From Paralvinella palmiformis (taxonomy: Eukaryota > Annelida > Polychaeta > Terebellida > Alvinellidae): DNA of 64,000 nucleotides. The notes beneath the pieces are model-generated. The model was given only the letters and a program-made list of their open reading frames with translations. It did no database searches and had not been told where the DNA came from. Below, one piece after another: positions 1 through 64,000 of the stretch (within the stretch, counting starts at the first letter, position 1; each line of letters opens with the position of its first letter). The stretch covers positions 257,501 through 321,500 of the forward strand of contig JAODUP010000140.1 in the NCBI GenBank assembly GCA_025642065.1, read 5' to 3'. A program made the translations under genes and the position numbers.

Positions 1-10
1 TGATGGATAA

Positions 11-208
11 AATTATCCGGATAACAACACAATAGGATGTTATTATAATAGTGTTACAGATATTAGTGATAATTTAATGAACATAAATCCAAATGAATTC
101 CAACTAATATTATTATCTGGTCAAACTAACAATTCTGACTCAATATGTGTAAAAGTTACAAATAGAGAGTACCACGGTTATGCAAAACTATTAGGGGATG
201 CATTTTGA
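11..208 (+). CDS. Possible terminal exon of an upstream gene (C-terminal fragment)
   Basis: A frame that is open back to an in-frame stop at 8-10 ends in TGA at 206-208. A weak acceptor-like AG at 34-35 would start an exon at 36. The encoded piece begins with a Gly-Cys-Tyr-Tyr-Asn pattern and later has Cys-Val-Lys-Val followed by His-Gly-Tyr-Ala. This spacing loosely recalls a degenerate WSC-type cysteine-rich domain, but it stops before the expected final Cys-Phe/Tyr-Cys-Gly. The stretch is followed by AT-rich DNA with an AATAAA at 458-463. It may be a real last exon continuing from the left, a decayed exon, or chance. The family suggestion is a weak resemblance judged by eye. Confidence 0.3.
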   Translation, partial: NYPDNNTIGCYYNSVTDISDNLMNINPNEFQLILLSGQTNNSDSICVKVTNREYHGYAKLLGDAF

Positions 209-457
209 TATTAATTTAAATTTCAATGTCCATATCACATCAATGGGTATTATTCTAAACAAGCACATGTATTGTAATAATCTTAGAATGTATGCATCGA
301 TGCTTGTGAGCGTACGTATAATACATATATCTAGGTTACTCATCTGTATATACCCACCCACTCGAACTTCATATGCATATAATACTTTTGTATGCATCAT
401 TGTCGGTAAATAGCACTAATGTACTAATGTTATCTGTTAAACTTTTAGCGGACTTTA

Positions 458-463
458 AATAAA
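458..463 (+). terminator. AATAAA polyadenylation signal candidate
   Basis: AATAAA lies about 250 nt after the stop codon at 206-208. It would suit the 3' end of the possible terminal exon at the left edge. Such hexamers are common by chance in AT-rich DNA. Confidence 0.25.
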
Positions 464-3400
464 TGATTATCTTATTGTAAGTAGCTATAAGCTATAATCG
501 TCATATTGTTAGTGTCCAAATATTTGTATTCAGTATGGCAATCGTTTCTTTGTTAAAATAATTTTTTGTAATATGTGACTGTAATGCTTATGAGGTGACG
601 GTATTCATTGTTTGCTTGTCATCCTGTGATATATGGCTTAAGGTCCCGAGTGGCATCGGCGACTCATCTGTCACCGTGTAGCACCAATGCACCGGTCACC
701 CGGTCCGGTCACGGCTGATCGGAGTTAGAAGAAGCGTGACAGTGCAGAAGCTGGCCATGCCTCGTGTCATGTCTTTAGGCTGACGCGGTTTACGTAAGTG
801 ACGCTCCGGCTAGTTGATGTGACCAAGCCCGGCACCCCGCGCCAACCCCCCAACCCCCCTCCGTCATTTTATTTCGCCCCCGGTGTGCTTAGAACGTCAC
901 CATGGTGATCTTGCGATGCGTGAAGTATGCGCAGTCTGCGCGTGGCCACTCGGTAGGCGACACTGATGAATCTGGTAACATTACCATGACCGCGCGCGCG
1001 CACACACACACACACAGAGGACGTTCTATAGTGAGGAGACGATGTCATCATTATATTATCGGCTCCTGGAATCTCAGACTTCCCATGATATCCCATTAGA
1101 AGCCACCCCCAGGCCACCCGCACCTCGCACAGATAGAGAGGAGTATGTACCTGCCTCATAAAGACGCCGGCGAGCGCCCCAACACACCAGAGAGACACCC
1201 TGGACTAAGAACAAACATCCGAACAACTTCAGTGGCGTATATCATTAAAGCGGAAAAACTGTTTTGAAGACCCTTACCGAAAATTGCAAAACTTGAGCGC
1301 TTTGGATGAATCAAGGAAATCGCTCATTGTGCGCTCTGGCATTAGCTGGAAGCGACACACCATCTGCATAGGGCAAGAAGAGGTCAGGTATTCTCACTGA
1401 TTCGACCTTTTAGCACTTGAATGTATGTATGGTCTATTTGCTCGTCAGGCTGATAACATCGTACAATAGAGAGACAAGAGTTCCTGCTGCACAGACAACG
1501 CGTTTACATCGCAGCTCGGATTTAGGTAAGTTTGTTTCTGTGTACATAACGATGCCGTTATATTACGGTTATGGCTGTGATGAGATACGGCATGATGTCG
1601 CTGTTCGGTAACTGTGGCCGACATATGAGCTACTTTGGGGGGGGGTCCAATCCGATGATGTATTGTTTATCGTAGCCGTCGATTATCATCTGCTGTTTTT
1701 GCTGACTCAGCTTGATCTACATATGACATCGCCTGACAATGGAAACGAAAGCTCCCTTTCTAACATCGCTCTCTTCTCTCTCGATGTAAGATATTCATTT
1801 TGGAAATACCATCGCTTTTTCGTCCATCAGCTTTTTATTCGTTGTTCTCCGATGTTCCGACGTGCCGACAATGGCCTCGGATGACATGCGGAATGGATGA
1901 GATACGAGATGCGGTAACGTCGCCTGGATGACGTGGACTATGCCAACTCTTTGTATCGTCCCCGTCGTCAATTTGCCATTCTAAATTGTCAAACGGCGCT
2001 TAATGAAATGGTTGCTTTTAGATGTGACAGCTGTCTTCCGATGTCCCGTTATCAGTTGGTTTCTTTGTTTTTTTGTAAGGAGCCTCGCGGCATGCCCGGG
2101 GTATCTATGCCATGTGTTCTAACATTTAGATACAGTAGCCGAAGAAATGAAGACATCTGTCCCTATCAGGAGCATTTTGTGTCACCGAAGCGATGCTGCA
2201 TGGACTTTTGCCATCGCAGGTTGATTTCCCTGACAGGAGACAGACTCATAGTCATACATACATACAGACAGATACGGAGATGAATGTAGACCTCAGGTTT
2301 CACGGTGATTGTAGGGCTATCAACGTACCTTACGTGTAGAGATTGGCCGTCATTTGTAGAAGTTGACAATCCGTGCAGACCTTTGCCGGGTGGCAGCTGT
2401 TGACGTTTCTCACTTCTGCTACATAGCAGACTCATCGTGTAAAGGCGACAGCATGCGATGATCACTGATTGAATTATTGACATGCTGAGCTCTTGTCAGC
2501 CAACGATAGTAACCTCTCTGATGAGTGTTTAGTCGCCATAATGACATGACACAGTTTTCTGACGAGCCATTACCGTATTCATCAGTGCATAATGAACTAC
2601 GATGAGAAAAATCGAGTTTCGATCAAGTCTGGCAAACAAAGGCTACGGAACAATTGTCCCGTCGTCATCGTCGCTTTTTTTTGTATTGCTCGCTGATTGG
2701 CATGACGTAACGGAGTTGCCGGGCCTTTGACACAGTAGGCTTCGGGGGGTATAGTCGTCGCTCATCACTTTGATGAGCGAGTCTTACGTTTGACTCATTC
2801 CGGTTATTAATTAAATATCTGGCGCTTAAATGAAAAGCTCTTAACTGATTTTATCCAGTAATAATGCCGTATGGTGGGAAGTTGGCCAGAAGCCGGTGGT
2901 GTTAATTACCGGTTGTAGTCTGGTAATAAACGGTACTGTCGGCAGTGGACTTATCTCCCTTTTATGCCGTTGCTGGTTGAATGGCACTTTCTCTGGTAAT
3001 TAACATGACAATGAAATTACTCGGCTGATGTGAAATAGAAGTCTTCGGTTTTTAGACCGAGCTCTAAGGTTTCTTACCTAAACATTTTTCCTGTCGTCCT
3101 CTCGAATGCACATCATCTGACATGACGCCGTCATGCAAATATTCACGGAGACGAGCAGACATAATACAGTACTCGCATGCATGACTGCTCCCCACACAAA
3201 CAAGCCTCTACCGCTTTTGCTTCGTCGACATTGTATGCGCTGTTTTCTTTTTGTTTTTTTTGTTTGTTTGTTTAAGACTGTGCGCGATATATTTAGACTA
3301 TAGTCACCTGAATGCCTTTGCTTCTTCAATAATATATCATGCCGTACTTGCTATCAACGCATTAAACGGCGTTTCTGAACGTTTAGGACGTTAGTTTTAA

Positions 3401-3488
3401 TGTCTTCTCCCACGTGACAGAAAGAATTTCTACCATGATTAATACCGCCGAGAACGTGACTATAATGTTTGTATTGTCTTCTCATAAT
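464..3488. other. Non-coding stretch, no gene seen
   Basis: No convincing exon was found on either strand. The stretch holds a short CG/CA repeat near 991-1016 and moderately CpG-rich DNA. Open frames of 60-116 codons here show no recognisable domain or codon pattern. A splice-donor-like AG|GTAAGT occurs at about 1524-1530 but has no supporting partner. Confidence 0.5.
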
Positions 3489-3661
3489 GTCTAGCGGTAG
3501 CGTGTTGGACCACAGATCACTACCCCCCGGGTTCGAATCTCGGCGTGGGCATATCTGAAGGTTGTTTCATCTTTCACTTCGCTTCATTGCCTTTGCAGGT
3601 CGCTCGGCCCATTTAGCCTACCGTGTGCACAAACATGGCCGTAAAACATCAATCATCATCA
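3489..3661 (+). mobile_element. tRNA-derived SINE, family 1, nearly full length
   Basis: The head resembles a Pol III tRNA promoter, with an A-box-like TCTAGCGGTAGCG and a B-box-like GGTTCGAATC. The body reads from ATATCTGAAGGTTGTTTC to TGGCCGTAAAACA, and the 3' end is a short ATC repeat. The same head, body and tail recur at 35847-36030 (minus strand), 51533-51672 (minus), 52128-52253 and 52913-53011. The first ~10 bases of the head are missing or diverged. Recurrence within the window is seen directly; tRNA ancestry is inferred from the A/B boxes. Confidence 0.85.
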
Positions 3662-6553
3662 GATTGTCTAAGTACGTCGATATAACTAATATCCAGTGAA
3701 ACTTGCATGCCGACCACAATCTACATAACATACATAGCCATTACGGGGCTAACTCAATCAGCGAAAGGAGAGGCAGTTTCTGGAAAATCAGTGGATTCAA
3801 ACGAAGAACTTCTCACAGTTTGACGTTCTATGGTATCCACTTGGCCATCGTGGATGGGACTGTTTATGCTTTTTCAGTGAGGCCTCCGTTTCTGTGCCAT
3901 TACTTCTACATTATTTATTCACTGTTAGATAAGTTTTATAATTGGTCTTGAAATAGGATTTGAAATGTGATATCAATAAAACATTACGGGGGGGGGAATC
4001 CAATATAGTTTATTATTAGGATTAGAAGTCTTGTGGCTGAATGAAAGGTTACATCCCAGCCACTAGTCTGTCTGTTATTAGTAGTAATTAGTGATGTTTG
4101 ATTAGAGGTGCAGTTAATGTATTCTTTGTAGTAAAGCCGATTAGGGATTAAATTAAATATTATTTCATTTTTCACCCATTTCTACAAACGTTGATGACAG
4201 GTGATGATAGATTTGTGGAAAGTTAATGCAGTCTCAGCGGGCTAACAGAAGATTGCCATGATTTGATCAACTCCGATATTTTTTCTCCCCTTTCCATCGT
4301 TTCTCGTCTGAATATTTAACAATGTGATGGGAGATGCCATTATTGCTATTGGCCCACATTATCTTTCTTGTTAAATAGGTTTAATTAGCTTAATTAGCTT
4401 GATTAGTTATTCAAATGGATACCATTTGATTGTGAACGTGCATTATAAGGCACATTCTGTTTTCGGTATGAGATGGTTTAACAAGACTCCCCTCAACAGC
4501 TATCAGAAAAACTTCTATCATAAAAAATTGCATCATCATCATCATCATCGTTCTGACTATGTTAAATGTCAATGATTCTATTACAAAAATGCTTCCTCAT
4601 AATGTTTGGTAATGACTCTGCAGTATTTGGCGGAGTCCAGTGGAAATAAACAGTCTAAACTGGGTTTCAGCTGGATTGAAGGGGTTCTTGGCTCAGTCTT
4701 GTGTGGCACTAATTCAGATTTAATTGAGGCATTTTTAAGATGGGATTCTCCGAAATCAATAGATAAATGATGTGCAGTGCACGTCATGTTCTTGCCCAGT
4801 GATCGAGCACCACTGATTGATTCCCATTTTCCAAGAAAATTGTCCACTTTTAGTCAATTTGCCAGAGATCAATAATGAATATGGACTGATAAGATTTTCG
4901 TGGTGGAGCCGATGTCCTGGTCTCCACCGGCTGATCCTTCGGGAAATCCAGTTCATTTCTGTTGGGAATTTGGCAAGGACATTGATGGAATTGCACTTCT
5001 CGAGACAGGAGTATTTTTTTAGGGAAATAATTGTTTGCACAGAAAATGTGGCCACAAGTGAAGCATTGGCACTTTGTGTACAGTTGGTGTGCAGTTGGGT
5101 AACACCACAGTATACTTACCTCATTCCGTGATTGCTTACCCACGTGTCGGCGTATTTCTGTGGAGAACCACAGCTTTCATTTGTCTGTATTTATATCTCA
5201 TTCCCCGACTCAGTGCGCTGTAATCTGACAGTCACCTTGACATCATTAATTACGAAGGGCGTTCCTGTCACCTGTGCATCGGTGTGCCAATAGAGCTGTG
5301 AATGGCGTTTTTCAGCGCCTGTGTGTGTGCGCGCGCACATACACACGCAATTAAATTAAGTCTATAATTTTCCCCACACTAAAAACATAGCCAAATAAAT
5401 ATACCGTATTGGTGTGTAATTCTCTGATATAATTGCTTCACGTGTCAGGGCTAACCACCTGTTGCCACTGTTCTTGGAAAGTCGTCACCGGTAGCATGTG
5501 TTTGGTAGAAAGTTTAGACCACACAGCAACAAGAGTCAACCCGGTTATCTTTTGTGTATGGTCTGGAAAAAAATAGAACAATATGTCTGTAATAAAAGAC
5601 GGGAGTTTTTACATCAGACCTAGCCAGCTCAAACGCGGTGCCTGATAAATATTATCACAATTTTGGCTCTAGGATGTTTCGTGCCCTAAAAAAATGGGAA
5701 CAGCTATGATGACTTGGACGGCTTATTGCTGATTGACTAAATGTGTGGAGGTAATGTTGGTGTTGGTTAATGTGTAATATTTGATATATTAGACGGGATA
5801 TAGATTTAGTTATTATTAATATAATGACAGTATCTTTCTGACGTGTAGATATTTCATTCTTACAGATATGTTTGTAGTAACATAAGACAGTTTATTCCTC
5901 TGATATTTTATTCGCGTACTTGCTTCCAATCGGTTCTATTGTGTGAAAATGTAATTAGGCTTTATTCGGTTAACACGGTTTGTTATTAGATTGATTTTTA
6001 TGGCTATTATGGTTGCTTGTGACGTCATCCCACACACATTGCTTCCCGAAGGCGGATCACAGGTGTTCACATATCAGTTTCCAATTTAACTACAGGTGAC
6101 TTGTAAATGACTGTTCCAACGATGCCAGCCACAAGCGTGGAGTAAATGGTAGCGGTCGTGATGCGATTAACCAAAAAGAACGGCATCATCAAATTGCATC
6201 CCATTTCAGCTTTTATAATTTCGCGTGCAGTTCTTGCATTTCCGTGTTCCAATTGTTTTTCCTCAATTAATCTACCGAACACACCTTTATTGCGCGGTAC
6301 TCGTCCTGATTGCGTCAGTGTTTTGATGTGATACGTTAAAGGCCATACTGAAACATTGTACAAACGAAGTATAAATCTTGGTTGACCATCTTAAAGAAGA
6401 CAGACTAGAATTAATACTGGCTGATCGTAAGGACTTCGTCATTCATTGTTCATTGTTTATAGTGTTGCTGTCAAATTAGTTAATTACCTTTGTCTTACAC
6501 CAATTACACATCACACAGTTTTCTTAAAACTATTTCACATATTATTTTTACAG

Positions 6554-6558
<5 letters not shown>
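3662..6558. other. Non-coding stretch, no gene seen
   Basis: Mostly AT-rich unique DNA. It contains an ATC run near 4529-4549, a small tandem of TTAATTAGC-like units near 4380-4405 and a CA/GC-rich patch near 5319-5350. Overlapping frames at 4580-5140 on both strands are about 90-100 codons long, but none resembles a known domain or has flanking splice sites. Confidence 0.5.

Positions 6559-6587
<29 letters not shown>
6559..6587. repeat. (CT)n microsatellite
   Basis: Uninterrupted CT dinucleotide run. Confidence 0.95.
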
Positions 6588-6590
<3 letters not shown>

Positions 6591-7171
6591 CTGTAATTGT
6601 TTGTTTCAGTGTATACCCCTCACTCATTAACACTACCAGAAATAAAATGCCAAGACCGAGTTAACGTTTTTTGGTCTCGCGGAAACTGATCTCCTCTGCT
6701 TGAGTTGCGCTTAGACTTAACCTTGAAGTTTGCGTTTACCAGCCAGCCAGCCGGCGTCATAAATCTCCCGGGGACAGCACTAACATGTACTTTCCATTTT
6801 CCCCAAGAAAACATTCAAAGTCCTGACCAGTGATGCAGCTTACCAGATCATTCCCAAAAGGCTGATTGACGTTAGTGCAGTAGCCTGTTTATTTGGCCTC
6901 TGATAAATGTCTTAGAGTCTACTAAAGTAGTACTCCATGTTATAATATTCTCTCTCTCTCTCTAAAAGAATAATCTTCTATCACTAGCACTTTTCTTGGT
7001 TGGTCAGCTTTCATGAAGTGTGTGTGTGTGTGTGTGGCGGGGGTGAACCTAATCACACTATATTGTCAAGAGAACAATATGAAAAGACAAATGCTGAGAT
7101 AACGTTTGAAATGCTACAAGATTCCCGTCAGTAACAGGGATGGGGAGTGAAGTAAGGGATATTTGTGTGGT

Positions 7172-7172
<1 letters not shown>

Positions 7173-7225
<53 letters not shown>
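7173..7225. repeat. (CT)n(CA)n compound microsatellite
   Basis: A CT run passes directly into a CA run. Shorter CT-rich imperfect runs follow to about 7296. Two overlapping open frames here encode only Ser/Leu and His/Thr repeats and are not genes. Confidence 0.95.
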
Positions 7226-7482
7226 TACAAACATTTACATGCTATCCCTTCGTCTCAGCCAAGTCTCTCTATCTCTCTCTCTTTCTCTCTCTCTGTTGCT
7301 ATCTTTTTCCTGATTCTATCACATGCGCCATCTTATGTCTTTGCTGGACATTTGCCAGCATATTAAATGAGCTAGATGACTTGTCATGTGATGCCGCTAA
7401 ACAGCCACCGTTCGTTGTCCTCTAAAGGAAAAGATGCAAAGTAAATCTGTGAAGCACTTGATGAGGCTCCATACTAAGCACC

Positions 7483-7550
<68 letters not shown>

Positions 7551-7551
7551 G
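7483..7551. repeat. (GACA)n microsatellite
   Basis: About 17 perfect GACA tetranucleotide units. The minus strand reads as a Cys-Leu-Ser-Val repeat inside an apparent 111-codon frame that is not a gene. Confidence 0.97.
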
Positions 7552-7890
7552 CACAATCAATAGACACACTAGGCATGATGATCTGTTCAGACTGCTATGA
7601 CCACAAATCATAATTCTGTCTAAATGGCTCATTACGGCCCAGTAATGCAAATCAAGGCTGGCCATGTTATTAGCAGACAATGGCTGTGACCCTGACGTGG
7701 CACCGTGTCCATAATTTGCGAAGTTTTCTCCGGTTTGCATACAGCTCGCCGAACTGCCATTACAGGTCTTCTTGGCGCGCAAGATTGTGTCAATATTCGC
7801 ATCAATCATTGGCCTGGGATAATCTGGCTGCGATGATCACATTATAAGCCTCCGGGTGGCTAATTGTATCACTATAGCTTTAAGCTGGCA

Positions 7891-8159
7891 GCAAGGTGCC
7901 CGCAGTTAAGATCGGACCAAAGGGTTCCTTGAGTTGCTGGCTTTTCGGCGTTTTGTCTCAGACACCATTCACGGTGGCGTTTTTAGCCCCCAACACCTAT
8001 TCTCGGCAGGTTTTTTAAAAGTCTAGGGTCTTTATAAGCAGTTTAGTGAGATAGCTTTGAAACGAGATTTTTCTATTCGAAACAAGATTTTTCCATTCGA
8101 AACGAGATTTTCCATTCGAATCCGCCTCACATTTTGAGACTCTTGGACGGGCACCTTGC
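7891..8159. repeat. Inverted-repeat-bounded segment with an internal 20-bp tandem repeat
   Basis: A perfect 12-bp inverted repeat, GCAAGGTGCCCG at 7891-7902 and its complement at 8148-8159, bounds 269 bp. Inside, at about 8057-8119, are three head-to-tail copies of a unit containing CGAAACGAGATTTTTCC-like sequence. Terminal inverted repeats suggest a miniature non-autonomous element, but no clear target-site duplication was found, so a chance inverted repeat is possible. Confidence 0.4.
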
Positions 8160-11100
8160 ATGGGCGAGAGTTTGATAATATTCCGCATTATTTCTCCGTT
8201 GTGCGTAATAAGTTCATTTGAGCCGTGTCTTTATGTAAACATCTCGTGGCCCACTTTTTGTCGAACTCATCGCTGCCCCGACAAATATTACGGTGCTGCT
8301 GGTGTCTGATTGAGAGATGACGTATTGCGATAACGTTCTCGGCCGGGTTCTGAAAGGGGTAATCTGCGTGCATTTATCTGATCGAAATGTTGAGACGATT
8401 CGCTTTTGGGGGCTTCTTCCATTGTGCGTATGCTATGTTTCGGCGCTATTTATATGTAATAAATTGTAGTTTTGTGACAGCTCCGGTGGGAGATGCTTTA
8501 CAAAATACACGTACATTCACTGCACTGCGATGCTTTCGAGAGGATTCATTGTTGCTTAGACAACCACCTCTGTCCTCGGCAGTAGGTGCAATTTCCACTC
8601 GAGAAAGAAATCATTTAAAAATGCTCCTTCCTCCACACACTGACCGACTCTGGAAACAATGACGTATCTCTTTTATTTAAAATCCTGAAACAGAATTTAC
8701 AAATTAAATACAGCGCCAAGTGTATAAATCTTGCCGCCACGTTAGTACTGGCTCCTAGTAGTTGCATGACTCCGACCGGGTCCTTTATTCACCTGCCATT
8801 GCGTGTGTTCATTCATCTCATTTCTACCCCTTGTGGTATGTTATTTATCGCCGCCCGAGCCACCCGCTGATTTCCACAGAGTGCCTCCCTTCCTATCACG
8901 GACGTACCGAGCTACAGACGCCAGCCAGCCCAGCCCGCCCAGTACTGATGGGCCCGAGCAGCCGCCCGACCCGATCCACCCAAGCCATGATGACTGGAGT
9001 GGTTCGTTGACGGTGAAATTCGTTTGCTGTTGAAACTGGTTGGTTGTAACGGGGCCTCATTAGACGAGCACGCCGCTCGCAGCGACTGTCATCATGGCAA
9101 CCGCAGCATGGTGGCACATGGTTCCCCATTGTAAGGGGGGGGGGGTGAACGTCGGCGCCCGGAAGCGGTGGCCGTGACGTGTGGCACCTTTGTTAGCACT
9201 TAACTGTTTTACGGTGCACTTTGTCTGTGCCGAGCGGAGCTTTGTTCGCCCTAGGATACACCGTAACCCACAGACGGACACACGAAAGGCGGAACGCCGA
9301 AAGGTCCCCGAAAGCGCGCCGTCATCTAAAGAAATAGAATTAAGCGAAATGGTTAACACTTCTATGGTTTGGGCGGGGCGGGCCCGTGGGGGATCAGAGT
9401 AAATAATCACGCTGGTTCTTATTACGTTAGCGACCTAACTACGTTGTCCAGTCTATTGTCACAAGTACCCATCAATGAGTCGGAAACTGCGACGATGTGC
9501 TAATGAAGCTCCAATCGTATTAGGACCCTTTAGAGAACAAGTGCAACTAGAATGTCACTCCTCAGAACCGTCCTATAGTCGAGCTAGCTGACACATATCG
9601 CGCTACTCTAGATAACGCATTGTCCTAAGGTGCTGTAGTCGTCTTATGCCGAAGAGATCCGTGTTTGTTAAAGCAACTCTTTGGTGGTCGGTTACCCCCT
9701 TTCCAGAAGACTCAAATAACAATGACTTTTATTGCCACAATTAGTCACTCTGTCACGAATATACATTGCGGGTTATGCATAAATTATAATTTTTTTGTGG
9801 CTAGAAATGTCCTAGTCAGTTTTTGTTTACACGCGGATCACTGAGCTGGTTGTGTCACGTGACTGATTAATTACACAGTATAATATGCACTCGTGACCAG
9901 TGTCAGCCGCCGAGTTTAGATTCATGTTTGACTCTACCAAAACGTACACTTATTGATAACGTTAGTACATAACTCATCCTAATCCTAAACGAGATGGAAA
10001 TTACCGAGTGAAGGCCGACAAGACAGAATATTCCTTTAATAGGAAGCCTTATTTGGCTCCAAATTGATGCCAAAAGGCTGTGACTTTCAACGTACGCGCA
10101 AGTAATATATCCACGTATCATAACCTCATTAATATTTAATAACGTCACAGTTTTGATAATCTGAAAATATCAAATGGCTGGAATAAATTTCAAAGAATCG
10201 TATATTTCAGAGCGAGATGAATATATCCAAATAACCACTTTAAAACGTGGGAGATGGCTCGGGCTTCTCGCAATAAGCCGACGTTCGTTATTAGAACTGA
10301 TTAACGCCGCCGCCTGCGATGTCCTCTTTGTCCAGTAAGACGGCCAGGATGACCGAGAGTCACGTCCAGTCTATCAGTGATTTAGTCGGCCATGAATTAC
10401 CGGTCTATTGTTCTCGTTTCTCCGTTAATTTCTCAGTTACGTTTCGGTCTCGTTCCCATCCGGGCGTGGCCTTAATGTGGCCGGTGGTCGCTCGGAGTGG
10501 GTCGGTTATTATCTCGGCACAGACACGGCACCGATTCCGCGTGGCCTCGGCCAACCCATGCGGCCACCTCGTGTTACACGTTATAGACCCGCCATCGACC
10601 GGCCCGGCCCAGCCCCCGTGACTGGCTCACACGCCCAACCATACACCCAGTCATTTGGTCGCTCACACGACTCCTTCCGTCACCATTACTACGATAGAGC
10701 GAACGCTCTTGGCCACCCGTTGTAGGCCATTTATAATTAGTGATTGCCTTTCCAATAACCAATGATTATCGGACAGTAACATTCTGCCTTTGATGTCGGC
10801 GAGCCGCTATCCCGTCAGCGGCGAGGCCTTCCTTCCCCGACTGATGACGTGCGCGCACGCGGCGGCCATATCCAGATGGCGATAATACGCCCGATGGCGA
10901 AAAATTTGATTTGATCGCAAAACAATCGCTATTATTTCTTTGGCGGCCACCAAACGTCCCGGATTTTGGCGTGTCAGGGAAGGGAGAGCAGAGACGCCAC
11001 CACTCAGTCACCGAGTCAGTCACTCATTCATTCACTCAGTCACTCACTCACTCAGTCAGTCAGCTGTGTCTGCGTCTCGTTTTAGGATGCCGTCAGAGTA

Positions 11101-12494
11101 CACGCACATAGGAAGCTCTACAACGACCGGCGTTCAGCATCCAGTGATTGCCTGATGGATATTCCGTGCACGTTTCACGCGTCGGCGCGGTGAGTTATGT
11201 TTCTGGATTAAGGCCGGATCATTTAAAGCCAAAATATGATTACCGATGCATTACACGACGACGGCTTTGCTCTGTAAGCGAGATTGGACAGATATTACGT
11301 GGAACGAGATGAAAGCGATGCGTCCATCAGGATCGACGTAATAATATTCTCTTCTGCAGTGCGTGATCCTCCAGGACGAGATATTGTGTGCGCTCCGATT
11401 GGCTAAAATTAACTGATTATGGTTTATCGCGATAATTCATCGTTTACAAAGTGATAACTCCGCCCTTTGTGGATCGCCCTCTGGAAGTCAGCCTGAACAA
11501 TACCAGGTACGAATTTAACACTTGCCGAATCTGCTATTGAGATTGAATTTAATGATACCATTGATCGGAGACTGACAGGTGCGCTATCTTTTGAATTGGC
11601 AAACCATATCAATGGCTCTGATAACCACTTCTGAGTGCCGCTTTATTAACCGCAGACAATGTCAAAAGCCATCCAGTACACGAAGAACGTTTTGGATTAG
11701 CACACGAAAGACCAATAGCCATGATAGCGGGGACCGAATGTGAAAGGTAATGCCGGCTGGTTTTTACCTGTAAAACAGAAATCTGGGTTAAGTGCACATT
11801 TACGTGTCTCCAGCGAAAAGGTGGCAACCTCTTATTTGCTTTTTGCGTTGGCTTTTGTGTTAGTGGCGTCAAAACATATCATCATGTCATAAAGAACCGT
11901 GTAATCCGGTAACTGGATAATTTGTCATTGAATAGAACTCATTAATATTTATAATATGTAAATGATTGATATTACGTGTGGCAGTTCATTTTATTTTATT
12001 CGGCTAGTTTTGTCCAATTAACCATAATATTTATTATAAACTCGCTACTCACTATTTACATCTGCCAAAAAGCAAACAAAAGAAATGTTTCACATATTTA
12101 ATGGTCTGAACTAATTTGATCCAGATACGCTCCATCCAGGACATTAAGACGCTCTTTGGCTAAAGGATTTTGTTCCGATAGAAGTTTAATCTTGTTTATT
12201 CTTCTCGATCTGTAATTAGCAACACTTAGTTTTGCATGTACATGTACTTTTATACCCCATAGAATAGTAACAAGATCAACGTCTAAAAACAGGACACACA
12301 TGCACGCACACATACACAGACGCACGCACGCACAGACGAACACACACGCACACGGATATAAATAAAGAACTTTCTATTCCGAACCGAGTCTCCTGCTGCT
12401 ATTCCAGATGAAGTAATGATATATTTTTATTGTCTGTGCTGCTGCCTTTTTGTACACTGTGAACCCACACATGTGCACACAGTCAGAGAGATTA

Positions 12495-12496
<2 letters not shown>

Positions 12497-12572
<76 letters not shown>

Positions 12573-12573
12573 G
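12497..12573. repeat. (AT)n(AG)n compound microsatellite
   Basis: About 25 AT units are followed directly by AG units. Confidence 0.97.
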
Positions 12574-15500
12574 GTCCCCCTTTTCTTATCGATCAGTAAT
12601 GTTTAGTAGATTTAGAAGCGTCTTACAGAATTACTGGTCAGTGAATCAGAATAATATTGATTCTCAATGAGACAGTTGGTCCGGATGTCAAAATCTCCTT
12701 TGTTCTTTGTTGGCCATTAATCTTTGGGATTTCGGCAGGCCTGATCAGGATCCGACTGGAACACGGCCCGGTGATGATTGTCGAGCGATATCAAAGCGCC
12801 GCGTTTTCAGTCAATCTGACGTGACATCTCCCGCTGTTAGCTGGCCTCCGCTCGACGTTCATGTCCATTTAGTGCTCAGTCTGAGGAAGTAGACTCCAGT
12901 AAAGGTCAAGGCGTAGATGACCGTGCCATAACACCACGACGGCCACAGTGTCAACTCTGGCCTTTGTTCTTTGTCATCATTTAATGGACAAAACGCTTTT
13001 GTTGTCCTCGGCGCAGCTCGCAGATCATAAGCAGTACTTTGCTTAGTCTCTCTCTCTGTGCGAGCCATCAATCCCTCAAAGGTATAAACGAAACGAATCC
13101 GGGTGGATTTGGGCTGAGTTTCACATCTCTGTGGAGTGGATCAATCGGACACCGGAGATGGATATGTCATAAACTATTATGATAACTGAGAGTGGTTGAA
13201 CATTGATTCATACTTAATTTAAATAATACTAGTCCGAAGACCCGCTCGTTTGTCTGTTTTATGCTCAACCCGGTTTTTTTTTAATGCGTTGATCCTTACC
13301 AACAACTATGTTTCCTGGTGCCTTGCCTCGGTAACATTTCAGTGAGATTATCCCGAAGAACAGATCCGCTTCAGATTGTTTACAAAAATGCTCGCTGAAA
13401 TACTAGAACCTAGTGCGATTAATTGATGTGAATTTAACAGCAAGTTAATTAACATGTGCACCTGTAGTAAAAATAGTGAAATTTGTAATTGTCAGATATG
13501 TTTTTGGCGAATGGGGGTCTCCGGAAGGATTTTAAAAAAATTTTTGGTGCCATATCAGTTTTTGGCTAACCAATTCTCCCAAAGTTTATGAAATTAACGT
13601 TTTATTGATTAATGATAGTTGGTTTTTTTCTAATATCGCTGTCTTGTACGTGGCTTTATGGGATATATTTCAGAAGGTCACCTGCCGCATGTCCAGAAGG
13701 TCACCCGTGTGTCCATCTGCTCGAATGATGATTAGCGGCAGAAGTTTGTCCGATTTGAATGCCATTAATTACCGGGACTGTGTTCGTCGTCAGACCGTAA
13801 GCTTGTTTGTCCGATTGTTTCTTTAGTAGTTAACAGTGAGAGTGCCCTCCCTTCCTCCCGCTTACAAGCTACTAATTACCCAATAAGGCTGGGCCGTTCT
13901 TCTTTTTACGCCGCTCCTCGCCTCGGGCGTACATCTTCAGAGCCGGGCGAGCGGACAGAATTCTCCATGTAACAAGGTCATTGAATCAACGACAGTTCTC
14001 CCTCAGTTCCTCGGGCGACGACGGACGGACCTAGGCGTCGGCTTGTTGGGCAGTTGACGCGTCTCCCGGTGCGTGGTGCGCGCCTGGCGGCTGGCTGGTG
14101 TGAAACTTTCGACTGATCAAAGGGACTCGCAGCGCGACGAAGTCTGCCGAAGGGAAACCTGTTTAAGGAGTGTTACTGGGCTCCGAGCGAAGACGGGCGC
14201 ACAGATTAGCCGATGATGAGATTGTCTCTCGCCGACAACTAGATCTTCGGTGACAAATTTAGTTTAGCAGAAATGGATGCTGGATGGCGAGCGGTTGCGA
14301 ACGGCCTCCGAATTGGACCAATCACCAGGAAACAAGGACGCCCTGATTTAGCACCGTCGGCGACTCGATGACACATTTGAAGCCCGTCGAACGGTCGCGG
14401 TCCACATCCCTCCCCCTCTCTCCCTCTCTCTGTTTGGTTGTGGAGTGGATCCGTTTTTGGACCATGGCCATTATCAACAAAGTTGCGTTCAGTAAACGTA
14501 TCAGCCGTCCATTACCTGTACATGGGGTGGCGCGTCTCGGGGGTGGCTGATTGACATTACTGCATCTAGCAATCCAATTACTGCCGATGACGTCTGCGGC
14601 GATAATTGGAAGAGTTGACGACTTCTGTGTAGATTCCATCCCGATCAGCGCACGATTCTCTCCGTCTCGTTAAGATGACGCCTTATGACAGGTAATTTGT
14701 AAATGAACAACCCGCGAGCGGCGACGTGCGCCGCCTATTTCTCCATAATTCAATAAAAAACCCGGTTTATACCCCATAATGCGCTTCCAGGTGAACGATT
14801 CTGTTTATTATGAGCTCTTTCCGTGATTAGATCCCTTAGTTAAATAAACCTCCCCACTTCGGCTATCAGTAGACGCCTAAACCAGCTCCAGACGACTACG
14901 TACAACGCTGATTAGCACCGCTTCTATATTTCCCATACAGGAATACACCCGCTCGGCCTTGTTCCCCTTAATTCTGGCGAAAATGAAGGGAAAAGAAACG
15001 GGACAGGTCATTATTCCCAAGATCCCATATTGGCATGTTACAAAGTCGACCACGACGGATGGGATTATAGAAACCTCCGACCCCCCCCCCCCCCGGTACT
15101 TGATTTGGTCTTGTTACATAGTAAATGAAGTACCCCCAGAGGCGCATTTGTCTCTGGCTGCTGGATGATTCCCCGAGTGAGCTGGTTGGCCATAATAACT
15201 CTCATTAAAACACAAAGCTTGCTAATTACGAGAGCCGATTTTCGGAAATGGGAGATCATTACATAACGAAGGACGATATTTCAGTCGGCGACAGGGTTTG
15301 CGCGATATGACCGAGACAGAAGAGCTTACCTCTCGTTTAAATACCTCTACGTGTCACTTAGAGGTAGTAATTTACAATAATACCTGATGGAAGAGCTGAA
15401 GTTCTTTACAACGGAGAAGACCCAACGCTGAGGGAGAAGACAACTGTACGCCGCTTTCGCAGTACACGAAACAGCTGGCAATGTTTCAGCGACAGAACAA

Positions 15501-15802
15501 TTTCCGACTCGGTTCTATTTACGACTTTTCTTGCGTGGCCTAAAGTGATTATCTAAGCCGATTTTCTGCCTGAAGTAAGATAAACTATACGTATGACGCG
15601 TGCCATTGCTGTTGTAACGGTGGCATCCATGATATGATTGGCTTATGGATACGATTAATGATTGATGAACATTGTGAAAGAGAAAGGCAACGCTTAGAAA
15701 GTATTACACGTCTTAATGTGATAGATCACAGTTGTATTTTAAGCAGATCCAGAATCTTCGACATGATGTAATCACGATTTTTAATTCTCTGTGCTAGTGC
15801 CG

Positions 15803-15966
<164 letters not shown>

Positions 15967-16993
15967 TGAAGAGATACACCAACGTTATTATCTTCATTAT
16001 CGTGTACCACATTTTTTAGCCCCAAATTATATTTAGTTTTAATAAAAGTCACTCCCCGTGCCTTTACTTCCCGTTAAAGTCGTCGCCATTTTCCCGGTTA
16101 GTGATGACGTCAATCTAAAACATACGTCTTCCGATAACGTTGCGTCTTCAAGTGATGGAGCACCGCCGAGGGCGAAGAGACAAATTCCATCCCCCCATCC
16201 CCCGCCGACGCCGTATCATCATCATCATAAGTGTAATTTATAAGAGCGGAACAAAAACATGCTGCTAATTTCATGGGCGGTGGTCAGATGGGCCCGTTCC
16301 ATCCTCGTGCGGCTGGTAGGGCGAGTATTTATAACACGAACCCAATTAACTGGCTGTCAGGGAGCTTAGTGGTCGAGTGGGATAAGATAGACTACTTGTG
16401 GGGTGGTGCGAGAACGTGGAAAGACGCCACTGCCCTCGTCAAGAGAACTCGGGGATATCGGGCTCTTCGCTGTCCGTCTTGTTTAATGATGAGCTGCGTG
16501 CGCCTCGTCCGTAAATAGGTCGGGCCCGTTCTTAACCGAAATGCTGGTTGGTTTATTGTTCCGAGGTCAAAGGTCGGCGCCCCATCAATGGCCGATAAAA
16601 GGGATAGAATAATGAGTTAAGCACATTTCTGCTCTTTAAGTGCTATTCACCAGTGGGCTAAGCTGGTCTTTTGGTCCTGATGAAGGCTACTGGTTAGTTA
16701 AGGTAAGAAGCAATGATTAGATTACCTGCAAATGGGCAGATGATGATGAACTCGCCAAAGTTACTTCGGATGACTTGAAAATTATTTCCATAATTTATAG
16801 TCCTGTGTGATAGTTGTCCTGATATTTCTGCTTATGTCCCTGTCTTTGGTTGACAATTTTCTGATGGCTTATTAACATAGTGAAGTTTTCTTTACTTAAA
16901 ACAGCTGTACTGTATTTGTTATTGAAATTAATACATCCAACGAACTATAAATGTAGCCATCTCGCGTACACAATTATGCACACAGTAGTCTAT

Positions 16994-17070
16994 ATGAGCC
17001 GAGCGACTTCCAAATCGTAATAAAATAAAGTGAAAGATGCATGACACACCCTTCAGACATCGCAAGATCT
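16994..17070 (-). mobile_element. Decayed SINE family 1 fragment
   Basis: On the minus strand it matches, with several changes, the family 1 body from the CTTCAGA-containing segment to the GTCGCTCGGC segment. The tRNA-like head is absent or unrecognisable. Confidence 0.5.
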
Positions 17071-17194
17071 GGATTTTAAACAAATTGTAATCATTTGATG
17101 GCACCAAGAGCGTAATATGACCAGATTACGTAAATTGTTGAAACACACCTATCTACATAGAAACACATAGACCCATTTAAACATACATACACAT

Positions 17195-17301
17195 ATACGG
17201 ACGGACGGACGGACGGACGGGCGGGCAGACAGACAGACAAACAAAGACAGAAAAAAGACGCAGCCCACTCAATCAACGGTACACTCGTAAATATATATAT
17301 G

Positions 17302-17334
<33 letters not shown>

Positions 17335-17345
17335 ATATATATACC
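17195..17345. repeat. GGAC/GACA tetranucleotide and TA/TG microsatellite cluster
   Basis: A (GGAC)n run at about 17197-17220 passes into CAGACAGA units, followed by TA and TG runs at 17294-17345. Confidence 0.9.
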
Positions 17346-17929
17346 CAAACACACTCATACATGTACTGATTGAAATGCGAATAATTGGGAACACAACCAA
17401 ATATGAACTGGCGCACCTGACACACACACACACACACACACACTGAGTGCACTACATTGAAGAGCCTGACACGTATCACTGGTATATATATATACCAATG
17501 GTGTCATCAGTTATAGAGATATGATCTCCCGTTCTTATCCTCTCAAGATAAGTATTTTTTACAAGACTCAGAGCCCCCTTCCCGGTGGAAGTCCCGTATG
17601 ACCTGTTTCACAAACGGCTTCCCTACTCCGCTTGTTTTCATTAGAGCAGACAGAGTTATGGGTGGTTCAAGGAACATGTCATGACTTGAAGAAATCTCTA
17701 AGCTCACACCAGGTACTTCTAATCGTAGGAATGCCGCCAACGCCCCCCCCCCCCCGCACGACTATCGCTACCCCCTACTACTCCTAGAGAACACTTCTCC
17801 CACTTGAAAATGAAGCTCCCACACAAAGCGGCTACATCTCTTCTTGTCAAAACACAGATCTTTTGCTTGCTTACAAGGAGAAAAGATAATACACAAGCTC
17901 CTCATCCGTGATGTAAATGTACGAGATAG

Positions 17930-17988
17930 GGAGGGAGGAAGGGGGGAGGGAGGGAAGGGGGAGGAGGGGAGAGAGAGATAGAGATATG
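17930..17988 (+). repeat. Polypurine G-rich tract (possible G-quadruplex)
   Basis: Almost pure purine for about 60 nt, with many runs of three or more G separated by one to three purines. This fits the general G3N1-7 quadruplex pattern and could also form a purine triplex. Activity is inferred from sequence only. Confidence 0.6.
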
Positions 17989-18250
17989 TTTCCCCAGGAA
18001 TCTTAGCATGATGTTGATGATGATATATATAGCGGGATAGCGTTGGTGTGGATTAGAAGTATGTCTATGATTAGCGTCCTGTTAATGTATAAACCATCAG
18101 TTAATACAGGGTTTGTTTAAACAAATTTTAAACACTGATAGATTCTATAAACAGATGAAGTTGTAAGCATCTATATTTCTCGGCGGCAGACAATCCACTA
18201 ATTTTAGGCTCATTTGATCATGCCTTAGTCATTATGTTGTAAACATACTG

Positions 18251-18357
<107 letters not shown>

Positions 18358-18633
18358 TTTTTCTTGTAACTTTTGACTCGCACAACGTTTGGTTTGTTTC
18401 AATTAATTTGTATTCTCAATGATGAATCTGCAAGGTCTGGTTCAGGTCAAGGTGACTTTCATTATGACGGATTATTTTCTGCTAGAAATTATGAATACAA
18501 ATCGCAAAGTTGTAATAGTTGAATTGAAATTAAACAAACATCTATCTCTACTTGAGGATATCACATGTTAGGTAGACATGTGATATTGGTGGATCACTAT
18601 CTAACCAGATTGAGCTTACAAATGATCTATATA

Positions 18634-18695
18634 ACTGTCTGTATGTCTGACTAACTAACTGTCTGACTCATTGGCTGACTAACTAACTGACTGAC
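18634..18695. repeat. Cryptic CTGA/CTAA tetranucleotide tract
   Basis: Imperfect alternation of CTGT, CTGA and CTAA units, looking like an aged tetranucleotide array. Confidence 0.6.
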
Positions 18696-19037
18696 CATTT
18701 ATACACAGTTGTAAGCCAACATTATTTCTCCTAAAGTCACCAATAAACTATAGTTCCGTACTCAGCAATTCCCCCCCCACACACACACACACACTCTCTC
18801 TCTCTCTATGATATATGGTCTCTTTCTAAGAACATAGCATCAGTACTGTAAGATATTCAGATTTGTCATCACTAATCAGAAGAGAACCGTTATCAGTTGT
18901 TATTGTCTCTCTAACATGACATTAATAATATTCTCTACTTTGGTTGGCTGATGTATCAGTTACCATAGTCAGTACATCTGAGCAGATCACATCACCCAGT
19001 GGGTCGTAACTGACCATTTTATAAACACCGTCATATC

Positions 19038-19196
19038 TGAGTGAGTGAGTGAGTGAGTGAGTGAGTGAGTGAGTGAGTGAGTGGGAGTGAGTGAGTGAGT
19101 GGGAGGTGAGGGGGGGGGTGAGTGAGTGAGTGAGTGAGTGAGTGAGTGAGTGAGTGAGTGAGTGAGTGAGTGAGTGAGTGAGTGAGTGAGTGAGTG
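19038..19196. repeat. (GTGA)n tetranucleotide array
   Basis: About 160 bp of GAGT/GTGA units with a G-rich interruption near 19081-19122. The minus strand reads as Ser-Leu-Thr-His repeats in two frames, which are not genes. The second SINE family in this window ends in a similar CTCACTCA tail, so this array may have started as a SINE tail. Confidence 0.95.
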
Positions 19197-19463
19197 CACA
19201 TCGCTTCAGCATTCCGGTATATTTTCGTCCCTTCCTCACACGATGACCTTCACCTCTTCTGGCTGTTCCTGTTTAGTGAACCAGATCATGTAGAGACACA
19301 AAGGGGTTTGTCTAAGCTGATAATGGCCGCCGCTGGTTTCGAACCCTTGATCAGTTGTAAAGTGCCAGGGTAGGTACCTCGTAGATTCTACTGGGATGAG
19401 TCGCCCGATACTAGATAGTGAAGATAGATAACAGTGATTATCCTATTTACCGTATTCAAAATG

Positions 19464-19477
19464 GTCGCCATGGTAAC
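19464..19477. promoter_or_regulatory. RFX X-box-like palindrome
   Basis: GTCGCCATGGTAAC fits the RFX transcription-factor X-box consensus (GTNRCC, 0-3 bases, RGYAAC) with a 2-base spacer. A second match is at 31541. It is a motif match only and no gene start was found beside it. Confidence 0.35.
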
Positions 19478-19659
19478 CTGTTGTTTACTACTGGGCTTCG
19501 GCCTTAGGTACAGTCTAGGTGGTTGTTTGTGATTCAGAGAATGATCCAATTTATCTGTTGACACGATAAAGATGTAAATGAAGAGGGAGCTGACAGGCTT
19601 GCCTGGCTGGACCTCGTCTGTTCCTCAGTCTGTTTGTGCGACGCGATAGTCTTGATCTC

Positions 19660-20095
19660 TGTTTTCTGTGTTTGTTTGTATGTCTGTCTTTGGCTGGTTG
19701 GCTGGCTGGCTGTCCGATTGTCTGTCTGTTCGGATAGTGATTGTCTTGCTCCGTACGTTTGGTTGGATGCGTGTCTGCCTGTCTGTCCGTCTGCCTGTTA
19801 ATGCAGCGAACCAAACGGGATATAATCTTCTTGTCGACCTAGGTATGTAAACTAGGTCATTCTGTCTGTTTGTTCGTCCGACTCTCTGCCTGTCCGTCAC
19901 TGTCTGTGGCCCACTCGATCCTTCTACTTGTTGTCCGAGATGACTAAAATTGTCACCAGTAGATGACCATTTTTGTGTCAATTTGTATTTAATCCTTACT
20001 CCCATGTATGTCCCGTGATTGTCCATCTGTTTGTATGTCTCCGTCTATCTATACAGGGAGCGTGCCTGTCTGTGTGTGTCTGTGTCAGTCCAATC
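19660..20095. repeat. Cryptic TCTG-rich simple-sequence tract
   Basis: Many scattered TGTC, TCTG and GGCTGGTTGG-type units, interrupted by unique DNA, looking like a decayed tetranucleotide array. Minus-strand open frames with Asp-Arg-Gln-Thr patterns come from this composition. Confidence 0.6.
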
Positions 20096-20308
20096 AGTCA
20101 GTTCCTTATTGATGGTGTGTATTACCCTTGAGACATGCCAGATGATTGATGGCATCTTATTTCACATTTATTGAACACTTGAAGACCGGATTTGATTGGC
20201 CAGTATAGCGATATATTGCGTGGATGTTATATATGTTGACGTACGGAGCTAACATATTATTGATAGATCTATCAACACTTCATGGTCTAGAAGCGAAACA
20301 AAAACTCA

Positions 20309-20414
<106 letters not shown>

Positions 20415-23154
20415 GGTACTGGAACAGCGATTTACAAAATTAATAGTCAATACAAGCCGAATCCCTGGACTGAATTCTGAGAAGGGACTTCTCACGATGA
20501 GGCTTTCTAACGAGATCGTCATTCATTTTATACAAACAGAAACCAATTCCGACTCATTCCACCATTACTTTCGCATTATTGATGACGTCATGCTATACGT
20601 CACCGTCTCGTCGTAAGGTGCCGATGTTCAACGGTCGGTGGGTTATTTCTCTGTTCTTGTCATATTTTACGACATCCACGTGACAGCGACAATTCATCAT
20701 CGACCCACGTGTTGGAAGAAATCTAGACATCCTCGATCGGATCAGTTATCTCTGCGAGGCCATCAGAGAATGTGTCATCTTCCCGCGGCCAGAGATTTTA
20801 TTTACTAGAAAGATGAATGAAGATCGGTGACTGATGTGTGTTAGATTTGGGGTTTGGTGAAGTTGGTGTTTTATCAGATCATGGCAGAGAGGGGATAACT
20901 AACATCTGGTTGGTGGTCGTTCGGCTCGCTCTCCGCCCGACGTCGTGTTTGTTGTCGCGATGGTAAGATTTGGCACGGTTTTATTTTGGGTCCGGGTTCT
21001 AGAGATGGAAGGGGTTAGGATAGGGGTATGGATCAGGGCGGGATCGGGACTCGTCGGAACCGGATCGGGAGATAACGGGCAGAGAACTGACGGGGGAGAA
21101 GTAAATATGAGTAGAGAGAGACATGGGGAGGGGAAACTCACACAGACGGACTTCAATGACGGGTGGACGGGCAGAGGGACGCGCGTTCACACACACACAC
21201 ACACCACGCACGCACAATTGTGTATGTGTGTGTGTGTCTGTGTGTGTCTGTGTGTGTGTTAATTTCTCTGGAGTAAATCGTCTAGGATCAAATGTGGACC
21301 ATGCGTCCAGTATATTGTTGCTATCTTAGAAAAAAAAACCCATTTTGCTATACACAAAATAGCCATTTATTGTACTACCAGGACTCAATCCACCGGATAG
21401 TTTTCCTAAAACCATTGTTTTCTTTGCAAAATGCTATGGTGTGTGATGTGAGCTGGTCATGCCAACGTACACACAAGGAAACTCCTGGGAGGTCCACCGC
21501 ACTCCCCAAGAGCGTGTCCGTGTATTAATAAGACGTGGAATTCTCAGGAATGAAGGTTGAATTTCACAATATCGACAGAAAAAATATGGCGCCCTGTAAT
21601 AACAATAGCTTTCCGCCTGCTCTATAAACAGCTGGAATTGGTTCATTTATTAAGAGGATAGCGTTGTTTGTGACACTCGATCGAGATGTTTATAATACTA
21701 GATTATCAAAGTGAACATGAAATTGATGTAGCTTTATTACCGGACAAACAGCAAGGTGCTGGTCGAAAGCCGCAATACCCCCCCCCTCACCTTCCCCCTC
21801 TGCACACTGTCTTAACTCGACAATCAAACAAAATCTTCCCCCCGGCGCCGTGGCATGCCCAGCAGAGTAGAACACTTGTTATGACAATTAGTAATGCAGT
21901 GTACCGGCGGCGTGTGAAGGGGAACATTTCTGTAGGCGGCTAGCTAGCTGAGCCATATGATGGGCATTAAACCGGAGAGAAACATAAATATTGTGATTCT
22001 TCTCTCTCTCTCTCTCTCTCTCTGTGGCCAGTAGTTAGAAGGCGAGCCGAGTCGGTAGTGTGTTATGGCGGTTTCTCGGAGTCAGACACCCCGAGGAGCG
22101 GCGAGGTGTCTGTTGGTGGACACCTTTTCTGTGGAGAGAAAAAGCTAAGGCTAGCTTTGATCTTCACTTAAACTAACAGTACCGTAATTGTTATGATGAA
22201 GCACCCGGGCTCTGGATTGGCGCAAACCGAATTATGCAATTTCGTGCCTTCCCGAATCTTGGAATATTTCTCTGTAGCCGGATGATAGATTGTGTTTTGG
22301 GCAGAGCGCTCTTGGCCGACCAGTCTCTCCGATCGGTGGCGAGTGCGCGTCGCGTTTTCAGGAGCGAGTCTATCTGGCCAACGATACTCGTGGATGTGGA
22401 ATATGTGAGATGTTTTAGGGTGCGTTTTTATAGACTAATATTATTGACTGGATGGATGGTAATGGGATTATAATCAGGATTGGCGAAGGTAAACGTTCGC
22501 CGAAGATGTTTTATTGGACTCCTGCCCGGGATCGTACGGCTATGACAATTTCTTGTTAGCCGCATGATGAATCGGATAAACATCTAAAGGTGACCCATGG
22601 AATTGAGTCAGGAATGTTATGCTGAAGGTCGTGACCTGTAACAGCACATTTCCGATGGCGGCAGAGCAATAGGCGCCGCCTAGAAATCAGCCTATCCAAT
22701 GCGGACGCGGGGGTCTGTGAGGAAGGATTCCGTTGATATGTTTGGACAATTTTGCAAATTGCGGCCTGGAAATTCGCGTCGAAGGATATAATTCTGTTAG
22801 TGAATGGTATTTGTTTGACGTTAATGGTTGTTGTCAGAAGGATATGTAGCCCGTCATTTTCTTTTGTTGCCATCCGTAATGGTGTTAGCTTATATAAGGA
22901 ATGTAATTGTAGTGTTCTTCTTATTGATATAATCACGTTTGTAATGCAAAATCTATCCAGTCTGGATGTCTATACATTGATTTGTAAATTGTATACGCTC
23001 TATTGGAGGCATATAATAATGGCGAGTCTGAATAGTCAAGAGAGATGTGATTAATTTCAAATTTGTTATCCTGTTTACTGAAGTTTAGATTTTATTTATT
23101 TTTTGTTTATCATTGTGGGATGGCTGTTTTTGTTGACATATCGCTAAAGTGAGC

Positions 23155-23256
23155 AACGATTATCAATATATTACATATTATTTGTACAGCGCCTTTGAAT
23201 GGCTCCTGCTAGTAAGGGCGCTTTATTAAATATACATTATTATTATTATTATTATC
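23155..23256 (+). mobile_element. Retroposon-like 3' tail ending in (ATT)n
   Basis: TTTGTACAGCGCCTTTGAATG, a GGGCGCTTTATTAAATATA segment and a terminal (ATT)n run resemble the GCGC...TATAAAT-(ATT)n tails common on invertebrate SINEs and LINEs. Related AT-rich GCGCTTTA pieces are at about 35150-35195 (after a GAT run) and 42950-42995 (opposite orientation). No head or target-site duplication was identified. Confidence 0.4.
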
Positions 23257-23287
23257 GTCTGTAATCATAACTTTTGTATATTTTCAG

Positions 23288-23340
23288 GCTGGTGCCATTT
23301 CTCTGAACCGCACTCCATTGTGAAGATCTCCATCAGAGAG
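23288..23340 (+). other. Candidate 53-nt internal exon (possible plexin 5' UTR exon)
   Basis: A good acceptor (pyrimidine-rich, ending TATATTTTCAG) precedes, and a strong donor (GAGAG|GTGAGT) follows, a 53-nt interval. Two frames are closed, so it would mainly suit a 5' UTR. If spliced to the acceptor at 53466, one frame stays open and continues into the short upstream ORF that ends at 53549. A chance pairing of splice-like sites is possible; transcript evidence is needed. Confidence 0.3.
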
Positions 23341-26300
23341 GTGAGTCGGTACACACCCGTTTTCAGGCTATGATCAGATAGCAGATCATCACCGACATAA
23401 TTACGGTAAAGCGTCTATTAGCTAACACCAGTATGTCTACAATGTAGACTCGCTCGATGATCAGTCCCGCGTTGTGTTTTCGGCGTGTTATTTGTTTAGA
23501 GAAGTCCTGTTAGGCAAACGAAGTACATCAACTATAAAATATGTTGGGACATTAATGGTTTGCTGCAATGTGAACGCGACCGTGGCGCAGATAAGCAGCC
23601 TTTCTGGGTGATTCTTACCGAATAGAGCAATAATACCAGTTACGTGAACAACGGATTTCTCTTTTAAAGACTGCTCTCTCTAAAGGGAAAGTCGAACTAC
23701 GCTCAGTGTCTTAATAGAGGTATTATCTTGGTAGAGCAATGGGAAACAAACCAGGAGTCCATAAATAGGAACTGATACAAATCAGCAGTTCAGATTTGGT
23801 GATCGCAAGAGAATGGATGTTGTCTTTTGAGGAATGTATACATACATCTGAAGCCAAGAGCCATGAAACCGTATACGGTTGTCAGTGATAAATTAGTTTA
23901 TGTTAGTCGATAGATGTTGGTAAGATCTGTATTCTTATGCTGTACTGACCGAGACATGATACAGTCCGATATTTCCAGGGATCAAAGCCCTCTTGTCTGA
24001 TGTATTTCCTCTGACCTGGTCATGTCTAAATTAGATTGCTTCTACTTGAGGTCTTCCTGCCAGCCTGACGTCTCTCCATTTGCGGGATATCGGCCAGAAC
24101 TTCGGTCGTGGCGGAGGTTCTCTCTCAAATAAAATCCACTTAGTGGGTAATATGTCTTGATCAATGACCAATATCATTGATGGCCAGTTCTTGATCGGCC
24201 TGTCTCGGATGTATGATGAGGCACATCGGTCAGATAACCAGCTAAGTCGACTGGATCGCGGACTGGGTTTCCATGTATGGGGGCACATTTTCTGGTCATG
24301 ATAACCGAATGTAATGGTGGCCATACTTTAGCGAACAACTTATTGAACCGGGATACAAGTGTGCCAACAGAGCTGTAGCATTCTCGGCTAGGTGTAATGT
24401 GTCAACACTTATCGCTTTGAGTCGTTTGTGTCGCAGCAGCAATCCTGCTGTGTGGCCTTGTTCACAGAATAACAGATCACCGGCCTATGAATGATCAACG
24501 CAGTGGCTATGTTGCTGTTGTTGTGTCATTGGGTTCATGCCGTCGGTGTGATTCATAAACTGGTGCTGTGATCTGAGTTATGCTAGCAGCTAGTGGATTC
24601 TTTATGGCGTGAACGCCATGACGGCTGATAGTGGACTGAATATTGACCGGTGTGTGAACGATGAGAATATTCAGATAGACGGTGATTGGAGTTCAGAAAC
24701 TAGGGTAGAATTTTGGTTATTCCTCTGCCATCATCTTGGTGATCTGTCACGAAGATAGCCACGCCATCACGAGTCTGAGATTAGTTCTTTTATGTCACAG
24801 TCTACATCATACCTTATACTTTGTTTGGCGCAGCCTATAGGACCCCCCCCTCCTTGCCTTGAAGACTGATAGTTCAGGCTATGGCGATGGTTCGATGGCC
24901 ATAACTAGCGATGCCAAGCTTGCCGTACGTATTAAAGACATTATTTTAGCGAGCCTTGCCAGTATTGTAGACAATGTTGGAATCAATATGAGGCAGTTCA
25001 TTTTTGACAACATCCAAAAGAGTGTTATGACTCGAAGATCCAGTTTACTGACAGGCCGATGCTGCAGTTTCTGCACCATGATGCGTTATAATATAGTTAT
25101 ATGGTTGTTCACCCCGCTGAGACCGTCGTATATTCTTTGTCGACCATTTATCACGCTAATATGCCGGGATAGCGCTCATCCTCCGTATTGATTTCCTCGG
25201 AGTCGAGTTTTTGCATCTCCATTTTGCCGATACCTGGTGCATGTAATGACTCCCACCGAATACACAATTGTGACAACGTAAGAACAGAAATGTCATTACT
25301 AATATTTAACCATGTGTCAATTTGACCCACTCGGGGTGTATTCAAACATTACTGCGCATCATCTTCTCGGAGTTCTGTAATTAATAGTTCCTAACAGTCC
25401 GGTCTAACAGTTATTTGCTCGAGACGACTTGATTCTTTGGCCGCGTACCTTTTAGAATCCATTACTGTCATTCGGAAGATCAGTTGTTTTAAATCCAGCA
25501 GCAAGGTAACGGTGGAAGTGGTAAATAGAATAATGGAAATGTGTAATTTAAGGAGCACAGAAGGCCTAGTGAAATAACGTCAGGTCGGGATAATTGCCAA
25601 ATGGTCTGTTACATGTGGCCAGATTGATTTATTGCTCACTCTGATGCCAGATGGAGGATGCCCTGTCTCGGCCTGATCAATGTCAGTATAATTTCTTCAA
25701 GATAAATCATGGCACTTAGTTGCCCTGAACTATTCATCTGCATGCTTGCCTCCATTTGATGTCCCCCGCCCCGTAACCCGTGCTGCAGGGACGACGCCAA
25801 CATGGCATTCACCCGGCACTCGAAGATGATTGGCTAATTTTGAAGGCACGGCATGTATGTATTGCTTGCCCTGTCTGCCAGTCACCCCTTCTCCGTGCCG
25901 ATGGTTATGCTAGCCTGGTGCATCTCGGCGGAGCGCGATCTTCCACGGCAGCACTAACAGCAGCAGCCTGCCCCACCGGCTCCGATCAGAACAACCAGAG
26001 CAGAATCAATACAACGAACATTACCCAAATCCTGCCCATCTCCGTAGTGCCGGTGCTGGTGGCATTGGTACCAAGATGCAGACCCCAACATCAATGGCAG
26101 AGCGCCTATGCCAGCCTGTTCGGCGTTAGCGAGATCTCTCCGCGGGGTGACACGGTTCTCATACTAATGTCAACTTCAGCTGTGACACACTAAAAGCGGA
26201 ATGAAGGCCATTATACTGTGGCAGGAAGACCGGGCTGAGGACATTCTCAGGACACGGCGTATTACAAAGGGATTCAAGGGAGCGGATGTTTGATTCTGAT

Positions 26301-29105
26301 GATGGATGTGATACAGTGTCTTTGACCGAGCTGTAGGGATATCGTAGCCAGTTCGATGGCTTGTTAACATTGTGCCTCAGTGGTGAGGTGTTACGTAGTG
26401 GAGATTGTCCGTTCTCTGTCTGTCTTGTGTGTTGAGTGATCGCAGTCACACCTCTAATGACCACGGCTGCAAACAAATCAGACCTGGAGTGTGCTGTCTG
26501 TTCTTCGCGATCATCTTACTCTAAATGATGAAGCGTCAGTCAGCTAGCTAGCAGTAATCCTCACCTAGACGTAATCCCTGGATAGCTTTGTGTCATATGT
26601 AAGTACGGTGTCAGTGTACTGTATGTATACGTCTGGTGGTGATGCACAACTTGTGTTTATGCGGTCCTTTGGACACTTCCCGTTGGTGCTATTCTGTCAG
26701 ATGTACTAGTGTTTTCCTTTCATTTATAAATTGTATTATCATATGTGATCAATCAGGTGATGTTTCGTTGATATGTATGTCGTGCACAGAATTGTCTTTG
26801 CGGTGTATATCGACCTCGGTACTCGGCACAAGTAATGCGTTGCGGCAAAACAATTGAAAGCTGATTATCCTAGCTTTTACTCGGCGAAATTATTGTCATT
26901 CTGGTTTTTGTGTGCATTATTGGAAATTATGCCTTGGGCATACTAACATCCAGAGTGGTCTCTACCGGGGCATACAAATTGTGATGACTCTTTATCCCGA
27001 GCGGGGGAAGACCCCGACAGTGCCCGGGTTTTGTTCGGGTTGATTGTCAACTTGTTTATTGTGACCCCGAGCCGGCTCTTTCCTCACGTAATGTCCCTTT
27101 TGTCGTTTCTCTTTGGCCAGTGGCCTTTACATAAGAACCACAAGTCAGCGAGGATGGCTTAAATGTAAGACGTGGGCACCGTGTCTCCGGGCAAAGCCGA
27201 CTTCCCGTGTTCAGCCGCGGCTCATAATACCATCACTTTGGCGGGCATCTAAATTGATGGAATAATGCCCTTGTTATGGCCACTTCAGCAATATGACTCC
27301 ATATTACGTAAACGTTAGAGATGGATGTACCGCGGAGTGTGTACTGTTGTTATCCAGACCCGGTCAGCTCGCGTACTGATTCATTAAGTGACAGCGTTTA
27401 TCCGACGATTCTTCAAGGCTGGATAGGATACTGCGTGGCACATTCGATACATGAAGACTCGGGGCCCACCCACTCCACCTTTTATTAGAGTCCATTCGTC
27501 TGGAAGCATTCAAGACGTGTAACCGACCTAAAATAACGACATATCCAGAAAAACACACGCCAAAATCTCCCCGCCTCTCACGTAGGCCTCACAGTTACCG
27601 CACACGAGAGCAATCTCGTTAGGTAAACAAAGGTTGCAGTGGTAGCCTACGAGTCTTATAAGGGTGCAGATTCCTTGAAAACTCTGATGAATATAGATTT
27701 GCTTGGAGGGTTTTCAGGGCCTCTTTCGGTCCTGTGTACTGAATCCAAATTAGTTCGGCATCAGCAAAAAGATAACTGTTATAAGAAGTATTGTGTGCTA
27801 GAGAACACTGGATACTTTGTTGATAGAAAGCGAACCATGTCCCTTCTCATAAAGAAACTATTGTCTTTCGTTCTCAGCGTAAATGTTGTGTTACAGTTTT
27901 ATGTCATTTTGAATAAATTACCAATCTGGAAAATGTTTCCAAATCGTTGCTATGGTTTGAGGCGTAGGAGGAGGGTGGGGGGGTTGTCAGGGGGCAGTCT
28001 TGTCGAGTGACTGCCGCTGGAGTTTGAGCAATAAATATTTGTTGTTGAAAGCCCGAAACATTCCTCCTTTTTATCCATGTCTTGCGTTTTTCACCTTATT
28101 GCTCTATGGCACAGCGACTGCTCTTACCTGAGCTGCTTAAATAGAAGAACTTGTTGTTCATTAAGCGCCGCTCGGGCATAATTTTTACACGGCTGAAGTA
28201 TGCTAGTTTCCTACCCACCCTGCGAACTGCACTAATGTGAAATGAATTACTGTTGGCCAGTCTAATTGCTGGTAGCATGTTATCCATTTGCCAGAGTTGC
28301 TGACATCACAGCCATGAATTAATTATACGCATTACATTAAGCGAAACAACCTCCGAACAAACGACGTTAATACGTTCACTTTAGTAGTATTTATTACAGC
28401 CGATGGACCAAAATAATACGCCGAAACCATTTGGCCAAAAAAAAAATTAAAAAAAACCCACATCACCAGACAGACCCCGAGAACACCCGACGCTGCTGTT
28501 TGTCGAAGGAAAGCGATTTCGTTCTGGAGTACCTTCGGGTCTTTTAGCGGGTAAGATAATAAAAGCACAATCAATATATTGTTGGATGGCGCTGCTTTCT
28601 TGCCTGGTTTCTTGTCGGGGAGATTTCAAAGGCAATAACGCAGAGGGAATGATTTTAATAGAAGGCATGAGGAGGATTTTACTTGCTTAGCGCAGTCGAC
28701 TAATAAATCACTTTGGCATGCTGCGATGGACGCCGTTATGGATTTTCTGGCAAGAAGGCGAAAGAAGGGGGAATCCGCTGCCGAGGAGTAACGGCCATCG
28801 TTAATTTACCTGAATGGATTGTTTCTCTTGCCGTGATTGGCTCGCAATTCATCGCTAAAATGTAACACGCCGCGCGCGACTCGGCAGTCTTAAGAAATGC
28901 GAATTTCGTTTTATGCTAGTCCTCGATCTGGCTTCGGCGAGTCTGTACTGGATGTGATGCTCCATCAGTGATGGTCCATATACGTTTTACGATTTGCATC
29001 ATCGATTAAATCCCGATCGTTCTTCTGCATTGAAATTCTTCTTCTAGAGTTAATTGTGGATGGGACTTTATCTAAATATTCGGATGCACGCAGAGATAGA
29101 GAGGT

Positions 29106-29106
<1 letters not shown>

Positions 29107-29163
<57 letters not shown>

Positions 29164-29204
29164 ATGTCCACTAGTGATTTATGGATTTGTTATATCAGAT
29201 ATAA

Positions 29205-29254
<50 letters not shown>
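29107..29254. repeat. (TG)n and (AT)n microsatellites
   Basis: A TG run at about 29113-29160 and an AT run at about 29207-29254, separated by roughly 45 bp of unique DNA. Confidence 0.95.
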
Positions 29255-29259
<5 letters not shown>

Positions 29260-31540
29260 ATTAATGGACAGTACATGTTCGTCATTTCGTTTTCCATTTT
29301 GGAACATATACCAAGTTATCGCCGGTTTGAAAATTAATTGCTCAGACAAGGATTAACGTTTGTTTGACAATTTATGCCGCTCGTTCTACAGGTCTGACAA
29401 CTTACATGGACAAGCTGTGCGCTGAATAATGCCCTCCCAGCGTGATGGAATATCATGATTATTGAGGGTTGGTGATAGATTACGGTTGGTGTCTGCCATC
29501 AGTAGCTGTCAATGTTTTATATTTTTATGGCTTTCCATAGACGGCGAGCGTTAAAGCATTACGGCCGGCGACCGGCTAATACACTTAGCGATATTATTGG
29601 TCGCGCAATCTAGCGCCATATTCCGTATTAGATCATGGCGAGTCTTAATTGAATATGGAAAGACGTTCGGCGTCTGAAATGGATGCGCGTTACAAAGCGC
29701 GGAGTAGCCTTCAATGGATCCACCGTGAGAGGGGGATTAGTTCCTTCTGGCAGTATTCACTAGCTATTTCTGCTAGAATCAGCGCTGGTGATAATCGCGG
29801 GCTTTAGGGATTTTCCCGTACTTTCCCCACCAGCGTTTCTCAAAGATGTCCCGTAAAATAAGAAATATCCCCAAAATAGCAATAGATCTGTGGTGTGAAC
29901 AATTAGGCATGGGGTGGGGCCTCTTAAGAATTGTTTAGAAAATTATTTCTCGATCCATATACAAGCTGCTTGTTCTATGAAGTCAGCATGAAGAAATATT
30001 TGTAGTTCCCCTAAGATGTTTTAGAGGTTGCCCCTAGTGCATGCTATAGACGTTGGTATATTTTGTCTACTTCCTGGTTTAGTCTAGTATTTATACACCA
30101 GTAGGCGCCAGTGTTCACTATCGATAACCAGGCGTACTTCATTATTTGGCCAACTCATGTGTTATAATCCTTTAATCATTTTCTGGCTCCATTGGTTCTA
30201 CTGTGGATCGGAGAATGTCACAGCAGACAGACAGACAGACAGCCATACAGTCAGACAGAGACAGTATGGCCGCCAGATATTGTATAAAAAGTAGTCTGCT
30301 GCAGTCTAGTCACATTGTAATGTATATTTATAGCGAAAGGAGGACGATCAGAAAGAAAAGCCCGTGTGTGTGTGTGCACGCACGCACGCACACACGAGCT
30401 AGTGTTCTATAAATAAACTGTATCTCTTGGCGATGTTACTGACTACACACTAGCATACACGCTCAGTGTTTGACTCGTATCAAACAGGTTACGATATGCC
30501 GCGGTACGAAAACAGCACACATCAGACTGTTGGTTCAGCATCTCCTGTGGAAACAAAATGTACATCTTGGCGGTTTGTGCGTGTGTGTGTGTGTGTGTGT
30601 GTGAAGTGGCCATGACAAAAATCGATACGTTTAGCCGGTGGCTGTAATTGCAGTTGATATTTTAGGTGGATGGCATTAGATTGTTGCATGAATACAAACA
30701 CAACACACGTATGTTCTTGGAGAGAGGACTCGGTTGCTGCGACGGCTGGCAGTTGGGTGCATTCTTTGATCAGCGGATCCTTGTTGTGGTGGCAGTATCG
30801 GAACAATAATGATACTGGAGTTGGGTTTTGGCGGTGAGATGGGAGATGATGGTGTGAAGATTATCGTACGCGTTATGGCGCCTTTCTCATAATGTAGAAT
30901 ATTGCCTCAAAACAAATCGCCCGCGGTTAGAAACCCAGAATCACATTTATAATGTTCTCGACATGCGTTCCTTTGAATAAGACGTCTTTTTGTAATGTTC
31001 TTTATATGTATGAACCATATATGTAGATCTGTCCGACTTAAACTCTCCGATACGGACGTGTATTTGACTGACCACAGTTCCACGGCTATGAAGATTGCTA
31101 TCCCGTCGAGGTAATGCCACTAGCGCTGGTATTCTAGAGGGCCGCCTTTCTCCGGGTATCCGTTTCAAACCGATATCTATAATTAGTATCCTGTACCGAG
31201 ACGGTTTCATTTTTTTAAATGACACCGAATCCTGGGATCCTATAGCTCGGAGTAAGTGCGCCGTTTGACAGAAGGGATTCAGCCTGATTGACAGTGATTT
31301 AATTTCGTTCGTTAAACGCTTCCAGTTCGTGGCTACGGTATATGCGTACGAACACCCCCCCCCCACACACACACACAATGACAGACACACACACACACAC
31401 ACACGCATTGGATTACTGTTTTCGGATTGCTTTATGGAAGTAATGACTATTTAAATATCGGCGATGATTCGCGTCACCAAAACTGAGCCACACGACATCT
31501 CGATTAACCGTGATCTAGCGCCGATAGCGTCCTTGGTTTG

Positions 31541-31554
31541 GTTACCATGGTAAC
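31541..31554. promoter_or_regulatory. RFX X-box-like perfect palindrome
   Basis: GTTACCATGGTAAC is a perfect 14-bp palindrome and an exact X-box consensus match. Such sites bind RFX factors in animals, often near ciliary genes. No gene start is evident next to it. Confidence 0.4.
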
Positions 31555-31859
31555 AGCTAACGGCGAGGGTGACAGAGAACCCTCGGCGGACGTTCGGAGA
31601 AATGACTCGGTCTGAGTAAATATATACGTACATTTGGCGAACGAGATCGGTCGGTGTAATTATATATAATACATTTATTGGGAATTAAATAACGTGTACC
31701 AGTTGTGTAGGCTTCTCTGGCGCATCCTTTGATGTTCAATATTAAGCGACAGCTGCACACGATGATACCTTGTGGCTGGCTCGGCGCTGTCTCGGCTCCG
31801 TTTTCTGGCGGAGACTCTTCATTATCTACATCAATCATCATCAGCACCGAGGAGCCGTG

Positions 31860-32440
31860 AAGATGCTACCAATGCCACATCTAGCCATTCGACCCGGCCA
31901 CATCTGCCGATTCTGCACTGTTACATCTGCCGAGTCTTGGCGCCCGCGTGGGATCTACATTAAAACGTCTGCTGATTCTACTTGGCTCGTGTAACGAGTC
32001 CAGGGAGACGCATCTGCGAGTCTACACAATCGCATCTGCTCATCTGGTGTGTCGGCACAATCACATCGCTGATCAATGCTTGACCAGTAGATCGGGGGTC
32101 TACTTAGGCACTTCTGGTGATTTTTACCTGGCTACATTTATCCATTTCATTCTAACTAACTACAACTGCTCTCTCTCTCTCTGCACGCAACCCCATCGAA
32201 TAAACCTGCTTAGCTAATGTAACGAGTCCCCATCTCCCGAATCTACAAATCTGCATAGTCCCCTCTACCTAACTACATCTTCCCAACTCCACCAAAGACA
32301 CTTGCGGAATATTGCTCATCGCATCTGCTCATTTTACCTAGATAAACATGTTTAGTCTACCAAACCGCATCTGCCAAATCTACCGAGACATGTCTACCCA
32401 GCTCCATTTATCCCAGCCTGCCCCGCCACATCTACCCGGT
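31860..32440. repeat. Degenerate minisatellite with a CATCTGCC/CATCTACC core
   Basis: The octamer CATCTGCC and variants (CATCTAGC, CGTCTGCT, CATCTACC) recur about a dozen times over roughly 580 bp, often followed by GANTCTAC-like bases at irregular intervals of about 15-40 bp. GTAACGAGTCC also occurs twice, at about 31991 and 32219. This indicates an old, decayed tandem array. Open frames here are by-products of the periodic sequence. Confidence 0.6.
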
Positions 32441-35386
32441 CTGCTGGTTGGTTTTGATAACAATCTGAGAGTTCTAGACTAGTAACCCTCAGTCAGTCAG
32501 TCACATGTGCCAATCAGTCACAATTATCTAGCGCTAGTCTATGAGAGCCGCCAGGTAAGCTTCAGGTGTGATGTGCATTGCTCATCAACGGCATTAATTA
32601 TCGCCCACCTGTACAGCTGGTCGCACCACTACAGTGGCGTCAGTATTGAAAGGCCATTAAACAGCGTTCCCCGGAGTTGCCCGGTTTCACGCCAGCCGAA
32701 GGAGCGAGCACTGCCCGATCGAACGACGTTTCAATAACGGGCACTACTCGTCAGAATAGATTTTCCCTCAACTGGCCGCGCCACGTCTGAAACATTTCTG
32801 GCTCATTATCCTTCGGAAGCTCTTAGACGATGCTGACAAGTCTCGAGTTTGATGGTTGGCCATTCTTCTTCTCCTTGTCCTCCGTTTCCTTTTTTTTTTT
32901 GGTTCTGGGGCTGACCCCTGGAGTGACACATTCGACCAATCAGCTGTGAGTCAGCACATTTGATCAGTGGCCATAGAATGTTGGCTTCTAGCTGACTGGA
33001 ATCCTTGAGGAGTCCTATATCAGTAGTCTAAGTGTGTGTGTGTGTGTGTGTGTGTGTGGTCGGTCCTGACCGCGGTCCCTAATCACTAGTGTGTCATGCA
33101 ACCTTTAGAGGAACGTAATTACCGGTTGGATACGTCGAATGCTTGTCTTTCCAATGTCCGGATCAGAATGATTTCGTATTTTTGCACCCATTCACGGAAG
33201 TCCCCCCCCCCACACACACACACAAACAGAGAGAGTGAGAGAGAGAGAGACGCACGCGCACACATACACAACTAGGCGAAGGTTTTTTATAATGTTTACC
33301 TAGACGAGTGCGGCTCTATCTGCCAGACATTGTCGGAGACTGTGATGGCTAACTGTGATATAAAAGGTTCTCGTTTAGAATGACTGAGTGCTATACTGAC
33401 GCTAGAAGCTTGTGTACAGAGGGAGACCAATGTTTTATTTTTGGCCGAGCCGTACCCTACATCTGGCTTCTGCAACAGGACATCATCTGAATGTCACCGT
33501 GTTGCCAAATGGAGTAATCGTGTAAAAACCCAGTGAGACATTCGCTCCAGTGGGCTGATCAATGGCAGGGGATTTTTGTTTTGGGGACGGTTTTGACCTC
33601 TAAACTGCACGAGCACAAAAAAAAACTCTTTTAATGGACCACATCAAAGATATCGGCGGTGACTTTCTCGATCGTGAAAGATCTGCCGCTCATCGAAGCA
33701 TTTCTTATGAGAGAATGTCCCTTGGGGCGGCGAATGCTACATCTGGGAAGAGCACCTGAGTGGAAGATGTGCCGAAGCTATTAAGGGCCAAGTCGAGCCA
33801 GATCCTTGCCCTGATCGGAGAGACAGAAACACGGCCACCGGCTGGTTATATGCGTCCCCGAGGGCGTCGCTCGGTCTGCCCCAGAGGCGCTGCCCAAAAA
33901 CACAACTCCGATAACGATACTGCCCGGTCGGGCTCTACAGTAGATTCGCCATTGACTGTCGGTTCTACAAGAACGACTGTTCTTCCGTTGCATACAGTAA
34001 GTGCCGATTACTCTCCTAGTTGCAATAAAGGCGGCTACTGTTGTTTAATTTCCATATTCCCACACTAACCGGCAATGCCCGTGTTACGACCATTAGTTCC
34101 CACTCCGAAGGGTCATCTTACTAGCGCGATTCCGCTGTATCAGTGTATGTGTTCCGTTGCGGAATATTTGTTCGGGTTTTCCCGAAGAAGTAACTAGACC
34201 ATAACACGTCAGCGGGTGAAACATGGCATGATGTGTTCTCATGTTTTATGGACGCGCTGGGAAATATACGCCGAGCATGGACCGGTCACCGGGGGTGTAG
34301 TGTAGGGGGCACCGCTAGAGGTTGGCAACATCGGCGTCCGAATGTGGCGAATTTGGCGCGGACGGCTCCAATCATTCGCACGATGTCTCCCCGGGGTTTG
34401 ATTATGTCGGCAGCCGACGGGCGGCTAACACTCGCCTGCGACCGATTGACCATTTATGGACATCGGTGGTCCAGTGATAGCTGTCTGCCTATCTGATCTG
34501 TTGTCAGTCATCCGGCGGACAAATATGCCGAAATCTGGCCGAAAATTGACTGCTGTCAGTCATGACATCCAGTTATAAAGGCGTGTTGCTCGTAGGTAAT
34601 GGGACTACGTATTGGCAGCGACCGACAGATTACGAGTGATTTTGACAGGGTAATTCGATCGACGTAATTAGATGAACGGCAGAACGTCAATATTTGGAAT
34701 TACACAATGAAATAATTCAATCTTTGGCATACGTCACAGAAGTGACAATCCGGTGCACTATGTTCCGGAGCTACTGCACGGTCAGTGAATTCACAAGTTC
34801 AGGTACGATAAAAATATAGAAAACCTTATGGTGTAGGATATGTTTTGCAGTTTATCACCAGATATCAGTAAATTGTATTCGTACGTTTGTTTTTCTTCAT
34901 TGAATTTCTCCTTTAATATTCCGAATCTGATAACAGTCTTACTTCCTTCGCAACTCAAATATATAAATAACGATCCTTTACACAATCTGCCGCTGCTGTC
35001 AGCTTCACACGAAGCATCCTGTTTCTAGATCTGGGCCTATTATAGGCAGGCAATCTACAATAATTCATCTCATCCAGCGAGGTGTTCGATTGTGGCTGAG
35101 TCACAACGGAGTTACACGACTGATGATGATTACGATGATAATGATGATGATGATGATAATAATATTTTATATAGCGCTTTATTCAACTTGAGTTGACGTG
35201 AACTCAGCCCTCGACGTTTCTGACTTCACCCCTCTCATACTGAGCCATCATGACATCATCAATGCTGATTCATGATATATTGGTACGTTTGTAAGGATGG
35301 ATGGGCTTTTTTAAAATATGTTACCGCTTGCTCGCTGTTTACTGTGACGTAACTGGTATGCTATGGCGGCTAACTTCGTACCCGGT

Positions 35387-35388
<2 letters not shown>

Positions 35389-35422
<34 letters not shown>
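35389..35422. repeat. (TG)n microsatellite
   Basis: Uninterrupted TG run. Confidence 0.95.
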
Positions 35423-35423
<1 letters not shown>

Positions 35424-35846
35424 TTGACAGCTGTAGACAAAAGCGTTGGAATGTGATAATAACACGCTGACCAGTGTTCTGTCACTCCAATTGGTCTGTC
35501 GTTGTTTACTACAGCTAACACCGGGATGTGTTTATGGGATGGTGTTGTTTTGTACGTGAACTACTGCCCCAGAGCAAGCCGGTACTGTTCGGAGCTGGTA
35601 CATGGAGGGTAGGTATGTGGTATGGGTGTCGGGGGTGTCTATGGGTTTTAACCTCTCAGAAGGCTAAAGGGGTATCCTATTTCATTAAAGTGAGGCAAAG
35701 ACGACGACTGCATAATTTCACCTGTCTCAACTCCCGTGGAAAGCTAACTTCAGCATGCGAACCCATTATTCCACTTGCCCGTGTAAGCACCGAATCCGGC
35801 TTCACCATGCACAGATACCCACATGCATGCAGTGATTGTGATCAGA

Positions 35847-36030
35847 TTTGATGATTTGTGTTTTACGGCCACTTTTGTGCACATGGTAGGCTAAACTGGC
35901 CGAGCGACCTCCGAAGGTAATGAGGCGAAGTCAAAGATGAAACAACCTTCAGATATGCCCACTCCGAGATTCGAACCCGGGTGGTAGTGATCTGTGGTCC
36001 AACACGCTACCGCTAGATCACGGAGGCGCC
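35847..36030 (-). mobile_element. Full-length tRNA-derived SINE family 1 with target-site duplication
   Basis: On the minus strand it runs from GGCGCCTCCGTGATCTAG (A-box region) through GGGTTCGAATCTC (B box) and the conserved body to TGGCCGTAAAACACAAATC. The flanks carry an exact 17-bp direct repeat, CAGTGATTGTGATCAGA, at 35830-35846 and 36031-36047. That is the target-site duplication expected of LINE-assisted retroposition. It is the best-preserved copy in the window and defines the element length as about 184 bp. Confidence 0.92.
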
Positions 36031-38875
36031 CAGTGATTGTGATCAGAAATGTACCGTTTTCCAATGTGATCCTGCCTATTCATCTAAGGAGGCAATAAAA
36101 TGTGTCATTTGCATCATAATGAAGGATGTACCACATCCACAGTGTATTTGTAATGCAATCATAATTGCCGTGTGGACATAGCTGGCATTTTCTAAAATAA
36201 GCACGACACCTGCAAACTTAGCATTTAATGACCAACTATTGCACACCACTATGCATATATTTAAAAGAATTTTAGCCACACCACGCGAACATATATTCAG
36301 TGAACAAAACTGTTTGCGCGATATAAACAAAAGTTCTATCTGTTTGTGGTCAGTATACCCAGTTGACCTGTTCTAGTGTATGTACAATAAACTGGAGCCA
36401 TTTAAACGCCGAAGCATGATTGTATCATGTTCAGATACGGGGTAGTATTATATAACAGGCAGCTACCGACGGGCCATGTTGACAGCAGCAAAACCACTTT
36501 CTATGGCTGTATACTCCGTGGCTTGGTATTCAAGTGTTTGTGATGAAGAAAACAAATACCTTTACAGGGCTAGTGAGTGTGTGTGTGTGTGTGTCTGTCT
36601 CTGTGTGTGTATATGAGTGCGTGTGGTTGGGCCGCATACCTGTTCCTATCGATATGGTCCAATGGACACCGGGCTTTAACAAGTAGACGACTAGCTGGTA
36701 TAGTCGCGGTGTGTATGCGTCTGTAAGACGTATCGTGGTAGGTATATCATTGTGTGCGCGCGTGTGTGTAGAAAGCAGTATAAGCTTGTGGACGTGAACC
36801 AACTAGGAGAATATATATATATATATATATATATATATGGACGGCAGTGGAAAGAACATTTACGCTGACTAATGCAACACGTATATATATATCAGTAACG
36901 GCTGTTTTGTTTGTAGCTCCATAACCATCACCAAAAGTGTGATAGGTAACAGTGATCACAACCGGATTACACTACTGGCTGAGCTGTGGTGGTTCAGATT
37001 AGAACCACATCATTGTTGATCGTGTACTAGTCCTGATTGTACGAAGGATACTCGTACCTGGAAGGTCACACATGAACCGGGAGACCATCTTCGCTCTAGT
37101 TGTCTCGATACTGTCGAGGGATAATAGACCATGTTGTGGTAGGATTACTGATGACGTACCCTTCGGTAGGTCGACTGTGTTTACCTTTTGTCATTTTAGC
37201 GGTCAATACGATTTAGGATCATCTGTTTACTTATTATTACTTCATCCGCTTGTAATCTCGATTGGCGATCCCATAAACTGGACCTCAGGTAAAGAGGATG
37301 GGCTGCTGCTAGGTCGGTGTGTCTGTTTTTGGTTATTTGTAACAACTATTAATGACAGGTTATTTAATGTCGTAATCCCATTGACGGTTTTTACCTTGTT
37401 TATGCCGTTCACACGTGTTAATCGTGTATGTAATTTATGCGCTGACAGTTAAATATGCTTCACAATAGTACTTAATTCCGACTGTAACCATACCATAAAT
37501 GGTGAGGTGGTAATGTTGGTGACGAATGTGGTGACTCTTATGGCGGGGCCTTAAAAGATAGTAGTTGGCTGTTGCGGTTTTACACGCGCCGCACGCACGC
37601 ACACGCACACTACGAAGACACTAGTTTATAACATAACATAACACTGCTGTCATCAACGGCCAAGCACAATTATTTATTTCCACATCATAAATACTGAGCT
37701 ATTAATGTATAGTTAATATTAACTCATTAACATATGGTTGTTATGCCAAGTATGTCAACCTTTGGTTATAAGTTATCTTATTAACAATTAAGACGGTCAT
37801 CTCTGTCTCATGTTTGTCATTTTTGAGGATACTTCTGGATCACGTTTTTCAATTTCACCTTCTCATAGGGTATGAAAATATGAATAAATATGCATATATA
37901 GGAGTCCCTCTCATGAAAATATATTCATACAGTTGTCACGCTCATGCAAAAATAGCTAGTGTCATGTGTCTGTGGCACAGTTGCCCGTTTAACAAGAACC
38001 CCCCCCCCCCACACACACACACTGCTGTAAGGTTTTGTCTCGTGTTTTCATGGTAAAGGGATATTTTTGCGTCAAATATTTTCCAAGGGTGTAGGCCCGT
38101 GTTACCAGTTTAATAATACCACGTCATTCATTACCTGAGCCAAGTTGTTGATGTAGCTGTGATAGATCTACCTTTCATTTGACTTGCCAGATGTGACAAA
38201 GCCATGAATGCTAACACCGATTTCAACCGTGTCACCCGTTTGTAAACAGTTTTTATAGTTCATATAATATCGAGAATGGAACCTTATTCGATCATTTTTT
38301 TATCCAAAGCTCCGAATAAGACGTAGTTACTGATTAATGGTAAATGTTCTAGAATTTAGCCTTACCTATTCTTAATCAGTAAAGCACATCCCGTCCTGTG
38401 TCTTTGATACGGAATCACCCCATTAATGAAACTAGCGTTAGTCACAGTTTTCCTAATTGGCGGATGTGCGAATAAGAAATGTTTCTTTTTGCCGAATTTC
38501 TTGTCGTTTATGAAGAATTCGTTCTAACATTTTTCCGTTCGTGTTGTGTTTTCAAGACAAAACTCGGCCGAGGCATGGGTGTTTTACAGGGAAGTGATTC
38601 ATCGTCCATGGTCTAGTGACGAGAGTAGATATCTCTGTTTTGATCATTTAGGTGTGGCTTCTATAACGATTTTTATTAGTAGCTGTCCTGTTGTTGTGTT
38701 GGGCTAATTTACTGTGCCAGTTATTAGCCGTTTTTAACCGAACAGTGAAATACTTTTGTTTGGGTTGAGCAATGTTTAGAGCGTAGATAGTTATATATTC
38801 TCGAATTAGAGGATCATCTTTATTTGAGAACAATGGCATATATTATTATAAATGACCACCCAAAGCAGGTGTTAC

Positions 38876-38943
<68 letters not shown>
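38876..38943. repeat. (TA)n(TG)n microsatellite
   Basis: A short TA run followed by about 58 bp of TG. Confidence 0.95.
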
Positions 38944-38946
<3 letters not shown>

Positions 38947-39285
38947 GTACTATTGATCAGCTAACTTCACGTCTGTCGGTGTTGTTGATGATGTAAGCAT
39001 ATTGTGGCCATATAGGCTGCAGCGTGTATCCAGAATGTCTCCAGATCTGCGATAATCAGTTGCCTTTTGCCTAGAAATGAGCAGAGGCTTCAGCAATAAA
39101 ATTTCTTATGAGTTGGTTTATGGGCCCGTCATTAGCTAACACAGTCTCGCTACTACTAGACTGTGGATCTGGGATTGGGTTGACCCTCGGCCAGCCTATA
39201 GAAGGATAAACTATGTCACCATCAGAATCATCACCAGCCCGGTAAGAGCCCCCATAAGGAGTTGACCCGGTGCTACTGGAGCTGC

Positions 39286-39336
<51 letters not shown>

Positions 39337-39642
39337 TGACACAGTTCGGCCCAAAGACGCAAAATCTTTTAAGGAACGTTCATATTTATGGCGGTTCTGG
39401 TGTAGTGTTTTATGTGACCCATAAGAACAACAGCCTTCCTCCCAGTCCGGGTGTTTCTATACTCCTGTGTGCGCGTCTAAATGTGGCAGGTTATGGCTTT
39501 GCAAATGTGTTTGCTCATCTGAATAGCTTCGTATCGTGAAGTGGCAAAAACCCACAGCACAAGTAGTTAACCGTTGGAAGCCGTAAGACTGAATAAAACT
39601 TCAACTGCTGAGGATGTACAGCGTTTTTGTGTGTGCGTGTGT

Positions 39643-39668
39643 TTTTAGCTGTGTATAATAAGGCACAG
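39643..39668 (+). repeat. 26-bp dispersed direct repeat, copy 1
   Basis: An exact 26-bp match, beginning TTTTAGCTGTGTATAATAAG, to 40176-40201. Both copies are preceded directly by a TG-rich run, suggesting microsatellite-associated duplication. Confidence 0.8.
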
Positions 39669-40175
39669 CCATTTTATATTTTAAGTTTATCAGAAATGAT
39701 ATTTTATAAAATCTAAAGACAGTATATGACGTGGATGTTTTAACTGTGGGTACGCAGACATTCGGGTTCCGAGCAGCAATCGAGTGTCATATAAGACATC
39801 CTTCTGAACGTTTGGTTAAGTCCGTTTTCAATCGGCAAGTACCTCCAGGTAAAGTGGTGTACTGACGTCATCAATGTGTGTGTGTGTGTGTGTGTATTTT
39901 CCAATAAAACTCAATATTATTAGAATCGTCTGAAAAAAAGGGTATTTGGCCTCCAAAGAATCGCTTTAACAATAATTGAGGGGCAGCTCGGAAGAGAGAT
40001 AGACAATATTAATGGTTCTGTCTCATCGCTTGATAACTAACTTGTACTTAGTTTATAGCTAGCTTCACGTGTCTGGAGTAAGTATGAAACTGGCGTGACA
40101 TTTTCAGATCTTCTGTATGCAGGTGTGTTTATTTAGGGGAGGAAGTGTTTGTTTGTGTGTGTGTGTGTGTGTGTG

Positions 40176-40201
40176 TTTTAGCTGTGTATAATAAGGCACA
40201 G
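40176..40201 (+). repeat. 26-bp dispersed direct repeat, copy 2
   Basis: Exact match to 39643-39668. It is again preceded by a (TG)n run and lies about 110 bp upstream of the duplicated plexin exon segment. Confidence 0.8.
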
Positions 40202-40314
40202 GCACAGGAAATCTCGAACCGTGAATTCAAACTCTGGACGTTTCTTCAGGGGACTGAATCCAGAGTGGCGACTTTTCTTGCTGAGACATGTGTAATGTCT
40301 CACCATGCAGTCCC

Positions 40315-40506
40315 TGTTTCTAACGATGAACATAAACTAGTTATGTCGATGATATTTCACCACCAGGTGTAGTCAGTGTACTGTCTCCCAGTTCCCATGT
40401 CATTGCAGTCTCTATGACAATCAGTGTCGTGATGTGACAGCAAGTTGTACACAGAATGAAGGTTCTATTGGCATTGGTCAGAAGGTGTGTGTGTGTGTGT
40501 GTGTGT
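40315..40506 (+). pseudogene. Duplicated copy of plexin exon 8 (PSI2) with flanks
   Basis: This segment matches 61274 onward of the plexin gene: about 50 bp of upstream intron, the acceptor, the whole 118-nt exon (40367-40484) and the adjoining (GT)n. Within the exon there are no indels and only two adjacent substitutions, at 40406 and 40407. They change the PSI core Trp-Cys (TGG TGT) to Cys-Ser (TGC AGT). The upstream intron part differs by a one-base indel and a few substitutions. Homology stops before TGTTTCTAACG on the left and at the microsatellite on the right. The copy lies about 13 kb upstream of the first plexin coding exon, in the same orientation, with acceptor and donor dinucleotides intact. 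It encodes no complete domain, so it is best read as a recent exon-sized duplication, although inclusion in a long 5' UTR transcript cannot be excluded. Confidence 0.9.
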
Positions 40507-42054
40507 TGCAAACGATTCGTTTGGCAGTCATCATTATGATCTGTGACCTCGTTTACATTACATAATGGAGCCATAACGGTTTGTATAGAAGCTAGTTGAT
40601 GCCTTTGTCTGGGAGTACATCGTCACTGTCGGGCGGACGTTTGGGTTTCTTATCGGTTGATCTCCACCCGACTGTCTACCTGTGTCAGGTTAGCTTTAGA
40701 TAATGTGGATGTCATCCATGATTAATAATGTGCGCTTGATGGATCATCATATTTTCATGATATGTTTCAGATGGCCATTGGCACAATTGGCATCCGATCC
40801 TTTGCCGAATAGCGCATTGCAACGAACACAGTCAGTTGTTTGGAATGGCTACTTACTGAGAAATAAAATCTCATCCTTGGGTCATCAATGTAGCAGTAGA
40901 CAGAATCAGAGGTTTCAACTGGCCATTAGTACATAATGCACATGCGTATACCAACTAAAGAGAGATCTAGTAATGCGTGTATTCGCTTGTAATATAAGCT
41001 GCAAAAATGAGAACAACTGCCGGGTATAACACACGCACACAAACAAACACACACAGAGAGAGAGAGAGAGAATGGTTTCAGTGGACGGCGCTTTTAACTC
41101 CTAAGTGCACTTCATGCGATTTGCACTGATGTATGTTTGGCAGCCAGCTCCGTATATTTATGGTTTAATGAGCTTATTCATTCCAGTAATGCCCCGACGA
41201 CCTGGTATGCCGACTACAATACAATATCGGCCACTATCCGACTGATACTGGACACGGTGACGTTTGTTTGTAACTCCATCTGAGTGTGTCCATCTTTTGA
41301 GCGGGCTTTTAGTTGACGGGAGATTGGACGCTAGAAAGAATCTATTTGCTAGCTGACAGCTTCAATCCCCAGAGAATCTTTCTAATTACTGGCTGACAAG
41401 CGTTTGAGTTGTGTGCCATTTCAAATAATGCAGCATCTTAGTGCAATATCTGCTATATAATAATAGTGGAACACCCGAAACCCCTGCGTGTGTGTAAGTG
41501 TGTGTGTGTGTGTTCTGTCTGTGCATCATGGTTATTTCCTTACTGTCTGTATCTATCGTTATCTGTGTTTTGGGCTATTTGTATCCGTGTCTACGTGTCC
41601 ATCTCTTTCTTCTGATGTCTCACAACTATCTACTGTTTTGTTAACACGTTTGTCTCTTTCCGATTTAGTATCTTTGTTTATCACTTTGTTACCGACTTTG
41701 TCATCCGATGTGTCAGTAAGACACACACACCACCCATAAGACGTTATTGTTAGTTCTAGCTGGATATGTATCTTACTTTGTAGAAGAGAAGTAAATTTCG
41801 TAAACATCTAGTAACTTAGAAGAAAAACAATCCATTTCATATTGTTCTTGGTCAGTGCTTACATAAACCTTTACATATTAAAGGTGTTGTTTCAGTAACT
41901 CGGAATCGTGTGGAGAAGATAGGTGATAGATAGATAGTTAGTTTATTTGACAATTTCCATTTATAAACATTTCGCTGATAGACGATAGAAAATTTCTTAA
42001 AAGTAAAATTTTATCATGAAAGTGTGGGTCCAATACAAGTGCACGTACGGTCAT

Positions 42055-42057
<3 letters not shown>

Positions 42058-42119
<62 letters not shown>
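42058..42119. repeat. (GA)n microsatellite
   Basis: A GA run with one interruption near 42090. Confidence 0.97.
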
Positions 42120-42122
<3 letters not shown>

Positions 42123-42373
42123 CTTAATTTTGTGCTAGACCATTATTTCAGAGAACATTTTATATTTCGGGGTCAAAACATCCAAATAAATGGCCAACAG
42201 ATAAACTGAAAAGCTTTATTGTAAACAGTAAACACTTAACATTGGACATTATACAGGCTATTGATTGATTACTAAATAAACTAGATTAATATAACATCTG
42301 ATGAGTGTTTTCTACCTTTATAAACGTGCATAGTATGATAACTGTTAGTGTATTTAGCAGGTAAAGTCAGACC

Positions 42374-42423
<50 letters not shown>
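42374..42423. repeat. (TG)n microsatellite
   Basis: Uninterrupted TG run of about 50 bp. Confidence 0.97.
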
Positions 42424-42427
<4 letters not shown>

Positions 42428-43039
42428 CAGGAGGTTACCGATTTTGCGTGCTGAGGTCGTTAAAAGTGGCTGAAATGGTTTGATAAACATATTTATTGGA
42501 TGGAGGAGTGAGAGGGGTGGCTAGGAAATAGGCGCGTGTGCGTGCGCGCGCGCGCGTGTGTAAAAACAAGTCCCCTCTGAACAATATATCTCCAAATGCC
42601 CTACGTATATTACCATTTCTCTGCCCCTATATAATCCCCAATTCTCTGCCAGTTCATGTCCTAACGCTGTACATCTCTTTGAGAGGATGATACATTCACA
42701 TTTGATTCGATCTATCATTGACGCCTGTCAGTTGTGGTTGACGGTAATTCACTGGAATCAGATCTTAGCCTCTAATTTCCTCCATTTCTCCAGTACGTAC
42801 AATTGACGTACCCTGCCCATCTCTCAAAAGATGATATTTATTATAACAAAACATACGTCAACATTGAATGTATCTGGTCACCTACTGATGGCATGTCGCA
42901 ATGTTCTAGCACGATTGTAATTTCCCTGGTATTTATTCTTGTACAGTTATAACATTATTATGATACCAAACTTATAAAGCGCTCTTTTCATACTTAAAGC
43001 CTGTTCAAAAGCGATGTAAATAAACTTATGGGAAAAAAC

Positions 43040-43041
<2 letters not shown>

Positions 43042-43073
<32 letters not shown>
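43042..43073. repeat. (TA)n microsatellite
   Basis: Uninterrupted TA run. Confidence 0.95.
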
Positions 43074-43074
<1 letters not shown>

Positions 43075-43819
43075 ATATAACAAATATAATACGATTATTT
43101 CATAACAATATATGTATAAAGCTAAATTGGGATATATAAAACTGACTAATAAAAAAGAAGAAATTCAACACCTAAATGGCACGAGAACAAATGCGTTATT
43201 TTGTTCATTGTTTTGGAATCACGAATGTGAGCTGGGAGTGCATTCCATAGTTCCACAAATGTTGTCTTTTCTATCTGTTGGCAAACAATTACGTGTATTT
43301 ATTTATCGTAAAAATGTTTCCTTTTCAAATATTTGTATTTTGAAATTTGGCTTCGCATGGTTTGTATTAGTGTTTAATTTGTTGGTGTATGGATAGGAAG
43401 GTCGGGGCCAACAAGAACACATTTCTAGTAAAAAATAGTGTAGACATTCTAGTAATAGACTTGGCATAGTCTTGTTTATTTAAGGGGACCGTACAGAATC
43501 TTGTACTTTTAGTATCTTTAACAATAAATATTTTTCTATATTTACAAATTCATGGATCAAATTCACTACTAAATTATCAAAATAAACCCTGTTTTCTATG
43601 AGTCAATGTTTATATTATAAATACTTAGATGTATTCCGTGTACAGGTTTTTATCTGTTTTATAATTGTTGCTGTTTATAAGTCTGTTTCTGTCCGTTTTG
43701 TTATATAAATGACAACTGTTGTCTTAAGTGATATTAACAAATCTAAACGAAGAATTCCGGGTCTTAATATATCTACCTTTGTCAATCATCAGTTTTATAT
43801 AGATTATAAATACCGCTTG

Positions 43820-44010
43820 TTTGGCCTCATGGGTACAGTGTGGAACTATTTACCCATGGTTATGATCATGCTGGGCGGGAGGTCGGAGGTTCGAATCCCG
43901 GTCGTGGCACTATAGTAGGAGGTGGTTTTCACCTAGCCAAGCAATTGGCAAAGTTTTCTCCGCCGAATATGTCATATATTGTAAATTTATTTAGAATTGG
44001 TCCCCGTGGT
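43820..44010 (+). mobile_element. Possible tRNA-derived SINE (third type)
   Basis: A strong B-box-like GGTTCGAATCCCG lies at 43888-43900. A possible A-box region is upstream (GGCCTCATGGGTACAGTG), followed by a non-tRNA body. No second copy or target-site duplication was found in the window, so this rests on the Pol III promoter resemblance alone. A decayed tRNA gene is the alternative. Confidence 0.35.
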
Positions 44011-46104
44011 GAAGCTGTAAATTACAGACTATATTCGTCTCCCCCCATTTGAGGTAGCTATATAGTATATAAGCCACGTAAAATGTTCTTATAATGCTTA
44101 TGTTTATATTTTAATTCTAAATAGAGATGTTTCAATGGTGGTTATTCTTGGTAAAACTGTTTAATTCTTGGCTGGAACTGGGTGGCACAATGTCGTAAAA
44201 TATCGTATGACATATAATCTTTATCGTGGTTACTGTTCTGTGAATGAACGTCGTATCCGCTTAATGGCTGAAATGTAATCAACCGTGTGATGGCCATGCA
44301 CTTGGCATGATCTGTTAGGAATATAAAAATTGTTTACAGCCTGCAAAATGTATCTCTGGGGGAGGGAGGGGGGGGGGAGCATCGTTGTGACTTTTCGGCA
44401 ATAAATGACGTGTATTGATAACTGGTAGGTAGTCATTTATTTTTTATCTACCCTGGTTAGGTTACTGTTGATGGGGGAAGTCCATTTCTACTCTGGGATA
44501 GAACGGCCTATGGCATGATCTTGTCTAACCATATTAAACCTGTTGTTGGTTTATTGTTTCACTTTATGAGCGATAGTCAGACATTCAGTTGGAGATATCT
44601 GCGTTATTTGAATATAAATAATCTTACAACATTAGATGGTAAAGATCCAAATCTGAAAATTTCTAGCTAGCTAGCTAACAATCGAATGCCATTGGTCAGC
44701 TACGTTTATAAATATTCGCAGAGTGAACACAATTTAGCCAATCATCTAGCCGCTATTTTGTATCACGTGATTAGCCAATCTGCCGCCACACGCGAACTCC
44801 GTGAACTTTGCCTCAGACGTTGAATTTTTGGACTGTTGGTGGTTTTTACGAGTTTCTTTCTTTTCGGTGTTTTGTCGAGAATACAGGGAAGTGTGACAAA
44901 TAATAGCTAATAACACAAATAACATCGGTCTGAACTCCGATCTGTATTTAATTACGAAGCCGGTGGCTGACAGCAAAATTATGACCACAGACATTAGTAT
45001 GTCCGGATCGAGTTTCCATTAATTTCCCCTAGCATCATTGGCTGATGTTGGCCGATGGTTGATGAAAAATTCAGCATTTCCTGATTAGTCTGTTTAACAA
45101 ACAGAAGTAATTGCTGCCATTTGTTTTCGCCACTCAGCACGCGCCCTACTCGAACAGTGATGGGGACAAAATGAGACTTGGATTGGGTTCTATGCTCTCG
45201 TAAAAATGCATTTGTTGATTCCCTCAGGGAATCCTGTTTTCTATGAAAGCGGCTATGATTTTTTTCAATCGCTACGTTAGACCCGTATGACTGTTATTCG
45301 GCAGATGGAATGTTGTCAAAGCAAACCTCGTTGTGCACACCTAATCAAGAGCTGATAGCGTTCGAATCCATGACTTGCCGATAATGATGATGATGATGGT
45401 GGTGGTGGTGGTGTCGGTGGTGGCGGTGGCGCCACAGATAACCGCGGGTGGATAAGGTCAGCACATGATGTTACAATGAGACAGTGTGATAACAGTACAC
45501 GCCATAAATAGAGAAAAAAATCCGGGGACAAAAACACCTATCAAGTCAACGAATGGATACGTCCATCAGTAAAGACGCTCGCTTCCGGATAGAAAGACGT
45601 GTATGTTGCCGAACTGGAGCATCATGAGATAACATTGGACTATGAAATATTGATAAACAATTATATATTATGCTGCGTTTTGTTCAGTATGTCCCTGATA
45701 AGTCCGCCGATAACGAGTTTGGCTAGGAGAGTCCCAGGAGATCGTGAACGAACCGCGATATTCCAATATGGAAGTGTTAGTGTTGTTATTGTTGTTGTTC
45801 TTGTTACTCTTGATGTTGCCTCCGCTGTAACGTTATAAGTCGCCGGTGCTGATATTGTTACCGACTCCCAGTACTCATGCTGTAGATCGTTCATTGACAA
45901 GACAGTGAGTGAGAGCCTGTTTTGTTATTCGTCTTATTGTATTCATTGGCATTTGTATCAAGCGTATTTTCTTCTTCATATTTCCGACTATTTAAATACC
46001 ATTTAACCAATACATTAAGTAAGGGCCATAATATGCGTGCCATCTCTACAGATGACAACCTATTTTTTGACTCATGAACTGACACTTGTGGCCGTTAAGG
46101 GCAT

Positions 46105-46256
46105 ATCTATGGCTCATTGGTTACAGCGCATGACCGTAAACCTCCAGGTTGTCGGTTTAAATCCGGCTCATGCCTGTATTTGTGGGATTTGCTTCATTAG
46201 GAAGATGCCGTATGTCCTAGATGTAATCACCGCAAAGGCTAAACAACTCAATTAAA
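46105..46256 (+). mobile_element. tRNA-derived SINE, family 2
   Basis: The A-box-like TGGCTCATTGGTTACAGCGC and B-box-like GGTTTAAATCC are followed by a body with TGTATTTGTGGGATTTGCTTC. The same order of B box, TGTGTTTGTGGGAT and a CACC-AAA-CTTAAACAA-like 3' part occurs at 62892-63058. A partial minus-strand copy lies at 46304-46395. Confidence 0.65.
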
Positions 46257-46303
46257 TTGTTGGCTGTTGAAATTTCATAACATACATTATTTGATTTTAT
46301 GAG

Positions 46304-46395
46304 AGTGAGTGAGTGAGTGCGTGGGTACTGTTATTTAACCTCGCTTCTAGTCTGATATGGGGTCATATGACCGAGGGCCAACTCTTCGGGAAGAA
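46304..46395 (-). mobile_element. SINE family 2 3' fragment
   Basis: On the minus strand it has GAGTTGGCCCTCGGTCATATG followed by a diverged middle and a CACTCACTCACTCACT tail. This matches the GGAGTTGGCCCTCAATCAG...CTCACTCACC end of the copy at 62892-63058. Confidence 0.55.
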
Positions 46396-47150
46396 TGAGA
46401 AGATCGGATGAAATATCTTACAGACACTTAATGACTTGTAACATTGGGATATGAATGTTGACCCGGAATTCTATAGGGCGGTGTGCTCTCAGTTGTCCTA
46501 TGGGAGCAACTATTTGATTCTGTGCGTAATAAGAGGTACGGCTGTAAGAAATATTCGATCTATTTATAACAGGAAATATAATAACGTGTAAATAATATAT
46601 TGTCATCTTTTGATTCTTGTTTTCACATCTATCTCAGATCCGGGTTGCCTGTAGACTATTAGTTCGAACAACGTCGGCCATCCATCAGTATATTTTGTTC
46701 GCTCAACTTCGTTGAGTTTTATTTTTAATAAATAATTCAATGTACTGGCTATGGTATAGCGCGCAGTATATTTAGTGGTCTTAACAAGCTGGGTCTGCTG
46801 CTGAAAGTCCTCCACCTCCTGCATCCCATTATATATTTCTGATATAAATCTTGCCTATAAATTGTTTATGCGATAATTGCTGTCAGAAGTGGTTGATTGT
46901 TGTTAAGTCCCCTCAGTACGAGCTCTGTTGTGAAGATTTAGTATAAAATATGGATCATATTCCACGACTTTTCTGCCACTGACTGTCAGATGCCAACAGT
47001 TTCTTGATGGCTAAAAGCATTCAATAGTAAACGTGTGTCCATGAATCTGTTAGCATTTCCTGACTTGTCATTTATAGCAAGACGTGATAGAAAGGGTTTT
47101 GTGCTTTATGTATCACTGTTTATTGTTTGGAGAAAAATGTCTGTATATAT

Positions 47151-47151
<1 letters not shown>

Positions 47152-47193
<42 letters not shown>

Positions 47194-47283
47194 GTGGAAA
47201 TGCTCATCTGTTTGTATTGTGTAGTACAACTATAAATGATTTAAAGTGCAATGGAAAAAACATATTGGCTGTTTTCATTCCAA

Positions 47284-47330
<47 letters not shown>
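47152..47330. repeat. (TA)n and (TG)n microsatellites
   Basis: A TA run at about 47152-47190 and a TG run at about 47285-47329, with unique DNA between. Confidence 0.95.
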
Positions 47331-47332
<2 letters not shown>

Positions 47333-47461
47333 CATCGTGCTGATTTTCAGACAGTACTATTCATCCTTTGGGCTGGGCCGTGGACTATAATAACGTTCTA
47401 ACCTAGGAATCTTTCCAACATCAGCTCAGACTCTTGTCATCCATTAATAACCTGGTTGTTG

Positions 47462-47514
47462 TATAAAAGCACCGAGCTTACTGCACTTACTCAGATAACA
47501 ATCCCGATGTCACG
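47462..47514 (+). promoter_or_regulatory. Candidate TATA/Inr core promoter and very short first exon
   Basis: TATAAAAG starts at 47462. TCAGAT, an initiator-like sequence, has its A at 47493, 31 bases after the first T of the TATA box, which is the standard spacing. A splice-donor-like CACG|GTAAGAG follows at 47514/47515. Together these could be a promoter and 22-nt first exon joining the plexin acceptor at 53465. It is a motif combination only; each part occurs by chance in AT-rich DNA. Confidence 0.3.
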
Positions 47515-48112
47515 GTAAGAGTTTAGTGATTTGATTTCAGTGATGCTTTAAGAAGTTATTATTATTCACACTGACGGATGTGATATTTTAATAATGGTTT
47601 ATGTTATTACTTTGATATTCATAATATGTTAATCGAAATTTGTAATTATTTGTGCTAGTTTACTAATGGGAGCATTTTAATGACTACGATGCTCATTGGA
47701 ATTGTGATATAACCTTACGGAGAGTTGGCGATGTTGCTATTTTACAGAAAGAAGATATTTTGTGTATCTTGCACTCTCCCCCCCCCCATGGAAGGTGATT
47801 CGTCCGTGGTGCAGTATTTGTTAGCTCCAGAATCTGTTAGGAGTGATTCGTTCAATTGTTATTCATTCTTCGGTTGGTCTAACATGACGGCCAGACCAGA
47901 TGACGGTTTTGTATTTGAGTATCCCAATCAAAGTGTTCCTGGGTGAAGTTTTCAAAACTGAGGCATTGTCACTGAGAGGGAACTATAACCTTCTTTGTGT
48001 CTGATCGTGTTTCGCTTGAATTTTAGATCGGATTGTTATTGTTGATTAGTGCATCGGATTCCTTCTCATGGTCGTAATATGTGGGTGGGGGGGGCAGTTA
48101 CTCATGCATGCA

Positions 48113-48175
48113 GTGAGTGAGTGACTGAGTGAGTGACTGAGTGAGTGACTGACTGAGTGAGTGACTGAGTGAGTC
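48113..48175. repeat. (GTGA/GACT)n tetranucleotide tract
   Basis: Alternating GAGT, GTGA and CTGA units. It may be an expanded SINE family 2 tail, as at 19038-19196. Confidence 0.85.
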
Positions 48176-49683
48176 AAATGGTAAGATTAGCGCCACCAAA
48201 TATGCCATCAATTCTCTGTTCTAAATTTATGTGGAATTTATCTCGGTGTAGAAAGTATTAAATTATGAAGTAGCTACATCTTTCTGGCGATCTCCGTAAC
48301 TAGCCATATGATAACTGCTTCAAAGTTATAATATGATTGTTATGACCTTTGGCTGCCTTCCAGATTATTATTTTTATCATTATTATTACTAATACTACCT
48401 TTACTGCTACTACTGAAGGCTTCCTCCATTCCTGCCAATAACATGGTCCACACCCTGGGAGATTTCTTAGATGCGTTCAGACTGTAGCATCTTCTTGCCT
48501 TATCAGATGTAGCGCCCCAAATCACGCTTTGTGTGCCCTCCTCGTGTGTGGCTAATTCCGTCGTATTTTAACCAGTTCCCGTCTCTGTGTTAGTGACAGC
48601 GTTTGCTGCTCAGTGGAGCGTCTCCAACAGTCGTCAACGCTTTCTCTTCTATAAAGTGTTCAGATTCTGTTTACGTTTCGATGCCTTTATCATCATCGCT
48701 GAGTTCAGTGCATTAATACCTACTTCAGATTCGAACACGGGCTGGTCTCCAGTCGGCGATATTATGAGCCCTCTGTATATTATAGAGCCAATAATTCTGT
48801 ATACGAGCTTCACCTATCTCCGGGTTGTTCGTGGCTCATCAACTCAGTTCGAGGTTGTCTCAACGATTACCGTTATATCTAAGTGAATGGCTGGTGTGAG
48901 CCACCGTTGAGCTCAGGTGCTGAGCCAACACGCTACCTGATCTAGGGCAAAAATGGGGATTATATATTTATTGTAAGAGTCCGCCATCCTTCTTCCGCGT
49001 GTGTCCTTCGGGCCTAATGTTAGACGATCCGGCGGTACGATCCGGTCAGCGTTGGCGGGGGGTGGGAGGTGGGAAGGTTGTTATAATACATGCCAGATGT
49101 GGCACAATAATCCATCAGTGCCGTGAAATAAGCAATTTGACGTATTATATTCGCTCTGTAGTCACCGCCATCGGTGTTATGATGGTATTGGCCGGCCGCT
49201 GTTCCCGATCTGTTCCCTGCGCCTCCGGTGTTCCCCGGGAGTCGGCCCGGTGATGGATGCTCTCCAGCAGCGAGTGATGTGATCCGATTACGGCGTCCGC
49301 TCATTAAAGCGCTCTCACTCGGCGAAGATTGTCACATATCTTCGCTAAACTTGTTACCATCTCAACGATGACGTCGTGTCCACTAGCCGACTGTCATATT
49401 GTCCGGGGGGGGAGGTCCAGATCGGGGTCACACCGAGACCGCACGAAGGAGTCTAATATAAACGGTGTCACACTGTGGGACGTTACTTACCTATAATGAA
49501 TGGTTATTGTTTCGCCAGCTCTCGATCGTCATGTGTTAATATAGTGTGTTTATGGCGAGAAATAAACGGCGTCCCGTGTCAGATGTTGGACGTTGATTAA
49601 GGCTTCCTGGCTTACTGTGGCAAAGGGCATGCGTTATTTCTGGTGCGGTAACTCTGTTATGTTAAGTAATAAGAGAGACATGT

Positions 49684-49740
<57 letters not shown>
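49684..49740. repeat. (TC)n(AC)n(GA)n compound microsatellite
   Basis: TC, CA and GA runs in succession. The two outer arms are complementary and could form a hairpin around the CA loop. Confidence 0.9.
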
Positions 49741-50078
49741 CTGAGACTGGTGAGGCATTATTTGTCACAGCTTTATATAGTTCTAGTTAGCAGATGAATC
49801 ATCCAGAGGTAATTACAATTCGTAATTATCTGTACCAGTGCCTTTTTCCACACTCCATCTCCCCCCCCCCCCACACACACACACATGCCAGCACTGCACA
49901 GTGTAGATACAATGACCTCTTTACATTGGACGACGTCATTCGGGTTGAGGAAATAACATTAAATTTTATCGTAGTCGTGATTCAATGGAAGTAATATTTA
50001 TATCTGCAGATGGCATGATAGGCTCTCATTTGGTCTCACTCCCACAATATTGACCCGGGCCAGACAAAGACGTCATCT

Positions 50079-50081
50079 TGT

Positions 50082-50118
<37 letters not shown>

Positions 50119-50126
50119 CGTGTGTA
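50079..50126. repeat. (TG)n microsatellite
   Basis: TG run with minor interruptions. Confidence 0.9.
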
Positions 50127-51094
50127 GCTGGGAAGAAGAAAAAACGATGTAGCTGGGTAGCTGGCTAGTGGAGATGTCCTCGGAGACAGTGATAACATTT
50201 GTTTATTACATGTAATCATGTTTCCTTCGGTGTCTGGACTATATATAACTATCAGTTGTAGTTATGATGTTTGGCAGCACCACACACACACACACACACA
50301 CGCACACACACACACTCACACACGTGACATTCAGCGACCACAGCTAGTAAGGCATGAAGTCTAGTACATACAAATAACTGGACATCTGTGTTATTTAAAA
50401 TGTTCAGAGGTGCAGGATGATACTTTTCGATCGCGCATCTCTCTCTGCGAGAAGCAAATATTGTTCCGTCTAATGACCTCGACGGTTAATATTTTCTTTA
50501 CAATAATTTTACAGCTATTAAACCTTCATTGGGGTTTTTGGTAAAAAATACTGTTGATGTTTACCTTTAGTCAAAAAACTATTTCACAGCATTGGGATAT
50601 GTTTTTTGAGAATTTAAAAAAAGTCTTCAATGGTAGAAATGATAAACAATGGTATTCAAATTAATTGGTATTTTTTCCACAATAAATACACATCCAAGTT
50701 TCCAAATTTATAATGTTTGTAATTACTTACTTTGGCTAATGATGTACAACTATTGCTAAAAATTATTACGACTAATTATCATTTAGATAAGATCAGCCTG
50801 TTACTGTCAGTTTCTAGAACCGGTCGGTAACATCTCCCAAGTGTTCTCTTTATAAGTTTCACGATTCTTTCATTTGACTGTCATGATACCATCTAGATGT
50901 CGGCAGGAGATAGTACCCGGACTGCTGATGGTAATCTATGCATATCCTCTAACCCCCACCCCCACCACCTCATAGCCACCCCCACCACAGACACTGACAT
51001 TCACAGTTATATGTACTAGTATAGTAAATGTGACTACAGACAAAGTCAGATAATAACGATGTTCTTGTTATTAGTTAACCTGAACGATCAATGC

Positions 51095-51097
<3 letters not shown>

Positions 51098-51146
<49 letters not shown>

Positions 51147-51152
51147 TGTGTG
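51098..51152. repeat. (TC)n(TG)n compound microsatellite
   Basis: A TC run passes directly into a TG run. Confidence 0.95.
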
Positions 51153-51532
51153 ATCTCTGTAAATTGATATCTTACTGTGTGCATTTAAAATGGCTTAGTA
51201 CTGAACTCTAAGGACTTGATATTTTAGAACTAGAAAGGACACTCTTATCAGATTTGAATTAGCCGTTTAGTTAGATGAAATTTGAATGATGAAACTGGAT
51301 GAGTTTAGTTTTAAATGTGACAATCAGGCCAGTTATTGATTACTAAATGAAACATTCTACAGACATAAGTAACGCTGGCTGTGATCGAATCCCACAAACT
51401 TAACATCTGCAATTCACCAACTGTTGCAGTACTTCGGTTAATGCAATGTTATGTATTATGAGTTGAGGTAAAGTTGTAATTACAGGCGAGATGTATATGC
51501 GGTGTTTATCCGCTGAATACGGTGTAGTCATG

Positions 51533-51672
51533 TATGATGATTGATGTTTTACGGCCAATGTTGTGAACATGGTAGGCTAATGGTAGGTAATGAAGCGAAG
51601 TCAAAGATGAAACACCCTTCAGATATGCCCACGCCGAGGTTCGAACTCGGGTGGTAGTGATCTGTGAGGTGC
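51533..51672 (-). mobile_element. SINE family 1 copy with head and body deletions
   Basis: The minus strand carries part of the head with the B box (GAGTTCGAACCTC) and the body to TGGCCGTAAAACATC. The 5' part of the head is missing (the match jumps from CACAGATCACTACC directly to the flank). About 20 bases of the GTCGCTCGGC region are also lost. Confidence 0.8.
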
Positions 51673-52127
51673 CCGAATAGCAGATGTCCGCACTTCGACT
51701 AAAATATAGAACCGGCAAACTAAACAGAGACGTTTCAAGTGTCTCTGCATTAATACTTGCCAATCACAGACAGTAGAATATAGCGTCCGGAAAAAGGCGT
51801 AACTAAACACAATATATGAAGATTTGATGTGTCTGTGATTTCTTAAATGTCGACTTTACGATGAGTGTAGCAAATAGGATAATCGCATCAGTAAATACGG
51901 CGTCCTAAGTGATTATTTCTGCTGGTCAAGATTGTGTTCTTGTTAAATGGACAGTAATGTATCAACTTGAAATGTTGAATAGATTGTGCCGAATTTGTTA
52001 TTACGGGCAATAGTTATTACGGGCAATAGAATAATATGTGTACCTGTGTGTGCACACGTACACAGGATTATACGCTATCTATCTTTGCCATTAAAACAAC
52101 CCGCCCCCATCTCCATTACTATTCGTA

Positions 52128-52253
52128 GGCATATCTGAAGGTTGTTTCGTCTTTGACTTCGCCTCATTACCTTTGGAGGTCGCTCGGCCCATTTAGCCTA
52201 CCTTGTGCACAAAAGTGGCCGTAAAACACAATCATCATCATCATCATCATCAT
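52128..52253 (+). mobile_element. SINE family 1, 5'-truncated copy with ATC tail
   Basis: The body begins at GGCATATCTGAAGGTTG and continues to GTGGCCGTAAAACACAATC with an (ATC)n tail. The tRNA-like head is absent. 5' truncation is usual for retroposed copies. Confidence 0.85.
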
Positions 52254-52912
52254 ATCCATTAATATTGTGTTAAAACACAAAACTCGTTGTAGTGATCAAG
52301 TCTGATCCGTGAAATCACTGAAGGAAGCACCTGATTTTTGGATCATGGTGACTTTCATGGGAGTGTTTGAAACAGCAGAGACGCTGCATAAATCATGTTG
52401 ATCATTTAATCCGTTTATATATCCATAGAATTATCGGTTCATGCTTGTCTTTATGCCCTAGCCATAAATTCCTAGAATAAGCTAAACTTCAGACATTGTT
52501 GAGGGTGTAATTGTGTTGATCCGACAAGTTAATCATCTTGTTTCTTCAAGAAAAAATTTCTTTTTAAGCACATTCCATGCCATATATTAAATACCATTCT
52601 GTCTGCGCTATTAACGCCGAAATATTCTATGTATTTCACCACTGGAGAATCTCCCCGATGAATCAGCCTGAAAGAAATTGATGTTAAAGTCTCTAGCAAT
52701 GATGATGTGTATGAATTCGAGTTAAAAATATTATTCAATTTTAGCTGAAATGATGTCAAATATTTGGTATTTTGGGAAAGTATAGCACAACGCCTTTGAG
52801 GGTTTAATGGACTTTTTGCAAATTTAATTTTTTTTCTACAAATAATTTCTCATCCTACTGCATTGCAGACTGCCATCTTTGTACTTATCTGATGCTCCAC
52901 ATGTCGGGGGTG

Positions 52913-53011
52913 GGCGCCTCCGTGGTCTAGTTGGTACCGCGTTGGACCACAGATCACTACCACCTGAGTTTGAATCTCGACGTGGGCATATCATATTGTT
53001 TCATCTGTCAT
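52913..53011 (+). mobile_element. SINE family 1, head plus short body
   Basis: GGCGCCTCCGTGGTCTAG begins the head at 52913. The B-box region reads GAGTTTGAATCTCG, followed by the start of the body, which then diverges after TTGTTTCATCTG. A short open frame across it is a by-product of the SINE. Confidence 0.75.
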
Positions 53012-53465
53012 ACGTTGATCAATCAAACACTAGTTTAAACGGTTTATATAAGTTTAATTCTATATTTGTATACATTCTTATGGCAGAAGAACTGTCTGAA
53101 GTGATACTCATAAAGATTCATAATTGAAGTAGTAAATAGTGTTCCATAAACCAACAGGTTTTACAGTCATAAATAGTCATTTAGTTGCATTTTGTTCATT
53201 TGATAAATTTGTAGTTTAACGCCAACAACCTTTAGAAACAACGTTAAAAGTTGTGACACTTACATATTGGTTTGTCCAATTTGAAAGGCGACGGGCCAAG
53301 ATATATCTCATCTCAGATTATCTGTTAAATTACCTGCTATAATAATACTGATATCACTTTAAAGTTTCATTAGTGTTTGTATCTTTTGTTACTAATAAAA
53401 GACCAAAATAGAATTAGATTTTCTTCCGTTTCATCTTAATTTTAAAATTATTTCCACATTTACAG

Positions 53466-53560
53466 GTGGTGAAGCATAGGCAGGAGGACCTTCTTCAAGT
53501 TCTGAAGAAGAACATCTTCATCATGACAGTGTTTGTGTTCGCCCAGTAACATCAACCAAA
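53466..53560 (+). other. Plexin 5' UTR part of first coding exon
   Basis: An acceptor (TTTCCACATTTACAG) ends at 53465, so at least one upstream non-coding exon is expected. The frame of the chosen ATG has a TAG stop at 53477-53479 and no other in-frame ATG before 53561, which supports the start at 53561. An 8-codon upstream ORF is contained at 53523-53549. Confidence 0.65.
53523..53549 (+). promoter_or_regulatory. Upstream ORF in plexin 5' leader
   Basis: ATG at 53523 opens an 8-codon frame (MTVFVFAQ) ending TAA at 53547-53549, 11 bases before the plexin ATG and in a different frame. Upstream ORFs of this sort can dampen translation of the main frame; that effect is not shown here. Confidence 0.45.
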
Positions 53561-54721
53561 ATGTGGCAGCTTCGTGATGGATACAGATCTCTATCTGTCA
53601 GCACACAGTGTCATCTCTACTGCATATTGTCAATATTTATCCTGCCGCTGACTGGGAGAACTTTGGGCTTCTCGGGACAGATCCAGAAATCCCAGAAACT
53701 CAATCATCTCATCATAGATCCTGGTCCTGGTGACCTCTATATCGGGGCAGTGAACCGTATCTTCAGATATGATAGTGATTTGGGCTTGTTGAATGAAGTG
53801 AAAACTGGACCTAGAAAGGATAATCCGGCTTGTATTTATCCGTTTGGAGGATTGACTTGTAACAGTGCTGGTAATGATGTTTATGACACAAAGGATATTG
53901 ACGATGTAAATAAGATATTGGTGTTGGATAAAGGTCATTCAAGGCTAATAACATGTGGCAGTGTCTTTCAAGGAACTTGTCAAACATTTAATTTAGAACT
54001 GACCAGTAACTCTTCTTATAGAGATGATGTAATTTACTTTATTGCTGCCAATAACATGGATTCTTCAACTGTGGCATTTTTGGATAACTCAGCATTATAT
54101 GTTGGTGTAACATATAGTGGCACCGAGGAGAATGCAGATACCAGGAAAGGTGTCCCTTTTGTGTCTAGTCGACAAATTAGTGGAGCTGACATATTTAAAT
54201 ACACAGCAACAGATGATTTAGAAGGAACTGGAACTTATTTGTTCCTAAGTGATGTAATTCAGGATTCATATTTAATATCGTACATCAGTGGTTTTGGATT
54301 TGATGGCTATTCATACTTTTTCACAACGCAAAGGGAATCACCGAATTCACAGAAATACACATCAAAGATAGCACAGATTTGCCAGAATGACAGACAATTC
54401 ACATCCTATGTTGAGATGCCACTAATATGTCAAACTGACAATATTACCTACAATCTAATAACATCAGCCGTGTTAACAAAATTAGGTGAAGATCTTGCCA
54501 GTAATTTGAACATAGCATCTACAGATTATGTGATTGTTGCTACATTTGTCAAAAGTCAAGCATTAGAAGGTGATGATAAGAGTACACAATCTGCTGTCTG
54601 TGTCTATACGATGGACTCTGTTAGAGAGAAATTTACCAAAAATCAACAAAACTGTTTTGAAGGAAGCCAGGAAAAGATAGGAGATCAATTTAGTTCTACA
54701 TTAAAATGTACACATTTATCA
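53561..54721 (+). CDS. Plexin exon with start codon: signal peptide and most of sema domain
   Basis: Encodes residues 1-387 and ends in phase 0 at ATCA|GTAAGT. The open frame runs 33 codons further into the intron; those residues are not plexin-like and should be excluded. A long 18-residue n-region precedes the hydrophobic stretch CILSIFILPLTG. The sema cysteines and the SRLITCGSVFQGTCQ segment are present. N-glycosylation sequons occur at NSS and NIT. Confidence 0.93.
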
Positions 54722-57700
54722 GTAAGTATCGGTTTACATTTGGCATTTATAAACTTATTTTTAATGCTACCACTTGCTTTTTTAAACCTAAAATTGATAA
54801 TCGTCAACTTGGTATGCATGTAATTAAATTGCTGAAAAATCACTAAATGAACCAAGTTCAAATTAACATTCGAAAGGGGTGGTATAATAATGGGAAAGAA
54901 CATTTTGTCCCAACGACATTTTGTCCCACTGACATTTTGTCCCGCTATCGATATGGCTAATATTTATTTCGTAATAACAAATTAGCAGCACGTGGAAAGT
55001 GTAATAATGACTTAAATCGTTGTAACCTGATTTATAATGCGCTTTCTCGTCGCGTTTGTGTTTGCGAAACGAGGTTCAATCCTGACATTATTTCAGGGTT
55101 ACACAGTTCCTATTAATTACTGTGGTGAGAAGAAACTTAACAGTCCATTATCAGGAGAGGTACCTCTGATATCGGCTTCATTAATAACCTTCGTTGATGA
55201 GCCATCCCTTACTGCTGTAGCTATAGACGTTGTTCAGAGTCGGTATACTGTAGCCTTTATAGGAACAGAGGCAGGACATCTGAAGAAGGTAAGACGACGA
55301 TGACGCGATTAGGAGATTCTGATGTAATACGGTTAGGAAGAGACACCCGGATGTTCATTTTGTGAAATATTTAGGGACAGTTTGAGAATATAATTATAGC
55401 TAATGAAGCCATTTTATGAAGCTTTTTAGAAATGAAGCATTTTAGGTAATCACCATTTTAGTTATTTTACACGTTACTTTAGTGCGCGGAAGAAATCTTT
55501 TTACATTCTGAAATAAAGTTGAATTAAAAAATGCAAATAATATAAATGGTTACATTATGATATTTTCATTCATAACTTATGTTCATTATGATGATATTCA
55601 TTCCTTCGATTATGTTCTCCTGGACCATTTTATAACGTATTGTTTGTATTATATATTGTTTGTATTATATATTGTTTGTATTATATATTGTTTGTATTAT
55701 ATAATGTTTGTATTATAGGTGCTGTTGTCCTCCAATCACCAGTCAAAACAATATTCTGATATTATTGTTGATGAAGGTTCACCAGTTAACAAGGATATGG
55801 TGTTTAGTAATGACAGAAAACATTTATATGTGATGACAGAATATAAGGTAAATATCAGTAACCTAACTGCGGGTATGGAAATGAACCTTTACACTACTTT
55901 TTACTTTAGTTTTTAATTCACACGGTTTGGTTGGAAAAAGTAAATTGCTTTATGTCTTCTTTATTTTGTACTAATGCACAAAGAAAATATTTTTGGACAC
56001 CTGTAACCTTCTATGCATATATTTAAATTTTTTATAGAAATATATTGGACTGAAATAAATTAATCAACATTCTTTGGATTTCTGTGTTAGTTCTACTATG
56101 TTCATTTGATTGGTCGATTTGGTGACATCAGTAATGGCACATTTTAGTTTTTCCCGCAAATCGAACATTTTGTGAGTAAGAAATGGGTGAAATCCTACTG
56201 CGTAAAATTGCCTTAGGTGATGTTTTAATGACTGCTGCAGTGTTAATCATCAAAATGTTTATCCCGAGATCAGCGAAATGATTTGACATACAGTAATATT
56301 ATTATTATTATATTTTCACGTACATAGAAGAGAGGGTCGTGGATGTGGGGTAGAACAATATTAATCAACAATACTTGGCTCATAATACAACAGTTCACCG
56401 ATGAGTTCTACTCAGAACATGCACAAAATGTCAACAGACAAATCCAATGAGTCATTTGTTCTTTCTGTGTGTTTTCATCAATACAATTAACTATTAGTCA
56501 AGATACATATTTTATATATTCATAAATGACAGAACTTCTTAATGCTTGTATTTATAATGACTAATGAAAGCACCACTAACCTATTGAATAACTTGGGTTC
56601 AGCTGATGTTTATAGCATATATAATCTCCATCATTATGATTAAAAAATGAATCTTGTATACATACAGTATAATATTAATAGACCAGGAAGATTGTAAACA
56701 ATATTTATTTACCTTAAACAATTTAGCGAAATGCATTAAATTGACAACAACAAAAATAGTCACTACAAATTAACAATAGCCACAACCATGTTAATCTGAT
56801 GCATGCATGCACACACGTATTTTCTTTTTATTATCTAAATACAAGTTTGAAACATTATGTTGTCATCACTATATTGCAGATGTTTGATTGGCTAGTTCTT
56901 AAAACTTAGTAAGTCTAATAACACTAAAACTGACTATATTAAAAGTCAAATCTTGTGAACAACAGCTGGCCTGGAAAACCAATTCAGTTCTCTCTTGTGG
57001 GCTAGGTTCAGACATGGGGTCAATTCTGTTTTGTCAATTCCACATCAAATTGATCAATTCTAATTCAATTCCAAATTTATCAATTCCATTTTTTACCATC
57101 TACTTTTTATCATGAGTAGGTACTGTGAATACCTACTCTGAGTACCTACTTGGAATATCTACTCCGAATAGTTTATATTCCAAGTAGGATTGTCGTAGGA
57201 GAAATATTTCTGAATTAAAAAATTAAATGGGAAATTAATTTGTGGATTAAATTTTTTTGTAGCAAACTTCAATTCCAAATTTATCAATTCCATTTTTTTT
57301 AATAAGCAATTCTAATTCTGGAATTGGAATAGCCCATCAATTCCAATTCCAGAACTTAACTAGGTTCATATGGATGAAAAATAGGTGTTTCTACTTTGAT
57401 GAATTATCCACACTTAGTGATCATAGGTTATGAAACAAAACAAATAAGATCAAACAAAAGAAATATAAAAACCACATTTACATCTTCCATTCCATATTTG
57501 ACCTTCTTTTTGAAACTTTAAAATACACTTTTATATTTGATGTCCATAATTTTCTGTGTGAAAGTCCTTCTAATGTGGAAAGATGCTACCTTTTAATGGT
57601 GGTTGCTTGAGAATTTCAGAAACATCTAAAAAATTCAAATTATTTAAAGCTAAAAAATATTCAGGAGAACATACTGTAACTGGCTGATTATTATCATGAA

Positions 57701-59434
57701 ATTATAAAGCTATAAATGAGAGACTAATTCATATTATATACGTTGAACTAAAACTAAAGAAGCTAGTATATTTGGTTTTTGAATTTTGTCAAGTGTGGAA
57801 TTGAATGTTAATGAAAAGTTTGTAATTTGTTAATTTAAAGATTTCATGAATCCAGTATAGTTATTAATAATTATTGTTCTATTCAGATAACGAAGTTAGC
57901 AACGCAAGAATGTTCTACACAGATGTCGTGTGCCACATGTCTAACACCAGGTGACCCTTACTGTGGATGGTGTTCTCTGGAAAATAAGTAGGTTTTTATA
58001 ATAATTTAGTTGATATGTTATTCTTGATTGTACTCTTGTTAACTTTTATATAACTTGATTATAAATTGATCTTACTACTTTCCATAAAAATACTGAATAA
58101 GAAATTAAATATAGTACAAACCATAAAATTAATTGTGCCCTTTGTTCATCAGTGTTTATACCTTCATGAGTGCTTAGATTTTGGTGACTGGGAAATAAGT
58201 CGCGAAAGGAAATATCAAAAAGGCGGAGCATAAAAGTCACAATATTCTTCCATATTAGCTTATGTCCATGCTTCACTGACATACAGAGATGATGAATCAT
58301 ATGCAAGAAATTATTACTGTAATGTTTATTTGAGTATAAATTGGAAACAAAATAAGCCTCAACCTGAATCTATTGAGATTCTCTCAATGTAAATTTAATG
58401 TGTGTAAGTGTGAGTTCTTAAAAATATGGTTATATGTTACCAAGAAAACAAATATCTATAAATTTATTTTATAGATTTTGTATATCCCTTTTTAAACCTG
58501 ATGTTATCATTGTATCATTGATAAGCATTGGCAAGACAGTAGATAGCATATTATTGTTCAATCACATCAACAGTAAATCATGATTCTTGACATATAGGTC
58601 GCACACATGTCAACTAATCTATTTCATTTTTATGTTGATGTTACCATGTTTAGGTGAATTAGTTTCACAATGGTTATTATAAAATTATAGAACTTTTCAT
58701 GGAAGAATAATGTCAGTTTATGATTTCTTCTTGGCATTCAGTCAGAAATGCAAATAGCTATCCTTCAAATACTATTGGTGTATAGGTTGATAATTTGATA
58801 TAAGAAATGATCATATAATCATTTAAGTATATTTATTAATAAATTAACTAAAACATTTTATGGAAAGTGAATTGATAATCAGCACAGAAATTATATGCAA
58901 TTGCATTCAGCTTTATATTGCAAATGTGTTGTGAGCATCGCTAATAGTTATAGCATAAGTATCCCAGATATACAGATAAACTAATGCAGTTATTTAATAA
59001 TAACATATGCGATAGAATATATAAAAGAATAAGTTGTTGATCTACTCATTGTGGATAAAAAATAGGGAAGTTTGTCTTTTAATTTATACGTATGTTAGTT
59101 CGTTCATGTGTCTTTGTGGAATACATATGGAATAGGGTTAGGTGGATTGAGGATAACCATGTACGCATAGTTGAAGGTGGCTGTATAATTGCCTAAATAC
59201 CCTCCTGAAATTTGGAATGATTAATTAAGTGGTGAGCTGGTGACCTTGATCTGGATTGTTAATTATGTTCATACATCTTTTTATTTCAGGTGTTCACCAA
59301 TAACATCATGTCAACATAGTGACCAGTTTAATAGATGGTTGACGAGCAAGAGTTGGTGTATAGGAGTTACTAATTGTCAGCCAAAACAAGCTAATATACA
59401 TCACCCCCAAATGGTATGAACACACACACACATG

Positions 59435-59470
<36 letters not shown>

Positions 59471-61442
59471 CACACACACACACAGAACAAGCAAGTGTGG
59501 GCTTCTGTAAGACTAAAGATCAAAAAGGTCACTTAGTGCCATCAGATACTAGATCCTTATGGAGGATCAGTAATTTATCTGCCCAAAAACCTCCTGTGAC
59601 TATTTGTTCCAAAAAACCTGTAACTACATCAGCCTCTCTTTAATATAAGATATTGTATATGCTAAATGCTAAATTTAGGAGTCAGTGGCATGATTATTGT
59701 GCTAGCGCACAGTGCTATATTTCCCTGTTTTGTGGATGCAATATTCAGAGAATAATTAAAAGGCCAGCATTCTACCCTTTAATGACTGGTTAGAGATGAG
59801 CATTCCTTTTCATGATGGAACTAAGTTAATGCACATACAGTTTGCTGGGTATCTGTATCATCTGTGTGTATGGATGAGTAGATGATTTCATAATTAACAT
59901 GCCACTGCTGGGCCTGGCTGGATATGATGGTGAGTGGTCACCATTATACTTACGTACACTTGTACTATTAGACTCGGTTAGTTGACCAAGATCTATGACA
60001 GATGTGTCAGGGTATGGCCATAGGGTTTAACATTATCTATCCATCTTGATGACAGCACTGTCAACAACAACAACAACAACAACATTGATATAGTTCACAT
60101 TACTCATGAGCATAAACTGTTAACCTGGTAGTACTAGTGACCACAACTGATGTTGATCCAAGGATTGCCTTTCTAAAATGGAGGCAGTTAGGCCTCCATT
60201 TTGTTCACCTTAACTGTAGCCTCGAGTGTATGTCTGGATTCAATGATCTGCAGCATCTGGACGAAAGTGTCCTAAGGCCATTGTTTTTTTTTTAATACTT
60301 GTTTTACGGAAAATTAAATCACTGAAAACAAGGTCGGTCGAAAAATATTTACTTCTAGTTCTAGTTTCTGAAAGATTTGCCAGATACCCAACCATTTACA
60401 AATGTCCCACGACACATATTCTGGATTACTCTTGTTTTGTTTTATTTTTATATTGATATTCAAATTCAGTTTGACAATGATATCCACTGGAGTGTCTTCC
60501 TCGATAATCATCTGGCCCACGACAATGTTTTCTATAACATATTCTTCCTTTAGTAAAACAAGTATTCAAAAAACAGTGGCCTAGTTAGTGTTTATATTCC
60601 TTTAAATTACTGTTTGCCCCTCTCACAATAGCTTAATCCCAGAACCCCCCCTCCCTCTCTCTCTATTGTGTGTGTGTGTGTGTGTGTATATTATGAAGTT
60701 AATTTATTCTACAGGTTAAACTTAGCATTACTAGCCTTCCAAATGGTCAGAATTATAAATGTGTCTACAAAACAACAAATGCTGAAGTGGTTATTGATGC
60801 TAATAATAGTAACGGCTCATCCTTAACATGCTCCACACCTGCCGACCAATCAGGACTTTGGATTAAGGAAGGTCAAGGTCTGTTTAATAGATTCAACCTA
60901 AATTATAGTGAATAAAATGTTAATTGAGTAGGTCATATGTCAGTATTTTTATCAATTATATCATGGGCTGCTATAATACGTATTATAGTTATTTATTTGT
61001 CAGTAGATACCAGATGTATTAAAAATAAATGTAGTTTAAAAAATGGTCGGATGTGAATAATGGTTTTCTCTTTTCTCTTTCAGATCATCTAAATGCAACA
61101 TTAGCCATCAGATCACTTGAAACAAAAGTGGATTTTCTAAATACATTATTTGTACTCTACACATGTTCTGAATATGTGACGTATGTTTATTGTCTTATTT
61201 TTATGGATAAGGATGTCAGAATTATGTTATTTTGCATTTATACACGCTCTTAATTATATACTTAAATATAGTTTGTTTCTAACGATGAACATAACGATAG
61301 TTATATCGATGATATTTCACCACCAGGTGTAGTCAGTGTACTGTCTCCCAGTTCCCATGTCATTGGTGTCTCTATGACAATCAGTGTCGTGATGTGACAG
61401 CAAGTTGTACACAGAATGAAGGTTCTATTGGCATTGGTCAGA

Positions 61443-61514
<72 letters not shown>

Positions 61515-63895
61515 ATAACCTGTATCTTTACCTGTGTTTGTCTTACATTTTATACACTTTTGGAATATAAGCAGTGTTTTTATTTTGTAAAACAATCTTG
61601 ATTAATAGGATGCGTGTCCTAGACTACTAACCTCAGCATACCTGCTGCCATCTGGTGTAGAACAGGATGTCCAGATACAAGCTAGAAATCTTCCTGATGT
61701 AAGTCATAATCTTTATCATCATCATTATTACTTGACTCATTTGAATAATATGGTTATTTTTTTAACGAGGATTATGTTGTTTTTTTTTGAAGAAGAGAAA
61801 AATATAGTCTTAACTTTAACACAGGCCAACACAACAATCTATTTTACAGCTGTTTCCCCCCCTATAATAATATTTTAATTTAATCAAAATATTATTTAAT
61901 ACCATGACCATTTATATAATAAAAAAGATTTACAAAATACAGTGATATTTGTATTTTCTTACAGAATCAACAATATACATGCCAGCTATTCCAGGATAAT
62001 ATAAAAGTTGTTGAAGTAGAAGCAACTCGTACAGATTCAAGTGAAGTAGTGTGTACTAATCTTAAGGTAATATTTGACTATATGAAACTTACTATACTGT
62101 TTTATAAAAGTGGCATTTACATGGATGTTCTGTTAGTATAGCATGACACTTAATGTTACAATAACTTAGAAGGCATAATTTAACATTGTACCTATTAACT
62201 TTATAGACAATACATTGTGTAATGTTCCAGTTCACTAATGTTTGTTTAATTTAGCTTTTAAATTATTTAAATGTAATCTATTCTGATGGTTATCTAATTA
62301 ACACAAACATAATTGTGCTGCAGCATTCACTGGGAGGAAGTGATCATTATCAGTTATTCGAACTCAAAGTAAAGTGGAAGAATGATTTTCAGGTTGATGG
62401 ATCTGTTAAAAATGGTATGTAAATATTCTGCTATATTTTTAGACAATATCACTCACAAGTTCACAAAATCACCATTTTATTTGTACAAAATGCATCATTT
62501 TGAACTGAAGTTATTGACATTAAATCTCACTAGAAGAATCCAGAGTCAGTAATTTAGCAAATGTCCCATTAATCAGTAAATTCCACATGGACCATAACTT
62601 TATTTCACATTGGAATAGACTTCAGTCTAACATCTAGAAGACATCCGAGAGCCAAATACTCGCTTTTATGGCTCACTCGTACAAAGTTTGTGGATCATTA
62701 TTCCATATAATAGCTATACCTGTACATACACTGAATCGTCAAAGCTTGTTATAATGGTGGACTTGAAAACATTTGTCTGTCTACAGATAAGAATCACTTC
62801 TGATACAATCACAGAGACTTGGAAGCTCATATTGAAATTTCCATAATCTCTCACTTGTTAAATGTCTATATTTTGGTGAGAATGCACTGATAGAGCAAGT
62901 GATTAAAGTAAACCTCTCAACTCTCCAAGTCCAGGGTTCCAATCCTACTTACAGCTGTGTTTGTGGGATGTTTTCCCTAGGGAGTTGGCCCTCAATCAGA
63001 TGTCCCAGTTGTGATTGTCACCAAACTTAAACAAATAATTCTCACTCACCTTGTCCTTTAATGATTATGCTATGTGTTGTAATGTTTTTGATGTATCCCA
63101 CCATTATCCATGATTCATATCTGTTGTATTCAACCTGTAGCCCTTTTTCAGTTTGCCTTCGATTGATTATTTGATCAGATTATTTCAGTGATTCTCAAAT
63201 GTTTTTGTAGTATAACCCCCTTACCCCAGACAATAATCGCGATAGGCCACTGACATCCAGCCACCAATCACATAATGTTTGATTTGCTTGTTTAAATGTT
63301 CTAAAGTGTAAATATGTGAAAGTGGTTGCTGGTAGGACATTCTGCTATGAATTCTTACGTATTTGCTGTTTCAGGTGAATGTAGCGATTTGTGATGCATT
63401 GTTTCTTGTTTCATTCTTCTGTCAATAAAAATCAATTTAATCCTTTATTTTACTGCAGTGACGGTGTACAGTTGTAATAACATGGCCACTGATTGTACGT
63501 CATGTATCGTGTCACCAAATAAGGATTATAATTGCGTCTGGTGTCCAAATGGTGGCTGTTCATATCGAGACTCGTGTAGTAATCTTATCTTAGAGACAAA
63601 AGACTGTCCACAGGCTGCCATTCTATCAGTAAGTAGAGATAAACGTCTTACATGGTTCGTTATCTTGTTATCGATATTCTCCTAAATTTACTGAATCTGA
63701 GTCATCCATTTGGATAATGATATTTCTTGTTTTAAATTTATTTTACAAACAGATTGAGCCAAAAACATTCCCAATAGATGGCAGCACTACAATCACTATA
63801 ACAGGCTCTAACATTGGTCAGAATCGTGAAGATATTCTTGGAGTCACATTAGCTGATGAACCATGCACTGTGACAAAATATGAAACTTCAAAAAC
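53561..63895 (+). CDS. PLXNA-like: Plexin receptor, class A-like, 5' part (13 exons, truncated by window end)
   Basis: Single-pass cell-surface receptor for semaphorins, used in axon guidance and cell movement. Joining 53561-54721, 55097-55288, 55719-55847, 57887-57987, 59290-59413, 60715-60877, 61084-61180, 61327-61444, 61609-61698, 61965-62066, 62324-62414, 63459-63628 and 63753-63895 gives one open frame of about 893 residues with matching phases. Order: signal peptide (hydrophobic core residues ~19-31), sema domain (~36-494), PSI1 (~503-551), linker, PSI2 (~651-695, with FPCHWC at 665-670), linker with an ARNLP motif, PSI3 (~795-840), start of IPT1 (847 on). Sema signatures include LYIGAVNRIFRY and TSKIAQIC...SYVEMPLIC. 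The three-PSI layout and FPCHWC favour class A over B; this was judged by eye. IPT2 onward, the membrane helix and the GAP domain lie beyond the window. The gene body is AT-rich and CpG-poor. Confidence 0.93.
54722..55096 (+). other. Plexin intron 1 with 16-bp tandem repeat
   Basis: GT-AG intron of 375 bp. At 54901-54946 a 16-bp unit starting CATTTTGTCCC is repeated almost three times. Nothing else was recognised in it. Confidence 0.85.
55097..55288 (+). CDS. Plexin exon 2: sema domain, continued
   Basis: 192 nt, phase 0 to 0, residues 388-451. ATTTCAG acceptor and AAG|GTAAGA donor. It encodes the penultimate sema blades, with segments LTAVAIDVV and VAFIGTEAGHLKK that fit the plexin pattern of Thr-Ala-Val-Ala and Phe-x-Gly-Thr-x-x-Gly. 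Confidence 0.92.
55641..55718 (+). repeat. 16-bp tandem repeat forming the exon 3 splice acceptor
   Basis: Four full units of TGTTTGTATTATATAT (the last with one change) are followed by a truncated fifth, TGTTTGTATTATAG. The AG of that final unit is the acceptor of exon 3. Confidence 0.9.
55719..55847 (+). CDS. Plexin exon 3: end of sema domain
   Basis: 129 nt, phase 0 to 0, residues 452-494. It encodes DEGSPVNKDMVFSNDRKHLYVMTEYK, whose GSP...D.V.S...LY.MTE pattern marks the sema C-terminus just before PSI1. Donor AAG|GTAAAT. Confidence 0.92.
55848..57886 (+). other. Plexin intron 3 (2.0 kb) with AATTCC-rich repeats
   Basis: GT-AG intron. At about 57015-57360 the motif AATTCC/ATCAATTC recurs many times. 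A ~28-bp block (CAATTCCAAATTTATCAATT...) occurs at 57072 and again at 57270. Two perfect inverted repeats lie inside: CCTACTTGGAAT/ATTCCAAGTAGG near 57145-57190 and TCTGGAATTGG/CCAATTCCAGA near 57316-57353. The rest is AT-rich unique DNA. Confidence 0.75.
57887..57987 (+). CDS. Plexin exon 4: first half of PSI1
   Basis: 101 nt, phase 0 in, phase 2 out; residues 495-527 plus two bases of codon 528. It encodes the PSI core C-x5-C-x2-C-x8-CGWC (GDPYCGWCSLEN), including the conserved Gly-Asp-Pro and Cys-Gly-Trp-Cys. Donor AATAA|GTAGGT. Confidence 0.92.
57988..59289 (+). other. Plexin intron 4
   Basis: GT-AG, about 1.3 kb, AT-rich. No repeat family or exon was recognised. Confidence 0.85.
59290..59413 (+). 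CDS. Plexin exon 5: second half of PSI1 and linker
   Basis: 124 nt, phase 2 in, phase 0 out, residues 528-569. It begins KCSPITSCQ and contains WLTSKSWCIGVTNCQP, matching the distal PSI cysteines. Donor ATG|GTATGA lies only a few bases before a CA microsatellite (59429-59484). Confidence 0.88.
59414..60714 (+). other. Plexin intron 5 with CA microsatellite and inverted-repeat element
   Basis: GT-AG, 1.3 kb. It contains (CA)n at 59419-59484, an (ACA)n run near 60064-60083, a perfect 11-bp hairpin with 6-nt loop at 60175-60202 (AAAATGGAGGC and its complement), the element at 60273-60583, and CT/TG runs at 60650-60688. Confidence 0.8.
60273..60583. mobile_element. MITE-like element with ~35-bp terminal inverted repeats
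   Basis: The left end (60273-60307: TAAGGCCATTG, a T run, then AATACTTGTTTTAC) is the near-complement of the right end (60553-60583: GTAAAACAAGTATT, an A run, then CAGTGGCCTA). The internal 245 bp encodes nothing recognisable. TA at both outer edges could be a Tc1/mariner-type target duplication. Only one copy is in the window, so the class is uncertain. Confidence 0.55.
60715..60877 (+). CDS. Plexin exon 6: linker between PSI1 and PSI2
   Basis: 163 nt to the preferred donor (CAAG|GTCTGT, phase 1). Residues 570-623 plus one base. It encodes the VKLSITSLPNGQNYKC start of the PSI1-PSI2 linker, which has an Ig-like fold in plexins. A second GT at 60872 (GAAG|GTCAAG) would also keep frame and drop two residues (Gly-Gln). 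The longer form is preferred because plexins keep a GlyGln-type segment here. Confidence 0.85.
61084..61180 (+). CDS. Plexin exon 7: linker and first Cys of PSI2
   Basis: 97 nt, phase 1 in, phase 2 out, residues 624-655 plus two bases of codon 656. It encodes KVDFLNTLFVLYTCSEYVT, matching the plexin pattern of an aromatic strand then Tyr-x-Cys. Acceptor TCTTTCAG, donor TGAC|GTATGT. Confidence 0.9.
61327..61444 (+). CDS. Plexin exon 8: PSI2 core
   Basis: 118 nt, phase 2 in, phase 0 out, residues 656-695. It encodes CSQCTVSQFPCHWCLYDNQC, with the conserved Pro-Cys-His-Trp-Cys. The donor is AAG|GTGTGT and runs directly into a ~67-bp (GT)n, so the exact 5' splice site sits in a microsatellite. 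A 98% identical copy of this exon is at 40367-40484. Confidence 0.92.
61445..61511. repeat. (GT)n microsatellite at the exon 8 donor
   Basis: About 33 GT units starting at the first base of intron 8. Confidence 0.97.
61609..61698 (+). CDS. Plexin exon 9: PSI2-PSI3 linker, ARNLP segment
   Basis: 90 nt, phase 0 to 0, residues 696-725. DACPRLLTSAYLLPSG and then ARNLPD match the plexin Cys-Pro and Ala-Arg-Asn-Leu-Pro motifs. Acceptor AATAG, donor GAT|GTAAGT. Confidence 0.9.
61965..62066 (+). CDS. Plexin exon 10: PSI2-PSI3 linker
   Basis: 102 nt, phase 0 to 0, residues 726-759. It encodes QQYTCQLFQD...EVVCTN, with the two cysteines of the linker Ig-like fold. Acceptor TTCTTACAG, donor AAG|GTAATA. 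Confidence 0.88.
62324..62414 (+). CDS. Plexin exon 11: end of linker before PSI3
   Basis: 91 nt, phase 0 in, phase 1 out, residues 760-789 plus one base. It contains FELKVKWKNDFQVD, matching the plexin strand with Val-x-Trp-Asn. Acceptor GTGCTGCAG, donor AATG|GTATGT. Confidence 0.87.
62415..63458 (+). other. Plexin intron 11 with SINE family 2
   Basis: GT-AG, 1.04 kb. It contains a sense-oriented SINE family 2 copy; the rest is AT-rich with no other feature seen. Confidence 0.8.
62892..63058 (+). mobile_element. SINE family 2 copy inside intron 11
   Basis: A degenerate A-box region (GAGCAAGTGATTAAAG), a B-box-like GGGTTCCAATCC at 62934-62945, the TGTGTTTGTGGGATG body, GGAGTTGGCCCTCAATCAG and a CTCACTCACC tail. 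Related to 46105-46256 and 46304-46395. Confidence 0.65.
63459..63628 (+). CDS. Plexin exon 12: PSI3
   Basis: 170 nt, phase 1 in, phase 0 out, residues 790-846. It encodes YSCNNMATDCTSCIVS...CVWCPNGGCSYRDSC...DCPQAAILS: a full PSI cysteine pattern followed by the Asp-Cys-Pro that leads into IPT1. Donor TCA|GTAAGT. Confidence 0.93.
63753..63895 (+). CDS. Plexin exon 13: start of first IPT/TIG domain
   Basis: 143 nt, phase 0 in, phase 2 out, residues 847-893 plus two bases. IEPKTFPIDGSTTITITGSN is the classic TIG start (Pro...Gly-Gly/Ser-Thr-x-Ile-Thr-Ile-x-Gly-x-Asn). Donor AAAAC|GTGAGT. The rest of the gene continues past the window. Confidence 0.93.
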
Positions 63896-64000
63896 GTGAG
63901 TGAACTACAGTATCCTGAGTTATATGATTTAATATTAATATAGGCACTGTTGTGTTGGCGCACTGATCAAGTTTTTAATGTATGAAAGAATTTTGTTTAT

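What the first reader, a model, noticed from the sequence alone, without database searches (positions are those of the whole stretch)
40315..40506. Near-perfect orphan copy of plexin exon 8 (PSI2) 21 kb upstream of the original
Seen directly: ~190 bp matches 61274 onward, including upstream intron, acceptor, all 118 exon bases and the (GT)n after the donor. Only two adjacent exon substitutions occur, and they hit the Trp669-Cys670 pair of the PSI core (to Cys-Ser). The copy is in sense orientation upstream of the first coding exon, with intact splice sites. Inference: a recent DNA-level duplication, since intron and acceptor came along and retroposition is therefore ruled out, possibly mediated by the (GT)n tract. 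If transcription starts far upstream, it could act as a cryptic 5' UTR exon.
Basis: seen in the sequence. Interest (0 to 1): 0.8.

Follow-up and report, generated by a model that had tools for sequence, protein, structure and literature searches.

The report
Stray copy of one plexin exon
A 192-base piece of an animal plexin gene, one exon with a little of its neighbouring introns, has been copied about 21 thousand bases upstream, most likely by a small copying accident at a GT repeat; such insertions are a known kind of event and no function has been shown.

Summary
The copy is real in this sequence. Window 40315-40506 matches 61274-61466 at 96.9% over 193 columns (E 2.87e-89): 52 bases of upstream intron, the whole 118-base exon (116 identical) and 22 bases of (GT)n. 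The two exon changes are adjacent (GT to CA) and turn the PSI-core Trp-Cys into Cys-Ser. The donor is a plexin PSI exon.

Best explanation: a short templated insertion, copied from plexin DNA with (GT)n as the likely anchor, then joined. Closest known: MMIR in yeast, MMBIR-type templated insertions and class 2 templated sequence insertions in humans. A second, 29-base duplication 110 bases away also abuts GT-rich DNA.

Included, it would bring four upstream ATGs. I found no evidence of selection; transcription could not be tested. The own-genome search did not complete (11 identical requests), so copy number and a second assembly remain unknown. Ordinary; low interest.

The parts
40315..40506 (+). 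the inserted copy as a whole
   Evidence: 96.9% over 193 columns to 61274-61466, E 2.87e-89
40315..40366 (+). copied end of the upstream intron with acceptor AG
   Evidence: 52 against 53 bases, 4 differing columns
40367..40484 (+). copied PSI exon; one GT-to-CA change, Trp-Cys to Cys-Ser; frame open across the exon
   Evidence: 116 of 118 identical; PSI_PlexinA-B 16.4 bits, under the 25-bit cut-off
40407..40408 (+). AG made by the CA change, a possible internal acceptor (..CATTGCAG|TC..)
   Evidence: seen in sequence; 11 of 17 pyrimidines before it, against 10 of 17 for the copied acceptor; use not tested
40485..40506 (+). (GT)11 tract after the donor site, right edge of the homology
39643..39671 (+). 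one copy of a second short duplication, after an impure GT stretch
   Evidence: 28 of 29 identical to 40176-40204; impure GT stretch seen
40176..40204 (+). other copy of that duplication, touching a pure (TG)n tract at 40154-40176
53466..53561 (+). start of the first coding exon: apparent acceptor before 53466, in-frame stop, then start codon at 53561
61274..61326 (+). donor: end of the upstream intron
61327..61444 (+). donor: plexin PSI exon
   Evidence: PSI_PlexinA-B 33.8 bits (cut-off 25) and PSI 25.5 bits (cut-off 23.1)
61445..61511 (+). donor: 67-base (GT)n tract

Best explanation
A non-functional templated insertion. Shown: the copied segment, its two edges, (GT)n at the right edge in both copies, no A/T run, and no duplication of target sequence adjoining both junctions. 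Inferred: a broken end or stalled copying strand near 40.3-40.5 kb paired through (GT)n with the long GT tract after the plexin exon, copied about 170 bases leftward through the exon and 53 bases of intron, and was joined to the left flank; the copy at 40 kb is the derived one, and it now drifts as an intronic or intergenic pseudoexon, so that loss of the PSI-core Trp-Cys pair is neutral decay.
For: High identity across intron, exon and GT tract with sharp edges. The right edge lies in (GT)n, which makes up 1145 of 64000 bases (1.8%). Of 12 self-matches in the masked window, 9 belong to one SINE-like family; of the other 3, 2 abut a GT tract in at least one copy, both inside one 864-base stretch, while 3.0% of random points lie within 10 bases of a tract. 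No A/T run of 7 or more; flanks share no more than chance. The PSI exon sits in a plexin gene that has its other exons around it, so the 61 kb copy is the parent. Known precedents: MMIR (PMC2518615), MMBIR-linked germline insertions (PMC8421209) and class 2 insertions (PMC5110952), passages read.
Against: The empty site is unknown, so a GT tract at the target before the event is not shown; the copy may have brought its own tract. The GT association rests on two cases chosen after the fact, the third non-SINE duplication (57064-57094 and 57268-57298) has no GT tract within 2 kb, and the 39643 copy is 232 bases from the nearest pure tract (its own GT stretch is impure). MMIR was described for much larger duplications than this. 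Exon differs less than intron (2 of 118 against 4 of 52 columns, Fisher p 0.072; 1 against 3 events, p 0.086; 2 against 5, a count not supported by the alignment, gave 0.029), which leaves weak room for constraint on the copy.
Confidence: 0.65

Rival explanations
1. RNA-templated patch: a fragment of unspliced plexin pre-mRNA was reverse transcribed and used to fill a double-strand break (class 2 templated insertion).
For: Sense orientation, retained intron, size 192 bp against 73-414 bp (median 191) for experimental insertions in human cells, no poly(A) and no adjoining target-site duplication (PMC5110952 passages).
Against: Does not by itself explain why the edge lies in (GT)n or the second GT-abutting duplication nearby. 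Orientation alone has a one in two chance.
Confidence: 0.13
2. Assembly artefact: a haplotype fragment or chimeric read joined at GT repeats.
For: Long GT tracts are hard to assemble; the site cannot be checked in reads here. P0001, 97% identical over the sema exon on another contig, shows that close variants of the locus exist (12 of 420 residues differ), so allelic differences could explain the mismatches.
Against: The left junction (40315) lies in non-repetitive sequence, so a GT-mediated misjoin alone does not make it; two junctions within 200 bases are needed.
Confidence: 0.1
3. A cryptic or used 5' UTR exon of plexin, kept for regulation.
For: Same strand, both splice sites kept, upstream of a first coding exon that starts at an apparent acceptor; exon part slightly better kept than intron part (p 0.072 on columns).
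Against: No RNA data; the transcription start is unknown. Included, it would add four upstream ATGs, all reaching stops and none opening into the main frame. The better-kept exon is not significant and partly expected if the parent exon is conserved and its intron drifts.
Confidence: 0.06
4. Capture and carriage by a mobile element (Helitron-like or similar).
For: None direct; gene-fragment capture by such elements is known (recalled).
Against: The flanks match nothing else in the window except the 29-base repeat and GT tracts. In 39400-41400 the 16 inverted repeat pairs reported are all GT/AC-type tracts. Helitron end motifs were not tested and the genome could not be searched.
Confidence: 0.04

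Closest known systems
Microhomology/microsatellite-induced replication, MMIR (Payen et al. 2008, PMC2518615; passages read)
   Same: Duplication by template switching between microsatellites or microhomologies, within a chromosome.
   Different: Shown genetically in yeast for large segmental duplications; here 192 bp in an animal, with a repeat at one edge only and no genetics.
MMBIR-linked templated insertions (PMC8421209; passages read)
   Same: Short insertions copied from another template, found as germline variants (103 and 99 events of 25 bp or more in two human donors).
   Different: Called from human reads against a reference; microsatellite calls were removed by hand there. Here the empty site is unknown.
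Class 2 templated sequence insertion polymorphisms (PMC5110952; passages read)
   Same: Size (experimental insertions 73-414 bp, median 191), no target-site duplication, no poly(A).
   Different: There attributed largely to reverse-transcribed RNA patches; here the GT edge points rather to DNA copying. Polymorphism not tested.
Sp185/333 gene cluster of the purple sea urchin (PMC3091723; passages read)
   Same: Duplicated coding DNA with edges at microsatellites in an animal genome.
   Different: Whole genes of an expressed family flanked by GA repeats on both sides; here one exon fragment with GT on one side.

Membership tests
MMIR / microsatellite-anchored templated insertion | Edge of the duplication lies in a microsatellite shared by donor and copy | tested here: met
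   (GT)n at the right edge of both copies
MMIR / microsatellite-anchored templated insertion | Microsatellite present at the target before the event | not testable with these tools
   No empty site available; own-genome search unanswered
MMIR / microsatellite-anchored templated insertion | Dependence on Pol32, independence of Rad52 | not testable with these tools
   needs genetics
Class 2 templated sequence insertion | No target-site duplication and no poly(A) | tested here: met
   No A/T run of 7 or more in 40200-40620; only a chance-level 6-mer shared by the flanks (530 of 2000 random pairs share 6 or more), 17 bases beyond the right edge
Class 2 templated sequence insertion | End-joining marks at the junctions (microhomology, microdeletion, added bases) | not testable with these tools
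   needs the empty site
Class 2 templated sequence insertion | Polymorphic in the population | not testable with these tools
   no second individual at this site
Processed retrocopy / LINE-mediated (class 1) insertion | Introns removed | tested here: not met
   52 bases of intron and the donor-side GT tract are present
Processed retrocopy / LINE-mediated (class 1) insertion | Poly(A) and target-site duplication of 5 bp or more at both junctions | tested here: not met
Functional 5' UTR exon | Splice sites kept and position upstream of a coding exon that starts at an acceptor | tested here: met
Functional 5' UTR exon | Present in spliced transcripts | not testable with these tools
   no RNA data
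PSI domain (plexin) | Copy still scores as a PSI domain | tested here: not met
   PSI_PlexinA-B 16.4 bits, cut-off 25; donor 33.8

The most novel reading that the evidence does not exclude
The copy is a live 5' leader exon of the same gene: a PSI-coding exon turned, by a GT-anchored insertion, into a regulatory noncoding exon that brings upstream ATGs, with a second acceptor created by the CA change; and such GT-seeded exon copies are frequent in this GT-rich genome.
Probability: 0.04. Interest if true: 0.6.

Novelty: new member of a known kind. Interest (0 to 1): 0.2.

Why it matters
It is a clean, apparently recent case of an exon with both splice sites being scattered by a short insertion beside a GT repeat, which is raw material for new exons. 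Two GT-abutting duplications within 864 bases suggest that a genome-wide count in this species could test how often dinucleotide tracts seed such insertions. As a single locus it is ordinary.

Tried and rejected
Degenerate copies of other plexin exons: tblastn of eight exon peptides against the window gave the exons themselves, the known copy, and two short matches at E 0.80 (22127-22159, 9498-9463). The ex7 peptide was taken in a wrong frame, so it tests nothing, and exons after 61.7 kb were not used.

Second assembly: a search with the copy's reading frame (40353-40562) found no candidate; this says little, because such short frames are seldom predicted. The sema exon search gave 18 proteins; P0001 (97% identical, ENA, 17.9 kb contig) differs at 12 of 420 residues, none in the first 164 and one in about the last 50. 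It is probably the same or a very close species; its contig could not be fetched.

Template for the CA change: the left flank holds GCAGTC as well, but 530 of 2000 random flank pairs share 6 or more bases. Dropped. Quasi-palindrome: the altered intron stretch has hairpin arms of 6 in the copy and 5 in the parent; suggestive of a template-switch mutation, not tested against chance.

RNA: 0 Rfam matches at gathering score, 0 tRNA genes (bacterial-code ARAGORN). Papers: seven searches. No paper held three of plexin, pseudoexon, exon duplication and PSI domain. One search listed papers on tandem duplicated exons that are alternatively spliced (seen as listing only); those are tandem and expressed. 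Passages were read of four papers; none was read whole.

Full report
What is there. The window holds the 5' part of an animal plexin gene on the + strand. The first coding exon (start codon 53561) encodes a sema region: 53561-54670 matches solved plexins, best 6fkm 'Plexin A, isoform A' (E 3.9e-56; Drosophila is recalled), and 18 proteins of 1152 candidates, the best 97% identical. The exon at 61327-61444 encodes a PSI module (PSI_PlexinA-B 33.8 bits). The species was not identified.

The copy. 40315-40506 repeats 61274-61466 at 96.9% (E 2.87e-89), and is the strongest of 12 self-matches in the masked window. It holds 52 bases of intron, the 118-base exon with one adjacent pair of changes, and 22 bases of (GT)n against 67 in the parent. 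Nothing aligns left of 40315 or right of the GT tract. The change turns Trp-Cys into Cys-Ser, and the Pfam score drops to 16.4 bits, under the 25-bit cut-off. One reading frame stays open across the copied exon.

Mechanism. The retained intron excludes a spliced template. There is no A or T run of 7 or more in 40200-40620, and the flanks share only a 6-mer (GCAGTC) that lies 2 bases before the left edge and 17 beyond the right edge, a sharing that 530 of 2000 random pairs reach or exceed. The right edge sits in (GT)n, which makes up 1.8% of the window. A second duplication, 39643-39671 and 40176-40204 (28 of 29 identical), ends 110 bases before the copy; its 40176 end touches a pure (TG)n tract and its other copy follows an impure GT stretch. 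So two of the three duplications outside the SINE-like family abut GT-rich DNA; the third (57064-57094 and 57268-57298) does not. This is a small sample, seen after the fact. Template switching between microsatellites is described in yeast (MMIR, PMC2518615, passages), germline templated insertions in humans (PMC8421209, passages), and class 2 insertions of this size without target-site duplication or poly(A) (PMC5110952, passages). I favour a GT-anchored insertion copied from DNA and keep a pre-mRNA patch as the chief rival on mechanism.

Age and constraint. Exon and copied intron differ in 2 of 118 and 4 of 52 columns (Fisher p 0.072), or about 1 and 3 events (p 0.086). Some excess in the intron is expected if the parent's exon is conserved while its intron drifts. 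This does not show selection on the copy.

Possible role. The first coding exon begins at an apparent acceptor (TTTACAG|GTGG, 53466) and has an in-frame stop before the start codon, so at least one noncoding 5' exon probably lies upstream. The copy, about 13 kb before it, could lie in that intron. Spliced to 53466, the copied exon would bring four upstream ATGs, one of them nested in the frame of another, all reaching a stop; with the internal acceptor made by the CA change (exon from 40409) three remain. One further short upstream frame already lies in the first coding exon. Splice-site strength was judged only by consensus bases and pyrimidine counts. Transcription was not testable.

Limits. 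The own-genome search did not complete (eleven requests). No reads, RNA or second assembly could be examined. Copy number elsewhere, the empty site and polymorphism are unknown.

Verdict.

Noticed in passing
3480-3665 (+), 35845-36035 (-), 51530-51680 (-), 52110-52245 (+), 52905-53030 (+): Five copies of one dispersed repeat that looks like a tRNA-derived SINE: A-box- and B-box-like motifs (TCTAG.GGTA.CG, GGTTCGAATCTC; motif reading recalled) and an ATC-rich tail. ARAGORN and Rfam called nothing in the window.
   Followed up: partly
39643-39671 and 40176-40204: 29-base direct repeat (28 of 29 identical), 533 bases apart, each copy directly after GT-rich DNA.
   Followed up: partly
57064-57094 and 57268-57298: Perfect 31-base direct repeat inside a plexin intron, 204 bases apart, without a GT tract nearby.
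   Followed up: no
about 52000-54000: G+C falls from 0.35-0.49 in the 2-kb bins before 52 kb to 0.30-0.34 in those after 54 kb, about where the plexin coding part begins.
   Followed up: no
53561-54820: P0001, from another contig, differs at 12 of 420 residues: none in the first 164, 11 from 165 to 369, and one (415) in the read-through beyond the presumed exon end. Perhaps a diverged allele.
   Followed up: partly
40334-40345 and 61294-61305: The intron changes of the copy fall inside an imperfect palindrome; hairpin arms are 6 in the copy and 5 in the parent.
   Followed up: partly
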